From positions 1,116,001-1,180,000 of the forward strand of contig NZ_NBTM02000001.1 in assembly GCF_002083135.2 (NCBI RefSeq): 64,000 nt of DNA, given 5' to 3'. The DNA is from Aerococcus viridans (lineage in GTDB: Bacteria > Bacillota > Bacilli > Lactobacillales > Aerococcaceae). The notes beneath the pieces are model-generated. The model searched no databases, had not been told where the DNA came from, and saw nothing but the letters and a program-made list of their open reading frames with translations. This document shows, piece after piece, positions 1 to 64,000 of this stretch; positions within the stretch are counted from its first letter, which is position 1, and every line of letters starts with the position of its first letter. Made by a program: the position numbers and the translations under genes.

Positions 1-902
1 ATGAATCGGCGTCAGCAGCGGCGCGTTTGATTGATGAAGAGGGCGTATCAGCGATTGTTGGGCCGTCATTGACCGCTAACTTCCAAGCGCAAATTAATGC
101 AGCTACACAAGCACAAGTGCCATTTATTGGGCCAGCGGTAACAAGTGATGGGGCGACCTTGGATTCAAATGGTGAAGCTTATGAATATGGGTTCTCGGTA
201 GCCTTCCTAAACTCCTTCCAAGGGGGCGCAATTGCACGTTTTTCAAATGACCAAAGCTATGAAACGGCAGCGGTTATGCAAGATAACTCGTCAGATTACG
301 GACAAATCTTGTCAGACGAATTTACTGCATCCTTTGAAGGGGATGTTGTGGCAACTGAATCTTATGTATCAGGCGATACAGACTTCTCTTCTATCTTAAC
401 GAATATTAAATCTAAAAATCCTGATGTTATTTTTATTGCTGGTTACTATACTGAAGCGGGAACAATCATCAAACAAGCACGTGAAATGGGTATTGAAGCA
501 GCGATTGTTGGACCAGATGGTTTGGCATCAGAAGAGTTGAGCTCACTTGCGGGTGAAGAAAACATGAATGACATCTACTACGTGTCTCATTTTGCCTCAG
601 ATGAGGATGCTTCAAAAGCCTCTCAAGAATTCTCAGCAGCTTTTGAAGAAGCTTACGGTAAAGCGCCTGATGAGTTTGCTGCCCTAGGTTATGACGCGGT
701 TTACCTATACGCAAATGCGGTAGAAGAAGTGGGTTCTGAAGACAACCAAGCCATTGCTGAAGCGATTGCTAACACCACTGACTTCCAAGGGGTAACTGGT
801 GCGATCACAATGAAAGAAGACCATACACCAAATAAAACAGCCTACATCCAAGAGATTCAAAATAATGAAGTGGTTGGATCAACTGCAGTAGCGCCAGAAT
901 AG
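1..902 (+). CDS. Branched-chain amino-acid ABC transporter binding protein, 5'-truncated by window edge
   Basis: This is the C-terminal roughly 300 residues of a LivJ-type periplasmic-binding-fold protein that captures Leu/Ile/Val-like ligands outside the cell for a LivHMGF permease. The frame is open from base 3 (ESASAAARLIDEEG), which aligns with the ARLIDEEN stretch of the two downstream paralogs. The signal peptide and lipobox therefore lie off the left edge, and no start should be placed inside. Family-typical blocks are IAGYYTEAG, KQAREMGIE and ALGYDAVYLYANA. It is the first of three tandem paralogs and is the most diverged from the other two. Ligand identity is inferred from the downstream livHMGF genes. 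Confidence 0.9.
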   Translation, partial: ESASAAARLIDEEGVSAIVGPSLTANFQAQINAATQAQVPFIGPAVTSDGATLDSNGEAYEYGFSVAFLNSFQGGAIARFSNDQSYETAAVMQDNSSDYGQILSDEFTASFEGDVVATESYVSGDTDFSSILTNIKSKNPDVIFIAGYYTEAGTIIKQAREMGIEAAIVGPDGLASEELSSLAGEENMNDIYYVSHFASDEDASKASQEFSAAFEEAYGKAPDEFAALGYDAVYLYANAVEEVGSEDNQAIAEAIANTTDFQGVTGAITMKEDHTPNKTAYIQEIQNNEVVGSTAVAPE

Positions 903-960
903 GCTTTAGTACTTTTATACTTTAAAAAAGAATCTCCGGATTTTCTAGCAAATTTCTAAT

Positions 961-980
961 AAAAGGCTTGTAAGCCTTTT
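961..980. terminator. 9-bp palindrome after the first binding-protein gene
   Basis: The arms AAAAGGCTT and AAGCCTTTT are separated by 2 bases. It could be a short bidirectional terminator, or an operator because it overlaps the -35 box at 968. The run of T is only four long, so termination would be weak. Confidence 0.4.
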
Positions 981-996
981 AAAACTTTGTTATATT
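968..996 (+). promoter_or_regulatory. Promoter for the Ile leader / second binding protein
   Basis: TTGTAA at 968-973, a 17-base spacer, then TATATT at 991-996. The transcript would begin near 1003, just upstream of the leader-peptide ribosome binding site. Confidence 0.6.
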
Positions 997-1037
997 AATA
1001 GCAACTCATTAAGAACAAATTAGAAAGGGAGTGGAAC

Positions 1038-1124
1038 ATGATGAAAACAGCTGTAAAACAATCATACAATGTCAATAATCTTGTTTCGTCAACCTTTGCT
1101 AACATTATTATTATTATTAACTAA
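1038..1124 (+). CDS. Isoleucine-rich leader peptide (28 aa)
   Basis: A short ORF (MMKTAVKQSY..., 28 codons) follows a good ribosome binding site (GAAAGGGAG at 1023-1031). It contains five consecutive ATT (Ile) codons at 1104-1118 just before its AAC-TAA end. A run of codons for the regulated amino acid, followed by a terminator hairpin (1180-1212) and then a branched-chain amino-acid transport gene, is the classic layout of ribosome-mediated attenuation. Ribosome stalling under Ile shortage would alter folding of 1132-1190. That such leaders control ilv genes in Lactococcus is known. Its use here for a transporter binding protein is inference. It is too short to be a functional protein. Confidence 0.75.
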   Translation: MMKTAVKQSYNVNNLVSSTFANIIIIIN

Positions 1125-1131
1125 GGGGATT

Positions 1132-1212
1132 CTACAAATGTGTAGGGTCCTATTTCTCGTTAATGAGGGCCTTGGTTAGAACGACGGTCCTAAAGAGGCT
1201 GTCGTTTTTTTT
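1132..1212 (+). terminator. Attenuator: competing hairpins ending in a rho-independent terminator
   Basis: The terminator stem pairs ACGACGGTC (1181-1189) with GGCTGTCGT (1197-1205), allowing G-U pairs, followed by eight T. Upstream segments can pair in mutually exclusive ways: CTACA/TGTAG (1132-1136 with 1141-1145), AGGGTC with GGCCTT (1144-1149 with 1168-1173), and GGCC with GGTC (1168-1171 with 1186-1189). The last pairing would break the terminator. Pairings were read by eye. Confidence 0.7.
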
Positions 1213-1291
1213 ATGGCAAATAATGATGTAGCGCTTGGGTTTGAACATGAGGCAAAATTAAAATCAATTACGTTCTAGGGAGGACATATAG

Positions 1292-2479
1292 ATGACATTT
1301 AAAAAATTAGCTTTAACTTTACTATCTACCGTCACTTTAGCTGCTTGTGGGGCTGCGACTTCTACTAGCAATTCAGGCGCTTCAAACACTGCAGACAACG
1401 AAACTTTCAATGTCGGTGGTAACTTTGGTTTATCAGGTGCCTTTTCTGCTTACGGTACTGCGATCAATGATGGTGCAGCCTTAGCTTTCAAAGAAATCAA
1501 CGAAGATGGTGGTGTCTTAGGTAAAGATGTGAACTACATCTCTGTAGACAACAAGTCAGATGCAACTGAATCAACTACGCAAACTGCTCGTTTAATTGAT
1601 GAAGAAAACATCTCCGTTTTAGTGGGTTCTGATACAACAGGTTCAACTGAAGCACAAATCCAAACAGCGACTGACGCAAGTGTGCCAATTGTTGCACCAG
1701 CAGCGACAGGTGACTCATTAACATTAGATAGCTCTGGTAATGTGTTGGATTACGTATTCCGTGTGCCATTCCAAGATGCTTTCCAAGGTTCTGTATTAGC
1801 GGAATTTGCCAACCAGGAAGGTTACGAAACTGCAGCAATCATCCAAGATAACTCCTCTGACTACGGTCAAAACTTAGCAGCTGAGTTCGATGACATCTTT
1901 GAAGGTGAAGTAGTCGGAACTGAATCTTACGTTTCAGGTGATACTGACTTCAACTCAATTTTAAATAACATCGCTTCTAAGAACCCGGATGTAATCTTTA
2001 TCGCTGGTTACTACACTGAAGGTGGTTCAATTGTGAAACAAGCACGTGAAATGGGTATTGAATCAGCAATCTTAGCACCAGATGGTTTCGGGGCTGAAGA
2101 ATTCGTTGAATTAGCTGGCGCTAAAAACGTGAATAACTTCTACTATACTGCTCACTACACAACTGGTGAAGGGGCAACTGATAAAACAACTGAATTCGTT
2201 GAAGCCTTTGAAGCAGAATACGGTTCAGCACCAAACATGTTTGATGCTTTAGGTTATGACGCAGCTTACTTAGTAGCAGATGCAGCTGAACGTGCGGGCG
2301 AAGATGACCGTCAAGCGATCACAGATGCCTTATCTGAAACAACTAACTTTGAAGGGGTAACTGGTACATTCTCATTTGATGAAAACCACAACCCAGTGAA
2401 AACTGCTTACATCATCGAAATGGAAAATGGTGAAGAAGTAGGTTCTTCAGCAGTAAGTCCAGAAGATGTCGCCAACTAA
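1292..2479 (+). CDS. Branched-chain amino-acid ABC transporter binding lipoprotein
   Basis: A 395-residue LivJ-type solute-binding lipoprotein. Residues 1-19 form a lipoprotein signal peptide with lipobox LAAC (Cys19). A short Ser/Asn/Thr linker and the two-lobed periplasmic-binding fold follow (VGGNFGLSGAFSAYG near 41-55; IFIAGYYTEGG and KQAREMGIE in the middle). The start is ATG with AGGGAGG upstream. It lies behind the Ile-codon attenuator, so expression probably rises when charged tRNA-Ile is scarce. It is very similar to the following paralog. It is expected to feed the LivHMGF permease encoded 1.7 kb downstream. The exact ligand among Leu/Ile/Val cannot be read from sequence. Confidence 0.93.
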   Translation: MTFKKLALTLLSTVTLAACGAATSTSNSGASNTADNETFNVGGNFGLSGAFSAYGTAINDGAALAFKEINEDGGVLGKDVNYISVDNKSDATESTTQTARLIDEENISVLVGSDTTGSTEAQIQTATDASVPIVAPAATGDSLTLDSSGNVLDYVFRVPFQDAFQGSVLAEFANQEGYETAAIIQDNSSDYGQNLAAEFDDIFEGEVVGTESYVSGDTDFNSILNNIASKNPDVIFIAGYYTEGGSIVKQAREMGIESAILAPDGFGAEEFVELAGAKNVNNFYYTAHYTTGEGATDKTTEFVEAFEAEYGSAPNMFDALGYDAAYLVADAAERAGEDDRQAITDALSETTNFEGVTGTFSFDENHNPVKTAYIIEMENGEEVGSSAVSPEDVAN

Positions 2480-2532
2480 TTTGCTTATTAAATCTAATCC
2501 TCAAAAAACATTAAAATAAAATTAAAAAATAA

Positions 2533-2561
2533 TTGCTTTTTAGAAAGAACCGACTTATACT
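2533..2561 (+). promoter_or_regulatory. Promoter for the third binding protein
   Basis: TTGCTT at 2533-2538, a 17-base spacer, and TATACT at 2556-2561. It gives the third paralog its own start, separate from the attenuated one. Confidence 0.7.
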
Positions 2562-2611
2562 AATGTTAGTCTTATCTTTATTGTTCCAAATATAAAATTT
2601 TGGAGGAATTT

Positions 2612-3808
2612 ATGATGAAAATGAAAAAAATGCTTTTAACAATGGGTTCTTTAATGATGTTGGCGGCCTGTGGTTCAGTGACGCAAACATCCAACAATGC
2701 AAGCTCAACTAGCGAGAGTAGCGGAGATACTATCAAGATTGGTGGTAACTGGGACTTATCTGGTGCTGGTGCAGCCTATGGTGGCCCGGCAAATGAAGGG
2801 GTTAAATTAGCTTTTAAACTGGCGAATGATGCTGGTGGCATTAACGGTCAAACGATCGAATATGTTGAAGCTGACAACCGTACTGATCCAAATGAGTCTG
2901 CCAATACAGCAACACGCTTAATTGATGAGGAGAATGTACAAATGATTATCGGACCAGCAACAACCGGTGCATTTGAAGCACAAATTCCAACTGGAACGAA
3001 TGCTAAAATACCAATGATTGCGCCAGCTGCGACGGGGGATACCTTAACAGTTGATAGTTCTGGTAATACATTAGAGTACGTTTTCCGTGTAGCTTTCCAA
3101 GATGCTTTCCAAGGTTCGGCACTTGCAAGTTTTGCTAATGGTGAAGGTTATGAAACTGCCGCAATTATCCAAGACAATTCAACTGATTACGGACAGAACT
3201 TATCTGCTACGTTTGAAGAAGAATTCCAAGGAAACATTGTTGCAAATGAGTCATACATTGCAGGTGATTCTGACTTCAATTCAATCCTAAATAACATCGC
3301 TTCTGACGATCCGGATGTAATCTTTATAGCTGGTTACTATTCAGAGGGTGGTCCAATCGTTAAACAAGCACGTGAAAAGGGAATTGATGCAGTTATTCTG
3401 GCACCAGATGGTTTTGGTAGCCAAGAGTTTATTGATTTAGCGGGTGCGGAAAATGTAACCGACTTCTACTACACTTCTCACTATACAACTGGTGAAGGGT
3501 CAACAGAAGCAACGGCAGAATTTATTGAAGCATATGAAGCTGAATACGGTAAAACACCAGACATGTTTGCTGCTTTAGGTTACGATGCGGCCAACTTAGC
3601 GATTGACGCTATTGAACGTGCAGGATCAGGTGATCCAGCTGCAGTAACAGCTGCAATTGAAGAAACAGAAGAATTTGCTGGTGCGACCGGTACATTCTCA
3701 TTCGATGACCAACATAATCCAATCAAGACAGCTTACATTCTAGAAATGCAAGAAGGTGTAGTTGTAGGTTCTACTACAATCTCTCCAGACGACATCGTGA
3801 GTGAATAG
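2612..3808 (+). CDS. Branched-chain amino-acid ABC transporter binding lipoprotein (third paralog)
   Basis: A 398-residue LivJ-family lipoprotein with signal peptide and lipobox LAAC, a Ser/Thr-rich linker, then the binding fold (IGGNWDLSGAGAAYG, IFIAGYYSEGG, KQAREKGID). ATG 2612 and ATG 2615 are both usable after TGGAGGAA (2601-2608). The TTG at 2600 lies inside the ribosome binding site and is unlikely. It is colinear along its whole length with the preceding gene, so this is a tandem duplication. Charged linker and loop differences may tune ligand choice. It has its own promoter at 2533 and is followed by a large inverted repeat before livH. Confidence 0.92.
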   Translation: MMKMKKMLLTMGSLMMLAACGSVTQTSNNASSTSESSGDTIKIGGNWDLSGAGAAYGGPANEGVKLAFKLANDAGGINGQTIEYVEADNRTDPNESANTATRLIDEENVQMIIGPATTGAFEAQIPTGTNAKIPMIAPAATGDTLTVDSSGNTLEYVFRVAFQDAFQGSALASFANGEGYETAAIIQDNSTDYGQNLSATFEEEFQGNIVANESYIAGDSDFNSILNNIASDDPDVIFIAGYYSEGGPIVKQAREKGIDAVILAPDGFGSQEFIDLAGAENVTDFYYTSHYTTGEGSTEATAEFIEAYEAEYGKTPDMFAALGYDAANLAIDAIERAGSGDPAAVTAAIEETEEFAGATGTFSFDDQHNPIKTAYILEMQEGVVVGSTTISPDDIVSE

Positions 3809-3840
3809 AGTAGTCTGACCATTTAATAAAAAACAAATTT

Positions 3841-3910
3841 GGGAAGTTCTAGATGAAATGCAAACTTTGTACATGTTTGTCTTTTTAATACTAGGACTTC
3901 CCTTATTTTA
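3841..3910 (+). terminator. Large nested inverted repeat after the third binding protein
   Basis: GGGAAGTTCTAG (3841-3852) pairs with CTAGGACTTCCC (3891-3902), 12 bp with one G-U. Nested inside, CAAAC (3861-3865) pairs with GTTTG (3875-3879) and is followed by TCTTTTT. Termination between the binding protein and livH is likely. The two structures may be alternatives. Confidence 0.5.
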
Positions 3911-3993
3911 TGTTGAAAAATGAGGAAATAAAGCGTTAACATCGTCAAAAGTGTTACGGCTTTAAAACAAAATTAGAAAATTATTAAAAAAGA

Positions 3994-4022
3994 TTGCATA
4001 AGAATTGGCATATTCTTATAAT
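3994..4022 (+). promoter_or_regulatory. Promoter for livHMGF
   Basis: TTGCAT (3994-3999), a 17-base spacer and a perfect TATAAT (4017-4022). The 5' leader to livH would be about 190 bases, with a small CTGC/GCAG hairpin near 4070 but no recognised riboswitch. Confidence 0.75.
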
Positions 4023-4221
4023 AAAACCAGTCTTATTCTTATGGTATTTGCGGTAACTAGGTCAACTTCTGCAATGGCAGGGATGACAAAAAGTTGAAAA
4101 TGTTAAATGTTACATGAGTAAATACATACTTTATTAATAAAGATGAACAAATATAATGTTGGGTTATATTTGCCGTGGGGCAACTCACAAGTATTCAAAA
4201 AAGGAAAAGGAAGTGAAATAA

Positions 4222-5100
4222 ATGGAGATGTTTTTGCAACAGCTTGTAAACGGACTCTCTTTGGGTGGTATTTATGCCCTTATGGCTTTAGGTTATACAA
4301 TGGTATACGGAATTATCGGCTTGATTAACTTCGCGCACGGTGATGTTTATATGGTTGGAGCCTTTTTTGGTTTTTGGTTAATTACGGGGTTAGGGATGAA
4401 TATTATTCCAGCACTTATATTAACAATGATTTTTACAGCAATTTTAGGGGTAATTATTGAGCGTGTGGCATACAAACCTTTACGTAAATCAACACGTATT
4501 GCAGCCTTAATTACGGCAATCGGGGTATCTTACCTATTACAAAACTTTATGATCTACTATGTAGGACCAGAAGTACGTGCCTTCCCTACATCATTACCAA
4601 ACTTATCATTAGATTTAGGTTTATTTACGATTTCAACACAACAAGTGGTGATTTTCATTGTAACGATTATCTTGATGATTGCCCTACAGTACATTGTTCG
4701 TCAAACAAAAATGGGCCAAGGTATGCGTGCAGTATCTGTAGATGCTGATGCAGCGCGTTTAATGGGGATTTCAGTAGATAATGTCATTTCCTTTACGTTC
4801 GCTATTGGATCGGCTTTAGCTGGTGCTGGTGGGGTATTAGTTGGTATCTACTATAATTCTATTTCGCCAACTATGGGACTAACACCAGGTATTAAAGCTT
4901 TCGTAGCCGCTGTTTTAGGTGGTATCGGATCAATTCCTGGTGCCATGTTAGGTGGTATTTTAATCGGTGTGGTTGAATCAATGGTATCTATGATTGGTTT
5001 ATCTACTTGGCGTGACGCTGCGGTTTACTTCATTTTGATTATCATTTTAGTCTTCAAACCTAGCGGATTGTTAGGTAAAGGCACACAAGAGAAAGTATAG
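4222..5100 (+). CDS. livH: Branched-chain amino-acid ABC transporter permease LivH
   Basis: A 292-residue inner-membrane permease subunit of the HAAT family. It has about eight hydrophobic segments, the family block YGIIGLINFAHGD near the N-terminus, and a conserved GIGSIPGAMLGG loop near the C-terminus that contacts the ATPase. It pairs with LivM to form the translocation path. The start is ATG after AAAGGAAG. It is the first gene of livHMGF, with 8 bases to livM. Length is normal for the family. Confidence 0.95.
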   Translation: MEMFLQQLVNGLSLGGIYALMALGYTMVYGIIGLINFAHGDVYMVGAFFGFWLITGLGMNIIPALILTMIFTAILGVIIERVAYKPLRKSTRIAALITAIGVSYLLQNFMIYYVGPEVRAFPTSLPNLSLDLGLFTISTQQVVIFIVTIILMIALQYIVRQTKMGQGMRAVSVDADAARLMGISVDNVISFTFAIGSALAGAGGVLVGIYYNSISPTMGLTPGIKAFVAAVLGGIGSIPGAMLGGILIGVVESMVSMIGLSTWRDAAVYFILIIILVFKPSGLLGKGTQEKV

Positions 5101-5108
5101 GAGGGTGT

Positions 5109-6095
5109 ATGATGAAAAAAGAATCATGGGCAAAAAACTTCTTTACTAAATCAACAATTACTTGGATTTGTGTGATTTTGGGACTATTCTTCTTAATCAT
5201 GGCAGCCTATTTAATGGGATTAGTAACGTCGTTCTATCAAAATATTATAGTGACAATTGGGATTAATATGATCCTAGCTGTTGGCTTAAACTTAGTAGTA
5301 GGCTATGCGGGACAATTCTCGCTTGGTCACGCAGGGTTTATGGCGATTGGTGCCTACGTTGGTGCCATCCTTTCAACGCAAATTCCAGGACCAATCGGTT
5401 TCTATGCTGGTATGGCTGCTGGGGCTGTTTTAGCAGCTATCGTCGCTTTAATCGTAGGGGTTCCTACCTTACGTTTGAAAGGTGACTACTTAGCGATTGC
5501 AACTTTAGGGGCTTCTGAAATTATCCGTATCATCATCCAAAACTTGGAAATCACTAACGGTGCCGCTGGTATCTCAGGTATTCCAATGAACGTAACTTGG
5601 ATTACTCTATTTATCTTCATCGTTTTAACAACACTATTAATTGTAAACTTTATTCATTCTAGCCCAGGACGTGCAACAATTGCTGTTCGGGAAAATGAAA
5701 TAGCTGCCGAATCTGTTGGGGTAAAAACAACCAAATATAAAATCATTGCCTTTGTTATTGGTGCCATTACTGCATCAATCGCAGGTACTTTATATGCAGG
5801 TTACTTCTCAGTAATCAACCCATCCCAATTCACTTTCCAACGATCAATCGACGTGTTAATCATCGTTGTATTCGGTGGTATCGGATCAGTAACAGGTTCA
5901 TTCGTTGCAGCCATCGCTTTAGGTTTACTAAACTCAGTTTTAGCCCCTTTAGGTCAATTACGTATGGTTGTATATGGTATCGCGATTATCGCCATCATGG
6001 TATTCAAGCCATCAGGTTTGATGGGTGATTTTGAATTACAATTCAGTAAATTATTCAACCGCAAGAAAAAAGATTCTGATAAAGAGGAGGCATAA
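5109..6095 (+). CDS. livM: Branched-chain amino-acid ABC transporter permease LivM
   Basis: A 328-residue second permease subunit with around nine hydrophobic segments. It carries the LivM hallmarks NLVVGYAGQFSLGHAGF and GGIGSVTGSF plus a cytoplasmic Lys-rich tail (NRKKKDSDKEEA). Two ATG codons start the frame (5109, 5112) behind AGGAGGG. It lies between livH and livG with gaps of 8 and 2 bases, so the four genes are one transcription unit. LivM in Gram-negatives has an extra N-terminal region that is absent here. Confidence 0.95.
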   Translation: MMKKESWAKNFFTKSTITWICVILGLFFLIMAAYLMGLVTSFYQNIIVTIGINMILAVGLNLVVGYAGQFSLGHAGFMAIGAYVGAILSTQIPGPIGFYAGMAAGAVLAAIVALIVGVPTLRLKGDYLAIATLGASEIIRIIIQNLEITNGAAGISGIPMNVTWITLFIFIVLTTLLIVNFIHSSPGRATIAVRENEIAAESVGVKTTKYKIIAFVIGAITASIAGTLYAGYFSVINPSQFTFQRSIDVLIIVVFGGIGSVTGSFVAAIALGLLNSVLAPLGQLRMVVYGIAIIAIMVFKPSGLMGDFELQFSKLFNRKKKDSDKEEA

Positions 6096-6097
6096 CC

Positions 6098-6871
6098 ATG
6101 TCATTATTGACGATTAAAGATTTAAATAAAAATTTTGGCGGGTTAGCCGCTGTATCGAATGTAAATATTGATTTAGAAAAGAATGAATTAGTTGGTCTTA
6201 TCGGCCCTAACGGTGCAGGTAAAACGACATTATTCAACTTGCTGACTGGTGTTTATGAGCCGAGTTCAGGTGAAGTAAAATTATCAACTGACGAAGGTGA
6301 CGTGGTTTTAAATGGTAAAGAGCCAAGTGAAATCAACCGCTATGGTTTAGCAAGAACCTTTCAAAATATCCGTTTATTTGGTCAGTTGACTGTTTTAGAC
6401 AACGTGTTAGTAGCTTTACATACTAAACACGGCGCTAGCTTCTTGTCTAGTGTTTTACGTACGCCAGCTTTCTACAAAAACCGGGAAGAATTAAAAGAAC
6501 GCGCAATCGAATTGCTAAGTATTTTTAACCTTCAAGATTTACTATATGAAAAAGCGAAAAACTTGCCATATGGTCAACAACGTCGTCTAGAAATCGTTCG
6601 TGCCTTAGCGACTGAGCCAAAAATCTTATTCTTGGATGAACCAGCTGCAGGGATGAACCCAAATGAAACAGCTAATTTAACTGAATTAATCCGTCAAATT
6701 CAAAAAGATTTCGACATTACAGTAGTCCTTATCGAGCATGATATGTCGCTAGTAATGAATGTGTGTGAACGTATCTACGTATTAGAATACGGTAAATTGA
6801 TCGCCCACGGTACACCTAGTGAAATCCAAAGTAATCCAGCTGTTATCAAAGCTTACTTAGGAGGCGAGTAA
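6098..6871 (+). CDS. livG: Branched-chain amino-acid ABC transporter ATPase LivG
   Basis: A 257-residue cytoplasmic ATPase. Walker A is GPNGAGKTT (36-44), the signature is the LivG-type YGQQRRLEI rather than LSGGQ, Walker B is ILFLDEP, and an AGMNP D-loop and switch His (IEHDMSLV) follow. It dimerises with LivF to power LivHM. The start is ATG behind GAGGAGGC, 2 bases after livM. Nothing unusual. Confidence 0.96.
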   Translation: MSLLTIKDLNKNFGGLAAVSNVNIDLEKNELVGLIGPNGAGKTTLFNLLTGVYEPSSGEVKLSTDEGDVVLNGKEPSEINRYGLARTFQNIRLFGQLTVLDNVLVALHTKHGASFLSSVLRTPAFYKNREELKERAIELLSIFNLQDLLYEKAKNLPYGQQRRLEIVRALATEPKILFLDEPAAGMNPNETANLTELIRQIQKDFDITVVLIEHDMSLVMNVCERIYVLEYGKLIAHGTPSEIQSNPAVIKAYLGGE

Positions 6872-6874
6872 AAT

Positions 6875-7594
6875 ATGACAATGTTAGAAGTGAAAGATTT
6901 GAAAGTCTCATACGGCATGATTGAAGCGATTAAAGGGATTAGCTTTGAAGTCAATCAAGGCGAGATTGTTTCCCTAATCGGTTCCAATGGTGCGGGTAAA
7001 TCCACAACCTTACGGACAATTTCAGGTATCAAACCAGCTAAAAGTGGTCAAATTCTTTATGAAGGACAAGATATCCTAAAATCAAACGCAATGAATATTG
7101 TAAAAGCAGGTATTTCTCAAGTACCTGAAGGGCGTCACGTATTTAAAGGGATGTCAGTTAAGGAAAACTTGTTAATGGGTGCTTACACTCGTAAAGACCG
7201 TGATGGCTTAAAAGAGGATATGGAAAAATCATTTGAATACTTCCCAATCATTAAAGAGCGTTTAAATCAAGACGCAGCGACTTTATCAGGCGGGGAACAA
7301 CAAATGGTTGCCATGGCAAGAGCTTTAATGGCTAAGCCAAAATTACTATTATTAGATGAGCCATCAATGGGGTTAGCGCCATTATTCATTCAACAAATCT
7401 TCAATATTATTGAAGAAATCAATGCAGCTGGTACAACAGTACTATTGATTGAACAAAATGCCAAGCAAGCATTAAGCATCTCTGACCGTGCTTACGTTAT
7501 GGAAACTGGTAAAATTTTATTATCAGGAACCGGTCAGGAATTATTAACTTCTGAGAAAGTACAAGAAGCTTATCTTGGTGGGGCAATGATCTAG
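6875..7594 (+). CDS. livF: Branched-chain amino-acid ABC transporter ATPase LivF
   Basis: A 239-residue ATPase with Walker A GSNGAGKST, the Q-loop region SQVPEGRHVF typical of LivF, signature LSGGEQQM, Walker B LLLLDEPSMGLAP and switch His replaced by Gln (LIEQNA), which is normal in LivF. It is the last gene of the operon, 3 bases after livG, with GGAGGCGA as ribosome binding site inside the livG tail. A strong terminator follows at 7614. Confidence 0.96.
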   Translation: MTMLEVKDLKVSYGMIEAIKGISFEVNQGEIVSLIGSNGAGKSTTLRTISGIKPAKSGQILYEGQDILKSNAMNIVKAGISQVPEGRHVFKGMSVKENLLMGAYTRKDRDGLKEDMEKSFEYFPIIKERLNQDAATLSGGEQQMVAMARALMAKPKLLLLDEPSMGLAPLFIQQIFNIIEEINAAGTTVLLIEQNAKQALSISDRAYVMETGKILLSGTGQELLTSEKVQEAYLGGAMI

Positions 7595-7613
7595 ATTTAT
7601 ATAATCTTAATAT

Positions 7614-7652
7614 AAGCGTTGAGTAATCGTAATGGTTTACTTAACGCTTTTT
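7614..7652 (+). terminator. Terminator of livHMGF
   Basis: AAGCGTTGAGTAA (7614-7626) pairs with TTACTTAACGCTT (13 bp, one G-U), followed by a T run. Confidence 0.85.
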
Positions 7653-7723
7653 ATGTATAATGCAAGGGAAAAATGGACCAATTATGGCCCAAAATAAGAT
7701 GTATGCAAGGAGGTGACAATATT

Positions 7724-8467
7724 TTGGCAAAGAAAAAGAAACAAGCAAGACGCAAATTAAATGGTTGTCAAGGTTGGTTGAAAGGGTATCAACAAGCATT
7801 CAGGCTAATTTTCAAAAAAAGAAAATATAAAAAAATACAATATATTTCGAAGAAGAAACGTTCACAACGTCGTAAAGAAATATGGTTAGGAACACTTGCA
7901 ATTCTTGGATTAATGCTATTTTTCCTTTCCCGAGACTATCAAGGCGTACCCACGTCAAGTGAGACCACCAGTGAAGAGGTGGAAATAATATATACGGACC
8001 AAGAATTTGTGGATTTAATTGGTCAATATGCAGTAACTGAATATCCTAAATCTCATGTATTACCAAGTATTGTCACTGCCCAAGCAGTATTAGAATCTAA
8101 TTTTGGTAAAAGTCAATTATCCAGTGAGTATTTTAATTTATTTGGCCGTAAATCGTATAGCCCAAATGATCCAAGTGTAGATTTACCCACACAAGAATTT
8201 GTGAATGGCCAATATATTACGGTGGATGAGCCTTTCCGAGTTTATACATCTTGGGAAGAATCAGTAGCTGATCACGGAAGATTACTTGCAAACGGCACTT
8301 CATGGAATGAAACACATTATAATGGTGTTTTGAATGCAAGGTCGTATAAAGAAGCTGCCTATGCCTTGCAAGAAGCTGGGTATGCTACCGATCCTAATTA
8401 TGCGGAATCTTTGATAGATGTGATAGAAAGATACGAATTAACTCGGTTTGATAACCAGGTTCAATAG
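7724..8467 (+). CDS. Membrane-anchored glucosaminidase (GH73 family)
   Basis: Peptidoglycan hydrolase, 247 residues, expected to cleave N-acetylglucosaminyl bonds at the cell surface. I choose TTG 7724 because AAGGAGGTGA (7707-7716) sits 7 bases upstream. The ATG at 7673 has no such site. The N-terminus is extremely basic (about 50 residues rich in Lys/Arg), then one membrane segment (roughly residues 55-70), a short linker, and the GH73 domain with likely catalytic Glu in AVLESNFG. SSEYFNLFGRK and a C-terminal YATDPNYAE block follow. Such enzymes act in daughter-cell separation or wall turnover. It appears to be a single-gene unit. No cell-wall-binding repeats are present, so the transmembrane anchor must localise it. 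Confidence 0.88.
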   Translation: MAKKKKQARRKLNGCQGWLKGYQQAFRLIFKKRKYKKIQYISKKKRSQRRKEIWLGTLAILGLMLFFLSRDYQGVPTSSETTSEEVEIIYTDQEFVDLIGQYAVTEYPKSHVLPSIVTAQAVLESNFGKSQLSSEYFNLFGRKSYSPNDPSVDLPTQEFVNGQYITVDEPFRVYTSWEESVADHGRLLANGTSWNETHYNGVLNARSYKEAAYALQEAGYATDPNYAESLIDVIERYELTRFDNQVQ

Positions 8468-8488
8468 GATAAGTGAAAGAAAATTCAT

Positions 8489-8517
8489 TTGCAATGGTAC
8501 CTATTCAAGTGTATTAT
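8489..8517 (+). promoter_or_regulatory. Promoter for the GntR regulator
   Basis: TTGCAA (8489-8494), a 17-base spacer, and TATTAT (8512-8517). Confidence 0.55.
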
Positions 8518-8526
8518 AAAAGATGA

Positions 8527-8546
8527 ACAATATTTCGGTATATTGT
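8527..8546. promoter_or_regulatory. Palindrome upstream of the GntR gene (possible auto-operator)
   Basis: ACAATAT (8527-8533), 6 bases (TTCGGT), ATATTGT (8540-8546). It lies just downstream of the -10 box and 23 bases before the start, a good site for autorepression. Its use by this regulator is inference. Confidence 0.45.
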
Positions 8547-8568
8547 ACTTTTTATAGGGGGTAAAACC

Positions 8569-9225
8569 GTGGCGAAGACTAAGAGCTATAAGGACATAGC
8601 ATATCAATACCTAAAGGAGCAAATCGATAGTAATTTGCTATTACCAGACACACACTTAAAAGAAGTGGAAATTGCAGAAACGCTAGGCATGAGTCGTACG
8701 CCGGTTCGAAAAGCCATGGCACAACTTGCTGAAGAAGATTATATTCGTATTGAACAATACAAGGGTGCGGTAGTAGCAAAAAATGCACTAAACGCACGAG
8801 CAATTGTGGAACGTCTACAATTTATTGAATTGTTAACTATGAATCTCTTCCAGCAAATGCAAAATAAAGATGTCCAAGTAGACACCGAACGAGTCGAAGA
8901 GTTGAAACAAATTATTTCTGAATCACTTGCAACATATGACTTGGAAACTTACTTTGATACTGAATTCAAAATGTTTACCTATTTGGTATCCTTCTATCCG
9001 AATTCATACTTTAGACAAGTTACCTTGAATACAATTCAACCCCTACATGAATTGTACATAAAAGAAGCCAAGGAGGATCACTCAACCTTCAAACGTGAAG
9101 CGAATGATTTAAAAGAAATCTATCCAACGATGTTGAAAGCTTTAGTGCATAAAGATTATGCGATGGCGCGTAAGCAAGCTCGCATCTGGATAAACCAATT
9201 AATTCTTTATCAAATCAACAAATAA
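8569..9225 (+). CDS. GntR-family transcriptional regulator (FCD-like)
   Basis: A 218-residue DNA-binding regulator. The N-terminal winged helix-turn-helix (about residues 8-70, with LKEVEIAETLGMSRTPVRKAMAQL) is typical of the FadR subgroup. The rest is an all-helical ligand domain of FCD type. The start is GTG 8569 behind TAGGGGG. The ligand and targets are unknown. No obvious metabolic partner is adjacent, so it may act mainly elsewhere. A palindrome sits in its own leader and a terminator follows directly. Confidence 0.85.
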   Translation: MAKTKSYKDIAYQYLKEQIDSNLLLPDTHLKEVEIAETLGMSRTPVRKAMAQLAEEDYIRIEQYKGAVVAKNALNARAIVERLQFIELLTMNLFQQMQNKDVQVDTERVEELKQIISESLATYDLETYFDTEFKMFTYLVSFYPNSYFRQVTLNTIQPLHELYIKEAKEDHSTFKREANDLKEIYPTMLKALVHKDYAMARKQARIWINQLILYQINK

Positions 9226-9232
9226 GCGAGAG

Positions 9233-9259
9233 AGACGAATCCTAAAAGGTTCGTCTTTT
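9233..9259 (+). terminator. Terminator after the GntR gene
   Basis: AGACGAA and TTCGTCT flank a CC/GG-closed loop, followed by TTTT. Confidence 0.75.
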
Positions 9260-9262
9260 CTT

Positions 9263-9857
9263 ATGGCATCAGCTTGTGATACACCTTGTCAGTTGAGCTC
9301 TTCAGAGCAGTCAGGTGTCCGCTTCAGATATAGTTTGCGTGATGTGCCATCACTACAACTGTATCTTCCATCTTATGAGCGAGTTAATGCTTTAGCATAT
9401 ACTCGCTCAAATGCGTTAGAAGTCTCCTGCCTTAGCGCTCTGAATCACATCCTATAATCGGGTTCGCTCGACCAGCTCAAGTCCACTTCAGACTAACTTG
9501 CAGGTGATTGCATCAGCTACTGCATTAGTCTTCCAGCGTTGTTGAGCTGAACGGTCCCGCTCACACCTTGTTTAATCGGGCTCCACAAACCAGAAATGAC
9601 TGCGTTTCAGATTAGTTTGCAACTGACTGCGTCAGTCACTTCATTAATCTTCCAACGTTATGAGTGAGTTGATGCTTTAGCATTTACTCACTTAAATGCG
9701 ATAGAAGTTCATTTCTACCGTTTTGTGTCCACCATGTTTCATCGGGTTCGCTCGACCAGCTCAAGTCCACTTCAGACTAACTTGCAGCTGATTGCATCAG
9801 CCACTGCATTAGTCCTCCAGCGTTGTTGAGCTGAACGGTCTCGCTCACACCTTGTTT
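9263..9857. repeat. Block of four related, foldable intergenic repeats
   Basis: About 595 bases with no credible gene. Two 117-base copies, 9457-9573 and 9741-9857, differ at only four positions that I can see. Two diverged copies (about 9285-9440 and 9574-9720) share the core with CTTCAGA, a TGAT/ATCA mini-hairpin, and TTCCA-CGTT. Each copy is an imperfect inverted repeat: in the 117-base type GACTAA pairs with TTAGTC and CAGCTCAA with TTGAGCTG. The diverged copies add GAGCGAGT/ACTCGCTC-type stems. The base composition is richer in G+C than the flanks. It looks like a genome-resident structured repeat family, not a CRISPR. Confidence 0.8.
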
Positions 9858-9880
9858 TCGTTGAACAGGTGTTCTATAAA
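9852..9880 (+). promoter_or_regulatory. Promoter for pcrA, -35 box inside the last repeat copy
   Basis: TTGTTT (9852-9857) is the final six bases of the last repeat copy. After 17 bases comes TATAAA (9875-9880), which is unique sequence. Confidence 0.5.
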
Positions 9881-9920
9881 TGGTATCCTTATCAATGAAA
9901 CTATACGGGAAGGTGGCCTA

Positions 9921-12467
9921 ATGATGGCATTGAATCAATTTACTAAGGGGCTTAATGATCGACAAAAGGAAGCTGTTGAGCATACCGAAGGGCCGCTATT
10001 AATTATGGCTGGTGCTGGTAGTGGGAAGACGCGTGTTTTGACTCACCGCATGGCCTATATTTTAAGTGAAAAAGATGTGAATCCTTGGAATATTCTATCG
10101 ATTACATTTACCAACAAGGCTGCTAAAGAAATGAAAGAACGGGTTTCAGCTCTAGTAGGTCCGGATGCTAATGATATGTGGGTATCCACTTTTCACTCTA
10201 TGTGTGTACGTATTTTAAGAAGAGAAGCTGAGGCAATTGGTTTTACCAGGTCCTTTACCATCGCTGATCCATCAGAACAACAAACACTTATCAAACGTAT
10301 TATTAAGGAATTAAACTTAGATAAGGATAAATTCTCTTATAAAATGTTATTAGGGCGTATTTCTGATGCGAAGAATAACTTAATGTTACCAGATGACTAC
10401 CGGCAAAATTATTCTGGGTATATAGAAGATGTGGTGGCAGATGTATACGAACGCTACCAAAAAGGTCTTCAAGCGGCGCAATCTTTCGATTTTGACGATT
10501 TAATTATGTATACCGTTAAATTATTTGATCAACAGCCTGATATTTTGAAATACTATCAACAAAAATTTCATTATATCCATGTAGATGAATATCAAGATAC
10601 CAACGAAGCCCAATATAAATTGGTCAAACACCTAGGTGACTACTTCCATAATGTGTGTGTAGTAGGAGATGCAGACCAGTCGATTTACGGGTGGCGTGGT
10701 GCTAATATGGAAAATATCTTGAACTTTGAAAAAGATTATCCAAATTCAACCACTATCCTACTAGAACAAAATTACCGGTCCACTAAAAATATTTTGCAAG
10801 CGGCCAATAATGTGATTAATAAAAATACTTATCGTAAAGATAAGACCCTATGGACAGACAACGATAAAGGGGAATTAATTTCTTATTACCGTGCCCAAAA
10901 TGAACGTGATGAGTCAAACTATGTTATCAGTAAAATTAAAACGGCTATTAATAATCAAAGCCTTAGCTACGGAGACTTTGCCATTCTATACAGAACCAAC
11001 GCCCAGTCTCGTGTAATGGAGGAAAATTTGGTCAAAGCCAACATGCCTTACCGAATCGTTGGAGGATTAAAGTTCTACGACCGTAAAGAAATAAAAGATA
11101 TCCTAGCCTACTTACGCTTACTTGCTAACCCGTCGGATAATCTATCATTTACCCGGATTATCAATGTACCAAAACGTGGTATTGGCCCAGGAACTTTGGA
11201 TAAATTAAATACTTTTGCTAGCCAACAGGGGATTTCTCTTTTACAGGCGGCATCACTAGTAGACCATTCGCCAATTACTGGTAAAGGTGCAACAAATTTA
11301 AAAGCTTTCGGCAAAATGATGGCCAATCTTCAAGCACAACGGGCCTTTTTACCTATCCAAGACTTGGTAGAAGAAGTCTTAGAAAAAACAGGTTATTTAA
11401 AAGATTTAGAAAATCAAAAAACATTGGAAGCTGACGCTCGTATTGAAAATATCCATGAGTTTATTTCGGTTACCCAAGAATTTGATAAACGTTGGGAAGC
11501 TGAAAGAGAAGAGCGGGAACAAGCAGCGCAAATTGAAGCTCAAGAAGAGGCAGACCGTCCAGCTGACCTACAAGATGCGAACCTGAACCAAGCTGATCCT
11601 AACCAAGAAGATGCCCCATTAAATCCAGATGGGACCTTTAATTTATTTGACTTAGAAGGCATTCAGGCAGAACTGGATAGTGTAATGGAGACCAATCCAG
11701 CTGAAGATGATGCTTTGATGGGCTTTATTACAGACTTATCATTAGTTTCTGATTTAGACAACCAACAATTGGACCAACAAGGGGAATTAACTTTGATGAC
11801 CCTTCATGCAGCTAAAGGGCTTGAATTCCCGGTTGTTTTCATTATCGGCATGGAAGAAGGCATGTTCCCATTAGCTCGCGCCGCTAAGGAAGAGTCTGAA
11901 CTTGAAGAAGAAAGACGACTAGCCTATGTAGGAATTACTCGGGCTGAACAAAAACTATATTTAACCAACTCATTATCCCGCTTGCTTTACGGGAAATACC
12001 AGTCCAATCCTGTTTCACGATTTATCGCAGAAATTGATGATGAATTACTAGATGACAGCGAAAATGAACGCTCTGTTTTCCAACCTAGAGGCCAATCAGA
12101 TTTACCATTTGGACATCATGCAGGTTCATCTTTTGATAGCTCGTCAAGCATTGCATCAACTTACGGTAGCAAACAAAGAAGAGCAGCTAACACCTATGAA
12201 AAGGCGAATGCCAAGTCATACTATGACCGGAAAAAAGAAGCCAAACGGTCAGTATTTGATCCGGTTACTGTCAATAAAGATATCGAAACAGTAGAGGGAC
12301 CAGTTACTTGGGCGATTGGTGATAAAGCCGTCCACAAAAAATGGGGTGTCGGGACTGTTGTAAAGGTACAAGGCGTCGGCAATGAACAAGAATTAGATAT
12401 TGCCTTCCCAAATCAAGGTATTAAGCGATTATTATCTGCTTTTGCCCCAATTCAAAAGCAAGCATAA
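9921..12467 (+). CDS. pcrA: ATP-dependent DNA helicase PcrA (UvrD/Rep family)
   Basis: An 848-residue superfamily 1A helicase acting in repair, plasmid rolling-circle replication and removal of recombinase filaments. Motifs in order: AGAGSGKT (Walker A), VDEYQDTN (motif II), GDADQSIYGWRGA (III), QNYRST (IV), LMTLHAAKGLEF (V), VGITRAEQ (VI). A C-terminal Tudor-like segment (GDKAVHKKWGVGTV) binds RNA polymerase in relatives. The start is ATG 9921 or 9924 behind GGGAAGGTGG. Upstream in-frame TTG at 9852 lies in the repeat and lacks a ribosome binding site. An acidic, Gln/Asn-rich insert of about 50 residues lies between motifs IV and V. It is the first gene of a pcrA-ligA-camS run. Confidence 0.96.
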   Translation: MMALNQFTKGLNDRQKEAVEHTEGPLLIMAGAGSGKTRVLTHRMAYILSEKDVNPWNILSITFTNKAAKEMKERVSALVGPDANDMWVSTFHSMCVRILRREAEAIGFTRSFTIADPSEQQTLIKRIIKELNLDKDKFSYKMLLGRISDAKNNLMLPDDYRQNYSGYIEDVVADVYERYQKGLQAAQSFDFDDLIMYTVKLFDQQPDILKYYQQKFHYIHVDEYQDTNEAQYKLVKHLGDYFHNVCVVGDADQSIYGWRGANMENILNFEKDYPNSTTILLEQNYRSTKNILQAANNVINKNTYRKDKTLWTDNDKGELISYYRAQNERDESNYVISKIKTAINNQSLSYGDFAILYRTNAQSRVMEENLVKANMPYRIVGGLKFYDRKEIKDILAYLRLLANPSDNLSFTRIINVPKRGIGPGTLDKLNTFASQQGISLLQAASLVDHSPITGKGATNLKAFGKMMANLQAQRAFLPIQDLVEEVLEKTGYLKDLENQKTLEADARIENIHEFISVTQEFDKRWEAEREEREQAAQIEAQEEADRPADLQDANLNQADPNQEDAPLNPDGTFNLFDLEGIQAELDSVMETNPAEDDALMGFITDLSLVSDLDNQQLDQQGELTLMTLHAAKGLEFPVVFIIGMEEGMFPLARAAKEESELEEERRLAYVGITRAEQKLYLTNSLSRLLYGKYQSNPVSRFIAEIDDELLDDSENERSVFQPRGQSDLPFGHHAGSSFDSSSSIASTYGSKQRRAANTYEKANAKSYYDRKKEAKRSVFDPVTVNKDIETVEGPVTWAIGDKAVHKKWGVGTVVKVQGVGNEQELDIAFPNQGIKRLLSAFAPIQKQA

Positions 12468-12496
12468 AGAAAAAACACGGAATAAAAGGAGATTGA

Positions 12497-14512
<2,016 letters not shown>

Positions 14513-14585
14513 TATAATAGACCAATAGAAGAAAATGGGAACTTGTGATTGGGGAGAATACCAAGTTAAGAAAGGGAATGTCGTA

Positions 14586-15722
14586 TTGAAAATCAAAAAA
14601 TTCAAAACCTTATCTATATTATTGGTGGCAACCTTGGCCCTAGCAGCCTGTCAAGATGACCAAGCGGATTCAACCGAATCAGCAGGTTCAGCCAGCCAAA
14701 CTTCATCTACTTCATCTAATAGTGAAGAACAACAAACTAAAACAGACCAATTATCAACAGAATATTATCCATCATATATTAGTGACGGTACTTATCAAGT
14801 CAATTCTGGTGCTGGTATCACTGCTGGAACATCTTCACAAGCCAATGCGGAAAACTTAGAGCGCGGTCTATATGACCTAGCTAAGAATATTTTCTCAACA
14901 GAGGACTATTCAATTCAAGAGGGCCAAGTAATTGGCGAAGACAAAACGATTGCCTTCTTAAAAGCACAATCTGATGAAAACCCAGAAGGATTAAATCCAT
15001 CAGGTGCACTCTCTGAAACACTCGATGGATATGAGCCTCGCTACTTAAATTCTATTATGGAATATGATGTTGTGGACCAAGATGGTAACGTAGCAGGTAT
15101 TTCAATCGGTTTGGGGATGAACTATTCGGACACCTTTAACTCTGAATCAGAAACACAAGAATTTGAAATCACATCCGAAGAGCGTATCGACCATGGGAAA
15201 CAAATGGCGGAAAAGATTGTAAGCAATATTCGTCAAGATGAAGCTTACGCCGATACGCCAATTCATGTGGCCATTTTTGAAAATGAGGAATCAGGTGATC
15301 TAGGTGGTGGTACTTATACCACAGATGCTGTTTCTTCAAGTGGCAACACTTTTGGTGACTGGTCGACTTATAATCAAGACTTCGTTGTTTATGACGTAGA
15401 CGATGCACCAAATGAAGAAGATACTGTATCCTTTACCCGTTTCCGTGACCGAATCCAGACCTTCTACCCGCAACTATCAGGTTTATCAGGGGTAGGATAC
15501 TATCAAGATAACGAACTGCAAAACGTTAATATTGTTATCAATAGTCAGTTTGATGGTTATAGTGAAGTTATTGCCTTGTCTCAGCAAGCAATTTCAACTG
15601 CTAGTTCAGTATTCAATAATAATATTGAGATTCAAATTCAAGTAGTGACCGCTGACGGTGTACGCGCCTTATTAACGAGAAATAAAGATTCAGATACCTT
15701 TGACTATGTATTAGTCGATTAA
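14586..15722 (+). CDS. camS: CamS-family sex-pheromone lipoprotein
   Basis: A 378-residue CamS homologue. In enterococci and staphylococci the CamS signal peptide is processed into a pheromone-like octapeptide, while the body is an extracellular lipoprotein. I choose TTG 14586 (ribosome binding site AAAGGGA, 14574-14580) over the ATG at 14535. This gives a compact signal peptide ending at lipobox LAAC, followed by a Ser/Thr/Gln-rich linker and the CamS domain (NGTY-like DGTYQVNSGAGI, RDRIQTFYPQLSG). It sits 73 bases after ligA, the usual Firmicute neighbourhood. A pheromone role here is inference. Confidence 0.88.
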   Translation: MKIKKFKTLSILLVATLALAACQDDQADSTESAGSASQTSSTSSNSEEQQTKTDQLSTEYYPSYISDGTYQVNSGAGITAGTSSQANAENLERGLYDLAKNIFSTEDYSIQEGQVIGEDKTIAFLKAQSDENPEGLNPSGALSETLDGYEPRYLNSIMEYDVVDQDGNVAGISIGLGMNYSDTFNSESETQEFEITSEERIDHGKQMAEKIVSNIRQDEAYADTPIHVAIFENEESGDLGGGTYTTDAVSSSGNTFGDWSTYNQDFVVYDVDDAPNEEDTVSFTRFRDRIQTFYPQLSGLSGVGYYQDNELQNVNIVINSQFDGYSEVIALSQQAISTASSVFNNNIEIQIQVVTADGVRALLTRNKDSDTFDYVLVD

Positions 15723-15929
15723 CATGTGTGATGTTTTGTGACATATCAATCTATTTTTCTTATTTGAAAAAGTAGTTGTCAGCTGTTTGCTAGCTGATAG
15801 CAATAGGAAAAATGAGCAAATCGATAGGCAAGTTTTAGTATAAAAGCTTGTCTATTGCCATTTATAAGCGGTTTTTAACTATAGAAGATTAAAATTATAA
15901 AAAAGCTACTCATGTAACCTTAATTTACA

Positions 15930-15958
15930 TTGTTGACTTGAGCGGTTTGTGCTAAAAT
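15930..15958 (+). promoter_or_regulatory. Promoter for gatCAB
   Basis: TTGTTG (15930-15935), a 17-base spacer, and TAAAAT (15953-15958), about 55 bases before gatC. Upstream, 15723-15929 holds an ATAGGCAAG/CTTGTCTAT hairpin near 15820-15855 with no T run. Confidence 0.55.
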
Positions 15959-16012
15959 AAAACAGGTAAAATAAGGCGAAAACTAAGCTGAAGAATGAAG
16001 GAGGAACCCGTT

Positions 16013-16318
16013 ATGTCAATTTCTGAAGAAGAAGTTAAACGGATTGCTAAATTAGCTAAATTCAAGGTTGAAGATGAAGATGTCGTTCACTTTACTGAAG
16101 AATTTGGGAATATTTTAAATATGATTGAAGAATTACAAGAAATCGATACTACAGATGTAGCGCCTATGTTTTGGGCAGTCGATTTTGAAAACGTGATGCG
16201 CGAAGATAAAGTTGTGAAAATGCAAACGCGTGATGAATTATTTATCAACGCCAAAACAACAGTCGATGGCTTTATCGAAGTGCCATCAATTATTGATACA
16301 GATGGAGGCGACGCTTAA
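16013..16318 (+). CDS. gatC: Asp-tRNA(Asn)/Glu-tRNA(Gln) amidotransferase subunit C
   Basis: A 101-residue GatC, the clamp subunit that stabilises the GatA-GatB complex making Gln-tRNA(Gln) and Asn-tRNA(Asn). The ATG at 16013 follows AAGGAGGAAC at the right distance. The in-frame ATG at 15995 is part of that ribosome binding site. Blocks EEEVKRIAKLAKFKV and FTEEFGNILNMIEEL are typical. Its stop overlaps the gatA start (TAATG), indicating translational coupling. Confidence 0.95.
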   Translation: MSISEEEVKRIAKLAKFKVEDEDVVHFTEEFGNILNMIEELQEIDTTDVAPMFWAVDFENVMREDKVVKMQTRDELFINAKTTVDGFIEVPSIIDTDGGDA

Positions 16319-17772
16319 TGGAAAAATTTACAGATACAATTCGCTCATTAAATGAGAAATTAGTAGCAGGCCAAGTGACATCTGTTGAACTAGTGGAAGA
16401 AGCTATCCGACGCATTAAAGCAGAAAATGACGTTATTAACGCTGTGATCACATTAGACGAAGAAAATGCTTTAGCTAAAGCCAAAGCATCTGACGAAAAA
16501 GGTTACTCCTCTGACCGACCATTACAAGGAATTCCGATTGGATTAAAAGACAATATTTTAACAAACGGTGTCACAACTACAGCAGCATCTAAAATGCTAG
16601 CTGACTTTGTACCAATTTATGATGCAACAGTTACTGAAAAATTAGCTGAAGCAGGTGCGATTAATATTGCCAAATTAAACATGGATGAATTCGCCATGGG
16701 TGGTTCAAATGAAACGTCTTATTTCGGCCCAGTTCGCAATCCATTCGATACAGACCGAGTACCAGGCGGTTCTTCAGGTGGTTCAGCAGCCGCTGTTTCA
16801 GCTGGCCAAGTGATGGCAACATTAGGTACCGATACAGGTGGTTCAATCCGTCAACCTGCGGCATACAACGGTATTGTAGGAATGAAACCTACTTACGGTC
16901 GTGTGTCACGTTGGGGCGTTATTTCTTTTGCTTCTTCATTAGACCAAGTTGGGCCAATGACGCGTACAGTTGAAGATAATGCGATTATGTTAGAAGCAAT
17001 TGCTGGTTATGATGACCATGATTCAACCTCAGCAAACATTGAAGTGCCTAACTATGTAGCTTCTATGAAAGATGGCGTTCAAGGTTTAACTGTTGGTGTA
17101 CCGGTAGAGTTCTTTGGTGACTCAGTTGACGAACAAGTTAAAGAACAAGTACGCGCATCAATCAAGCAATTAGAAAATGCTGGTGCAACTATTAAAGAGA
17201 TTAGCTTCGAAAATCTGAAATATGGTATTCCAGTTTACTATATCATTGCCTCTGCAGAAGCATCTTCAAACTTACAACGCTACGATGGTATCCGTTATGG
17301 TTACCGTGCAGAAAACTTCAATGACTTAGAAGAATTGTATGTAAATACAAGAACTGAAGGTTTTGGTGATGAAGTAAAACGTCGTTTGATGACAGGTACG
17401 TTCTCTATCGCATCAGAAAACTTCGACGAATACTTCATGAAAGCTGCTAAAGTACGTATGTTAATTAAAGAAGCATTTGATAGCATCTTCTCAGAAGTTG
17501 ATTTAATCGTATCACCAGTAACTACTGGTACTGCCTTTAAATTAGGTGAGAAAAATGATGATCCAATCGAAATGTACATGGCTGACTTATTAACAGTTCC
17601 TGTAAACTTAGCTGGACTACCTGGTTTATCAATGCCTGTTGGTTTTGACGACAAAGGTCTACCAATCGGTTTACAAATTATCGGGAACCGTTTCGAAGAA
17701 GAAAAAATTTACCGTGCAGCGTATGCTGTTGAACAAGTAAACGACGCTTATACTAAACATCCAGCAGAGTAA
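16318..17772 (+). CDS. gatA: Asp/Glu-tRNA amidotransferase subunit A
   Basis: A 484-residue glutaminase subunit of GatCAB, of the amidase-signature family. The Ser-Ser-Lys triad lies in GIPIGLKDN (Lys) and GGSSGGSAAAVSAG (Ser), with GTDTGGSIRQPA following. It produces ammonia from Gln that travels to GatB. It overlaps gatC by one base and is 15 bases from gatB. Normal length. Confidence 0.97.
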   Translation: MEKFTDTIRSLNEKLVAGQVTSVELVEEAIRRIKAENDVINAVITLDEENALAKAKASDEKGYSSDRPLQGIPIGLKDNILTNGVTTTAASKMLADFVPIYDATVTEKLAEAGAINIAKLNMDEFAMGGSNETSYFGPVRNPFDTDRVPGGSSGGSAAAVSAGQVMATLGTDTGGSIRQPAAYNGIVGMKPTYGRVSRWGVISFASSLDQVGPMTRTVEDNAIMLEAIAGYDDHDSTSANIEVPNYVASMKDGVQGLTVGVPVEFFGDSVDEQVKEQVRASIKQLENAGATIKEISFENLKYGIPVYYIIASAEASSNLQRYDGIRYGYRAENFNDLEELYVNTRTEGFGDEVKRRLMTGTFSIASENFDEYFMKAAKVRMLIKEAFDSIFSEVDLIVSPVTTGTAFKLGEKNDDPIEMYMADLLTVPVNLAGLPGLSMPVGFDDKGLPIGLQIIGNRFEEEKIYRAAYAVEQVNDAYTKHPAE

Positions 17773-17787
17773 GAGGGAGGAAATCGC

Positions 17788-19215
17788 ATGAATTACGAAA
17801 CAGTCATTGGACTTGAAGTCCATGTCGAATTAAAGACAGAATCAAAAATGTTCTCTCCATCTGCCGCTCACTTTGGAGCAGAACCTAACACAAACACAAA
17901 CGTTATCGACTTCGGTTACCCTGGTGTCTTACCAAAAATGAACCGTCGCGGTATTGAATTCGCTATTAAAGCGGCCTTAGCCTTAAACTGTGAAATCAAT
18001 CCAGTACAACACTTCGACCGTAAAAACTACTTCTACCCAGATAATCCAAAAGCCTTCCAAACAACTCAGTTATGGCAACCAATTGGTGAAAATGGTTGGA
18101 TTGAAATCGAAGTGAATGGTGAAACGAAAAAAATCCGTATCGAACGTCTTCACTTAGAAGAAGATGCCGGTAAAAACATTCATGGTGCTGGCGATTCATT
18201 AGTTGACTTAAACCGTCAAGGTACACCGTTATTAGAAATCGTATCTGAAGCAGATATGCGTTCACCAGAAGAAGCCTATGCTTACTTAGAAAAAATCCGT
18301 GAAATCATCCGTTTCACTGGCGTTTCTGATGTGAAAATGGAAGAAGGTTCAATGCGTTGTGACGCCAATATTTCTTTACGTCCTTACGGTCAAAAAGAAT
18401 TTGGTACCAAAAACGAATTGAAAAACTTGAACTCATTCAACTATGTTCGTAAAGGTCTTGCTTACGAAGAAAAACGTCAAGCACAAGTTTTAAATGCTGG
18501 TGGCGTGATTGAACAAGCGACTCGTCGTTACGATGAAAACACTGGTAAAACACAATTAATGCGTGTTAAAGAAGGGGCAGCGGATTACCGTTACTTCCCA
18601 GAACCAGACCTACCGCCATTTACAGTTTCTGACGCTTGGTTAGAAGAAATTCAAGCGACCCTACCAGAAATGCCGGCTGATCGTCGTAAACGTTATGTAG
18701 ATACATACGAATTACCTGAATATGACGCTCAAATCTTAACACAAACCTTAGAAATGTCTGATTTCTTTGATGCTACAGTGAAAGCTGGCGCTGATCCGAA
18801 ACAAGCTTCTAACTGGTTAATGGGTGAAGTGAATGCTTACATGAACGACAATGAAAAAGACTTAGACCAAATTGGTTTAACACCCGAATCATTAGCTGAA
18901 ATGATTGGCTTGATTGAAAATGGAACCATCTCAAGTAAACAAGCGAAGAAAGTATTCAAAGCCTTAGCAGATAAAGGTGGTTCAGCTAAAGAGGTTGTTG
19001 AAGCTGAGGGATTAGTACAATTATCTGATCCAGCACAATTGTTACCATTGATTACTGAAATCCTGGATAACAACCAACAATCAATTGACGACTACAAAGC
19101 TGGTAAGAAGAAAGCGACTGGTTTCTTAGTTGGTCAAATTATGAAAGCTACTAAGGGTCAGGCTAACCCACAAGTAGTAAACCAATTATTAACAGAAGAA
19201 TTAGATAAGCGCTAA
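17788..19215 (+). CDS. gatB: Asp/Glu-tRNA amidotransferase subunit B
   Basis: A 475-residue kinase/transamidase subunit that phosphorylates the misacylated Glu or Asp and amidates it. N-terminal [14 protein letters not shown], cradle-domain block [11 protein letters not shown], and C-terminal YqeY-like tail domain ([16 protein letters not shown]) are all visible. The start is ATG behind GAGGGAGG. It is the last gene of the operon and is followed by a terminator. Confidence 0.97.
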
Positions 19216-19229
19216 TTTTGAACAAAAGA

Positions 19230-19274
19230 AAACATGTCTGGTCCATCAAATCGGTGAATCGGACATGTTTTTTT
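19230..19274 (+). terminator. Terminator of gatCAB
   Basis: AAACATGTC (19230-19238) pairs with GACATGTTT (19262-19270), followed by TTTTT. Confidence 0.85.
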
Positions 19275-19665
19275 ATCGTTAGTAAATGAATCGCAAAGTC
19301 TCTTGTTTACTCGCACCCTCAAATACTCTGATATGGTCAGTTATCCTTTCTAACTGTACAGGCATGCTAGGTAGTTCCAGCCTCAATCTTGCAAACGAAT
19401 CTCACAAACCTAAATTATTTAATAAGTAATTTAAAAATCTAACATTCTGTGAATCAAGCTAGCGATATCAATTAAGATATTTAAGGTATATTTAATTGTC
19501 CAAAGTTGGGGTAAAGCTGGTTACAGTTGAAATGTAAATATTGGCTGTTTTACCTAGCGAGCGAAGGGGGTTGACTGGGAAGGTTAAGGTAGAAAAAAAC
19601 CGTCAAATTAAGTAGTAAATATAAGCTAACAAAGGCTTGATACAAACCCAAGTTTTCTCTATGAC
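19275..19665. other. Non-coding gap, no recognised feature
   Basis: Nearly 400 bases without a credible ORF, repeat or RNA gene that I recognise. It precedes the promoter of the magnesium-riboswitch transcript. Confidence 0.5.
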
Positions 19666-19694
19666 TTGACAATGACTGTTAAAGTTTGTAAGCT
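19666..19694 (+). promoter_or_regulatory. Promoter for the M-box/mgtA transcript
   Basis: A perfect TTGACA at 19666, a 17-base spacer and a poor -10 (TAAGCT, 19689-19694). It is placed about 30 bases before the riboswitch core. Confidence 0.45.
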
Positions 19695-19714
19695 TATAGG
19701 TGTTGAAAAGAGAA

Positions 19715-19956
19715 TATGATTTGTTAGGCAGAGGCTCCTATACAAACACAGGCTACTGCCCAGAAACGTCCAGAGACGCCAATGGGTATAACAGGATCAT
19801 CCGAATAGAAGGAATTTCTAACGTAGCTAACAGTAATGTTTACGTTGTATAGTGCTAAAACTCCACGAAAAGATCGAATAACAAGAAGAGGTGTATACCC
19901 ATTTTTGTTGTGGATATTTAGAGTAGGCTCTCGCTAATTTTAGTGGGGGCTTTTTA
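19715..19956 (+). ncRNA. M-box (ykoK-type) magnesium riboswitch
   Basis: The leader matches the M-box consensus in order: GTTAGG...GAGGCTCCTATAC (19723-19743), CTACTGCCC (19754-19762), AACGTC-AGAGACGCC (about 19765-19780), AATGGGTATAACAGGATCA (19781-19799), and a closing region before a terminator. The downstream gene is a Mg2+-importing P-type ATPase, the usual client. High Mg2+ would favour the terminator at 19927 and shut expression. Confidence 0.9.
19927..19956 (+). terminator. Riboswitch expression-platform terminator
   Basis: GCTCTCGCTA (19927-19936) pairs with TAGTGGGGGC (19941-19950) using G-U pairs, followed by TTTTTAT. Confidence 0.75.
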
Positions 19957-20006
19957 TATTACGACAAATCTTCATTTTAACAAGTATAAAATGAGGAGGT
20001 ATTTTT

Positions 20007-20033
20007 ATGGTAAAAAGGTGTATCATTTCTTAG
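20007..20033 (+). CDS. Tiny ORF (MVKRCIIS) between M-box and mgtA
   Basis: An eight-codon ORF starting ATG 20007, with a very strong ribosome binding site GAGGAGGT (19993-20000). It ends 125 bases before mgtA, beyond the riboswitch terminator. It could be a translated leader peptide that adds a second control layer, as mgtL does in Salmonella (known there by a different mechanism), or it could be the stub of a lost gene. Function is unproven. Confidence 0.4.
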   Translation: MVKRCIIS

Positions 20034-20158
20034 TTGTTTTTATCATTCATTCAATGGTTAAAGACTTTCTTTGCATCCTTTCTAGAACATTAGGTGGCTG
20101 ATTACAGTCTAGACTAATGTGAGGAAGTAGCATCGTGTGAAAGAAAGGATTGAATACA

Positions 20159-22804
20159 ATGATGAATAACAGAGATAAATTAGGTTACTTTGAACTAGCT
20201 AGTAAACCTATTTTAGAAATAAAAGAAATATTTAAAGTAAAAGTAGACGGATTTAAAGAAAACGAAGCAAATCAAATTAGAAATGAATACGGCGATAATG
20301 AAATAGATTATGGTACAGAGAAAAGTTTATGGCGCTATATTTTTGAGGCTTATTTCACGCCATTTACACTAGTACTATTAAGTTTAGCTTTGATTTCATT
20401 TTTAACAGACTATGTATTTGTAGAGGCTGCTGAACGGGAAATTTTAGGGCCAATTATTATTGTAGTGTTAATTATCTTAAGTGGTACCATGTCTTTGATT
20501 CAAACTATCCGTTCAAATCAATCTGTAGAAGCATTAGAATCTATGGTCGAAGTGACATCGGCAGTTAAGAGGGAAGGTCAATACGAAAAAATTAGAACGG
20601 AAGATATCGTAATCGGTGACTTAGTTCGGTTAAAAGCTGGAGATATGATTCCAGCGGATATTCGCTTACTAAACAGTAAAGATTTATTCGTATCTCAGAC
20701 TTCATTAACAGGTGAAAGTCACCCTGTTGAGAAACGCGCATTGGATGAAATAGAGGAACCTACTACTGAAACAGATTATGCTACCCTAGTATTTACTGGA
20801 AGTGAAGTAGTGAGCGGTGTCGGTGAAGGTGTGGTAGTAAGAACCGGGAATAATACATTATTCGGTGGTATCGCGGATGCCTTTGCCAATGAACCTATCA
20901 AAACAAGTTTTGATGAAGGTATTGAAAAGACGTCACTATTATTAATTCGCTTTATGGGTTTGATGGCAGTGATTGTGATCCTCATTAACGGTTTAACAAA
21001 AGGTGATTGGTTACAAGCTTTACTATTTGGTATTTCCATTGCAGTCGGTTTAACGCCTGAAATGTTACCAATGATTGTGACAACAAACCTAGTTAAGGGT
21101 GCTAAAGATATGAAAAAAGAGGGTACGATTGTACGGAACCTTCAAGGTATACAAAACTTTGGTGCTATTGACGTATTAGTGACAGATAAAACTGGTACCT
21201 TAACACAAGATAATATTGTGCTCCAACATCATCTAAATATTGATGGGGAAGAAAGCGAACGTGTATTACGCCACGCTTATTTAAATAGCTATTATCAAAC
21301 TGGTTTAGGTAACCTTATGGATAAGGCGATTATTCAAGCAGGTGAAGATGAATTATCATGTGAAAAACTCGCTTATACAAAAGTAGATGAAATTCCTTTT
21401 GACTTCGAGCGTAGAAGACTGAGTGTAGTGGTTGAAGACCAAGCGGGTAAAACGCAAATGATCACTAAGGGTGCGGTCGAAGAAATGTTGGCTGTATCAT
21501 CTTACGTGGACTATGCGGGTGAAATACTTGAGTTGACAGACCAAGTGCGCGAAAAAGTATTAGCTCAAGTTGCCAAATTAAATAGCCAAGGATTACGTGT
21601 ACTAGGCGTTGCTCAAAAAACAAACCCCAGTCCTGTAGATGCCTTCTCAGTAAAAGATGAAAGTGAAATGGTACTTATTGGCTATTTAGCCTTCCTAGAT
21701 CCACCAAAACCATCGACTAAGGCAGCTATTAAAGTTTTAAATGATCATGCAGTTAATGTGAAAATTATGACAGGTGATAACGAACTAGTGACGGTATCTG
21801 TAGCTGAGCAAGTAGGTATTCCTACAGATCACATTATTTCAGGTGATCAATTAGTGGATAAAACAAATGAAGAACTACGTGAAATTGCTGAAAAAAACAG
21901 CTTATTTGTAAAATTAAATCCAACGCAAAAATCAACTTTAGTGACGATTCTAAGAGAAAATGGTCATGTGGTAGGCTTCCTAGGTGACGGGATTAATGAT
22001 TCGCCAGCACTAAGAGCAGCTGATGTGGGCATTTCTGTGGATAACGCAGTGGATATTGCTAAAGAATCAGCAGATATCATTTTGCTAGAAAAAGACTTAA
22101 TGATTCTTGAAAAAGGGATTCTAGCAGGACGAAAAGTATTTGGTAATACCATGAAGTATATCAAAGCGACTACTTCATCTAACTTTGGGAATGTATTCTC
22201 AGTACTGATTGCTAGTATCTTCTTACCATTCTTACCAATGCTACCTATTCAATTGCTATTCTTAGGCTTAATTTATGAAATTGCGTCAATGTCATTACCA
22301 TGGGACGATATGGATAAAGAATATTTATACCTACCTAAAAAATGGGCAGCTTCTTCCATTCAAAAATTTATGGTATGGTTTGGTCCAACGAGTTCCATTT
22401 TTGATGTCACGACCTTTATCGTTACATTTTTCCTTATAGCACCAAGTATTGCTGGTGGACAATTTGTAAACTTAAACGAAGGTCAACAAGATTTATTTAT
22501 CGCGATCTTTCAATCTAGTTGGTTTGTGCTTTCCTTATGGACACAAACGCTTGTTTTGTATACTTTACGCACACCAAAAATCCCATTTATTCAAAGTCGA
22601 CCATCAAAAGTAGTACTTTCAATTACAGGTATTGGTATCTTAATCGGTTCATTTGCACCTTATACAGGTTTAGGTCACGCACTTGGCTTAGCCGCATTAC
22701 CAATCCAATTCTGGGGATTATTAGCCGTAACAGTCGTTTTGTATTTGATATTCGTACAAATCGTGAAACATATCTATGTGAAACGTCATGGCGAATTACT
22801 ATAA
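20159..22804 (+). CDS. mgtA: Magnesium-translocating P-type ATPase
   Basis: An 881-residue P3B-type ATPase that imports Mg2+ across the membrane. The phosphorylation motif is DKTGTLT, the actuator motif TSLTGES, the hinge MTGDNELV and GDGINDSPALR, with membrane segments near residues 60-120, 265-310 and six more at the C-terminus. The start is ATG 20159 (or 20162) behind AGAAAGGA. The in-frame TTG at 20150 directly abuts that site. The M-box leader upstream supports the Mg2+ assignment over other metals. It is convergent with niaX, separated by a symmetric terminator. Confidence 0.95.
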   Translation: MMNNRDKLGYFELASKPILEIKEIFKVKVDGFKENEANQIRNEYGDNEIDYGTEKSLWRYIFEAYFTPFTLVLLSLALISFLTDYVFVEAAEREILGPIIIVVLIILSGTMSLIQTIRSNQSVEALESMVEVTSAVKREGQYEKIRTEDIVIGDLVRLKAGDMIPADIRLLNSKDLFVSQTSLTGESHPVEKRALDEIEEPTTETDYATLVFTGSEVVSGVGEGVVVRTGNNTLFGGIADAFANEPIKTSFDEGIEKTSLLLIRFMGLMAVIVILINGLTKGDWLQALLFGISIAVGLTPEMLPMIVTTNLVKGAKDMKKEGTIVRNLQGIQNFGAIDVLVTDKTGTLTQDNIVLQHHLNIDGEESERVLRHAYLNSYYQTGLGNLMDKAIIQAGEDELSCEKLAYTKVDEIPFDFERRRLSVVVEDQAGKTQMITKGAVEEMLAVSSYVDYAGEILELTDQVREKVLAQVAKLNSQGLRVLGVAQKTNPSPVDAFSVKDESEMVLIGYLAFLDPPKPSTKAAIKVLNDHAVNVKIMTGDNELVTVSVAEQVGIPTDHIISGDQLVDKTNEELREIAEKNSLFVKLNPTQKSTLVTILRENGHVVGFLGDGINDSPALRAADVGISVDNAVDIAKESADIILLEKDLMILEKGILAGRKVFGNTMKYIKATTSSNFGNVFSVLIASIFLPFLPMLPIQLLFLGLIYEIASMSLPWDDMDKEYLYLPKKWAASSIQKFMVWFGPTSSIFDVTTFIVTFFLIAPSIAGGQFVNLNEGQQDLFIAIFQSSWFVLSLWTQTLVLYTLRTPKIPFIQSRPSKVVLSITGIGILIGSFAPYTGLGHALGLAALPIQFWGLLAVTVVLYLIFVQIVKHIYVKRHGELL

Positions 22805-22835
22805 TGGCAGCTATTGATATTTGGAAAATAGCAAG

Positions 22836-22863
22836 AAAAAAGAGAGCAGCTGCTCTCTTTTTT
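22836..22863. terminator. Bidirectional terminator between mgtA and the niacin transporter gene
   Basis: A near-perfect palindrome: AAAAAAGAGAGCAG followed by CTGCTCTCTTTTTT. It serves both convergent genes. Confidence 0.9.
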
Positions 22864-22872
22864 GTGTCAATT

Positions 22873-23439
22873 TTATAAAGCTACCTGAGCAAAACCAAGG
22901 TGTGCTCTTTTTTCGATGGCCTTTGAAATTTGATAGGCAATTTCGAAGTCAACCATTCCATGGATCAAGGTACCGATACCGATTAAAACAATTAAAGTAT
23001 ACATGAAACCATCTGATGGTGGGACTACGCCAGCCGTAGTCAAAGCATATACAATTACTACTTCGCCAAGACCATGGATGGTGTTGATAACGAAGTTAAA
23101 GGCAGTTCTTGAGCTAGTTTTTACCAGGGTATTTGGTGCTTTTTGTAGGTAATACGCGCCTAAAGTTGCAAAAATTAAGTGAGTAAGGGCACGAGCCACG
23201 ATAATGATAGGGAAACCTGCCATTAAAAAACCGATAGTAGTGCCGACTGCGACAATAGCTGCTGTTGAAGGTTTTCTAAACATGGACATGTCAACAGGGA
23301 CATGAGAACCTAAGGTAAAAGAAGCAGGACCAATGATGACTTTAAATGGCATAATTAATGGGATAAAAATCCCTATAGCGGTAAGTAAACCAGTGATAGT
23401 TAAATTTTGTGTGCGCTTAGACACTTGATTCCTTTGCAT
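22873..23439 (-). CDS. niaX: ECF transporter S component, probably niacin-specific (NiaX)
   Basis: A 188-residue integral membrane substrate-capture subunit of an energy-coupling-factor transporter. About six hydrophobic segments are visible, starting with LTITGLLTAIGIFIPLIMPF, and GSHVPVDMSMF in the first loop is typical of NiaX/YrvD-like proteins. The start is ATG 23439 behind GGGAGGAAA. The T-unit (EcfAA'T) is not in the window. Assignment to niacin rests on the adjacent NiaR gene and on the operator-like repeat over its promoter. Confidence 0.8.
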   Translation of the reverse strand: MQRNQVSKRTQNLTITGLLTAIGIFIPLIMPFKVIIGPASFTLGSHVPVDMSMFRKPSTAAIVAVGTTIGFLMAGFPIIIVARALTHLIFATLGAYYLQKAPNTLVKTSSRTAFNFVINTIHGLGEVVIVYALTTAGVVPPSDGFMYTLIVLIGIGTLIHGMVDFEIAYQISKAIEKRAHLGFAQVAL

Positions 23440-23468
23440 GATAATTTCCTCCCAAATTTATTGAGTTA

Positions 23469-23497
23469 ATCATACGCAAAATTCCTTTAGGTGTCAA
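23469..23497 (-). promoter_or_regulatory. Promoter of niaX
   Basis: Reading the minus strand: TTGACA (complement of 23492-23497), 17 bases, TATGAT (complement of 23469-23474), about 30 bases from the start codon. Confidence 0.8.
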
Positions 23498-23512
23498 GAC
23501 AGGTGTAAAGAC
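23489..23512. promoter_or_regulatory. Probable NiaR operator: tandem 12-mers over the -35 box
   Basis: AGGTGTCAAGAC (23489-23500) is followed without a gap by AGGTGTAAAGAC (23501-23512). The first copy overlaps the niaX -35 box, so binding would block RNA polymerase. NiaR is known to repress niacin genes when niacin is plentiful. Operator identity is inferred from position. Confidence 0.65.
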
Positions 23513-23548
23513 TAACGAGGAAGATGATCTAAACTTTGAAAGTGTAAA

Positions 23549-24082
23549 CTAAATACTTTCATCTAATAAAATGCCAACAGCTTTTAAGTCGGCTTTAATG
23601 GCTTCAAATGTGGCTTCATCAGACGTTGTAATAGTATGCAGGTGGATGCCGTTGGTTAAAGAAGACAGCATTGTGCCGGCTGATTTATCCATGGCTGCAT
23701 GGAAGTCTTGAATATCGCTCGTATGCTTAATTTGTAGGCTGGCTTTAATTAACCCGTAATAAGGGTGGTCTACCTCGACATTTTCAACGTAACCGCCGTG
23801 GCTGACGATTATAGTTAATTCTTCAATAGCTTGGTCCGCTAAATGTTGGCAGACGATTTTGCCACGGAAGCGACTATCATCCACGCTCGTAGCTTTATCG
23901 GCTAATAGGTAGCCTTGGTTTGTGGCGATAATGTCATGGTGACTCGCCCGCAAAATAGCGACATCCCCTACAATAATTTGGCGGCTAACACCAAATTCTT
24001 TGGCAAGGCTAGTGGCTTTCAGAGGCGTTGTGGCTTGGTTCATGGTTTGAATCAGTAAGTCTCGTCGTTCGGCTGCTTTCAT
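23549..24082 (-). CDS. niaR: Niacin-responsive repressor NiaR (HTH + 3H domain)
   Basis: A 177-residue transcription factor. An N-terminal HTH_11 domain (residues 1-60; TSLAKEFGVSRQIIVGDVAILRASHHDII) precedes a 3H domain with the conserved histidines in IVSHGGYVENVEVDHPYYG and TNGIHLHTI, which bind metal and nicotinate. The start is ATG 24082 behind AAAAGGAGGG. A TATAAT lies upstream (complement of about 24115-24120). It precedes niaX by 109 bases on the same strand, but niaX has its own promoter and operator. Confidence 0.9.
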   Translation of the reverse strand: MKAAERRDLLIQTMNQATTPLKATSLAKEFGVSRQIIVGDVAILRASHHDIIATNQGYLLADKATSVDDSRFRGKIVCQHLADQAIEELTIIVSHGGYVENVEVDHPYYGLIKASLQIKHTSDIQDFHAAMDKSAGTMLSSLTNGIHLHTITTSDEATFEAIKADLKAVGILLDESI

Positions 24083-24267
24083 GGAAGGCCCTCCTTTTAG
24101 ATCTTTCGTTGATTATAGCATAGGTTTTCATCTGGCTACCAACAAGCTGGAGTTACGCACTCTTCCGGTAAGGGATAAACTCGATACCTTTGAAAGCTTG
24201 ACAATTAATGATAAAATAATAAGGAAGTTTTAACTTAAATTCAATACAAAATGATAAGGAGATTATT

Positions 24268-24741
24268 ATGGCAAAAGTAGAAAGTTTTACATTAGACCAC
24301 GATGCAGTGAAGGCACCATACGTACGTGTTGCGGGCGCTGAAACGGGGGCGTTAGGAGACAAATTAAGCAAGTTTGATATCCGCTTTGTGCAACCAAACC
24401 AAGATTCCATTCCAACCAGTGCTATCCACACTTTAGAACACTTATTAGCGGCTTACACGCGTGATTATTTAGAAGGTGTAATCGATATTTCACCAATGGG
24501 CTGTCGTACTGGTTTCTATATGATTGTTTGGGGAACACCAACAGTTGAGGAAGTGGCAACAGCCATGACAAAAGTATTGAATGATGTCTTAGCGGCTAAA
24601 TGGTCAGATGTACAAGGGACTGAGCGCGTGGAATGTGGTAACTTCCGTGACCATTCGCTATGGGGCGCCCAACAATATGCTAAAGACGTTTTAGAAGTAG
24701 GATTTTCAGTAGATCCGTTTGAACGTAAAGTCCTAAATTAA
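24268..24741 (+). CDS. luxS: S-ribosylhomocysteine lyase LuxS (AI-2 synthesis)
   Basis: A 157-residue metalloenzyme of the activated methyl cycle. It splits S-ribosylhomocysteine into homocysteine and DPD, the precursor of autoinducer-2. The metal site HTLEH and the second-sphere Cys residues in SPMGCRTGF and ERVECGNF are present. The start is ATG behind ATAAGGAG. It probably forms a unit with the downstream M20 gene, 10 bases away. Pfs is not in the window. Confidence 0.97.
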   Translation: MAKVESFTLDHDAVKAPYVRVAGAETGALGDKLSKFDIRFVQPNQDSIPTSAIHTLEHLLAAYTRDYLEGVIDISPMGCRTGFYMIVWGTPTVEEVATAMTKVLNDVLAAKWSDVQGTERVECGNFRDHSLWGAQQYAKDVLEVGFSVDPFERKVLN

Positions 24742-24751
24742 GGAGGTTTCT

Positions 24752-25888
24752 ATGGATAAACAAGAGAAAATTAAAATTTTACAGGATGTCATCCAATTAG
24801 AAACACCTAATGGTAATGAAGAAATTGTTGCCCTATACTACAAGAACTTACTTGAAGCCCACGGCATTGAATCGCAATTGATTCAATATGCAGACGGTCG
24901 TGCCAACTTAGTAGCTGAATTAAAAGGTAACGAAGAAGGTAAAATTTTAGCGGTATCAGGTCATATGGACGTGGTAGATGCGGGTAATCCTGACTTATGG
25001 ACATACCCACCATATGGGGCAGAAATCCATGATGGCGTGATGTACGGACGCGGAACAACTGATATGAAGGCTGGGTTAACGGCTTTAATCATCGCTATGA
25101 TCGAATTAAAAGAATCTGGCCAAGACTTTAGTGGAACAGTTCGCTTATTAGCCTGTGTAGGGGAAGAAATTGGTATGCTAGGGTCTAAACAATTAACTGA
25201 CCTAGGTTATACAGAAGATATTGACGGCATGATCATTGCTGAACCATCAACACCTTATTATTACACAAAGCACAAGGGATCAATCCAATATCAAGTCATT
25301 GCCCACGGACGTGCTGCCCATTCCTCTACACCAGAAAAAGGGGTTAACACCATCCAGCTGATTAACGATTTTATCAACAAGACCAATGTCAAGATTGATG
25401 AAGCGGCTGCGACAGCTGAAAACGATATGTTAGGTAAAATGTTGAATGTCTTCACTATGATTGAAGGGGGCAACCAAATCAACTCAGTCCCTGAATATAC
25501 AGTCCTATCAGGAAATGCACGGACAATTCCTGAAGTAGGCAATGACGTTGTGGTTGGCATTTTCAATGACGTGATTGAAGATATTAACGCTAACGGTCAA
25601 GGTATGTTAGAATTGAACTTGTTACAAAACAACCAATATGCAGATGGAGATAATGATTCTGTATTAGTAGATTTAATTAAGCTAGAAGATCCACAAGCGG
25701 AAAACCGCGGGTTAAGTGGTGCAACTGACGGGTCTAACTTTACCAATGTAGATAACAAATTTGACTTTGTTATTTATGGACCAGGTAGGATTGATAGCGC
25801 TCATACCATAGACGAATCTATTGAAGTGGACCAATACTTATCCTTCATCGATAAATATGTGAATATTTATAAAGGATACTTGAAGTAA
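24752..25888 (+). CDS. M20-family deacylase (ArgE/DapE type)
   Basis: A 378-residue cytoplasmic dizinc amidohydrolase. Metal-ligand motifs are SGHMDVVDAG (His/Asp), GRGTTDMKAG, GEEIGMLGS (catalytic and ligand Glu), AEPSTP and the late His in IDSAHTIDE. The lid/dimerisation domain is in the middle (GRAAHSSTPEKG). The closest match by eye is succinyl-diaminopimelate desuccinylase-like proteins of lactic bacteria. The acetyl versus succinyl substrate cannot be decided. The start is ATG behind AAGGAGG right after luxS. Confidence 0.85.
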   Translation: MDKQEKIKILQDVIQLETPNGNEEIVALYYKNLLEAHGIESQLIQYADGRANLVAELKGNEEGKILAVSGHMDVVDAGNPDLWTYPPYGAEIHDGVMYGRGTTDMKAGLTALIIAMIELKESGQDFSGTVRLLACVGEEIGMLGSKQLTDLGYTEDIDGMIIAEPSTPYYYTKHKGSIQYQVIAHGRAAHSSTPEKGVNTIQLINDFINKTNVKIDEAAATAENDMLGKMLNVFTMIEGGNQINSVPEYTVLSGNARTIPEVGNDVVVGIFNDVIEDINANGQGMLELNLLQNNQYADGDNDSVLVDLIKLEDPQAENRGLSGATDGSNFTNVDNKFDFVIYGPGRIDSAHTIDESIEVDQYLSFIDKYVNIYKGYLK

Positions 25889-26049
25889 TCCTTTGGCTTT
25901 AAGTGTAAAATTCACTTAGATTATGAACCAAGAACATTGAATTTGGTAACAGAATGGATAAGCATAATGACATCTGTTTTGGCGATAAGATTGATACACT
26001 CATTTATTTGATGGGTTAAGAAACACATTATAAAAAATATTTGATTAGT

Positions 26050-26082
26050 AACGCTGGCACTTGGGTGTTGGCGTTTTGTTGT
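26050..26082 (+). terminator. Terminator after the M20 deacylase
   Basis: AACGCTGGCAC (26050-26060) pairs with GTGTTGGCGTT (26065-26075) with three G-U pairs, then a T-rich tail. Confidence 0.6.
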
Positions 26083-26149
26083 TTTCTCAAGTATTTCAAG
26101 GGTATACATGGTAAAATGGTGGGGACAATGAAAAAGGATGATGATAAAT

Positions 26150-27532
26150 ATGAAACAAAAATATACAACGCCAATTCAAAAGAATGAATCTTTTGAGGGG
26201 ACAATTGAAGACCTTACTTTTCAAGGTTTAGGTGTGGTTAAAGTGGATGGTTATCCACTATTCGTAGAGGATGCTTTACCAGGTGAGGAGGGGACAATTA
26301 AGGCCATTTCTGTGGGTAAAAAGTTTGGCTATGGAAAAATGATGGAACGAACTGTGGATTCACCAGACCGAGTAGACATTGTGGATAAGGTATCAAGCCA
26401 AGTGGGTACAATGCCGCTGCAACATATGACTTATGAAGCCCAACTTGCTCTCAAACAAAAACAAGTGGAGAATGCTTTTAGTCGTTTTGGTCTAGCTGAA
26501 GGGCGCGAAGTATTGCCTACTGTAGGTTCTGAAGATACTTTTAAATACCGTAATAAAGCGCAAATTCCTATCGGTACGGATGATGAAGGACAATTATATT
26601 CAGGCTTTTACCGGAAAAATTCTCATGAGATTATCCCTGTGGAAGATTTTAAAATCCAATTACCTGGAATTGACGAAGCTATCGCAAGCATTGTGGATAT
26701 CTTTAATCAATATGAATTAAAAGGCTATGATGAAGCGAAACATTCAGGACTAATACGTAATATTGTAATCCGTAAAGGCTACTACACAAACCAAATCATG
26801 GTCATTATTGTGATTAATGGCAAAGATTTACCAGCAGAAAATCAAATTGTGACTGAAATTGTGGAAAAAGTACCAGAAGTTGTGTCTATTGTCTTGAGTT
26901 CGAATACTAAACAAACAAATGTCGTGATGTCAGGGAAACCACGTGTGGTATACGGTGTGGACAAATACGAAGATAAGATGTTTGATTTTACCTTTGATAT
27001 TTCAAGTAGATCATTCTTCCAAATCAATACTCCTCAAGCGGAAAAATTATATCAATTGGCGATTGATGCGGCTGATCTAACAGGTGAGGAAACAGTAGTA
27101 GATGCCTATTGTGGTATTGGTACAATCACCATGGCTCTAGCGAAAAAAGCCAAACAAGTATACGGGGTTGAAGTGGTAGGCGATGCTGTAAAAATGGCCA
27201 AAAATAATGCAGCTAAAAATTATATTAATAACGTCCATTTTGAAACAGGACAAGCCGAAACAGTAATGGACGAATGGGTTAAAGCAGGCGTTCAACCGGA
27301 CGTAGTTGTTGTAGACCCACCACGTAAAGGCTTAGATGATACTTTCATCGAATCAACAATTGGAGCTAACCCAGAAAAGATTGTCTATGTTTCGTGCAAT
27401 CCAACAACTATGGCACGAGACATCGCAAAATTCGTAGAAGCAGGCTATGACTTCGAGCAAGTTCAACCATTAGATATGTTCCCACAAACTTGGCATGTTG
27501 AGACAGTGACACTACTTGAGAAGAAACGTTAG
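26150..27532 (+). CDS. rlmD: 23S rRNA (uracil-5-)-methyltransferase, RlmCD type
   Basis: A 460-residue SAM-dependent m5U methyltransferase of the TrmA/RumA family. An N-terminal TRAM domain (residues 12-65) precedes the central insert. The Rossmann methyltransferase has VVDAYCGIGTIT, DPPRKGLD and catalytic Cys in YVSCNP. I choose ATG 26150, about 11 bases after AAGGA. ATG 26138 sits inside that site. The four-cysteine iron-sulphur motif of RumA (CPxxxxCGGC) is missing: QVGTMPLQHM replaces it. In Gram-positives one such enzyme can modify both U747 and U1939. Which site is used here is unknown. Confidence 0.88.
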   Translation: MKQKYTTPIQKNESFEGTIEDLTFQGLGVVKVDGYPLFVEDALPGEEGTIKAISVGKKFGYGKMMERTVDSPDRVDIVDKVSSQVGTMPLQHMTYEAQLALKQKQVENAFSRFGLAEGREVLPTVGSEDTFKYRNKAQIPIGTDDEGQLYSGFYRKNSHEIIPVEDFKIQLPGIDEAIASIVDIFNQYELKGYDEAKHSGLIRNIVIRKGYYTNQIMVIIVINGKDLPAENQIVTEIVEKVPEVVSIVLSSNTKQTNVVMSGKPRVVYGVDKYEDKMFDFTFDISSRSFFQINTPQAEKLYQLAIDAADLTGEETVVDAYCGIGTITMALAKKAKQVYGVEVVGDAVKMAKNNAAKNYINNVHFETGQAETVMDEWVKAGVQPDVVVVDPPRKGLDDTFIESTIGANPEKIVYVSCNPTTMARDIAKFVEAGYDFEQVQPLDMFPQTWHVETVTLLEKKR

Positions 27533-27818
27533 TTTCGCAGAAGTAGATCTCCTACCCATGCAGGGATTTTCCAAGAAGGCAAGCAAAATGAGCAAGCTGA
27601 GTGGCTGAAACATTGTATGTTTAATGGTATAATTCTCGAGGGAACAAAGCGACTTCATAAATGTTGGTTTAGAAAGCATATGAGTCACGTGAAAAAAATA
27701 TGAAAGTTGGATGTTTTATATGAAGCAATTTATTAAACATTCTCCCTTGGCTTTGGCCAAGTTGATGTGTTTGTGTGAAAACCACCAATTCTAATAAACA
27801 TATTGAAAGGGGAGGCTT

Positions 27819-28421
27819 ATGGAAATAATTATATCTTCAATGTTAGTTTTTATCTCTACGTCCATCGATTATTTGGTTGTTTTAACGATTCTTTTCTCTA
27901 CCATGAATACGGTTAAACAACGATCAATTTATATTGGCCAATATATTGGAACGGGGTTGCTCGTTGGCTTTAGTCTCATTGCAGCGTACTTCTTGAACTT
28001 TATTCCACAAGATTGGGTGATCGGATTACTTGGTTTACTTCCTTTGATTCTGGGGATTCGGGCTATCTTCATCGATGAAGATGTAGATGAAAAGGACTTA
28101 GAAGAAAAGATGTCGCATAGACAGTCAGAAGTTGCGAGTGTGGTTGCTCTGACCATTGCCCTTGGCGGAGATAATTTGGGAATTTATATTCCTTACTTTA
28201 CTGGAATGTCCTTCCAGGAAGTCATGGTTGTGATCCTTGTTTTTATCATTGGGATTTTTACCTTGTGTTATTTATCCAAACGATTAGCTTCGGTTCCTAT
28301 GATTGGTGAGGTAGTTGAGCGTTACGAAAAAGTCATCGTACCAGTCGTTTTCATCGGCTTGGGTATTTTTATTCTGTTAGAGAATGGTACGATTCAACAT
28401 CTTTGGTCACTGATTGCATAG
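27819..28421 (+). CDS. CadD-family cadmium-resistance-type transporter
   Basis: A 200-residue membrane protein of the CadD/LysE-like group. Five or six hydrophobic segments are separated by a charged cytoplasmic loop ([19 protein letters not shown]). The N-terminal [13 protein letters not shown] and central [14 protein letters not shown] motifs are characteristic. Members export Cd2+ or similar cations, but others are uncharacterised. The start is ATG behind GGGGAGG. A TGGTATAAT extended -10 lies near 27631. No ArsR/CadC regulator is adjacent. The 286 bases upstream hold only degenerate coding-like scraps. Confidence 0.85.
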
Positions 28422-28507
28422 AATTTTAAGCAGCTTCACGGAAAGTAGAATATACCATTAAAGTATATAAGGTTGAGCTTAGATACATATAACACAACCG
28501 GAATATG

Positions 28508-28562
28508 AAAGAGGCACAGAACGATGCAATATAATTAGCATCGTTTTGTGTCTCTTTTTTAT
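28508..28562 (+). terminator. Strong terminator after the CadD-like gene
   Basis: A stem of about 18 pairs (AAGAGGCACAGAACGATGC with GCATCG...GTGTCTCTT) is followed by T6. The rest of the gap to 28770 holds nothing recognised. Confidence 0.9.
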
Positions 28563-28769
28563 GTATATTTTTTAACAATTATGGATCACAGCTTTCTTAT
28601 TCTCTAAATGGGAAATAAATAAGCTGATATTTTATTAATAGGTTATACTTGAATAACTGAGACAATCATAGATCTAATTCGAGAGACAATAAGAAATATA
28701 GCGTATACAAAAACATTTAAGAAGAATTTTGGTAATATATGTAGGAAGAGAAAAAGGAAGGCGTGATTT

Positions 28770-29960
28770 ATGCAATATTCATATAAATATATAATATTAG
28801 GTGGCGGGATGGCTTGTGCCAATGCCGCAATGGAAATTCGTAAGTATGACCGTAAAGGGACATTGTTGATAGTCACGCAAGAAACTGACAAACCCTACTA
28901 TCGTCCTCCATTAAGTAAAGAATTTTGGACAGAGCCAGACTATCCAAAAGAAACGATATATTATAATATTTCGGATGATGAATCGATTGATATCTTAACT
29001 GGGACAACTGTGAAGCAAATTAATGCCGATCAACAAACGATTGAGATTGAGAGTGGAGAAATCTATCAATACGAAAAATTGCTTTATTCACTGGGTGGCG
29101 CTCCAAAGTGGATTGATGGGCTGGAGAGCGAGCGTGTCCTAGCTTTAAGAAACTTAAAAGATTACCGAAACCTCCGAAAATTAGCCAAACCTGGGAGCAA
29201 GGTCATTATCGTTGGAGGAGGCTGGGTTGGAACAGAACTTGCAGCAGGTCTAAAGCTGAATGATATGGATGTGACGCTTGTTTTTCCTAATGAAATATTA
29301 AACGAAAAACGACTACCACGAATGCTTGCTAAAGAATTTCAACAGCGCTTTGTAGATATTGGCGTTTCTTTGATAAACAATACGTATGCTAATAGTTACA
29401 GTGTAGAGGACAATCAAGTGAGTCTTACATTAGAGAACGGCGCTGTATTGAAAGCGGATATTCTTGTTTTAGGAATTGGATTAAAGCCAAATGTTGAATT
29501 AGCAGAAGCAGCTGGGTTAGAAGTGGGTAATGGCGTCATAGCTGACAAGTATTTGCAAACTTCCAACAAACATATCTATGCAGCAGGAGATGTGTTGAAT
29601 TATCCAGATGTAATCATAGGACGTAATCGTTTTGAACATGAAGAACAAGCGGAGTATTCTGGGAAAGTAGCGGGACGAAACATGACGGGCGCTGAAGAAG
29701 TTTATAATCATGGTGCACCACTCTCTTATACGAATGTCTTAGATATTTCTATTGAAGGTGTCGGTGAAATGAGTCGCAACCGTGATGATGCGATTATTGA
29801 AGAAGTTGCCGGAGGTTATATTGTATATTATCTTTTTAAAGGCAAACCATCTGGAATTTTAACATATAATGTGAAAGTTGATATGGATAAGGCCCGTGAA
29901 ATTCTTGTTAACCCACCGAAAAAATTAGATGAGCTAACGAGGATGTTGAGGCCTATTTAA
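28770..29960 (+). CDS. FAD-dependent pyridine nucleotide-disulfide oxidoreductase (ferredoxin/rubredoxin reductase-like)
   Basis: A 396-residue flavoprotein. The FAD Rossmann motif is ILGGGMACANAA (residues 9-20), the NAD(P)H motif IIVGGGWVGTELAAG is near residue 147, and the second FAD motif is YAAGDV near 270. There is no CxxC or CxxxxC redox disulphide. It therefore fits the AIF/ferredoxin-reductase subgroup that passes electrons to a partner or to a quinone. No ferredoxin gene is nearby. The start is ATG behind AAGGAAGG. It is followed by the GIY-YIG gene, with a possible shared transcript. Confidence 0.85.
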   Translation: MQYSYKYIILGGGMACANAAMEIRKYDRKGTLLIVTQETDKPYYRPPLSKEFWTEPDYPKETIYYNISDDESIDILTGTTVKQINADQQTIEIESGEIYQYEKLLYSLGGAPKWIDGLESERVLALRNLKDYRNLRKLAKPGSKVIIVGGGWVGTELAAGLKLNDMDVTLVFPNEILNEKRLPRMLAKEFQQRFVDIGVSLINNTYANSYSVEDNQVSLTLENGAVLKADILVLGIGLKPNVELAEAAGLEVGNGVIADKYLQTSNKHIYAAGDVLNYPDVIIGRNRFEHEEQAEYSGKVAGRNMTGAEEVYNHGAPLSYTNVLDISIEGVGEMSRNRDDAIIEEVAGGYIVYYLFKGKPSGILTYNVKVDMDKAREILVNPPKKLDELTRMLRPI

Positions 29961-30020
29961 TTTATTTGTTGATTACTAGATAGCTTCAGAATTGAAAAAG
30001 ATGATAAAAAGGAATATTTT

Positions 30021-30878
30021 ATGGAAAAATTTTCAGATAGAGTATTATCATATTTAAATAAAAACAAAGATAAAGAGTTCTATATCTATTGTTTAGTCGA
30101 TACTAGTAACGATGAGGAAGAGATATTCTACATCGGTAAAGGGAAAGGCCAACGAGTCTTTAATCATGAGAAAGCTGCCTTTGATAAAAAGTCGGAACTG
30201 CTATTAGAAAGTGAAGATAAAACTGAAGACTTAAAAATTAACAAAATCAGAGCTATTAAGGCAGAAGGATTTCCAATAAAAAAAGTAATTTTAAATTACT
30301 GGTTATCAGAACGAGAAGCGTTCGCGAGCGAAAACACTTTAATAAATTTATTTAACATTTTTTCGCCTCGAAACCTAACAAATAAAGTAAATGGTCATGG
30401 AGTCCGGGGAACTGAAGTGGGTGATTTGGAAAAACAGTTTGGAAGTATCCCAATGTCCATAACTGAAATACAAATTGACGAACTTATACTTGCTGTCAAG
30501 ATAACAGACTCCCTCCAGTTAGATAAGGATGAAACGTATGATTACCCTTTTTACGATAGAGATGACCATAATCTTAAATCTAGAACGTTAGGGACTTGGA
30601 GAGTTGCGAAAGATAAAGCTGAAAAAGTTAAATATATTTTAGGAATCAATACGGGGATAAATAATACAGTGGTTTCTGCTTATGAAGTGACAGGATTTGA
30701 ACCAGGTATTGATGAAAAAGGTCGACAACGTTTTTGTTTTCACTCAAATTCAAAGAGTGAAAATATAATGAAAGCATTAGGGGTATATCAAAGGTCTATA
30801 TATGATTTAAAATTTGGGAGTGGTCAGTCAATAGTTTATATTAATAATCATTCGAACCACATTTCCAACACACTGTAA
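30021..30878 (+). CDS. GIY-YIG nuclease-domain protein (LEM3-like)
   Basis: A 285-residue protein with a GIY-YIG endonuclease fold at the N-terminus: FYIYCLVD (about 20-27) and FYIGKGKGQRVFNH (about 35-48). The Arg of the family follows the YIG strand, and a late acidic residue lies in FASENTLI. The C-terminal half (after about residue 140) resembles no domain I recognise. Bacterial relatives are scattered singletons, some linked to mobile DNA or defence. The start is ATG with GGAATATTTT upstream, a weak site. It sits at the edge of the IS-scarred region. Confidence 0.75.
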   Translation: MEKFSDRVLSYLNKNKDKEFYIYCLVDTSNDEEEIFYIGKGKGQRVFNHEKAAFDKKSELLLESEDKTEDLKINKIRAIKAEGFPIKKVILNYWLSEREAFASENTLINLFNIFSPRNLTNKVNGHGVRGTEVGDLEKQFGSIPMSITEIQIDELILAVKITDSLQLDKDETYDYPFYDRDDHNLKSRTLGTWRVAKDKAEKVKYILGINTGINNTVVSAYEVTGFEPGIDEKGRQRFCFHSNSKSENIMKALGVYQRSIYDLKFGSGQSIVYINNHSNHISNTL

Positions 30879-31098
30879 TCAATTATTACATGCCCAACAT
30901 GACATGTTGAGACGCTTGTGGTTTGTAACATTTTAGCGAAAGAACTCCCTAAGTCTTTAATTGTAGTTGAAGTTCAGTTCATTAAAATAGTTGTAATTGT
31001 GAGTAATATTTTTAAATTTAGTCGATTTTATTGTGCACAGATTATCGGGTGGGTAATTAAATCCTTTGCTAATATTGAAATTGAAAGGAGGTTGTTTG

Positions 31099-32022
31099 TT
31101 GGATACGTTAAGCAATATGAATAATGCATTGACATATATTGAAGAGCACTTAACAGAAGAAATTGACTATAGTGAAGTATCTAAAATTGCTTACTGTTCA
31201 GAGTATCATTTTAAGCGGATGTTTTCATTTTTAGCTGGCATAGGTTTATCAGAATATATTCGGAGAAGAAGACTGTCGTTGGCTGCAATTGATTTGAAAG
31301 ATACAAATTTGAGAATAATTGATGTAGCCGTCAAATATGGCTATAATTCGGCTGATTCATTTTCCCGTGCTTTTCATTCCCTGCATGGTATTCTCCCTTC
31401 TGAGGCAAGGAGTGAGAATACACAATTAAAAGCTTATCCACGAATGACCTTTCAATTATCAATTAAAGGAGGATGCGAAATGAACTATCGTATTGTTGAG
31501 AAAGAGTCGTTTAAGTTAGTAGGATTTAAGAAGAGAGTCCCAATTATTTTTGAAGGTGTCAAGCAAGAGATTGCACAAATGACCGAATTTTTAACACCGG
31601 AGGCTATTAAACAATTAAAAGCAATCTCAAATGTAGAACCAATGGGTATTATTAGTGCTTCCACTAATTTTTCAGAAGGAAGAATGGAAGAAAAGGGCGA
31701 GTTGGATCATTACATCGGGGTAGCAACTTCAGGTGATGAAATAGCAGAATTTGATGTATTAAAAATTGATGCTTGTACCTGGGCAGTATTTGAATCGATT
31801 GGACCATTCCCAGAGACACCTCAAAATGTATGGGGTAGAATATACTCAGAGTGGTTTCCGTCTTCAAGTTATGAGTTATTTGACTATGTCAATTGGTGGA
31901 ACCACCTTCGGTTGCACGGTACACTTGGCTACGAGACACCGGTTGGTTACCGTAACCAGAAATTGGCGCAGCGAATCCTTGATAATGAGCTCGGATGTGC
32001 GAACGCTAGCGAGGCAGTCTAA
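31099..32022 (+). pseudogene. AraC/GyrI-type regulator fused in frame to an IS3 transposase tail
   Basis: The start TTG 31099 follows AAAGGAGGT by 7 bases. Residues 1-105 form an AraC-type double helix-turn-helix ([37 protein letters not shown]). Residues about 130-260 are a GyrI-like small-molecule-binding domain ending at IYSEWFPSS. From about codon 260 the sequence becomes [12 protein letters not shown]...GYETPVGYR, which is the C-terminus of an IS3-family transposase (rve). The native C-terminal end of the regulator (usually an Asp/Glu-rich FEVY-type strand) is gone. The chimera stays open to 32022. Whether the truncated effector domain still folds is unknown. Confidence 0.8.
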
Positions 32023-32150
32023 CTTTAACTGTTAGCTCCTGCCGAAGATCGTCACATCCGAGGAGGCTCATTGTCAAGGACAATCGGAATAGCATACGGA
32101 AAGAAGTTCTGCACCTTATAAAATTTGTCAAAAAAACTGTTGCCATTTCA
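31876..32150 (+). mobile_element. IS3-family element, 3' end only (copy 1)
   Basis: It carries the last codons of an IS3-type OrfB and the right inverted repeat. The element ends at 32150 with ...TTGCCATTTCA (TG...CA ends as in IS3). Bases 31906-32150 are identical, as far as I can compare, to 34531-34775. The left boundary inside the AraC gene is approximate. Confidence 0.8.
31981..32076 (+). repeat. Long hairpin in the IS3 tail (also at 34606-34701)
   Basis: GATAATGAGC pairs with GCTCATTGTC, then CGGATGTG with CACATCCG, then GGCAG with CTGCC. It spans the transposase stop codon. Confidence 0.6.
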
Positions 32151-32162
32151 TTATTTAAGTTG

Positions 32163-32534
32163 TCATTTATTTATAGTATTGTCAGCCTCCTCGTTTACTA
32201 AGATTACTACAGCTCCCGCATTAATTTCTTTATTAAAAGAGAATAGTGGCTTTGTTTCCGTCTGTGTGGAACCTGTGAAGTCACATGCTTCTTTCTTTTG
32301 ATCCATTTTTACAAAAATCCCTTTAACTTTTTCCCATATAGAATCTTCAATATCTTTCTTTGTACGAGAGTGTATAGTTACATCTGCATCTACTATGTCA
32401 CTAAAATTACCATATATATCTGCGTTTGCTATAACCGTTATATCAGAAGAGGGAAAACCTTGATTCTTAAGCCGCTCAATAACAAGGCTAGCATCTTCCG
32501 ACGTTGCATAAAGTCCTTCTATAACTTCTCCCAT
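32163..32534 (-). CDS. General stress protein, YflT-like domain
   Basis: A 123-residue cytoplasmic protein with the YflT/GSP17M-type heat-stress fold: GLYATSEDASLVIERLKNQGFPSSDITVIA at the N-terminus. I choose the ATG at 32534 because AGGGGGA lies just upstream. The earlier in-frame start at 32567 lacks a site. Such proteins are induced by stress in bacilli, with unknown biochemistry. It ends 12 bases from the IS3 terminus and lies inside the segment bracketed by the two IS3 tails. Confidence 0.7.
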   Translation of the reverse strand: MGEVIEGLYATSEDASLVIERLKNQGFPSSDITVIANADIYGNFSDIVDADVTIHSRTKKDIEDSIWEKVKGIFVKMDQKKEACDFTGSTQTETKPLFSFNKEINAGAVVILVNEEADNTINK

Positions 32535-32622
32535 AAGGTCCCCCTCAATACGTAGTAAACTTAACAAGTGAAATATGGATTCTTATATACAGCAGCGCTC
32601 TTTTTTGGAGAATTTGATAGAA

Positions 32623-33384
32623 TTAATTTCTATTTTCGTCAGTAAAGAAGTCCTGCAGTGCAAAGGCATCATCACGTGGCTGGTAACTGATGGCTGTCCC
32701 TGCCTGTGAAATGTCTAGACGCGGGAATCTATTATTCGACAACCCATTAACCAATAAAAACGGTTCAGTCAGCGTAACCCTGATAGCGCATTCAACTAGG
32801 TGGCAAAGGTCTCGCGGGGAAAGGTATTCGGACAGCCCGGATTCATCAACAATCGGGTCATGAAGGTTTTCATTGAAATTACCAATACGAATGCCAATTG
32901 ATTCTTGCCCTTCTATAAAGGCGAAATAGCTGGCAAGGCTTTCTTGGTAGACTTTTGAGACACCGTACAGATCTCCTGGCCGGACTGGATCATCGACAGA
33001 CACTTGCACATTTTTCGGATAGGCATTTACAGCATGAATAGAGCTTGCAAAGATAATCCGCTTAACGAAGTTCTCGTTCTTTGAGGCTTCTTTGAATAAA
33101 TAGTAAGGCATCTTGTAATTCATTTCAATCAATGAATCATCAAACGCAGCATTGGGGGAAGGATTACCCGCTAAGTGGATAACATAGTCGATTCCTTCTA
33201 ATAGACCCTCCCAATTTTCGCTAACGGTCAAGTCGAGCTCTTTGACGATAGTGCCCTTCAAAAGCTCCGGTCTAACGTCATAGAAATTGTTATCCACCAA
33301 AGTCAACTCGTAACTCTTTTTAAGATGGTTTATTAAGACTTTGCCTATGTTACCGCTTGCGCCGGTGATCATAATCTTGTCCAT
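32623..33384 (-). CDS. NAD-dependent epimerase/dehydratase (extended SDR)
   Basis: A 253-residue extended short-chain dehydrogenase. The NAD motif GASGNIGKV (residues 7-15), Asp in VDNN, the HLAGNPSP loop and the catalytic YGVSKVYQE (Tyr-x3-Lys) are visible. The short C-terminal domain suggests a uronate dehydrogenase-like or sugar-epimerase-like enzyme. The substrate is unknown. The start is ATG 33384 with AAGGAGG. The promoter is at 33440-33470 on the minus strand. It lies between the IS3 tails. Confidence 0.82.
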   Translation of the reverse strand: MDKIMITGASGNIGKVLINHLKKSYELTLVDNNFYDVRPELLKGTIVKELDLTVSENWEGLLEGIDYVIHLAGNPSPNAAFDDSLIEMNYKMPYYLFKEASKNENFVKRIIFASSIHAVNAYPKNVQVSVDDPVRPGDLYGVSKVYQESLASYFAFIEGQESIGIRIGNFNENLHDPIVDESGLSEYLSPRDLCHLVECAIRVTLTEPFLLVNGLSNNRFPRLDISQAGTAISYQPRDDAFALQDFFTDENRN

Positions 33385-33439
33385 GGTGTAACCTCCTTGT
33401 TTTTAATAGAACAAACATCGCAGTTATTCACATGAATTA

Positions 33440-33470
33440 CTTTTCTCTAACTTTATGAAACCTCTCAGAA
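33440..33470 (-). promoter_or_regulatory. Promoter for the epimerase gene
   Basis: On the minus strand, TTGACT is followed after 17 bases (including CTGAGAGG) by TAAAGT. Positions are within a few bases. Confidence 0.45.
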
Positions 33471-33616
33471 AAAGTCAAAAGATAACCTTTGCAAGGGCGA
33501 TAGTATAGCTAAAAAAAATAAGGTTATACTTAGTGGATTATAATTTTTAGAAACTGACTCGCAACGCACTGATTTTTACCGACTACGTATGAGTTATTTT
33601 ATGAGATTTCTAACAG

Positions 33617-34564
33617 CTATTCGCCGACTTGTCTATCCCCATCTCGGTCATCCATGTACGGATACAACCAATGATCACTATAAATGGGTATAGCGTACCC
33701 TGCATTTTTTGCTTCTTGGATCGTGACTTGGCCATTGCCGTTCGTATCTACAGCAGATACATCTCCTCCAGCAGTCTCGGTGGGTGCAGCGAATGTTACT
33801 ATTCCGGAACTGCCAGAAGGTGAGCTATCTTCTCTTGTTAGCCCTTGTGCTGCGTTGTATTCATCTGGGTTAATATTTTGGAATTCATCTACTACTTGGT
33901 ACCCATTAATCGTATACGTGTATTTATAAGAACTTGGAACCTGTGTAGTTGTATCTGGATAGGTAATGATAGCCTCTAAATTAGTAGCCCCACCTGCTTG
34001 CACAATGTTTCGTTCCATATAAGCCTGATCCCCGTGACGGTTCAGCACACTGTCTTGTGGAGTAATATTATAGGCATTGGACACACCTCCTAAGGAGTCG
34101 GCGATGACGTGCCCTTGATCAAGATTTGAATTCTCAGTACCCGAAACGTTTGCTTCGTCATCGTAATAGCGTCCGTTGGAATTAACCGGTTCAGTGGCAT
34201 CATCTTGCAAAATGATTTCTGCTGCAACAACCCGAACCAATTGCCCAAATTCATTTGTGTAGGCCCAATATTCCCTGTCACCAAAACCGATATCAACGAC
34301 TACATTTGCTGCACGATATCCTGACAATTCCCCTCCATATACTTCGATTAATGCATAGCCATCAAAAGATACCGACGGTTGGGGTTCGGCACTTTCAGAA
34401 GCATCTGAAGGAACTACCGACTCTGAATATACTTCTTCATTTTCTTTACTTTCTTTCGTATCGGTAACCACAGAAGCTACCTCAACGCTAGATTTGATAG
34501 AACTGGACGCCCTTATTTCTTCTGTTACTGCTTCGGTTGCACGGTACACTTGGCTACGAGACAC
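33617..34564 (-). pseudogene. DNA/RNA non-specific endonuclease, N-terminus cut off by IS3 tail
   Basis: The open frame is 315 codons, but codons upstream of 34530 are antisense IS3 sequence, so the real start and signal peptide are lost. What remains is a Ser/Glu-rich linker and the NUC_NS domain (ENSNLDQGHVIADSLGG, with His in DQGH replacing the usual DRGH, and NITPQDSVLNRHG). The C-terminus has a calcium-loop-like DTNGNGQVTIQEA, and the tail MDDRDGDRQVGE resembles an Excalibur motif. Intact relatives are secreted or wall-bound nucleases of lactic bacteria. Without an export signal this copy is probably non-functional. Confidence 0.8.
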
Positions 34565-34775
34565 CGGTTGGTTACCGTAACCAGAAATTGGCGCAGCGAA
34601 TCCTTGATAATGAGCTCGGATGTGCGAACGCTAGCGAGGCAGTCTAACTTTAACTGTTAGCTCCTGCCGAAGATCGTCACATCCGAGGAGGCTCATTGTC
34701 AAGGACAATCGGAATAGCATACGGAAAGAAGTTCTGCACCTTATAAAATTTGTCAAAAAAACTGTTGCCATTTCA
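34531..34775 (+). mobile_element. IS3-family element, 3' end only (copy 2)
   Basis: A 245-base exact-looking copy of 31906-32150, in the same orientation, ending at the same terminal TTTCA. Its left junction is abrupt within the nuclease gene. Confidence 0.85.
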
Positions 34776-34798
34776 ACATAAAAACTTCCACTAATATT

Positions 34799-34841
34799 AA
34801 AAGGAGTAAACTTAATTTTAAGATTAAGTGACTCCTTTTTA
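34799..34841. terminator. Bidirectional terminator
   Basis: AAAAGGAGT pairs with ACTCCTTTT and the inner ACTTAAT pairs with ATTAAGT, with T-rich ends on both sides. Confidence 0.8.
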
Positions 34842-35115
34842 TTATGCAAACAGGGGTATGTTTGTGGGAACTGGTCAATTAGAGTAAGGCTGTTAGGTTG
34901 GATAGGGAAATTATCAAACTTATGAAGGAAGTAGTCAGCGCTTGAGTACAGGTGCACTTACCATTACTTTTAGAGCTTTTATATAAGCTTGAATTCATAG
35001 CCTACATTGATAGTTTTGAACATGTAAACTTATGTTTATTTTATGATCCTTATGTGACTTTAGCAGTTATGACGGTATTGGTAATCGTCGTTTATCTAGT
35101 TGAATTTCTTTTAAT
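34842..35115. other. Gap between IS3 scar and the MocR gene
   Basis: There is no convincing gene. A possible 55-codon plus-strand frame from GTG 34952, ending at 35119 with a hydrophobic tail (LAVMTVLVIVVYLVEF), has no good ribosome binding site and overlaps the end of the opposing gene. Confidence 0.35.
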
Positions 35116-36504
35116 CTAATTAAAAATAGTGACTAAAGCTTGAATAGCTTGGTAAATTTCATCAAGCGCTAGCCCAGCATAACCTAAAATATAACTTTGG
35201 TCGAAGCTGTTCTTTAATTTAGCGTAGTGGTTGACCGGTTGCAAGCGGATCTTATTTTCTGCTAGCCTAGCTTGAATCACGTCAGCCGGTGGAATCTCAC
35301 CCTCAATGTTAATAATAAAGAAAAGTCCAGCCCCTGCTTCCTTAATGGTTAGGGGTAGTTGGGTTTGGTTAAGCGCTGCTAGAACCGCTTTTTCCTTACG
35401 ACGGTAATTAGTCCGCAGGCTATTAATGTATTTAGGAAAATGGTTAGAATTGAGAAAATCAGACATTAAATATTGCTCAAAGCTGGAAATATCACTGGTT
35501 TTTAATTTAGTTTGATGGAATTTTTCCATTAATTGATCGGGTAAAACTAAATAAGACATCTTAAAAATTGAACCCATACTTTGACGAAAGGCCCCTAATA
35601 AAATGACGCGCTCTTGGTCGTCCAGACTAGTCAAAGCAGGAACAGGACGGCCCTTAAGACGGAACTCATTATAGTAGTCATTTTCAATAATATAACGATT
35701 TTCTGCCTGATAGGCCCATTTTAATAAACGCTGACGTCGACGCATCCCCATGATAATGCCGGTGGGAAACTGATGGTTGGGAGTAGTAATCACGATGTTA
35801 GCTGATGTAGTCTCCAAATCTTTAACTGAGAAACCATATTTATCAATCGGAATTCGAATCGTCTTTTGCTGATAGTCTGTAAAGACATCTAAATTTTTAT
35901 AATAGCCAGGATCTTCTAAGGCATAGATTGAATCGTCTAATAAGGCAAATAGCGTCTGTAAGCTAGCCTTATGACCGCCTGTAATGATGATATTGTCAGC
36001 TGAAGTCATCACTCCCCGGTATTTACGTAAATAATTAGCAATAGCCAAGCGTAAAGGGAGCGCACCCAAGTCTTCTTTTAAATTACAATTAGCCATGCTT
36101 TTTGCTAGAGCGTCGGGTGCATACTGCAATAATTGTTTGGGTTTTAAAGTAGTCATATCACGGTTGGCAAAGTGAAAATCATAAGTATATTGGCTGGCTT
36201 CACTTATTTTAGCATGCTCATGTTTTTGTGGCTTTGTCTCAATTTCCTCAGAGGGCAACATATCAATTGCAAGTAAATCCACAAAATAACCAGATCTTTC
36301 CCTCGAAACTATATAACCTTCATCAGTCAGTTGGTCATAAGCGTTAATGACCGTATTAAGACTGACTTTTAAATGATCTGCCAAGGCCCGCCGTGAGGGT
36401 AATTGGTCACCACTTTTTAAATGTCCTTGGGCAATTTGCCGGATGACTTCATCAACTATTTGTAAGTAGAGGTGTTGGTCTTCGTTAAAGTTCACCGTAA
36501 TCAT
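35116..36504 (-). CDS. MocR/PdxR-type regulator (GntR HTH + aminotransferase-like domain)
   Basis: 462 residues. The winged helix-turn-helix is at 10-75 (QLPSRRALADHLKVSLNTVINAYDQL), then a linker and a fold-type I aminotransferase-like domain (110-460). It is divergent from pdxS, so it probably activates PLP synthesis like PdxR. Aligning ITTPNHQFPTG, IIENDYYNEFR and GAFRQS...SYLVLP with the family shows that the lysine that normally holds PLP (GTFSK) is Gln308 here. A Schiff base with PLP at that position is therefore impossible, and ligand sensing must differ, or regulation may be relaxed. The start is ATG 36504. Confidence 0.85.
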   Translation of the reverse strand: MITVNFNEDQHLYLQIVDEVIRQIAQGHLKSGDQLPSRRALADHLKVSLNTVINAYDQLTDEGYIVSRERSGYFVDLLAIDMLPSEEIETKPQKHEHAKISEASQYTYDFHFANRDMTTLKPKQLLQYAPDALAKSMANCNLKEDLGALPLRLAIANYLRKYRGVMTSADNIIITGGHKASLQTLFALLDDSIYALEDPGYYKNLDVFTDYQQKTIRIPIDKYGFSVKDLETTSANIVITTPNHQFPTGIIMGMRRRQRLLKWAYQAENRYIIENDYYNEFRLKGRPVPALTSLDDQERVILLGAFRQSMGSIFKMSYLVLPDQLMEKFHQTKLKTSDISSFEQYLMSDFLNSNHFPKYINSLRTNYRRKEKAVLAALNQTQLPLTIKEAGAGLFFIINIEGEIPPADVIQARLAENKIRLQPVNHYAKLKNSFDQSYILGYAGLALDEIYQAIQALVTIFN

Positions 36505-36532
36505 GATTTCTTTCCCCTCGTATTATTCATTT

Positions 36533-36602
36533 TATCCATTATACATAAAAAAACTATCTGGACCCATAAAAATATCCATTTTTGCATCTTAAGAAACATC
36601 CA
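36533..36602. promoter_or_regulatory. Direct ATCCA repeats between the regulator and pdxS
   Basis: TATCCATT occurs at 36533-36540 and 36573-36580, and a third ATCCA is at 36598-36602. PdxR-type regulators bind direct repeats in such divergent gaps (family knowledge). Use of these sites is inference. Confidence 0.45.
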
Positions 36603-36647
36603 AAAGACTGTTAAAGTGAAGACAATATTTATAAAGGAGCAATCAAA

Positions 36648-37505
36648 ATGAAACGATCAATTGAAGAAGTACATAAACAACTAGCTGGTGGCGTAATCAT
36701 GGACGTAGTAAATGTGGAACAAGCTAAAATTGCTGAAGCGGCTGGTGCCGTAGCAATCATGGCTTTAGAAAGAGTTCCTGCAGACATTCGAGCTGCTGGT
36801 GGTGTTAGTCGAATGAGTGACCCTCAAATGATAAAAGAAATTCAAGAAGCGGTTTCTATACCAGTTATGGCGAAAGTAAGAATTGGTCACTTTGTCGAAG
36901 CTCAAATCTTAGAAAGTTTACAAATTGACTATATTGATGAGTCAGAAGTCTTATCAGTAGCTGACCATGTTTATCATATTGATAAACACCAATTTGAAAC
37001 ACCTTTCGTTTGTGGCGCTAGAGATTTAGGTGAAGCTTTACGCCGTATTCAAGAAGGGGCTAAAATGATTCGTACTAAAGGTGAAGCAGGAACGGGGGAT
37101 GTTAGTCAAGCGGTTACCCACTTAAGAAAAATCCATGAACAAATCCGCTATGTGGCTTCGTTACAAGATGATGAGCTCTTTAACCAAGCTAAGGAACTAG
37201 GCGTCTCTTATGATTTATTAAAGCAAGTCCATGATAGTGGTAAATTACCTGTGTTGAACTTTTCAGCTGGCGGGGTGGCAACACCTGCTGATGCAGCTTT
37301 AATGGTGCAATTAGGTGCTGAAGGCGTTTTCGTTGGTTCAGGTATTTTCAAATCAGGTAATCCAGAAAAACGTGCTAAAGCCATAGTTGAAGCAGTAGCC
37401 AATTACAAAGATGCTGCCAAATTAGTCGAAGTTTCAACTGATTTAGGCGAAGCGATAGTAGGTATTAATGAAGACGAAATTAAAGTTATCATGTCTAACC
37501 GTTAA
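36648..37505 (+). CDS. pdxS: Pyridoxal 5'-phosphate synthase, PdxS subunit
   Basis: A 285-residue (beta/alpha)8 synthase that joins ribose-5-phosphate, glyceraldehyde-3-phosphate and ammonia into PLP. It has [13 protein letters not shown] (Asp), [13 protein letters not shown] (catalytic Lys), [11 protein letters not shown] (second Lys) and the phosphate loop [11 protein letters not shown]. The start is ATG behind AAAGGAG. The partner glutaminase gene pdxT, usually directly downstream, is absent. A terminator and then a nitroreductase follow. PdxS can use free ammonia, or pdxT may be elsewhere. Confidence 0.95.
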
Positions 37506-37525
37506 TCATTAAAAACAAGGGTTTC

Positions 37526-37560
37526 AAAAGTCAGTGGGCTTGTTCTACTGACTTTTTTTA
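37526..37560 (+). terminator. Terminator after pdxS
   Basis: AAAGTCAGT pairs with ACTGACTTT and is followed by T7. Nothing else is recognised in the gap up to the promoter at 37760. Confidence 0.88.
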
Positions 37561-37759
37561 TTTTATCCTAGGCCGTCTTGAAGCTCTTCTTCCGAGGGGG
37601 GGATCGAGGAGTTACTTAATGCCACTCTGCTGTATCTAAATATAAACGCTCAATAAAAGCAAAAAAGTTCATTAAAAATCTTTATTTTAATCACAGTATA
37701 AATCTTCTTGCTTGGTCTCATATTTATTTTAATAGATTGTTAAATTTTTCACAAATTCA

Positions 37760-37788
37760 TTGTAAATCCACCAGCTTTGCGATAAAAT
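37760..37788 (+). promoter_or_regulatory. Promoter for the nitroreductase
   Basis: TTGTAA (37760-37765), 17 bases, TAAAAT (37783-37788). Confidence 0.6.
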
Positions 37789-37816
37789 TAATTTATAAGA
37801 AAAGGAGAGTGTTTTC

Positions 37817-38476
37817 ATGAGAGAGAAATTTTTAGCAAAAGATTATGTTAATAATGACTATAAAGATATCGTATTCAATCGTCGTTCATACCGTCGATTT
37901 GACCCTAGTCAAAATATCAGTCGTGATGAAATCGTCGAAATGTTAGATGAAGCGACAATTACACCATCCGCATGTAACTTACAATCATGGCACTTTGTCG
38001 TCGTTGATAATGAAGAAGCTCGTAACAAAGTCAAAGCAGTCACGATGCCGTTTAACTATCCCCAATTAGAAACAGCACCAGTTACAATCTTTATATTAGG
38101 CGATACTCACTCACATAAAGTTTATCGCGAAGTTTGGACCAAAGTGTATGAAGAGGGCAAAATTACCAAAGAAAAATTAGACGCCATCTTCAATTCATTT
38201 TTACCAATGTATGAGAAAGCTGATCGAGACTTTTTAATTAAAGATGCTACCTTAGCCAGTTCAATGTTAGCAATGCAATTATTATTGGTTGCTAGAGCAC
38301 ACGGATATGAAGCGAATGCATGGGCAGGCTATAATTCAAAAGACTTAGTTGCAACTTTAAACCTTGATAATGAGCGTTTCGTGCCTATTATGGCAATTTC
38401 AATTGGTAAACCAGGCGAAGAACCACTTGAATCAACACGTTATGATGTGAATTCTAAAATTAACTTTCTAGCTTAA
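37817..38476 (+). CDS. Nitroreductase-family FMN oxidoreductase
   Basis: A 219-residue flavoenzyme. RRSYRRFD near residue 25 binds FMN phosphate, TPSACNLQSWHFVVV (about 52-66) is the FMN/substrate loop, and IMAISIGKPGEEP closes the fold. Members reduce nitro compounds, quinones or flavins with NAD(P)H. The substrate here is unknown. The start is ATG behind AAAAGGAGA, with its own promoter. An ISL3 remnant begins only 5 bases after the stop codon. Confidence 0.9.
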   Translation: MREKFLAKDYVNNDYKDIVFNRRSYRRFDPSQNISRDEIVEMLDEATITPSACNLQSWHFVVVDNEEARNKVKAVTMPFNYPQLETAPVTIFILGDTHSHKVYREVWTKVYEEGKITKEKLDAIFNSFLPMYEKADRDFLIKDATLASSMLAMQLLLVARAHGYEANAWAGYNSKDLVATLNLDNERFVPIMAISIGKPGEEPLESTRYDVNSKINFLA

Positions 38477-38481
38477 AAATT

Positions 38482-38957
38482 GGCTCTTTGTCAAATAAGG
38501 TTGATGAAGGATCATGCTAAGATCAAGCGACGAATAACGTTGCTTGATCTTTTTTCTTTGATTCGGGTTCATAAAGACGAGTCATGAGTAAGATTCTGTC
38601 TCTAAAATGGCTATAGTTTCGATAGCCATAGGCATTCCGTTTTAGTACTTTAATCTTATTGTTGATGCCCTCTAAGGGACCATTAGTCAAACCTGTGTAA
38701 ACAAAACAATTGTGGATAGGTTTCAGATACTTTCTAAAGGTTCTTAAGACACGCTTTAATCCTGATGAGATCTTCAGCTGATTCGCTTGAATCAGGGTGG
38801 TTTCGAATCGTTTCCAGTTTTTTAAGCGATACGCTTGGCCTAATTGCTTTAGCAATACAATACCTTGATTAAGGATAATGCTTGTATCATCGAGCTTTGA
38901 ACTTTTCCAGATGGTGATGAGATAAAGAGCGGTAATGAGTCCGAGTAACGTTATAAA
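38482..38957 (-). mobile_element. ISL3-family remnant with transposase C-terminus
   Basis: The left edge is an ISL3-type inverted repeat (GGCTCTTTGTCAAA, 38482-38495). The minus-strand reading frame is open from 38957 to the stop at 38523. It contains the transposase end TGLTNGPLEGINNKIKVLKRNAYGYRNYSHFRDRI in segments, the DDE_Tnp_ISL3 signature. The first two thirds of the gene and the other terminus are missing, so it is inactive. It is a different ISL3 lineage from the complete element at 60.8-62.7 kb. Confidence 0.85.
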
Positions 38958-39025
38958 TTAGAATTTATAGTGATGATTATCTGAAGGTGCACTACGAAAT
39001 TGAGCAAAAGAATTGGAGTGTCAGT

Positions 39026-39808
39026 ATGGAGTTAAAAGATTTTTAATTCCAAAATATACAAAAGGATGAATATCGTTATCGTTTTTACGATTCGATTGAG
39101 AACGTTAATAATGTTTACAATATATTTAGTGGTTATACGGAAGTAGAGGATTATGAATTTGAGGTGTATGATGCAGAGGAAGCGATAACAAAGTTTAGAG
39201 AATTATGCCAGCCAGATGTAGATTTTTCTGGTAGTGAAAATAAATGTTGGTTTTATCTCATATCGTATTATTTATACAAAGTAGGATATGTGATAAAAGA
39301 ATTTCCTAGATTATTGGCACGACCACCTGTTGCACCTAGTGACTTTACTTATGGAGAAATTAGGAACAGAATTATTGCAGAGGGAGATGATGATAATGGG
39401 ACTGTTCGATATGCTGTCAGAAGAACATTTGTTGCAAGGTTGACATTTGAGCAGAAATCAACCTATGTTGATATAGATGATTCAATCAATCAAAAGTTTA
39501 TTGAGATATCAAACCGACAAGCATCATTCAATAATATGAGTATAGATGAAAAACTTGCAGAGATAGCAAATTTAATAGAAAGTTTATTAAAGAAGAACGG
39601 TAAGTTTCTTACACTTGATTATTCTACGATTTGTTTTGATTATATTTCTAACGATGTAGTAACAAGCTATAGAAAGAAAATGCATTGTTTTAGGCATGCC
39701 ACAGATGATGCAATATCGGAAAGAAAAACCTATTCGGAAGAACAAAAAAGCTTCTTTGTTGATTATGGATTGACCATTGTTAAAGTGATACATTCTTTGT
39801 TGGAATAA
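39026..39808 (+). pseudogene. Unrecognised protein gene with an early in-frame stop
   Basis: ATG 39026 with GGAG upstream begins MELKDF, then TAA at 39044-39046, after which the same frame stays open for 254 codons (FQNIQKDEYRYRFYDSIENV...). Without the stop the product would be about 260 residues. The region after 39164 could only start from a GTG without a ribosome binding site. No domain is recognised. It is soluble, with many Tyr/Phe and charged residues and a C-terminal helix-rich third. Next to an ISL3 remnant, it reads as accessory cargo, perhaps defence-related, but that is a guess. Confidence 0.55.
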
Positions 39809-40288
39809 AAACTGAGTAGACAAGTTTTTCGGGGCAAACAAGATTTCAACCTGTCGGAGTCATTTTTTCAAATCGGATAAAGGAACTGATATTTTCCCAC
39901 ATACGCAAGCCCACAGTGGATATATCCCCTCAAAGATAATTTGGTAAAAAAGGAAAATAGAAATTCCCCTTTGACAGCTATGATTTCATCTCAAAACATG
40001 TTGAAGCAGTTATGTTAATGGAAAAGATAGTTGATTAAAACCTTGGTAATATAAGGCTGTTAATGAAAATGATAAAGGTGTTGAATGTGTAGATGATATT
40101 CAACGCCTTTACGGCTTTATTGACTGTTTTTTCCGTAATAGTTCAATAAAAAATACTTCAGTATTCTTACGGGTCACGCTAGTCTTAATTACCATCTTTT
40201 TATAAATTATGAGGAACGTTTACATTACATTTGTTTATGGAATATATCACATATGGTATAATGTAGAAAACTGTCAGGGGGTATTTCC
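39809..40288. other. Gap with degenerate coding scraps and one hairpin
   Basis: There is no intact gene. Fragments such as FDSYDFISKHVEAVMLMEKIVD (two pieces, about 39965-40035) and a frame near 40050-40200 look like a decayed gene. A 13-bp stem (40074-40086 with 40098-40110) lies inside. A TGGTATAAT extended -10 near 40253 probably drives the next gene. Confidence 0.45.
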
Positions 40289-41326
40289 ATGAAATGGCAA
40301 GGGCGCAAACGTAGTGGTAATGTAAAAGACTTGCGTGGTCGAAACACCGGAAGTGGTGGATTAGGTGGTTTGGGGCAAGGGCGATCCGGAGGTAGAATAC
40401 CTATTCCACTTCCAGGAGGGCGTGGAAGATCAACTGGAGGTAGAAGCTTAGGTTGCGGTTCGATTATCTTAATGCTGATTATATTCTTTGTATTTGGTGG
40501 GACATCTTTATTAGGTGGCAACCAGTCTAGTTCAAGCAATAATCAATCAAACGATCAAACCAGTCAGGTAGATGTCCAATTACCGGGACAGATGGAATCG
40601 AATACGCAAATTCAAGCAAATCCTAATAATCAGGTCAGTTTACCAGAGACTGGATCCACAGATAGTGACACAGTTACTGAAGATGAATTGGCTGAATTTG
40701 TTTCTGTTATCCTTTATGATACCGAAGAATATTGGACACAAGCATTTTCTGAAGCTGGATATACATATAAGGCGCCAGATTTGGTCATCTTTGAGGATGC
40801 TGTGAATTCATCTTGTGGGTATAATACATCTGAAGTTGGACCTTTCTATTGTCCAACGGATGAAACTATTTATATCGACTTAGATTTCTATAATCAACTT
40901 GTTAAAAATTATGGAGGCGGTGGTGATTTTGCTATGGCCTATGTAATCGCCCATGAAGTAGGTCACCATGTCCAACAGCAACTTGGTATTTCCAACCAGG
41001 TTAGACAAATTCAGTCTGAAGTAGGTCAAACTGAACAAAATCAATGGACTGTACGGTTGGAATTACAAGCTGACTATCTTGCTGGTGTATGGGCACATAA
41101 CGTCGTTGAGAATGATTGGATGGAAGCAGGGGACCTTGAAGAAGGATTAAACGCAGCTTATCACATTGGTGATGATGTCTTGCAAGAAAAGGCCTATGGC
41201 CGTACGATGCCCGACTCTTTTACACACGGTACTGCTGAGCAACGGCAAAACTGGTTTAAGAAAGGGTTAGAAGCAGGCGACTTGTCACAATGGGACACTT
41301 ACAATATAGATTACAGTAGCCTATAA
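40289..41326 (+). CDS. Neutral zinc metallopeptidase, membrane-anchored (YpfJ-like)
   Basis: 345 residues. The N-terminal 50 are unusual, rich in Gly, Arg and Lys (GSGGLGGLGQGRSGGR). One membrane segment follows at about 53-70 and a Ser/Asn/Gln linker to about 120. The catalytic domain has AHEVGHHVQQ (HExxH), a conserved Cys-Gly-Tyr/Pro-Phe-Tyr-Cys-Pro stretch and ELQADYLAGVWAH (third ligand region). The active domain should face outside. The start is ATG behind CAGGGGG. Physiological substrates of this family are not known to me. Confidence 0.9.
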   Translation: MKWQGRKRSGNVKDLRGRNTGSGGLGGLGQGRSGGRIPIPLPGGRGRSTGGRSLGCGSIILMLIIFFVFGGTSLLGGNQSSSSNNQSNDQTSQVDVQLPGQMESNTQIQANPNNQVSLPETGSTDSDTVTEDELAEFVSVILYDTEEYWTQAFSEAGYTYKAPDLVIFEDAVNSSCGYNTSEVGPFYCPTDETIYIDLDFYNQLVKNYGGGGDFAMAYVIAHEVGHHVQQQLGISNQVRQIQSEVGQTEQNQWTVRLELQADYLAGVWAHNVVENDWMEAGDLEEGLNAAYHIGDDVLQEKAYGRTMPDSFTHGTAEQRQNWFKKGLEAGDLSQWDTYNIDYSSL

Positions 41327-41369
41327 AGTGGGTTACAGAACTTGCTTAATGATTATAGTATACGTAGTA

Positions 41370-41429
41370 GGGAATTTTAGTGTAGCAACACATACTGTGT
41401 TTGAACAGGGATTTATATGTAAAATTCCC
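41370..41429 (+). repeat. Inverted repeat after the metallopeptidase gene
   Basis: GGGAATTTTA (41370-41379) pairs with TAAAATTCCC (41420-41429). A small hairpin lies within and TCTTTTT follows, so it may terminate the transcript. Confidence 0.45.
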
Positions 41430-41483
41430 ATATCTTTTTAAATAAATAATGATTATACTAGCTACTAGTATAGTTTGTAGATG

Positions 41484-41526
41484 CCTCTTAAAGCCAGATT
41501 ACAGTCTTGCTTTAGGAGGTTTTATC
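41484..41526 (+). terminator. Terminator-like hairpin
   Basis: CCTCTTAAAGC pairs with GCTTTAGGAGG (one mismatch), followed by TTTTAT. Confidence 0.6.
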
Positions 41527-41694
41527 ATTTGGAAGATAGCTAGGATAATCAAACGTCAAATGGATGATGATAGTTTTGAAACGTCGAACTAGCGTCGCGT
41601 ATAGGTATCATCATTTTTACTTCATAATTGTATGGATAAATAAGTCGAATAAAAGTTTGCTTATCTTAATTTAAATGTCTGCTTTCATCACGAT

Positions 41695-41723
41695 TTGAAA
41701 TCTATCCATACGTCTGGTATAAT
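41695..41723 (+). promoter_or_regulatory. Promoter of the SAM-riboswitch transcript
   Basis: TTGAAA (41695-41700), 17 bases, TATAAT (41718-41723) with an upstream TG. Transcription would start about 20 bases before the riboswitch. Confidence 0.8.
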
Positions 41724-41746
41724 ACGTATACAATCAAAGAACACAA

Positions 41747-41841
41747 CTTATTCAGAGCAAGTGGAGGGATTTGGCCCTATGAAGCTTCAGCAACCTACCT
41801 TTGGCAAGGTGCTAATTCCAACTCGAAAGAGATAGATGAGT
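41747..41841 (+). ncRNA. SAM-I (S-box) riboswitch
   Basis: S-box landmarks in order: CTTATTCAGAGCAAGTGGAG (41748-41767), GGCCCTATGAAGC, CAGCAACC, then a P3 hairpin (ACCTTTGGCAAGGT), GCTAATTCCAACTC and GATAGATGAG. P1 pairs CTTATT (41748-41753) with GATGAG (41835-41840). SAM binding would favour the terminator just downstream, so the next gene is off when SAM is abundant. Confidence 0.9.
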
Positions 41842-41856
41842 CTAACCAAGTTATTG

Positions 41857-41885
41857 GCACGACGAGTCGCGTTGTGCTTTTTTTA
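41857..41885 (+). terminator. SAM-riboswitch terminator
   Basis: GCACGAC (41857-41863) pairs with GTTGTGC (41871-41877), followed by T7. Confidence 0.85.
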
Positions 41886-41913
41886 TTGAATAAAATAACT
41901 AGGAGTGTGTCGA

Positions 41914-42228
41914 ATGTTTAATGATGAGTGCGTAAATTTTAGTGAATTTGTAGATGGGATTGGCGCCCTAGGTTTTATGCCATATTTTCGTTTCCGCAGA
42001 AGTAAGACAGGGGACCCTAAGGAGCATGATCATATTGCTGTGATCTGTCGTGATGAGCCATGTTCTGGGGCACATATTGCTAGAGTTTGCGTGTGTTGTA
42101 TAGGAAAAGTCCATGTTAATGATTATGATGGACTTAAGGAGGCAATAAGTCTTGAAACTTATGATCAATTGGTCAATTTGATTACTAATTTTTCCTATAC
42201 AGATGTGGACTATAAAGCAATACGGTAG
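41914..42228 (+). CDS. Small unrecognised protein controlled by a SAM riboswitch
   Basis: 104 residues, starting ATG 41914 behind TAGGAGTG (8-base spacing). An in-frame GTG at 41905 overlaps that site. I recognise no family. It is soluble, with five cysteines, three of them clustered in RVCVCCIGKVHV, and motifs MPYFRFRRSK and EHDHIAVICRDEPCSG. The second half is acidic and helical. The SAM-I leader directly upstream implies a role in methionine, cysteine or SAM metabolism (uptake, sulphur handling or sensing). The Cys cluster could bind metal or carry sulphur. It is the only gene on this transcript before a terminator. Confidence 0.8.
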   Translation: MFNDECVNFSEFVDGIGALGFMPYFRFRRSKTGDPKEHDHIAVICRDEPCSGAHIARVCVCCIGKVHVNDYDGLKEAISLETYDQLVNLITNFSYTDVDYKAIR

Positions 42229-42231
42229 TAA

Positions 42232-42290
42232 AAAAGAGACCCTACTAGTTGCCGCTAAGGCTAGCTAGTAGAGTCTTTTGATTTTTTTTG
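42232..42290 (+). terminator. Terminator after the SAM-riboswitch gene
   Basis: CTACTAG (42242-42248) pairs with CTAGTAG (42265-42271), extended by AGAC/GTCT, then T-rich to 42289. Confidence 0.8.
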
Positions 42291-42316
42291 AAGAAGGGTT
42301 TATTGAACGATATGAA

Positions 42317-43165
42317 TTATTGAAGTAATTCTTTAAAGGCGTCTACAAGCGGTGTTAGCGGTTTGCCTAATACTTTTGCAAAGTCGTCTGATTGTACATC
42401 CAATACACCATTTTTGATGTCTTTTTGGATTGCTAGGAAGAAGCCTGCTACTGGTTCTGGTAATTGATTGTCAGTTAGATTTTTAACGAATGCTTCGTCG
42501 TTAGTTTCTAGAGGGGCAATTTCTTTACCTGTTGCTTCTGCTAGTGCTTTAGTTAAAGTCGCGTAGTCTACTGGTTTACCAGATAGTTCTAGGATTTCAG
42601 GGAAAGTTTTTTCACCAGCTAAAACGGTCGCAGCTGCTTCAGCGTATTCGCGGCGTAATGCCCAACCAGCTTTACCATTTTCAGCGGTGTATAATAGTTT
42701 ACCACTGTTTAAAGCTGCACCTACTAGCGGTAGTTCATTTTCCAAGTACCAGTTGTTTCTTAAAATTGTAAATGGAATGCCGGATGCTTTGATGGCTTTT
42801 TCGGTATAACGGTGGTCAGTTGCTAAGTCGGCAGAAGATTGGTCTGCATGGGCGAAGCTTGTATAGGTGATAAAGCTAACGCCAGCTTCTTTAGCTGCAT
42901 CAATTGCATTTTGATGTTCTTCTTGACGAGTGCCAGGTGCTGATGAAACTAGTAATAAGCGGTCAATACCTGTGAAGGCAGCTTTTAAAGATGCTTTATC
43001 TAAGTAATCGCCGATGTGTACTGTATAGCCAGCTTCAGCAAGTGGCGCAGCTTTTTCTTCGCTACGTGCTAAGATGTGGATATCTGATACGGGAACTAAT
43101 GTATTTAATTTGTCTAATGCGAGCCCACCAAAGGCACCTGTTGCGCCAGTTACTAAATATTTCAT
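42317..43165 (-). CDS. NAD(P)H:quinone oxidoreductase, NmrA/QOR2-like
   Basis: A 282-residue atypical SDR. GATGAFGGLA (residues 7-16) is the NAD(P) loop, the second strand has ARSEEKAAPL, and there is no Tyr-x3-Lys pair, as in NmrA/YtfG (QOR2) proteins. FTILRNNWYLENE and GKAGWALRREYAEAAA are typical. Such enzymes reduce quinones. It is divergent from an Rrf2 regulator with a shared palindrome, so it is probably its target. The start is ATG 43165 behind AAGGAG. Confidence 0.85.
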   Translation of the reverse strand: MKYLVTGATGAFGGLALDKLNTLVPVSDIHILARSEEKAAPLAEAGYTVHIGDYLDKASLKAAFTGIDRLLLVSSAPGTRQEEHQNAIDAAKEAGVSFITYTSFAHADQSSADLATDHRYTEKAIKASGIPFTILRNNWYLENELPLVGAALNSGKLLYTAENGKAGWALRREYAEAAATVLAGEKTFPEILELSGKPVDYATLTKALAEATGKEIAPLETNDEAFVKNLTDNQLPEPVAGFFLAIQKDIKNGVLDVQSDDFAKVLGKPLTPLVDAFKELLQ

Positions 43166-43187
43166 GAATAAACACTCCTTTTTTCTA

Positions 43188-43210
43188 CCTGTAATAATTA
43201 AAGTTACAGG
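43188..43210. promoter_or_regulatory. Palindromic operator between QOR2-like and Rrf2 genes
   Basis: CCTGTAA (43188-43194), 9 bases, TTACAGG (43204-43210), a perfect inverted repeat. It lies immediately upstream of the TGC-TATAAT (43230-43235) extended -10 that serves the Rrf2 gene, so one bound dimer could control both directions. Confidence 0.7.
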
Positions 43211-43265
43211 GTAATCATAGTGAATGTGCTATAATAAGTCAAGAGAAAAGAGGTGGGATATTCAG

Positions 43266-43739
43266 ATGAAACATTCAGTAAAGTTTAGTGATGCTATTCA
43301 TATTTTAGTTTATATTGAGATGCTTCAAGGTACGGACTTATCTAGTGAAGTGATTGCCAAAAGTGTGAATGCTAATCCCGTTTCTGTTAGACGCATTATG
43401 AGTAGCCTTAAAAAGGCCGGCCTTATTATCAGCCAATCAGGAAAGGCTAATCCGCAATTAAGTAGAGAACCAGCGGCGATTTCTTTTTATGATATTTATC
43501 AAGCTATTGATGAAGAACAGCAAATATTCCGGGTGGATGAAAAAACAGCCCCAACTTGTGTTGTAGGGGGTAACATCCAAGGTGTATTAGCTGAAAAATA
43601 TGATCAATTGCAACGTAGCGTCGAATTGGAGATGCAGCAAATCAACTTAGCGGATATTATCCACTCCGTCTCTCAAAGTGCCAATCAATCTGAATTAAAC
43701 GACGAAGAAACCAAGCAAATACTTCAACGATTTTTATAA
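43266..43739 (+). CDS. Rrf2-family transcriptional regulator
   Basis: 157 residues with an N-terminal winged helix (KFSDAIHILVYIEM, SSEVIAKSVNANPVSVRRIMSSLKKAGL). The three-Cys iron-sulphur cluster of IscR is missing. A single Cys in TCVVGGNIQGVL resembles YwnA/HypR-type redox sensors. The start is ATG 43266 behind GAGGTGGG. The earlier in-frame ATG at 43224 precedes the -10 box. It likely represses the divergent quinone reductase and itself through the CCTGTAA palindrome, responding to electrophiles or oxidants (inference). Confidence 0.85.
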   Translation: MKHSVKFSDAIHILVYIEMLQGTDLSSEVIAKSVNANPVSVRRIMSSLKKAGLIISQSGKANPQLSREPAAISFYDIYQAIDEEQQIFRVDEKTAPTCVVGGNIQGVLAEKYDQLQRSVELEMQQINLADIIHSVSQSANQSELNDEETKQILQRFL

Positions 43740-44041
43740 AAATAAGCTAAGTCGATAATACTTGTAGGTGGTATTTATGATGATAGGTTTCTCATAAAGC
43801 TTGAAACAACCCGTTTATTCTTTGGAATCGAAGGTGTTAATATAATCATCACAGGTTTAGAAAAAGTATCAGCAGTAATTTAATGAGTAAGTAAAAGTTG
43901 CGGAGAGATTACCTGTAAGCAAGAATTAAGTTGATGAAGGTATAAAACTAATTTTTAAAAAGTAATGCACTACATCTTATTAATATAGTGAATTACGCTT
44001 AACAAAAGATTTAAAATGAAAAAACAATTAAATATAAAAGG
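43740..44041. other. Gap with degenerate coding scraps
   Basis: There is no intact gene. A 43-codon frame without a start (LETTRLFFGIEGVNIII, about 43765-43882) looks like a decayed gene remnant. Confidence 0.35.
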
Positions 44042-44070
44042 TTGACTTATCATCAAAATGACATTATTAT
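44042..44070 (+). promoter_or_regulatory. Promoter of the metY T-box transcript
   Basis: TTGACT (44042-44047), 17 bases, TATTAT (44065-44070). Confidence 0.7.
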
Positions 44071-44089
44071 ATATCTAAATTGATATATG

Positions 44090-44345
44090 CAATACGCGAT
44101 GATGGGATAAGTATTTTATGACCCTTGCTGAGAGAGCCTATGTGTGGTGGAAGTAGGTCAAGGAGATTAGAAGAAAATGGTCTTGGAGTATAATAGTTTG
44201 AGCCTAAGATAGGTGAGGATTATTCGGGAGCCCCCGTTACAGGGAAAGAGTACAATGATTTTTAGCGTACTCTGTGAGTTTATATTAGCAATAATATAAT
44301 AAATTAAGGTGGTACCATGAAGTAGCTTTCATCCTTTGCATAAGC
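44090..44345 (+). ncRNA. T-box leader, probably tRNA-Met-responsive
   Basis: Stem I features include GAGAGAGCC (44131-44139) and GGTGGAAGTAGG. The T-box sequence AAGGTGGTACCATGA is at 44306-44320. A candidate specifier ATG sits at 44177-44179 (GAAAATGGT), matching the methionine-related downstream gene. Uncharged tRNA-Met would stabilise the antiterminator. Confidence 0.85.
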
Positions 44346-44364
44346 AAAGGATGGAAGCTTTTTT
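44324..44364 (+). terminator. T-box terminator before metY
   Basis: AGCTTTCATCCTTTGC pairs over 16 positions with GCAAAGGATGGAAGCT, followed by T6. Confidence 0.92.
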
Positions 44365-44396
44365 GATGAAAAATGATAAAATCGGGGGGATTTATT

Positions 44397-45674
44397 ATGA
44401 CAAAAGACTATAAAATTGAGACACAAGCCATTCACGCTGCCCAAACGATTGATGAAACAGGGTCACGCGCTGTTCCTTTACACCAAACAACAGCTTATGT
44501 TTTTGATGATGTTGCGCAAGGCGCTAATCGTTTTGCCTTAGCAGAAGGTGGCAATATTTATACGCGAATCACAAATCCTACTCAGGGCGTCTTTGAAGGT
44601 AGAGTGGCTGCTTTAGAAGGCGGTTCAGCTGGTTTGGCTGTCGCTTCGGGTATGACCGCTATTACTTATGCTATTCAAGTTTTAGCTAAAGCAGGAGACC
44701 ATATTGTAGCGACAGCTAACCTATATGGCGGAAGCCACAACTTATTTGAACATACTTTCAAGGACTTCGGTATCGATGTAACGATAGTAGATACGAGTGA
44801 TTTAGCGAATATGGACAAAGCTATTCAAGACAATACCAAGGCTGTATTTGTAGAAACAATCGGCAATCCGGCTGGAAATATTGAAGATATTAGTGGCTTA
44901 GCTGAAGTAGCACATAAGCATGGTATTCCATTAATCGTTGATAATACTTTTGCAACACCATATCTAGCGCGTCCTATTGAACATGGTGCAGATATCGTTG
45001 TCCATTCAGCGACTAAATTTATTGGTGGTCACGGTACGTCAATTGGTGGGGTAATTGTAGAAAGTGGACAGTTTGACTGGAAACAAAATGATAAGTTCCC
45101 AGGCTTAAGTCAAGCAGATCCAACTTATAATGATCTTGTTTTCGCAGATGCCTTTGGCCCAGCAGCATATACTACAAAAATTCGTGCGACGCTATTACGT
45201 GATACTGGGGCTTCAATTTCACCTTTCAATGCTTGGTTATTAGTTCAAGGCTTAGAATCATTACATGTACGTATGGATCGTCATGTTGAAAATGCAGAGA
45301 AAGTGGCTACATTCTTAGCACAACACGACAAAGTAGAATGGGTTGATTATGCGGGATTAGAAAGTAGCCCATATTATAGCTTAAAAGAAAAATACTTACC
45401 TCTAGGGGCAGGTTCAATCTTTACCTTTGGTGTTAAAGGTGGCTATGAAGGTGGGGTCAAATTCATTGAAAATCTAGAATTATTCTCTCTATTAGCGAAT
45501 GTTGGAGATGCTAAATCATTAGTGGTTCACCCGGCTTCAATGACCCATAGTCAATTAACTGAAAAAAAATTAGCTGAAGGTGGCATTAAACCTGAAACAA
45601 TCCGTTTATCTATCGGAATTGAAAATGTGGATGATATCATAGCTGACTTAGATAAAGCATTAGCTACGATTTAA
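44397..45674 (+). CDS. metY: O-acetylhomoserine sulfhydrylase
   Basis: A 425-residue PLP enzyme of the Cys/Met metabolism family that makes homocysteine from O-acetylhomoserine and sulphide. It has IQTLHAG-like IETQAIHAAQ at the N-terminus, NIYTRITNPTQGVFE, GGSHNLFEHTF, and the PLP Lys in VHSATKFIGGHG. I choose ATG 44397 behind CGGGGGGA. The earlier ATG 44373 overlaps the leader. Length and the insertion near residue 240 fit MetY rather than MetB/MetC. Control is by the T-box upstream. metX is not adjacent. Confidence 0.94.
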   Translation: MTKDYKIETQAIHAAQTIDETGSRAVPLHQTTAYVFDDVAQGANRFALAEGGNIYTRITNPTQGVFEGRVAALEGGSAGLAVASGMTAITYAIQVLAKAGDHIVATANLYGGSHNLFEHTFKDFGIDVTIVDTSDLANMDKAIQDNTKAVFVETIGNPAGNIEDISGLAEVAHKHGIPLIVDNTFATPYLARPIEHGADIVVHSATKFIGGHGTSIGGVIVESGQFDWKQNDKFPGLSQADPTYNDLVFADAFGPAAYTTKIRATLLRDTGASISPFNAWLLVQGLESLHVRMDRHVENAEKVATFLAQHDKVEWVDYAGLESSPYYSLKEKYLPLGAGSIFTFGVKGGYEGGVKFIENLELFSLLANVGDAKSLVVHPASMTHSQLTEKKLAEGGIKPETIRLSIGIENVDDIIADLDKALATI

Positions 45675-45724
45675 CGACTTAGTAATATATAGATTGATGT
45701 AGCAACAATTTTATATGTTATGCA

Positions 45725-45755
45725 GGCTATAATTGAATAGATTATAGCCTTTTTT
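45725..45755 (+). terminator. Terminator after metY
   Basis: GGCTATAAT (45725-45733) pairs perfectly with ATTATAGCC (45741-45749), then T6. Confidence 0.92.
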
Positions 45756-45879
45756 ATCCCAAAAATAATATTCGTGATTGTGCATATTACAATATAAAAC
45801 ATACAATCATACTTTCAATAATTTGAGAAAAACGAACGTTAAAAAGTTAGATAATTTTAGGTTGTTTGAGGACTGATAT

Positions 45880-46080
45880 GGAGATTTTATGTTGGAAATA
45901 GAACCCGAATAATTATGCTACGGTATTTTATGTTGGTTTGTTGTTGGGATTATTACTGGTGATATTGGTAAAGGTACAGCGACTGGCTTTCCATTATTTT
46001 TAATATTAGCCTTTTTCGATGAACTTCTGATAAAATGGGTTAAACAAATGGTTGCGACTATAACAAATCGAGACCTGTAA
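45880..46080 (+). pseudogene. Frameshifted small membrane-protein remnant
   Basis: Two overlapping frames each hold half of a small membrane protein: YATVFYVGLLLGLLLVI in one and GDIGKGTATGFPLFLILAFFDELLIKW in another, ending at TAA 46078-46080. Neither has a clear start and ribosome binding site. A past frameshift is the simplest reading. The family is not recognised. Confidence 0.35.
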
Positions 46081-46092
46081 AAGGAGTCCATC

Positions 46093-46287
46093 ATGAACGA
46101 AGGTAATAAAAGAAGTAATATTCAAATTGGTAGCCAGGTAAAAATTGTTCAAAAACAGGACCAACGATCTGGAAAATTAACAGAGGGTATTGTGGGTAAA
46201 ATCCTGACAAACTCTCAAAACCATCCACATGGTATTAAAGTCATGCTAGAAGATGGCACCGTTGGCCGAGTAAAGGAAATATTATAA
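46093..46287 (+). CDS. ywbE: YwbE-family small protein
   Basis: 64 residues, full length for the YwbE (DUF2196) family: IQIGSQVKIVQKQDQRSGKLTEGIVGKILTNS... with the HPHGIKVMLEDGTVGRV end. It folds as a small beta-barrel-like domain. Its function is not established, though an RNA-related role has been suggested for similar folds. The start is ATG behind AAAAGGAG. Monocistronic with its own terminator. Confidence 0.9.
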   Translation: MNEGNKRSNIQIGSQVKIVQKQDQRSGKLTEGIVGKILTNSQNHPHGIKVMLEDGTVGRVKEIL

Positions 46288-46315
46288 TTGAGATAAAACT
46301 TTCAAATAATTAGGA

Positions 46316-46356
46316 AGCTAGGTATCTACAACCTTAGTGGATACCTGGCTTTTTTA
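46316..46356 (+). terminator. Terminator after ywbE
   Basis: AGCTAGGTATCTAC pairs with GTGGATACCTGGCT, followed by T6. Confidence 0.9.
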
Positions 46357-46543
46357 TTGTTGCTTCGTTTGATTTATAATTTGGTGCTTGATTTGGAAGA
46401 AATGGTATATAGTATATTTAAGTTAAGTGGTAGCTGAAATCTAAATTCGCGCTGTAGTATTATTTGGCTAAATTTATGACTATTATTTTTGTTGATGTAT
46501 GAAGCGAGAAAAGTCTTGTGAAGTTATAATAAGGAGAAAAGTT

Positions 46544-46684
46544 ATGGTCAAAAGTTTAAATAATGAAAAAGAACTGAAAAGGATGCTCAATATAGGTAGT
46601 TTTAGAAACTTTTCCAAGGATAAAATTATGAATTTTGTTTCTGAGATACCTAAAATGGATAAAGAAGTTGCAATGAACATTTGA
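46544..46684 (+). CDS. Short unrecognised protein, possibly truncated
   Basis: 46 residues (MVKSLNNEKELKRMLNIGSF..., ending PKMDKEVAMNI) with a perfect AAGGAG 7 bases upstream of ATG 46544. The sequence looks like the helical N-terminus of a longer protein, ending abruptly mid-helix at TGA. It may be a stub. It is not a recognised family member. It stands alone just before the trp T-box. Confidence 0.45.
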   Translation: MVKSLNNEKELKRMLNIGSFRNFSKDKIMNFVSEIPKMDKEVAMNI

Positions 46685-46746
46685 TATAAATAATTAAAAT
46701 ATAATTATTTAAGCGTCCATTTTTTAATGTTTTGTTAATAAAACTC

Positions 46747-46776
46747 TTGACTTCTTTTTGCCTGTCCCGTTATACT
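46747..46776 (+). promoter_or_regulatory. Promoter of the trp operon
   Basis: TTGACT (46747-46752), 18 bases, TATACT (46771-46776). Confidence 0.75.
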
Positions 46777-46784
46777 CTAGTTAA

Positions 46785-47037
46785 TCGAATAACAACTTCA
46801 AACCAATGAAGTGGAGATAACGGTGTAACGTGCAGTTACAGGGAGTGGGGATTACTGAGAGCCTCGCACAACGCAGTGCATCAAATGGACCACGGAGGGC
46901 GCAGTTAAAGGAAGTATATTTGGAGATAAACTTCTGATTATTCTGCGACGTGACGCATACGTCAGTTGCGAGGGATATGTTAGTATCCTGCAGAGCGTAC
47001 AGGCGTAGTGTCTGTAAATTTAAGGTGGTACCGCGGA
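46785..47037 (+). ncRNA. T-box leader of the trp operon (tRNA-Trp)
   Basis: Stem I has the GAGAGCC bulge region (46857-46863), and the candidate specifier TGG at 46896-46898 lies in AAATGGACC, matching tryptophan. The T-box AAGGTGGTACCGCGG is at 47022-47036. Uncharged tRNA-Trp would block the terminator and switch on trpEGDCFBA. Confidence 0.92.
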
Positions 47038-47046
47038 TGTTTTTAG

Positions 47047-47091
47047 AGCACCCGTCCTTGACTTGTATTAGTCATGGATGGGTGCTTTTTC
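47047..47091 (+). terminator. T-box terminator before trpE
   Basis: AGCACCC and GGGTGCT form the base of a long hairpin with TCC/GGA and GAC/GTC inner pairs, then T5. Confidence 0.9.
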
Positions 47092-47167
47092 TGTTGTTTT
47101 CGCCCCGATCATCATGACTAGCCGTAATTTTATGATTTCAATAATGAATTAAAAGGAGCGTACGACA

Positions 47168-48631
47168 ATGATTAAACCAAGTTTAGAAGAGGCGAGACAG
47201 TTAGGGAAAGACCATACGATTATCCCAATTGCTTTAGAAATTTTTTCCGATGTAGCAACCTCAATCGAAGTGCTAAGAACGATTAGCAAACAATCTGACC
47301 ACTTTTACCTACTAGAGAGTGTGGTGAATAAGGATAACTGGAGTCGTTATTCTTTTCTTGGCTATAAACCAAACTTGTCGATCTACTCAATAGACGGTCA
47401 AGTAACCGTGCAAGAGGGTAAGCATGAAGAAAGCTTCCAAGCAGATGATCCACTAGCATCCTTGAACGATATCCTTGACCGTTATAAGAGTCCAAGTATT
47501 GATTATTTACCACCTTTTACAGGAGGTTTGGTTGGTTACTTGTCTTATGACTGCATCAAATATACGGAACCATCTCTACAGTTAACGAAAAATAACCCAG
47601 AAAATTTCCGGGACTACCATTTCATGTTGATGGATAAGGTCATTGCCTTTGACCATTTCCGCCAAAAGATTGTCTTAATCGTCAATATCGAAACCGACAA
47701 ATTAGAAGAAAACTACATCAAAGGGGCTACAGACCTGAAGGATATGGAGCAGATGATTATGCGTCCAGACCCTGTTCGCGAGGAGGACTTGACCCAAGAG
47801 GTGGGCGACTTTGAAGCTTTGTTTAGCCAAGAAGATTACGAGCGTATCGTAGAGAAAATCCAACATCATATTGTGGAGGGTGACATCTTCCAAGCGGTGG
47901 TATCCAACCGGTTTAAGGCCCCATTTTCCGGGTCATTACTCCAAACTTATCGCCTGCTTCGGACGATTAATCCGTCACCTTACATGGTCTACATGCATTT
48001 CGATGACTTAGAAATCGCGTGTGCATCACCGGAAACCCTGGTCTCTGTTCGTAACGGGGTCGCTTCATCCTTCCCACTAGCCGGTACTGTACCGCGTGGG
48101 GCAACGGATGCGGAAGATAGGGCATTAGTTGAAGGCCTCTTGCAAAATGAAAAAGAGTTGGCCGAACATGACATGCTTGTTGACTTAGCCCGCAACGATA
48201 TCGGAAAGGTCGCTGAATTCGGTACCCTAGAAGTCAGTGAATACAGAGCCATCAAGCAGTTTTCACACGTCAGCCACATTTCATCCAAGGTAACGGCCAA
48301 AGTCAGACCAAACGCGACTTGTTTAGATGTCTTAAAATCAGCACTACCAGCGGGTACTTTATCCGGTGCCCCTAAGATTCGGGCCTGCCAATTGATTGAT
48401 GAAATTGAAAATACCAAACGAGGCCCATATGGCGGTGCTTTAGGCTATATCGACTTTGCCGGCAACATGGATATGTGTATCGGCATCCGGATGGCTGTCT
48501 TGAAGAATGACCAAGTCTTTGTCCAATCTGGCGCTGGGATTGTGGCAGATTCAGATCCTGAAAAAGAATACTTAGAAACGAAGAACAAGGCCAAAGCCAT
48601 GATGACAGCATTAGGACACGAGGAGGCGTAA
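47168..48631 (+). CDS. trpE: Anthranilate synthase component I
   Basis: A 487-residue chorismate-binding synthase subunit converting chorismate to anthranilate with ammonia from TrpG. The Trp feedback motif LLESV (about residues 47-51) and the chorismate-site blocks CASPETLV, PLAGTVPRGAT, VDLARNDIG and GAPKIRA are intact. Enzyme inhibition by Trp therefore probably adds to T-box control. The start is ATG behind AAAGGAG. It is the first gene of the operon, with 2 bases to trpG. Confidence 0.96.
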   Translation: MIKPSLEEARQLGKDHTIIPIALEIFSDVATSIEVLRTISKQSDHFYLLESVVNKDNWSRYSFLGYKPNLSIYSIDGQVTVQEGKHEESFQADDPLASLNDILDRYKSPSIDYLPPFTGGLVGYLSYDCIKYTEPSLQLTKNNPENFRDYHFMLMDKVIAFDHFRQKIVLIVNIETDKLEENYIKGATDLKDMEQMIMRPDPVREEDLTQEVGDFEALFSQEDYERIVEKIQHHIVEGDIFQAVVSNRFKAPFSGSLLQTYRLLRTINPSPYMVYMHFDDLEIACASPETLVSVRNGVASSFPLAGTVPRGATDAEDRALVEGLLQNEKELAEHDMLVDLARNDIGKVAEFGTLEVSEYRAIKQFSHVSHISSKVTAKVRPNATCLDVLKSALPAGTLSGAPKIRACQLIDEIENTKRGPYGGALGYIDFAGNMDMCIGIRMAVLKNDQVFVQSGAGIVADSDPEKEYLETKNKAKAMMTALGHEEA

Positions 48632-48633
48632 CC

Positions 48634-49221
48634 ATGATTTTACTGATTGATAACTACGACAGCTTTACCTACAATCTCTATCAATTGATCGGCAAGAATA
48701 CGGATGAAGCCATCCAAGTTGTGCGAAATGACCAAGTCACCATCGATGAAATTATTGATTTAAATCCTTCACATATTGTCATCTCTCCTGGTCCAGGACG
48801 ACCGGAGGATGCAGGCGTCACAGTAGCTGTCACCAAAGAATTGGCTGACCATTTTCCGATTTTAGGGGTTTGTCTAGGTCTTCAAGCGATGTGTCTAGCT
48901 TACGGCGCGGATATTATTCATGCCCAACCGGCTGTCCACGGGAAACAGTCAACCATTCATGTGGCGAGTGGGACTGAGATTTTTAGAGGGTTACCGCCAG
49001 TTGTGCCAGTAGCCCGCTACCATTCGCTGATTGCGGACCGACAAAGCATGCCGGATGAGCTACTAGTGATTGCCGAATCGGACAAGGGTGAGGTGATGGC
49101 TGTCCGTCACCGTAAACACCCAATGTTTGGTGTCCAGTTCCATCCCGAGTCGATACTGACACCTTCAGGCGAAACGATGATTCAGAATTTTCTTAAAGTA
49201 GGAGGAAATACACATGATTAA
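48634..49221 (+). CDS. trpG: Anthranilate synthase component II (glutamine amidotransferase)
   Basis: A 195-residue class I amidotransferase that supplies ammonia to TrpE. The nucleophile Cys is in GVCLGLQAM and the His/Glu pair in QFHPESILT, with SPGPGRPEDAG near residue 50. In many bacteria the same protein also serves PabB in folate synthesis. It overlaps trpD by 8 bases. Its ribosome binding site GAGGAGGC is in the trpE tail. Confidence 0.95.
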   Translation: MILLIDNYDSFTYNLYQLIGKNTDEAIQVVRNDQVTIDEIIDLNPSHIVISPGPGRPEDAGVTVAVTKELADHFPILGVCLGLQAMCLAYGADIIHAQPAVHGKQSTIHVASGTEIFRGLPPVVPVARYHSLIADRQSMPDELLVIAESDKGEVMAVRHRKHPMFGVQFHPESILTPSGETMIQNFLKVGGNTHD

Positions 49222-50242
49222 CAAGGCGATTAATGAATTATTCTTAGGCAATGATTTATCTAAAGAAACGGCAGGCCAAGTCATGAACCAGATGATGGAA
49301 GGGGAAGCTACTGACAGTCAAATGGGTGCTTACCTTGCGGCTTTGCGGATGAAGGGTGAAACAATTGACGAAATTACTGCTTCAGCTGAAGTCATGCGTG
49401 ATAAGGGCCTTAAATTATCCGCAAAAAAGGACGTCCTTGATATTGTTGGGACGGGTGGGGATGAGCTAAACTCCTTCAACATTTCAACCATTTCTGCCTT
49501 TGTCGTTGCGGCTGCTGGTGTTGCTGTAGCTAAACATGGTAACCGGTCAGTATCTAGTAAATGCGGATCAGCGGATGTATTGGAAGCCTTGGGCGCAAAC
49601 ATCTTCCTAACGGCGGATCAGAGTGCACAAATCTTAGAGGAAACAGACTTCTGCTTTATGATCGCCCAAACTTACCATTCAGCCATGAAACATGTGGCGC
49701 CTGTCCGTAAACAATTAGGTGCCCGTACGATGTTCAATATTTTAGGGCCCTTAGCCAATCCGGCTGGGGCAACCAAACAATTATTGGGTGTATACGACGA
49801 GAAATTAGTGGAACCACTTGCTCAAGTATTAAACCAATTGAATGTGAAACGGGCTATGGTCGTTCACGGTCATGACGGCTTGGACGAAATTACCATTACG
49901 GATACCACAACTATTTGCGAAGTCAATGATGGTAAGGTGACTAGCTACTTTATTACCCCAGAACAATTCGGCCTTGAACGCGGTCAATTGGGCGAGCTAA
50001 TCGGTGGTGATCCAGAAGAGAATGCTCAGATTGCTTTAGATATCTTAAACGGTGAACAAGGTGCCCGCCGCAATATCGTTGTCATGAACGCGGCTTGTTG
50101 CCTGTACATGGGTAAAGATGAATTGTCTTTACGCGACTGTGTCCGTCTAGCTGAAGAAATGCTTGATTCAGGTAAGGCTAAAGCCAAATTAGATGAATTT
50201 ATTGCCGCAACAAACCGCATTGGTCAGGAGGTCACTGTATGA
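49214..50242 (+). CDS. trpD: Anthranilate phosphoribosyltransferase
   Basis: 342 residues. It transfers ribose phosphate from PRPP to anthranilate. It has DIVGTGGDELNSFNIST (PRPP loop), KHGNRSVSSKCGSADVLEALG and RTMFNILGPLANP. The start ATG is inside trpG, behind TAGGAGG, so translation is coupled. It overlaps trpC by four bases. Normal length, single-domain (not fused to TrpG). Confidence 0.96.
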   Translation: MINKAINELFLGNDLSKETAGQVMNQMMEGEATDSQMGAYLAALRMKGETIDEITASAEVMRDKGLKLSAKKDVLDIVGTGGDELNSFNISTISAFVVAAAGVAVAKHGNRSVSSKCGSADVLEALGANIFLTADQSAQILEETDFCFMIAQTYHSAMKHVAPVRKQLGARTMFNILGPLANPAGATKQLLGVYDEKLVEPLAQVLNQLNVKRAMVVHGHDGLDEITITDTTTICEVNDGKVTSYFITPEQFGLERGQLGELIGGDPEENAQIALDILNGEQGARRNIVVMNAACCLYMGKDELSLRDCVRLAEEMLDSGKAKAKLDEFIAATNRIGQEVTV

Positions 50243-51021
50243 GTATCTTAGATGAAATCGTCCTTGCCCGGGGAAAAAGGGTAGCCGAAGACAAGCTGAA
50301 AACACCTTTGAAAGACTTGTTAGCGACTTTGCCAGACCGTCATTTGCCACCCTTTGCTTTTGAACAAGCCTTGAAAGAAGGGGACATGTCCTTTATATGC
50401 GAAGTGAAGAAAGCCTCGCCATCAAAGGGTTTAATTGCTAAAGAGTTCCCTTATGTGGACATTGCCAAAGATTACCAAGCGGCTGGGGCAACGGCCTTGT
50501 CGGTTTTAACAGAAGAAGATTATTTCGAGGGGCGCAACCAATACTTACGGGAAATTAGCCAAGCAGTAGACATTCCCATTTTGCGGAAAGACTTTGTGAT
50601 CGACCCTTATCAAATCTACCAAGCTCGGGCAATCGGGGCGGACGCCATATTATTGATTTGTGCAATCTTGAGTCCAGACCAGTTGGTAGCATACATTGCC
50701 TTAGCGGACGAATTGGGCTTGTCGGTTTTAGTGGAAGCCCATGACGCGGACGAAATTGCCATGGCCATTCAAGCAGGCAGCCGGATTATCGGGGTCAACA
50801 ACCGAAATTTACATAACTTTGAAGTGGACTTCCAAAATTCGATTCGCTTGAGAAATCTGACGCCGGATGAAACGATCTTTGTTGCTGAGAGTGGGGTTAA
50901 GACAGCAGCGGATATCAAATTATTGCATGACAACCGAGTGGACGCGGTTTTAGTCGGTGAATCTATGATGTTGGCTGAGGATAAGCAAGCGAAATTAAGT
51001 GAACTTAAAGGGGCTTTGTAA
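50239..51021 (+). CDS. trpC: Indole-3-glycerol phosphate synthase
   Basis: A 260-residue TIM barrel that closes the indole ring. The catalytic Lys and Glu lie in FICEVKKASPSKGLI, and further blocks are ILRKDFVIDPYQI, LLICAILS, VGVNNRN-like IIGVNNRNL and ESGVKT. It overlaps trpD (ATGA) and trpF (TAATG). It is not fused to TrpF as in enterobacteria. Confidence 0.96.
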   Translation: MSILDEIVLARGKRVAEDKLKTPLKDLLATLPDRHLPPFAFEQALKEGDMSFICEVKKASPSKGLIAKEFPYVDIAKDYQAAGATALSVLTEEDYFEGRNQYLREISQAVDIPILRKDFVIDPYQIYQARAIGADAILLICAILSPDQLVAYIALADELGLSVLVEAHDADEIAMAIQAGSRIIGVNNRNLHNFEVDFQNSIRLRNLTPDETIFVAESGVKTAADIKLLHDNRVDAVLVGESMMLAEDKQAKLSELKGAL

Positions 51022-51635
51022 TGGTTAAGGTGAAAATTTGTGGCTTGAGACGGCCGGAAGATATTGAGGCAGCGAATGTGGCTAAACCAGATTATGTGGG
51101 TTTTATCTTTGTGCCAGAAACCAAGCGGTATGTGAAGCCTGACTTAGCGGCAAGTTTTAGACGTGATTTAGCTGCGGATATTCAAACGGTAGGCGTCTTT
51201 GTGAATGCCCCAATTGAAGAGATTGTGGCGATTTGTCAGGCGGGGACTATTGATTTAGTCCAGTTACACGGCGAAGAAGACCAGGCCTATATTGAACTTT
51301 TGAAGGGCCAAGTTGACCAAGACATTATCAAATCGGTTGCGGTTGGGGATGAATTGGTGGTGGATCCAAGTCAAGCGGACTATTTATTATTCGACAGCTT
51401 GAGTCCTAGCCGCGGTGGTTCGGGCAAGACTTTTAACTGGGAAATGGTGTCAGCATACCAAGATAAGCCCTTTTTCCTGGCTGGAGGTTTAGGGGTTGAA
51501 AATATTGAAGAGGCCTTAAAAGTGGTTCGGCCTTATGCGGTAGACGCGTCGTCGTCACTTGAAACTGATGGGGTCAAAGATCCAGTGAAAATGCAGGAAT
51601 TCGTAGCGAAAATACGGGAGGTAACACATGACTAA
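51021..51635 (+). CDS. trpF: Phosphoribosylanthranilate isomerase
   Basis: A 204-residue TIM barrel performing the Amadori rearrangement between TrpD and TrpC steps. KICGL at residues 5-9 holds the catalytic Cys, VQLHGEED and [18 protein letters not shown] hold the phosphate site and the catalytic Asp. It overlaps trpC by one base and trpB by 8 bases. Confidence 0.95.
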
Positions 51636-52812
51636 TGGTAGATTTGGCGACTTTGGTGGCCAGTATATTCCAGAAACCTTGATGGCTGAAGTGCAACGGG
51701 TGGAGGAAGCTTACAATTTTTATAAGAATGATGAGGCATTTCAGGCGGAGTTGACGACTTTATTAAATGATTATGCGGGTCGTCCATCGCGTTTGTATTA
51801 TGCAGAGAATATGACGGCAGATTTAGGCGGGGCCAAGGTATATCTAAAAAGAGAAGACCTGAACCATACCGGGTCGCACAAAATTAATAACGTCCTAGGG
51901 CAAGCCTTGTTGGCGAAAAAAATGGGGAAAACCCGTTTAATTGCAGAAACTGGGGCTGGTCAGCACGGGGTGGCGACTGCAACAGCGGCAGCCTTATTGA
52001 AGATGGAATGTGAAATTTTTATGGGGCAAGAAGATACAGACCGGCAAGCTTTGAATGTCTTTCGGATGGAATTATTAGGGGCTAAGGTGAACAGCGTGGC
52101 TAAGGGAACCAAAACCTTGAAGGATGCGGTGAACGAAACTATGCGTGAATGGAGTAATCGGGTGGAAGATACGCATTATGTCCTAGGTTCAGTTATGGGG
52201 CCTCATCCATATCCAACTATGGTGCGGGACTTCCAAAGTGTGATTTCTCGTGAAATTAAAGATGAATTCCAGAAAAAACATGGGCAATTGCCGGATGCAG
52301 TCATTGCTTGCGTGGGTGGTGGGTCTAATGCGATTGGGACTTTCTACCACTTCATTGAAGACGAAGGGGTTCGTTTAATTGGTTGTGAAGCGGCTGGGAA
52401 AGGGATTCATACGACTCAACATGCAGCGACTATGGCCAAGGGGACGACAGGTATTTTCCACGGCATGAAGAGTTTATTCTGCCAAGATGAGTACGGTCAA
52501 ATTGCCCCAGTTTATTCCATTTCAGCGGGTCTTGACTATCCAGGGATTGGGCCAGAACACGCCCGTTTAAATGAAGTTGGGCGTGCGGAATACGTACCAG
52601 TAACAGATGATGAAGCGGTGGCAGCTTTTGAATACCTATCTAAAATGGAAGGGATTATTCCAGCGATTGAATCTGCCCACGCTGTTGCTTACGCCCAAAA
52701 ATTGGCGCCTACATTATCACCAGACGAAAGCATCGTGATTTGTCTATCAGGACGTGGGGACAAGGATGTGGCAGCCATTGCCCGTTATAAAGGAGAAGAG
52801 ATTTATGAGTAA
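51628..52812 (+). CDS. trpB: Tryptophan synthase beta chain
   Basis: A 394-residue PLP enzyme joining indole with serine. It has [15 protein letters not shown] at the N-terminus, PLP Lys in HTGSHKINN, the [11 protein letters not shown] loop, [10 protein letters not shown] (phosphate cup) and LSGRGDKD at the C-terminus. It pairs with TrpA, with indole channelled between them. The start is ATG inside trpF behind GGGAGG. Confidence 0.97.
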
Positions 52813-53575
52813 AATAGCTGAAGCATTCCAAAATAAAAAGGCCTTTATCACCTACTTAATGGCCGGTGATCCCAATCTAGACCAGTCAGTTGAAAATATT
52901 CTAGCTGCCCAAGAAGCAGGGGCTGACTTGATTGAAATCGGGATTCCTTTTTCAGATCCAATCGCTGAAGGGCCAGTTGTAGAAAATGCGAGTGTTCGGG
53001 CCTTATCAGCAGGAGTGCGCTTGAATAATGTCTTTGATATGGTGGCCTCATTGCAGAATAAAATCCGTGTGCCTTTGGTATTTATGACCTATTTAAACCC
53101 GGTTTTTGTATACGGTTATGACAATTTCTTCTCCAAGTGCCAGGAGATTGGGATTTCAGGGATTATCATTCCTGATTTACCATTCGAGGAGCAGGAGGAA
53201 GTGAAGGTTGTCGCAAGTCAGTATGGCATTGAGGTTATTACCTTGATTGCCCCGACTTCTAAAGACCGGATTAAGGAAGTAGCCAAAAAGGCAGAAGGCT
53301 TCATCTATCTAGTGTCGTCTATGGGTGTTACCGGTGTCCGGTCTAATATTACAACGGATATTTCTGCGATGGTGGCTGAAATTCGCGCTGTATCGGATAT
53401 TCCGGTAGCAGTCGGTTTCGGGATTAACCAGCCAAGTCAAGTGAGAGAGATTGCAGCTAAAGCGGATGGCGTCATTGTAGGTAGCGGGATTGTGGGTTTA
53501 GTTGAAGCTCACGGAAATGATGCCAAGTCTCACATTTACGACTATGTTCATGAGATGCAAGCAGTCCTAAGGTAG
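52805..53575 (+). CDS. trpA: Tryptophan synthase alpha chain
   Basis: A 256-residue TIM barrel cleaving indole-3-glycerol phosphate. I choose ATG 52805 (AAAGGAG upstream, overlapping the trpB end by 8 bases) over the ATG at 52754. Catalytic Glu44 in [10 protein letters not shown] equals E. coli Glu49. The second acid, Asp60 in E. coli (ADGP), is Glu55 here (IAEGP). The acidic function is kept but the side chain is longer, which may lower the rate. C-terminal GFGINQP and VGSGIV phosphate loops are normal. Last gene of the operon. Confidence 0.95.
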
Positions 53576-53787
53576 CATGCTCTAGGAAATATTGGTACCA
53601 GTTGATGCTTTTGAAGAAAATACCGCTACTCCACCATAAACAATTAGCCTAGGCTAAAACCATCTTGTCTATCTATAAAGGGACTACATATACTATTTTT
53701 AAACGGGTGGGTAACCCTTATTAACCCTCATTTATACGCATGTTGAAGCGGACGAAATTGGTATTTCAATAGGGCCGAAAGAATAAT

Positions 53788-53826
53788 AAAAAGGCGTTAC
53801 CCCAAAGAATAAGGTAGCGCCTTTTA
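53788..53826. terminator. Bidirectional terminator between trpA and the glyoxalase-family gene
   Basis: AAAAGGCGTTACC pairs with GGTAGCGCCTTTT (13 bp, one G-U), T-rich on both strands. Confidence 0.9.
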
Positions 53827-53840
53827 AAATGCTAAAAAGT

Positions 53841-54221
53841 TTATTTTTTACGTTTAACTTCGATTCTGTAACCATCTGGGTCAGTGACGAAGAAGTATGA
53901 AGGTGTGCCTCCTGAAAGACCTTTTAAGTCGCCAGTTTCATAAGCAGATGCTTTACAAATTTCATGCATAGCTTCTAAATCTTCAACAGTTACACCTAAA
54001 TGGCTAAAGCCGTCTCCAATAGTATATGGCTCTGCGTCATAGTTGTAAGTCAACTCGATTTGGACATTTGAACCCGGTGAATTTAAGTAGATTAAATCAA
54101 ATTTATTCTCCGGAAACTCTCTGCGGCTAGCTACCTCAAAATCAAATAGATTTGTATAGAAGTCTAAAGTCGCATCAATATCTCTAACACGTAAACAAAT
54201 TTCAACAAGTACTTGGCTCAT
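53841..54221 (-). CDS. VOC-family protein, lactoylglutathione lyase-like (GloA)
   Basis: A 126-residue metalloenzyme of the vicinal-oxygen-chelate fold with two beta-alpha-beta-beta-beta modules. It has ICLRVRDIDATLDFYTNLFDFEV, IELTYNY (first ligand Glu), GFSHLGVTVEDL (His) and FVTDPDGYRIEV (Glu). It fits glyoxalase I, which detoxifies methylglyoxal, but lactic bacteria often lack glutathione and the thiol partner is unknown. The start is ATG 54221 behind GGGGG. The ATG at 54236 precedes that site. Confidence 0.85.
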   Translation of the reverse strand: MSQVLVEICLRVRDIDATLDFYTNLFDFEVASRREFPENKFDLIYLNSPGSNVQIELTYNYDAEPYTIGDGFSHLGVTVEDLEAMHEICKASAYETGDLKGLSGGTPSYFFVTDPDGYRIEVKRKK

Positions 54222-54480
54222 TATAAATACCCCCATTATTTTTGATTAATTTCATCATAACATATATGAGAAATACAGTCGTATGATATGGATTATTCAA
54301 TTAGGATATGAAGAATTCCGAGCATTATCTCTAAGATGAATATATAAAGAAATAATCTGTGGTTAGTTTAGCAACCTTTCTGAAATGTTATGAAGATACA
54401 ACACTTCGACAAGATGAAGAGGGCAGTATTAAATCAAATTTTAGAAAAACTTTCTTTAACTGCTTCACAATAACAAACTA
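54222..54480. other. Gap with a possible coding scrap
   Basis: A 38-codon plus-strand frame near 54359-54473 (LATFLKCYEDTTLRQDEEG) has no ribosome binding site. It is probably a gene remnant. Nothing else is recognised. Confidence 0.3.
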
Positions 54481-54519
54481 AAATGACCACTAATACATCA
54501 ACTATGTTAGTGGTCATTT
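54481..54519. terminator. Terminator of the ECF S-component gene
   Basis: AAATGACCACTAA (54481-54493) pairs perfectly with TTAGTGGTCATTT (54507-54519). On the minus strand it is followed by a T-rich tail. Confidence 0.8.
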
Positions 54520-54530
54520 GATTAATAAGA

Positions 54531-55013
54531 TTATAAATAACTTTGAATAACTGGTTTTAACCTGATACTGATTGGGATAGCGATCAAGACCCCTACACCA
54601 GATTGTAGAATGTTAGTGAACAAGCCAGCAATCGCTGCAGCAGCCGTACCATATAAGATCCAGCTAGCAATCGCATAACCGACAATCATCACAACTGCGG
54701 ATAAAACTAAATATAATACTTTTTCTTTACGGCCTTTATCTTTGGCTAAACCAGCAATATATCCCTGCGCTCCATGGATAAGTGCTGAGAAGATAATCCA
54801 CTGTGCATAGCCTGAGAGTAAGTCAATTAAACCACCACTCATAGCACCGACCACCAAGCCGCCTATTGGCCCAAACACCAGTGAAGCTGTAACGATACCT
54901 ACATCAGCGAATGTGAAGAATCCATTCGATGCAGGAACAGGAATAATGATAAATAAAGAAATGGCTACAACTAATGCGGCCGTAACAGCATAAAATGCGT
55001 ATTGTTTTTTCAT
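54531..55013 (-). CDS. ECF transporter S component, substrate uncertain
   Basis: A 160-residue membrane protein with five or six hydrophobic segments. The blocks IIPVPASNGFFTFADVGI, LVFGPIGGLVVGAMSGGLIDLLSGYAQW (in two pieces) and SALIHGAQGYIAG are typical of vitamin-type S components related to HmpT, ThiW and PdxU. I choose ATG 55013 because AGGGAGAAA lies 9 bases upstream. No riboswitch that I recognise is in its leader, so the vitamin (thiamine precursor, pyridoxine or other) cannot be named. It would share an EcfAA'T module encoded elsewhere. Confidence 0.8.
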   Translation of the reverse strand: MKKQYAFYAVTAALVVAISLFIIIPVPASNGFFTFADVGIVTASLVFGPIGGLVVGAMSGGLIDLLSGYAQWIIFSALIHGAQGYIAGLAKDKGRKEKVLYLVLSAVVMIVGYAIASWILYGTAAAAIAGLFTNILQSGVGVLIAIPISIRLKPVIQSYL

Positions 55014-55539
55014 ATAAATTTTCTCCCTAACCATATTAAATTAAAAACTTCTATATAAATGAATTTTTTATTAGATAATATGTATGATTTTAATCCAATC
55101 TTTATCATATCATTTGGTGAGAAATAAATAAAGATTAATAAAACGTTTACATTTTTATTTACCTACAAAAAAACAATAACCGAATGAAATTGAATCTTTA
55201 ATGATTGAATATTATTCATAATATATTTAATAACTTAATCATTCTAAGAAGAATGTCATAAAACGTAAAGGGGGATATTAACATAAAAGGTGCAGCTGAA
55301 ACAATCTTTGAAATACTAAGCAAGTTTGATACTATCTTAAAGATGTTTGTCTATCGTTAACATTTGAAAAACGAAATATGTACTGGTTGTGTGACTTTCT
55401 AAACACCGTTAGCATGAGCTTCTACTACTTTTTAATGTATAAAATTACCGATTTTTATTTATAAAAACCTATCTAAATTTGGGAAAGCTAACGTGATATG
55501 CTATGGTGGGGCCACTATGTTTGAAAAGGAGTAGAGGCA
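55014..55539. other. Divergent gap with a possible amphipathic peptide frame
   Basis: AT-rich, with no annotated-size gene. At 55283-55360 a 25-codon frame (IKGAAETIFEILSKFDTI...MFVYR) follows AAAGGGGG (55268-55274). Its first codon is ATA, so a canonical start is lacking. It resembles small amphipathic peptides but could be a decayed ORF. Confidence 0.3.
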
Positions 55540-56208
55540 ATGGACGTGCCGATTTTATATGAGGATAATCATTTATTATTGGTTCAAAAACCAGTAAATA
55601 TACCAGTTCAAGGCGACCAAAGTGGGGATAAAGACTTACTTACCCACCTAAAAGAGGATATCAAATACCGCTATCAAAAACCGGGTAATGTCTATTTAGG
55701 ATTAGTACATCGACTAGACCGTCCGGTTGGTGGGGCAATGGTATTCGCCAAGACTTCAAAAGCCGCGTCAAGATTATCTGACCAGGTTCGGCGGAATGCG
55801 ATGGAACGGACCTATCTTGCGGTGGTCAATGGGAAACCGAAACAGGCTAGCAACCGCCTTGTGGATTACCTGTACAAAAACCGACAAAAGAATAAAGTGT
55901 CAATTGTTTCAGAGCACCATAAAGAAGGGAAAAAGGCTATCCTAGATTATAGTGTTATCGCATCTAAAGACGGACTCAGTCTAGTTAGTGTGCAATTACA
56001 GACCGGTCGCCCCCATCAAATTAGGGTCCAACTGGCGGGACTTGGAACGCCTATTTGGGGGGATCAAAAATATGGTGAACAATATAGTAAAGTGGGTCAA
56101 CAAATTGCTTTGTGGGCGCATAGTCTGACCTTACACCACCCTGTTCAAAAGACCCCAATCACTGTAGAATCCCCCTTGCCAGAAGCTTATCCTTGGAATA
56201 TTTGGTAA
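55540..56208 (+). CDS. RluA-family pseudouridine synthase
   Basis: 222 residues without an S4 domain. The catalytic Asp is in HRLDRPVGGAMVFAKT (about residues 62-77), with NRLVDYL-like insert and TGRPHQIRVQLA (motif III) following. Short RluA-type enzymes modify rRNA or tRNA uridines. The target cannot be assigned. The start is ATG behind AAAAGGAG. Single-gene unit with a terminator. Confidence 0.9.
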   Translation: MDVPILYEDNHLLLVQKPVNIPVQGDQSGDKDLLTHLKEDIKYRYQKPGNVYLGLVHRLDRPVGGAMVFAKTSKAASRLSDQVRRNAMERTYLAVVNGKPKQASNRLVDYLYKNRQKNKVSIVSEHHKEGKKAILDYSVIASKDGLSLVSVQLQTGRPHQIRVQLAGLGTPIWGDQKYGEQYSKVGQQIALWAHSLTLHHPVQKTPITVESPLPEAYPWNIW

Positions 56209-56216
56209 AAATAACG

Positions 56217-56255
56217 AAAAAAAGCATTGCCCAAAATTTCAGGCAATGCTTTTTT
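56217..56255 (+). terminator. Terminator after the pseudouridine synthase
   Basis: AAGCATTGCC pairs with GGCAATGCTT, with A6 before and T6 after, so it may work both ways. Confidence 0.92.
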
Positions 56256-56409
56256 AATCGGCTTTCAATAGTCAGAATGGAAGTGGTGGGCAATTTTTGT
56301 CCCGATCTTTATTTAATCCGATACTTGATTCTATGTGTAATCCTTACGGCCTAATCCACAAATAGGTTTTCTAGATTGTAGCCATCTGGGTATAAGTCGC
56401 TGTCTTTTT

Positions 56410-56496
56410 TATTTAATTGCAATTGCCTCGCCGATTCCTGAAGTCCCACCAAAAATCAAAGCAACACTACCGTCTATTTTCCTCATTAAAATCATC
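56410..56496 (-). pseudogene. Short-chain dehydrogenase gene stub
   Basis: The first 28 codons of an SDR survive: KIDGSVALIFGGTSGIGEAIA with the GGTSGIGE nucleotide-binding turn, then a TAA. Nothing of the catalytic half is present nearby. A separate C-terminal-looking scrap (DLYPDGYNLENLFVD, about 56350-56400, minus strand) follows in another frame. It is a deletion remnant. Confidence 0.7.
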
Positions 56497-56640
56497 CGTT
56501 CTCATTTCAATTATTTGTTACTTTTAGCATAGGGGATTTGGACCAAAGTTGCTAACAATTCAAATGGCAATCATTTGGCCAATCGTTACAGAATAAGCTA
56601 AACTAGGACCATAGATGATAAGTGTTAGGACGAGTGAACA

Positions 56641-57372
56641 ATGAAAATTATTTTTGCCCCAGCTAAAGAAATGAGAATAGATAAACTTTCAACAGATAAA
56701 CCGATATATTCAGCCACTACCCAAGCCATTATCCAAACCCTACAAGCCCAGTCAGATGACCAGTTGAAAAAACTTTACAAAATTTCTGACCAACAAGTGT
56801 CACAAGTCAAAGACTATATCCGACACTTAAATACGGGTCCTACCTACCAAGCCCTGGACCTCTATAACGGCCTCGCCTTCCGTCAAATCGATGTAGACCT
56901 TGTAGATTCAAAAATCGCAAGCTATTTAGACCAACATTTCCGCATCCTATCCGCCTTATACGGCCCAGTTAAAGCCACCGACCCCATCCGCCCCTACCGA
57001 CTCGATTTCAACACACCCCTTAAAGTCAACGGCCAAAACTTGCGCCACCTATGGGGAAGTGATTTTAATGACTTTTTTGAAAAGGGGGAAACAGTCTTAA
57101 ATCTGGCGAGCCAGGAGTTTTCAGTGATGCTGGACCAAGGGCGCTACCATTGGATTGACTTTGAATTCTACGAATACGACCCAAACAAGGCGGATGGATT
57201 GAAAAAACATTCAACCATTTCTAAAAAGGGGCGTGGTAAGATGGTTGCCTTTTTAGTGAGCAATCAAATTAAAAATCTTACAGATATTCAAAAATTCGAC
57301 GCTGACGGTTATCGATTTGACTTAGACCACTCAAATGATAATAAGTTCGTATTTATTAAGCAAAGAAGTTAA
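56641..57372 (+). CDS. yaaA: YaaA (UPF0246) peroxide-stress protein
   Basis: 243 residues with the YaaA hallmarks KIIFAPAKEMR, GLAFRQIDVDL, ILSALYGPVKATDPIRPYRLD (in parts) and NLASQEFS. E. coli YaaA lowers free iron during H2O2 stress and binds DNA. The role here is assumed from family. The ATG at 56641 has only a weak site (GGACGAG). Monocistronic. Confidence 0.92.
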   Translation: MKIIFAPAKEMRIDKLSTDKPIYSATTQAIIQTLQAQSDDQLKKLYKISDQQVSQVKDYIRHLNTGPTYQALDLYNGLAFRQIDVDLVDSKIASYLDQHFRILSALYGPVKATDPIRPYRLDFNTPLKVNGQNLRHLWGSDFNDFFEKGETVLNLASQEFSVMLDQGRYHWIDFEFYEYDPNKADGLKKHSTISKKGRGKMVAFLVSNQIKNLTDIQKFDADGYRFDLDHSNDNKFVFIKQRS

Positions 57373-57634
57373 ATTATGAAGCCGTTTATGATAAGGTGGT
57401 TAAAATGGACGAGGGGCGCTTTAAAATTATTTCACTGGCAAAGTTTGGGAGGGTTTAGATGAAAGTAACACGCCATAGATTTGACTGGAAATAAGCACCT
57501 GCTTGGACAGTCACTATCGGCTTAATCGGGAAACGGGTATTTTTCTAGTGAACAATGACACCTTATAGAGAGAACGGGGTGTCAATTCAACAGAATTTGT
57601 AGATGAAGAAAAAGTATTTTGGGAGGATCTATCT
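57373..57634. other. Gap with decayed coding sequence
   Basis: A plus-strand scrap (NYEAVYDKVVKMDEGRFKII, about 57373-57458) and a short MKVTRHRFDWK frame look like gene remains. Nothing is intact. Confidence 0.35.
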
Positions 57635-58282
57635 TTGAAAAAGGTATTAAATGCATTTTTAGTTTTTTTAGCACTAGTAGTCGCGGGTGGGATTGTTGCT
57701 GTGGTCTACTTTAGTGTAAGTGAATCAGGCGAATCGAGTACCACCGCCGCGTCAAGTTCAGTAGCGTCGTCTACAAGTTCTACAGCTTCAAGTTCAGAAT
57801 CAAGTGCTTCATCTGAATTAGAAGAGAGCGAATCTGAAGAAGCAGAGGATTCAGAATATGAAGGTTCAGAAATCGAAAAAGCGCTTGCTCAAGAAGCGGA
57901 AACCAAGGTATTAATGGGTAGAGAATTATATGGTTCTTGGTTGCATATTGATATTACCCAAGAAAGCCAATTTCTAAATGCCATCCACTATATGACCCAT
58001 CAAAAAGTTCAAGCCAACTCGAAACAGGGGGCGTTAGAAATCACACCAGAAAGAATCGCTATCATGCTTGAACAAGCTGAAGCATTTAGTGACTCTGAAC
58101 ACTATCCTTTCTACATTGAAGTGTTAACCGCTTGGAACGAAGGGGACTTCTCAAATGCCGTTTACGCCCACAATTACGTGTGGAACAACAAAGATGGGGA
58201 TATCGGGGAAGCCTATGCCTTGTCAGATGATGATCAAGAAGCTGCCTTTGTGGAAGCTAACTTTAGAAATGTAGATATGTAA
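57635..58282 (+). CDS. Membrane-anchored protein with Ser-rich linker, DUF6241-like domain
   Basis: 215 residues. TTG 57635 lies 8 bases after GGGAGGA. A signal anchor (VLNAFLVFLALVVAGGIVAVVYF) is followed by a Ser/Thr then Glu-rich linker (about 30-75). A C-terminal soluble domain follows (FLNAIHYMTHQKVQANSKQG, EVLTAWNEGDFSNAVYAHNYVW) that resembles DUF6241 of bacilli. The domain should be outside the membrane. Function unknown. Monocistronic with a terminator. Confidence 0.75.
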   Translation: MKKVLNAFLVFLALVVAGGIVAVVYFSVSESGESSTTAASSSVASSTSSTASSSESSASSELEESESEEAEDSEYEGSEIEKALAQEAETKVLMGRELYGSWLHIDITQESQFLNAIHYMTHQKVQANSKQGALEITPERIAIMLEQAEAFSDSEHYPFYIEVLTAWNEGDFSNAVYAHNYVWNNKDGDIGEAYALSDDDQEAAFVEANFRNVDM

Positions 58283-58308
58283 CAGTTTGTTAGTATAATA
58301 AGGTAAAA

Positions 58309-58342
58309 TAGGTTTGAGATCATCATGTCTCAGCCTTTTTTG
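58309..58342 (+). terminator. Terminator after the DUF6241-like gene
   Basis: GGTTTGAGA pairs with TCTCAGCC (one bulge), followed by T6. Confidence 0.7.
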
Positions 58343-58475
58343 CCTAATGAAATATATAAAAGGTGACTTTCCTATCCAAGGTGCAAAGTTTTTCTGAACT
58401 TAACCATACTGTGGTATCTTTAATAGCGTTATCTTTAATAATGATTCAGTTCAAAAGTCTGAATGGAGGGATACA

Positions 58476-58814
58476 ATGCTTATCGAATTTAATAACAAGG
58501 AATTCTATACAACAAAGGATTTGGCGCTATCGATTATCGGTGGTAAATGGAAGATTCCCATCATTTATCATTTATTGCAAAAGGAAGTGCTACGATTAAG
58601 CGAGTTTGAGCGCTTGTTGCCAGACATCAATCAACGGATGCTCGTTCGACAACTCAGAGAATTAGAACGCGACCAGGTGATTGAAAGAATAGTCTATCAA
58701 GAGTTGCCACCAAAAGTTGAATACAAGCTAACGGATATTGGTAAGAGACTGGATAATGTCGTCTATGCAATTTGTGACTGGGGCGACGAATTTCTAGAAG
58801 ACTTGTCAAAATGA
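58476..58814 (+). CDS. HxlR-family transcriptional regulator
   Basis: A 112-residue winged-helix protein: ALSIIGGKWKIPIIYHLL at the start, LSEFERLLPDINQRMLVRQLRELERDQVIER as recognition region, and the wing PKVEYKLTDIGKRL. HxlR proteins often sense electrophiles or aldehydes. No Cys is at the usual N-terminal position here. The start is ATG behind GGAGGG. The expected divergent target gene is not obvious. A truncated monooxygenase stub lies downstream on the other strand. Confidence 0.9.
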   Translation: MLIEFNNKEFYTTKDLALSIIGGKWKIPIIYHLLQKEVLRLSEFERLLPDINQRMLVRQLRELERDQVIERIVYQELPPKVEYKLTDIGKRLDNVVYAICDWGDEFLEDLSK

Positions 58815-58839
58815 CTTGTGCCAGTCAATCTAAAAAACT

Positions 58840-58889
58840 AAAACACGCCGCTATACTGAAAGGAGAATCAGTATGACGGCGTGTTTTTT
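58840..58889 (+). terminator. Terminator after the HxlR gene
   Basis: AAAACACGCCG pairs with CGGCGTGTTTT and ATACTGA with TCAGTAT, followed by T6. Confidence 0.92.
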
Positions 58890-58901
58890 GGAAAGTTTCT
58901 T

Positions 58902-58997
58902 TTAACTGATGAGTAAGCTCATGTATAAAATGGGGGGGTTTCGCATTTGATGACCTGGTTTAGCAACTAGGTTGCCATATACAGAATATTTGTCCAT
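58902..58997 (-). pseudogene. Stub of an antibiotic-biosynthesis-monooxygenase (YgiN-like) gene
   Basis: On the minus strand, AAGGAG precedes ATG (complement of 58995-58997). The N-terminus MDKYSVYGNLVAKPGH matches the start of small ABM/YgiN quinol monooxygenases. After residue 17 the frame runs into a seven-C tract and a stop within 15 codons. The rest of the gene is missing. Confidence 0.6.
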
Positions 58998-59112
58998 AGC
59001 GATTCTCCTTTAAGGATTTAAAGCGACGGTTGTTATCTCTATTTTCATGTGTTCAAATTGCATATACAAAAGATATTCAAAAATTTAGCTTGTTTGAGCC
59101 GATTCATTTTAC

Positions 59113-59132
59113 ATAGCGAAATAACTCGATAT
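59113..59132. promoter_or_regulatory. ArsR operator candidate, copy 1
   Basis: ATAGCGA, 6 bases, TCGATAT, upstream of the ArsR gene. It matches the palindrome at 59510 except for one base in an arm. Confidence 0.65.
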
Positions 59133-59169
59133 GATTGTTTTATGTTTTTGAAAAAGGGGAGGTGATTAT

Positions 59170-59472
59170 TTGGCGGCGATAGATATTTTTAAAGCTTTAG
59201 CAAATGAACACCGCTCAGAGATTATGCACTATTTGAAGAATCCAACGGCTTATTTCTCACATGAAACGGATGCTGATATGACGGAACACGGGGTTTGTGT
59301 GGGGGAAATTCAACGGGTGCTAGGGCTTACCCAGTCTACAACTTCTCATTATTTAACCATGATGAGTAAGGCTGGTTTGGTGACCCCAACTCGGCTTGGT
59401 AAGTGGACGTACTACCGTCGCAATGAGGCCGCAATTCAAGAATTAAGCAAGTTTATAGATAAGGAAATATAG
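59170..59472 (+). CDS. ArsR-family transcriptional regulator
   Basis: A 100-residue winged-helix repressor: FKALANEHRSEIMHYL, then a helix-turn-helix VGEIQRVLGLTQSTTSHYLTMMSKAGLV and the wing LGKWTYYRRNE. It lacks the CVC metal motif of ArsR/CadC (a single Cys in HGVCVGE), so a redox or organic signal is more likely than metal. The start is TTG behind GGGGAGGTGA. The palindromes upstream of this gene and of the next indicate that it represses both. Confidence 0.9.
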   Translation: MAAIDIFKALANEHRSEIMHYLKNPTAYFSHETDADMTEHGVCVGEIQRVLGLTQSTTSHYLTMMSKAGLVTPTRLGKWTYYRRNEAAIQELSKFIDKEI

Positions 59473-59509
59473 GAACTAGCTAATCAGCGACCTATATTTT
59501 TACCCAAAC

Positions 59510-59529
59510 ATATCGAATTTTATCGATAT
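59510..59529. promoter_or_regulatory. ArsR operator candidate, copy 2
   Basis: ATATCGA, 6 bases (ATTTTA), TCGATAT, a perfect inverted repeat 50 bases before the flavin oxidoreductase gene. Confidence 0.7.
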
Positions 59530-59578
59530 AACAGTCGGAAATAAATGCTGAAGAAAATCTATATAAGGAGCTAGCAGA

Positions 59579-60763
59579 ATGACAAACAAATTAACGGACA
59601 AAGTAACCCTACGTCACGGAGCCGTTTTAAATAACCGGGTAGCCATGTCACCCATGCAATCCCAATCTGGTAAACGCAACGGATTTGTGAGCGACGACAC
59701 CTTGAAATACTACGGTTCCCGGTCACAAGCAGGAGGTTTAATCGTCACTGAATTCCATTATGTCAGTGAAAACGGTGGACCTGCCTACCATCCTGGCTAC
59801 CCAGAACAATTAGCGGTTTATTCTGATGCCCATTTGGACGGTCTAACAAAATTAGCGACAGCTATGAAGAAAGATGGCAACAAAGCTGTCCTACAAATCC
59901 ACCACTCAGGTCGAGCAGCAGTAGGTCAAGCAATTTCTGGTCAAGACGTTGTGGCACCATCAGCCATTGACTTCGATTTCTTATCTTATCCAGTGCGTGA
60001 ATTAACTGGTCAAGAAATTGAAGACATCATCAAAGACTTTGGTCGGGCAACGACTCGTGCGATAAAAGCCGGTTTTGATGGGGTTGAAATCCACGGAGCC
60101 AACCACTACCTATTGCAACAATTCTTTTCAGCCTTTTCAAACCAGCGAAACGACCAATGGGGTGGTAGCCTTGAGAAACGCATGGCCTTTCCACTAGCAG
60201 TTGTGAAAGAAGTGAAACGCGTAGTCGCTGAACAAGCGCCAAGCAATTTTATTATTGGTTATCGACTTAGCCCTGAAGAAATTCACGGCGATGTGGTTGG
60301 TTACGACTACAGAGATGCTACAGCCTTAGTCTCTGAAATTGTGAAAAATGAACTCGACTATATTCACCTATCATTATGGGGAGGCTACAACTCTACACCA
60401 AATGGCGTGGATGAATCATATGCTAAATTATTTAAGGCCGTATTAGATGACCAAACTAAATTGTTAGCGGTTGGTGGTGTCTTTGACGAAGAAAGTGCTA
60501 AAGATGCAGTAGAAAACTATACAGATATCGTTGTTGTTGGCCGTGGTACGCTAGTAGACCCACAATTTGGCCGTAAGATCCAAGAAGGGCGCGGAAATGA
60601 GATCTTCCATGAAATTAGCCCAGAAAACATGGACTATGTCTCATGGACAGAAGGGCTGAAAGAAGCCTACTCTCGTGAAGATTCATTAGGCTTACCTCCA
60701 CTACCAGGTGGTGAAACCATTCGACACTTACATACAGGTCGTTATGACATGTTAGGGAAATAA
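59579..60763 (+). CDS. NADH-dependent flavin oxidoreductase (old yellow enzyme family)
   Basis: A 394-residue FMN TIM barrel. It has NRVAMSPMQSQSG, LIVTEFHYVS, LQIHHSGRAA, the His-Asn substrate pair in FDGVEIHGANHYLLQQFFS (in parts), NDQWGGSLEKRM and VVVGRGTLVDP. Members reduce activated alkenes and quinones. It lacks the C-terminal iron-sulphur domain of the larger dienoyl-CoA reductases. The start is ATG behind AAGGAGC. It is 106 bases after the ArsR gene and shares its palindrome. Confidence 0.92.
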   Translation: MTNKLTDKVTLRHGAVLNNRVAMSPMQSQSGKRNGFVSDDTLKYYGSRSQAGGLIVTEFHYVSENGGPAYHPGYPEQLAVYSDAHLDGLTKLATAMKKDGNKAVLQIHHSGRAAVGQAISGQDVVAPSAIDFDFLSYPVRELTGQEIEDIIKDFGRATTRAIKAGFDGVEIHGANHYLLQQFFSAFSNQRNDQWGGSLEKRMAFPLAVVKEVKRVVAEQAPSNFIIGYRLSPEEIHGDVVGYDYRDATALVSEIVKNELDYIHLSLWGGYNSTPNGVDESYAKLFKAVLDDQTKLLAVGGVFDEESAKDAVENYTDIVVVGRGTLVDPQFGRKIQEGRGNEIFHEISPENMDYVSWTEGLKEAYSREDSLGLPPLPGGETIRHLHTGRYDMLGK

Positions 60764-61023
60764 ATAATAGTATTTTAGGAGAGGCTGGGACAAAAAAGGC
60801 TTAGTTAACTAAATAAAGAGAGGAAAAAGATTGGTTCTTTTACAAATAGTGTTGGTAAATAATTTCAAAGCACACGAATACGTTTTTTAGTTTTTAATAA
60901 TAATTAAGAAATCAATAAAGTTAAATGCCATGCACGCTGTGATGTGTCTGGCTTTTTTCTTCCCTTTAGGCAAGGGAAATGACCAATGAGATAACATTTC
61001 TAACAAATGGTGTTTTGTCCTTC

Positions 61024-61132
61024 AGTGTACGTTCCTTAAAAGCCGTGGCACCAGCGAGAGCCAAGGTCTCTCTGCTTTGAAATCGAGCCTTAGTCTCGAT
61101 TTCATGCTTGTTCACGGCTAAGGACGTACACT
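61024..61132. repeat. Long stem-loop in the IS tail
   Basis: AGTGTACGT (61024-61032) with ACGTACACT (61124-61132), and AGCCGTG (61041-61047) with CACGGCT (61113-61119), form the outer arms. An inner perfect hairpin GAAATCGAG/CTCGATTTC is at 61079-61103. Confidence 0.7.
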
Positions 61133-61181
61133 TTCAGTCCTCTTTATTCTCTTTATTCAAAAATATACCACTATCCCTGGG

Positions 61182-62522
61182 TTAGCTTGCCATCCTCTCA
61201 AATGTATAAGGTTTAGGATTGGATGGTTTGTAATTTAATTTGAATTGGACTAAAATTCTTGCACGTAAATGATGGAAGTTCGAATATCCAAAACCTGTTC
61301 GTTTAATTAATTTAATTTTATTATTAATACCTTCGGTAGGACCATTTGATACAGTATATTTTAAGGCGTTATGTATATAAGGCAAGAATTTGGCTAATGT
61401 TCTGATAGTTCTTCTCGTACGACTTGGCAAATTTTGGTTCTTAGTCCCATGTAGGATTTCATTGAAAATATTGATATCATGAGTTGAAATGGCATATTTT
61501 AGTTCATTCATCAGGGTATAAGTAACTAAAAGTTCGTGTGAGATACTCAAAAGATAATCAACAAAACGTTGTTCTGATATTGCTTCACCAAATTGACGAA
61601 CATAATGTGTATCCGTGAAATTTAAATCTTCAGCGTTCTTTAACAACAATTTCCATTGTTTTTTGAGTTTATTGTAGTCCAATGGACGGGTTGTTTTGAT
61701 AGCATTCATCACTTTAATACGAATAGAATTGATTGTTTCATTCAACAGCTTTACTATATGGAATCGATCAATGACAATCTTCGCATTAGGGAAACATGTG
61801 CGGATGACCTCTAGATAAGGTGTATATAAATCAATCGAAACTGTCTTCACGTTGCTTCGAGCAGTCCGGGTAAAAGAAGAAAAGTAATCGATGAGCGACG
61901 CTTGTTTTCTATCAACGACAATATCAATTAGCCTTCTATTATGCGTGTCCACAAGGACAGCACTCATCGCATTGGCTACACGACTAGTCGATTTAAACTC
62001 ATCTACACCGAGGTGATTCGAGAGATAATTTCCCTTAGGTGATAGTCCCATACTTGCTTTCATTAAAGTTCCGGCCACTGTTGGAGAAGAGACATGATAA
62101 CGTTTAGCGATTAACCGCATAGATTGGGTTTCAACCAATTCGGAGCTAATTTGACTTTTAATGGTTTTAGAAATATAGCAAAATTTTTCAACTAATGGTG
62201 TTTCAGCGATAAAAGTTTGTGCACAATGTTTACAATAAAAGCGTTGCTTCTGTAATTTAAGTAAAATAGGATTAGTAGCTGTGTTCGGTAATCGAATGAT
62301 AGCTGGTTTAAAGCCATGTTTGATGATATCTTGATTACCAGTATTCTTTACACCACAGTGCATATAAGCCTTAGGCTTGTACGTAAGAACCCCATGTAAA
62401 ACGAAATGATTTATTTCATGATACTTTTCAAGTGGCAACAGATGCATAGATTTTGGTATTGTAATATCAATATTATTGTCGTAAATACCGCAAAGTTGTT
62501 TTATAATAAATGTATGGGACAT
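61182..62522 (-). CDS. ISL3-family transposase
   Basis: 446 residues. The N-terminal zinc-ribbon/HTH region (CKHCAQTF, with IAKRYHVSSPTV) is followed by the DDE_Tnp_ISL3 catalytic domain. This has GVDEFKS (first Asp), VSIDLYTPYLEVI (second Asp) and NGPTEGINNKIKLIKRTGFGY (Glu). I choose ATG 62522 behind AAGAAGGA. The longer frame from 62606 lacks a site. Complete length for the family. It shares only family-level similarity with the remnant at 38.5 kb. Confidence 0.93.
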   Translation of the reverse strand: MSHTFIIKQLCGIYDNNIDITIPKSMHLLPLEKYHEINHFVLHGVLTYKPKAYMHCGVKNTGNQDIIKHGFKPAIIRLPNTATNPILLKLQKQRFYCKHCAQTFIAETPLVEKFCYISKTIKSQISSELVETQSMRLIAKRYHVSSPTVAGTLMKASMGLSPKGNYLSNHLGVDEFKSTSRVANAMSAVLVDTHNRRLIDIVVDRKQASLIDYFSSFTRTARSNVKTVSIDLYTPYLEVIRTCFPNAKIVIDRFHIVKLLNETINSIRIKVMNAIKTTRPLDYNKLKKQWKLLLKNAEDLNFTDTHYVRQFGEAISEQRFVDYLLSISHELLVTYTLMNELKYAISTHDINIFNEILHGTKNQNLPSRTRRTIRTLAKFLPYIHNALKYTVSNGPTEGINNKIKLIKRTGFGYSNFHHLRARILVQFKLNYKPSNPKPYTFERMAS

Positions 62523-62674
62523 GATTTTTCCTTCTTTCTGTATTCGTAGTGGTTTACATGGATTAAGGATATCATGTCCTTTTTGCGTACACAAAAATAG
62601 TGTCAATGAGATTCAATATGAATTCTCACCAACACTATTTATTATAGAACCATTTTTCAAAGGGTAAATGACGC

Positions 62675-63430
62675 CTATTCAGAAGCTAATAGGACGTTTG
62701 AATGCTTCACAATCTGTTCATAGCGGTGGTCTTCATCATTATTAATGACTACGGCAGTCACGTCGTTTAAAGAATAGTAAGTGAAGAAGTCCTCTTTACC
62801 AACTTTAGAGGCGTCTAGCAGTAGGTACTTCTCAGTTGAATTATTCAGAGCCAGTTCCTGCGTCTTTCCTTCTTCAAGGGTGGCAGTCATAATGCTGTTA
62901 CTGGTGACCCCATTGGCAGAAAAGAAGGCCTTGTGGAATTTTAGGTTTTCCAGTACAGCGAGGGTGATATAGCCATTAAAAGCTTGGGTATTCTTCTTAA
63001 TTTTACCCCCAAGTAGGTAGACATTGATGTCTTTATCAGCCAGGGTATTGAAGACGGGTAAGCAGTTGGTGTATACCTCGTAATCTTGCCGTTCCATCTT
63101 TTGAGCCATAATTTCCATGGTGGTACCAGGGCCCATGTAGATGATGTCACCGTCATTAATTAGCTCAATCGCTTTTTCAGCGATACGGTTTTTCTCGCTG
63201 ATATTAATGACCTTCTTAGCGTCATGAGATAGTTCTTCTTTTGGATATTCACCTAGTGAAATGGCTCCCCCATGAACCCGTCTTAATGAACCACTTTCTT
63301 CTAGTTCTGTTAAGTCTCGTCGCACAGTCATATCTGATACATTTAACTTGTCGACGATATCAGTTACGGATACGGTGCCGTTACGTTTTAATAAATCTAA
63401 GATAAGTTCATGTCTCTTCTTTTTTAACAT
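62675..63430 (-). CDS. DeoR-family sugar-phosphate-responsive regulator
   Basis: 251 residues. The DeoR helix-turn-helix VSVTDIVDKLNVSDMTVRRDLTELEESGSLRRVHGG (in two parts, residues 18-53) is followed by a sugar-phosphate-binding DeoRC domain (MGPGTTMEIMAQ, LLGGKIKKNTQAF, FSANGV). The start is ATG 63430 behind GAGGTGA. Because the next gene upstream is a tagatose-6-phosphate kinase-like gene, it may be a LacR-type repressor of the galactose/tagatose route. The IS lies 24 bases past its stop codon. Confidence 0.88.
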   Translation of the reverse strand: MLKKKRHELILDLLKRNGTVSVTDIVDKLNVSDMTVRRDLTELEESGSLRRVHGGAISLGEYPKEELSHDAKKVINISEKNRIAEKAIELINDGDIIYMGPGTTMEIMAQKMERQDYEVYTNCLPVFNTLADKDINVYLLGGKIKKNTQAFNGYITLAVLENLKFHKAFFSANGVTSNSIMTATLEEGKTQELALNNSTEKYLLLDASKVGKEDFFTYYSLNDVTAVVINNDEDHRYEQIVKHSNVLLASE

Positions 63431-63548
63431 TGTTGAGTTCACCTCATTTCCGGTAATGTGTAATAGGTATTTTTCAATTATTATTAGCAAGTGCTTCAAT
63501 AGCATCGTCATAGAAAATAGGTCGTATATATATCATATAACGAAATAA

Positions 63549-63590
63549 TGCTCTTCTCAAATACATAGTATACTTGAAAAGAGCACAAAA
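63549..63590 (-). terminator. Terminator between the kinase and the DeoR gene
   Basis: TGCTCTT and AAGAGCA form the base, with inner TCAA/TTGA and GTA/TAC-type pairs. Confidence 0.65.
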
Positions 63591-63594
63591 TGAA

Positions 63595-64000
63595 TTAATA
63601 TTCGATTATAGTCACGCGATCAAATAAATCATCAAAATGATTGATATCGATATGGCCCGTGATACGCTCCATAGTATTTAGCATACCAGTTGTCATGGCT
63701 TGTTTAAGTAGGTGAATATCATCTAAATTATCCTCTAAGGCCACGGCAATCCCTGCAACTGTTGCATCACCAGAACCAACAGGATTTACAACAGGAATGG
63801 TTGGTATATTTACCTTATAAAAGCGGTTGTTATGTTTAGCAAAAGCCCCGTCGCCTCCTAAAGACACGACAATCCACTCAATCCCCGAAAATAATTCATC
63901 AGCTAAGACAGCTTTTAAATCGGCTGGATCTGCACTCACTTTTTGACCTAATAAATCGGACAATTCCTCGATATTGGGTTTGATTACAGTAGGTTTAAAT
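63595..64000 (-). CDS. lacC: PfkB-family sugar kinase, probably tagatose-6-phosphate kinase (3' part)
   Basis: The C-terminal 134 codons of a ribokinase-fold kinase, open to the right window edge (KPTVIKPNIEELSDLLGQ reads in from 64000). The catalytic block NPVGSGDATVAGIA holds the base Asp. IVVSLGGDGAF precedes it. The GSGD variant and the DNMER-like NTMERITGHID end fit LacC/1-phosphofructokinase proteins. Choice of LacC rests on the adjacent DeoR gene and is moderate. Confidence 0.75.
   Translation of the reverse strand, partial: FKPTVIKPNIEELSDLLGQKVSADPADLKAVLADELFSGIEWIVVSLGGDGAFAKHNNRFYKVNIPTIPVVNPVGSGDATVAGIAVALEDNLDDIHLLKQAMTTGMLNTMERITGHIDINHFDDLFDRVTIIEY

Follow-up and report, generated by a model that had tools for sequence, protein, structure and literature searches.

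Ribosome-mediated attenuation of branched-chain amino acid (BCAA) biosynthesis has experimental support in Listeria (PMC5864092) and in S. aureus (PMC5794164), as described in the accessible parts of these reports, from which the following comparisons are also taken. The ilv-leu leader of Listeria monocytogenes, Rli60 (RF02414), combines a BCAA-rich leader peptide of 13 amino acids with alternative pairings and a terminator in front of BCAA genes, and its antiterminator is drawn as a 2:3 pairing; mutants of its start codon or Shine-Dalgarno (SD) sequence had lowered ilvD transcription under low BCAA and showed no significant effect in the other medium (PMC5864092). The S. aureus attenuator controls ilvD and thus biosynthesis as well, has a peptide of 26 amino acids with mixed control codons (three Ile, two Leu and three more Leu codons) and uses a GAAUGG motif that pairs with the U tract as antiterminator (PMC5794164). 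T-boxes often control BCAA biosynthesis in Bacillales and Clostridia and also stand, as one RNA type whose codon sets the amino acid, before BCAA transporters; unlike the element described here, they bind uncharged tRNA and have no translated leader (PMC2494555). Histidine leader peptides before the paralogous hisS and hisZ genes of bacilli are likewise leader-peptide attenuators on paralogs of Firmicutes, however the same amino acid is read on the paralogs (PMC2965389).

The published attenuators concern BCAA biosynthesis, and none was found on a Gram-positive BCAA binding protein in the PMC literature, with few subscription papers among the sources and each source seen in part (also PMC6123439, PMC8079631, PMC9413887, PMC8632094). 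The element described here precedes such a gene and is very probably a ribosome-mediated transcription attenuator with isoleucine control codons. An earlier sequence-only reading of the locus had called isoleucine sensing to control the binding subunit of an importer unusual for a Gram-positive bacterium. This has to be narrowed, as attenuators of BCAA biosynthesis with a similar core are known from Listeria and S. aureus (PMC5864092, PMC5794164), but the importer receptor as target and the different codons on paralogs are indeed unusual. The kind of element is therefore already known, while its use on paralogous receptors with different control codons was not found in print in the portions of the PMC literature consulted.

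The window, i.e. the whole analysed stretch of 64,000 bases, corresponds to positions 1116001-1180000 of contig C1 of the Aerococcus genome G000, and the leader elements and genes described at its start lie on the plus strand. It opens with three tandem genes for binding proteins. The first, livJ1 (1-902), starts 280 bases before the window and its leader core lies outside at G000:1115469-1115587; the second is livJ2 (1292-2479), the regulated gene; the third is livJ3 (2612-3808). They are followed by livHMGF-type permease and ATPase genes at 4222-5100, 5109-6095, 6098-6871 and 6875-7594 (PF02653 twice, PF00005 twice). The earlier assertion that only the second of the three binding proteins carries a leader is wrong, as livJ1 has a Leu-run leader outside the window and only livJ3 is devoid of one. 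Correctly recognised was the LivJ-type gene behind the leader: livJ2 encodes a Peripla_BP_6 protein (PF13458, E 7.9e-64), the solved structure that matches it best is that of a branched-chain amino-acid binding protein (4gnr, E 1.3e-80), and its place in a liv-type operon makes it a predicted BCAA-binding protein. Its match to NCBIfam PRK15404 stays under the cut-off (129.5 versus 477).

Upstream of livJ2, ATG codons are found at both 1038 and 1041. As 1041 is the sole leader ATG in the close relatives G006, G012 and G014, a start at 1041 with 27 codons is likelier than one at 1038, which adds one Met in G000. The leader ORF (1041-1124, MKTAVKQSYNVNNLVSSTFANIIIIIN; peptides are given up to their stop codon) is preceded by a purine-rich SD sequence, AAGGGAG, at 1025-1031 and contains five consecutive ATT (Ile) codons at 1104-1118, followed by AAC TAA (Asn-stop) at 1119-1124. 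The five codons are Ile also in four relatives except for one Leu codon in G005. The short ORF with its SD sequence and its run of codons for the presumed regulating amino acid thus looks like an attenuator leader. Of the first description, a 28-codon ORF with a strong ribosome binding site that ends in five ATT codons, the good SD sequence and the run were retained, but the length is more probably 27 codons and an Asn codon intervenes before the stop. A promoter-like site, TTGTAA-17-TATATT at 968-996, is the presumed leader promoter. The consensus scan finds such sites no more often than in shuffled sequence (4 versus 4.4 expected), and the sole further support is a TATATT box at the same position in two relatives. 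CodY control was considered and dropped: in the whole window, five CodY-like sites with at most three mismatches were found against 10.7 expected, the nearest at 7807.

Downstream of AAC TAA the sequence can form a hairpin of 26 bases and additional inverted pairings, and ahead of livJ2 stands an intrinsic terminator with T8 at its end. Segment A (1117-1126) overlaps the last Ile, the Asn and the stop codons and pairs with A' (CCTTGGTTAG, 1170-1179). Segment 1 (1127-1136) pairs with segment 2 (1141-1150), which can also pair with segment 3 and whose core motif GTCCTATTT, nearly invariant among 24 leaders, runs on to 1155. Segment 3 (AGGGCC, 1166-1171) pairs either with segment 2 or with the 5' arm 4a of the terminator (1178-1212), which is composed of a hairpin at 1178-1208, where 4a includes 1186-1191 and 4b is 1197-1206, and of the T8 at 1205-1212. 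This anatomy and the complementarity of the segments are established.

We propose that, when charged Ile-tRNA is scarce, the ribosome translating the leader would stall on the ATT run and cover segment A while segment 1 stays free, so that 1:2 could form. With 1:2 formed, segment 3 would be free for 4a, the terminator would be pre-empted and livJ2 transcribed. With plentiful isoleucine, a ribosome at the stop codon would cover A and 1 and make 2:3 possible, and after its departure A:A' may form; either pairing would withdraw segment 3 and let the terminator form. Ribosome stalling, read-through in starvation and a decision between 3:4a and the terminator by timing are what we infer. We consider the chances even that the pairing logic of 1:2, 3:4a, 2:3 and A:A' is correct in exactly this form.

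The region is unusually stable. The fold of 1035-1215 has -46.6 kcal/mol (z -3.8) and that of 1125-1215 a z of -4.3, with none of 200 shuffles equally stable in either case. Folding with and without a ribosome mask, suggested earlier as a check, gave a divided answer. In transcripts ending at 1190 or 1195, 1:2 forms together with 3:4a when the A-site is on Ile2, Ile3 or Ile4, and the best fold has 2:3 when it is at the stop; the full-length ensemble, however, keeps the terminator in all ribosome states. If the transcript is cut just before 4b with the A-site at the stop, the ensemble has 6.3 pairs of 3:4a and 2.8 pairs of 2:3. The number of 3:4a pairs in the window leader is 6.6 as mean over the Ile codons versus 6.3 at the stop, a small difference. 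Full-length RNA favours the terminator, the one exception among the ribosome states being the minimum free energy fold for the A-site on Ile3, in which 3 pairs with 4b; antitermination would therefore have to be kinetic and take place during the passage of RNA polymerase, as is the case for other attenuators. Without a ribosome, truncated RNA has 8.3 pairs of 3:4a and 3.8 of A:3, and full-length RNA has 8.6 pairs of A:3, with A:A' forming beside the terminator. Over 24 leaders and with a 10-base footprint, 3:4a at the stop was at most half of the control-codon mean in 13 and lower by more than 0.5 pair in 19; the two counts were 12 and 18 with a footprint of 8, and 14 and 18 with a footprint of 13.

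RNAalifold on a mixed alignment of 24 leaders found the terminator as the only structure, therefore the structures were tested singly on two type-specific alignments, type A being the window-type leaders. The permutations and shuffles used in these tests ignore the relatedness among the leaders. In 17 type-A leaders, 97.7% of the A:A' cells are paired, and four of the eight pairs show double changes (nine double-change cells); the number of double changes was reached by 7 of 500 shuffles, the covariation score by none and the number of pair types by 240. Where Ala (GCT) behind the control run is replaced by Asn (AAC), A' has changed to match. For 3:4a, 86.8% are paired and three of six pairs have double changes (five cells), a number reached by 53 of 500 shuffles, whereas the covariation score was reached by none. 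Covariation of A:A' and of 3:4a is thus established, and the latter gives the attenuator an alternative antiterminator with comparative support. The earlier claim of alternative pairings before a T8 terminator stands. Compensatory change in relatives and paralogs occurs in these two pairings; 1:2 is paired in 86.3% of cells and shows no double change among the type-A leaders, and segment 1 is supported by ribosome-masked folding and by the swap test described below. The 13 type-B leaders are highly paired (1:2 90.2%, 2:3 93.0%, 3:4a 97.8%) with little variation, and as their measures are reached by 27 to 500 of 500 shuffles they prove little by themselves about the pairings. The swap test covered 22 leaders of both types; for 1:2, 2:3, 3:4a, 4a:4b and A:3, the own partners paired better than in any of 2000 permutations.

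Isoleucine might also control the leader through an antiterminator other than 3:4a, such as 3:4b or the 2:3 pairing of the four-segment rli60 model, or with read-through of untranslated RNA. Such variants share in the probability of attenuation, and we regard them as a real though lesser possibility. The 3:4b duplex is strong in the window (-13.2 kcal/mol) and constitutes the minimum free energy fold of 1125-1215 and, when the A-site is on Ile3, that of the full leader as well, truncated RNA forms 3:4a even with no ribosome, and the published rli60 and S. aureus models, as far as the accessible text goes, use other antiterminators (PMC5864092, PMC5794164). Across the 22 leaders, however, 3:4a beats swapped partners and 3:4b does not, its own partners being equalled by 553 of 2000 permutations, and we rejected 3:4b as general antiterminator. 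In addition, the fall in ilvD transcription of the rli60 start-codon and SD mutants under low BCAA, reported in the part of the source seen, would agree with termination as default (PMC5864092). For the leader itself, only the full-length fold speaks for termination in untranslated RNA, since 3:4a forms in truncated RNA. Which antiterminator is used and what untranslated RNA does by default are the weakest points of the explanation by attenuation.

The conservation of the leader is established as well. A close relative of livJ2 (at least 82% identity) is present in five of the 15 genomes of the genus (G000, G005, G006, G012 and G014), and the Ile leader precedes it in all five, where run, stop, core and terminator recur. 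Three named records have it as well, A. agrisoli, Aerococcus sp. UBA6277 and Aerococcus sp. 1KP-2016. In one relative an ATT is replaced by ATC, a silent change in this reading frame. The peptides of G005 and A. agrisoli, with an unrelated N-terminus, end in KIIILIN and thus keep Ile at four of the five control positions. Such a leader is absent from the LivJ loci of Aerococcus G003, G004 and G013, and a search of plasmids gave one E. faecalis record, matching inside the LivJ gene only. In the genomes with this gene, a loss of the Ile run or terminator, which would have spoken against the first observation, was not encountered, and an Ile-codon leader with alternative structures before a BCAA receptor is confirmed by sequence, folding z-scores and conservation.

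Three further explanations are much less probable. A plain terminator in a 5' UTR, with an accidental ORF and a hairpin that ends read-through from livJ1 or acts constitutively, could account for a hairpin that is a good terminator alone and dominates the full-length ensemble in every ribosome state; however, relatives have kept the Ile run and its stop, A:A' in relatives and paralogs varies together with the codons that follow the run, and sister leaders have BCAA runs at the same place, which makes this explanation very unlikely. Even less credible is a tRNA- or metabolite-binding riboswitch, T-box or other, in place of sensing by the ribosome, despite the frequent use of T-boxes for BCAA biosynthesis in Bacillales and Clostridia noted above (PMC2494555, seen in part), because the conserved feature is a codon run in a translatable frame and no Rfam family reaches its threshold at the leader though M-box, SAM and T-box elements were found elsewhere in the window. 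The T-box model RF00230 has no match at 950-1300, the only T-box in the window being at 44090-44339, and at the window leader and six related loci no Rfam family reached threshold apart from a tRNA; a T-box, riboswitch or other Rfam identity of the leader was accordingly dropped. That the ORF encodes a functional small hydrophobic peptide, as its good SD sequence and hydrophobic C-terminal run might suggest, is similarly improbable, because its N-terminus drifts (three to six replacements, zero to three silent changes and no frameshift in 27 codons between pairs of four close genomes; wholly different in G005) and only run and stop are kept, which is the pattern of a sensor and speaks against a function of the peptide itself.

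Among known RNA families, Rli60 resembles the element in the core, AGGACU...GUCCUAUU...GGGACUU being similar in the ilvB leader of G000, but has a biosynthetic target instead of a receptor (PMC5864092, accessible part). The window leader scores 21.3 bits (E 1.6) with RF02414 at a cut-off of 60, and the best match in G000, the ilvB leader, reaches 31.9 bits (E 0.018), also under the cut-off. A loose search with RF02414 (E up to 10) matches 5 of 14 control genomes as well, two of them archaea, none over the cut-off. Judged by sequence, the element would be rli60-like in core and not a member of this family. The leu-phe leader of Lactococcus (RF01743) has a similar core and aligns to the ilvB leader of G000 with 24.7 bits; the window leader scores 16.5 bits against a cut-off of 70. 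The scattered attenuators, namely rli60, S. aureus ilvD and the Aerococcus set, suggest a common RNA core.

The leader of livJ2 is one of at least eight related attenuators in G000 that precede four LivJ genes, ilvB, ilvE, a thiolase gene and the gene of an SDR enzyme and that carry Leu, Ile or Val/Ile codons. The leaders of livJ1 and livJ2 end in HASLLLLLA and FANIIIIIN, those of livJ4 and livJ5 in KHIVIIIIDSRT (Ile/Val) and HQNLLLLLAN. The others, found with the covariance models described below (R1 and R2) and one pattern search, read VVIII for ilvE, IVVIIVT for ilvB, six Leu for the thiolase and four Leu for the SDR oxidoreductase. The six-Leu attenuator (L061, G000:1020317-1020435, minus strand; also L059) lies before the thiolase gene, behind which a metallo-beta-lactamase-superfamily protein is encoded, and the attenuator of the SDR-family oxidoreductase (L187) is at G000:1877787-1877895, minus strand. 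The control amino acid of each LivJ paralog is established: livJ1, livJ2, livJ4 and livJ5 each keep theirs in the five genomes that hold them, apart from minor interruptions: in G005, the Ile run of livJ2 contains the one Leu and the livJ5 leader has four Leu followed by Val, and in G006 and G014 a Ser interrupts the Leu codons of livJ5. The reading was confined to run and core for livJ1 of G006 and for livJ5 of G014. A survey of LivJ loci found a BCAA-run leader with core upstream in 16 of 27 and none in 11. It covered 27 of 37 LivJ places, left out the window's own L001 as well as L019, L020 and L032, the rest having no locus, and excluded chance ORFs without a core behind them (L023 and L024 among them). 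The earlier idea that the cell could switch receptor under Ile starvation is strengthened, although as a set of Leu, Ile and Ile/Val leaders and not as a single Ile exception.

The same arrangement recurs outside this genome, with Val runs in other genera. In G034, G055, G056 and G057, Ile, Leu and Val leaders stand before separate LivJ genes; the Val leaders read NVVVDAVRT or NVVVDVVRT. A tree built from 30 LivJ proteins separates the receptors of these genomes into a Leu, a Val and an Ile group (100/100, 100/100 and 82/80), of which the last is weak and does not include G057. A strict match between receptor group and control amino acid is broken by a further LivJ of G057, absent from the tree, which is 81.5% identical to its Val-leader neighbour and has a clearly similar leader that reads MLLLSNMKLNNAIIIIINGLRT (Ile), so that the tandem pair at L122:250-3172 represents a natural codon swap, Val versus Ile. 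A neighbouring LivJ pair in G035 has the leaders VVVIVI and IIIII. These pairs with differing leaders imply that control codons changed after duplication.

A change of reading frame may be another source of new control codons. The Leu leaders of livJ5 and of the thiolase gene (LLLLLAN) read IIIIS in another frame with a stop at hand, a reading that the livJ1 Leu leader does not have. The repeat of livJ2 lies at the same place relative to the core as in the Leu leaders, but is read in the ATT frame. The livJ2 leader core shares 81-84% identity (gaps uncounted) with the cores of this genome's livJ1, livJ5 and thiolase leaders; for livJ4 and ilvE the figure is 75-76%. The LivJ2 protein, in contrast, groups with livJ4 (91/92, moderate support). 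A frame change as origin of the livJ2 Ile leader would be plausible.

Leu, Ile and Val resemble one another chemically, and BCAA transporters are commonly regarded as broad. Separate starvation sensors for Leu, Ile and Ile/Val on sister receptors suggest that uptake is tuned per amino acid and that the cell may raise the receptor for whichever amino acid is missing. We tentatively propose, at somewhat less than an even chance, that through a single exchangeable attenuator core each paralogous BCAA receptor has an amino-acid address of its own, that shortage of Leu, Ile or Val induces the receptors singly, and that the control codons predict the ligand, BASS-type transporters included. As part of the same tentative proposal, the address would be easily rewritten, either where a tandem duplicate exchanges its codons (Ile for Val or Val for Ile in G057) or where one (ATT)n/(TTA)n repeat is read in a different frame (Leu versus Ile). 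Leader codons would then provide a cheap, testable predictor of ligands for binding proteins and poorly known transporters.

BASS-like transporters of several genera are likewise preceded by Ile or Ile/Val leaders of this RNA type (L080, L084, L117, L119, L120, L121, L123 and L124). Two of these eight transporters were tested with HMMs and are PanS-like below the NCBIfam cut-off and above the Pfam SBF cut-off; the leaders hint at transport of branched-chain amino or keto acids. In G050, a Val/Ile/Leu leader of the same type (L116) precedes the ORF 438-1457 (minus strand) for a PTS_EIIC_2 (PF13303) membrane protein.

For the wider distribution, two covariance models were used, R1 built from 13 leaders, none of them of livJ2, and R2 from 17 leaders including that of the window. 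R1 detects the window leader with 33.8 bits (E 6.8e-4) in a targeted search of 25 chosen sources with 132,633 bases; genome-wide scans with R1 under stricter filters list other G000 leaders and not that of the window, and the scan of the family lists the livJ2 leaders of G006 and G012. At E<=0.1, R1 has matches in 40 of 76 family genomes, of which only part of the loci were read and some near the limit are false; R2 at E<=0.01 has matches in 24 of the 76. Two R1 matches, L134 (E 0.004) and L137 (E 0.0115), have no BCAA leader, look like bidirectional terminators and were discarded. At E<=0.001, R1 has matches in 27 of 299 class genomes, 19 of them from the genus g89 and one from its family. 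Reading of 26 loci showed an ilvD-like start downstream in 24, a leuA-like gene in one and an unclear gene in one; these calls were made by eye, and one ilvD was confirmed by HMM. The g89 ilvD leaders are of the S. aureus type, and some of their peptides, e.g. MTNLNTQHQPTTSNIIILLYSLGLER (26 amino acids), fit the published S. aureus leader as given in the part of the report seen (PMC5794164). In some ilvD leaders of g89 and its kin (L141-L164), UGGGAC upstream of the terminator can, by eye, pair with GUCCCA in the 5' arm, unlike the published U-tract antiterminator (PMC5794164, in part).

R2 also matches at G005:C33:29952-30063 (minus strand, E 1.8e-12), just upstream of the sixth LivJ gene of that genome. 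Within the window, R1 gives a weak match at 7513-7651 (E 0.089), and an M-box at 19713-19880, a SAM riboswitch at 41745-41842 and the T-box leader at 44090-44339 each score above their Rfam cut-off.
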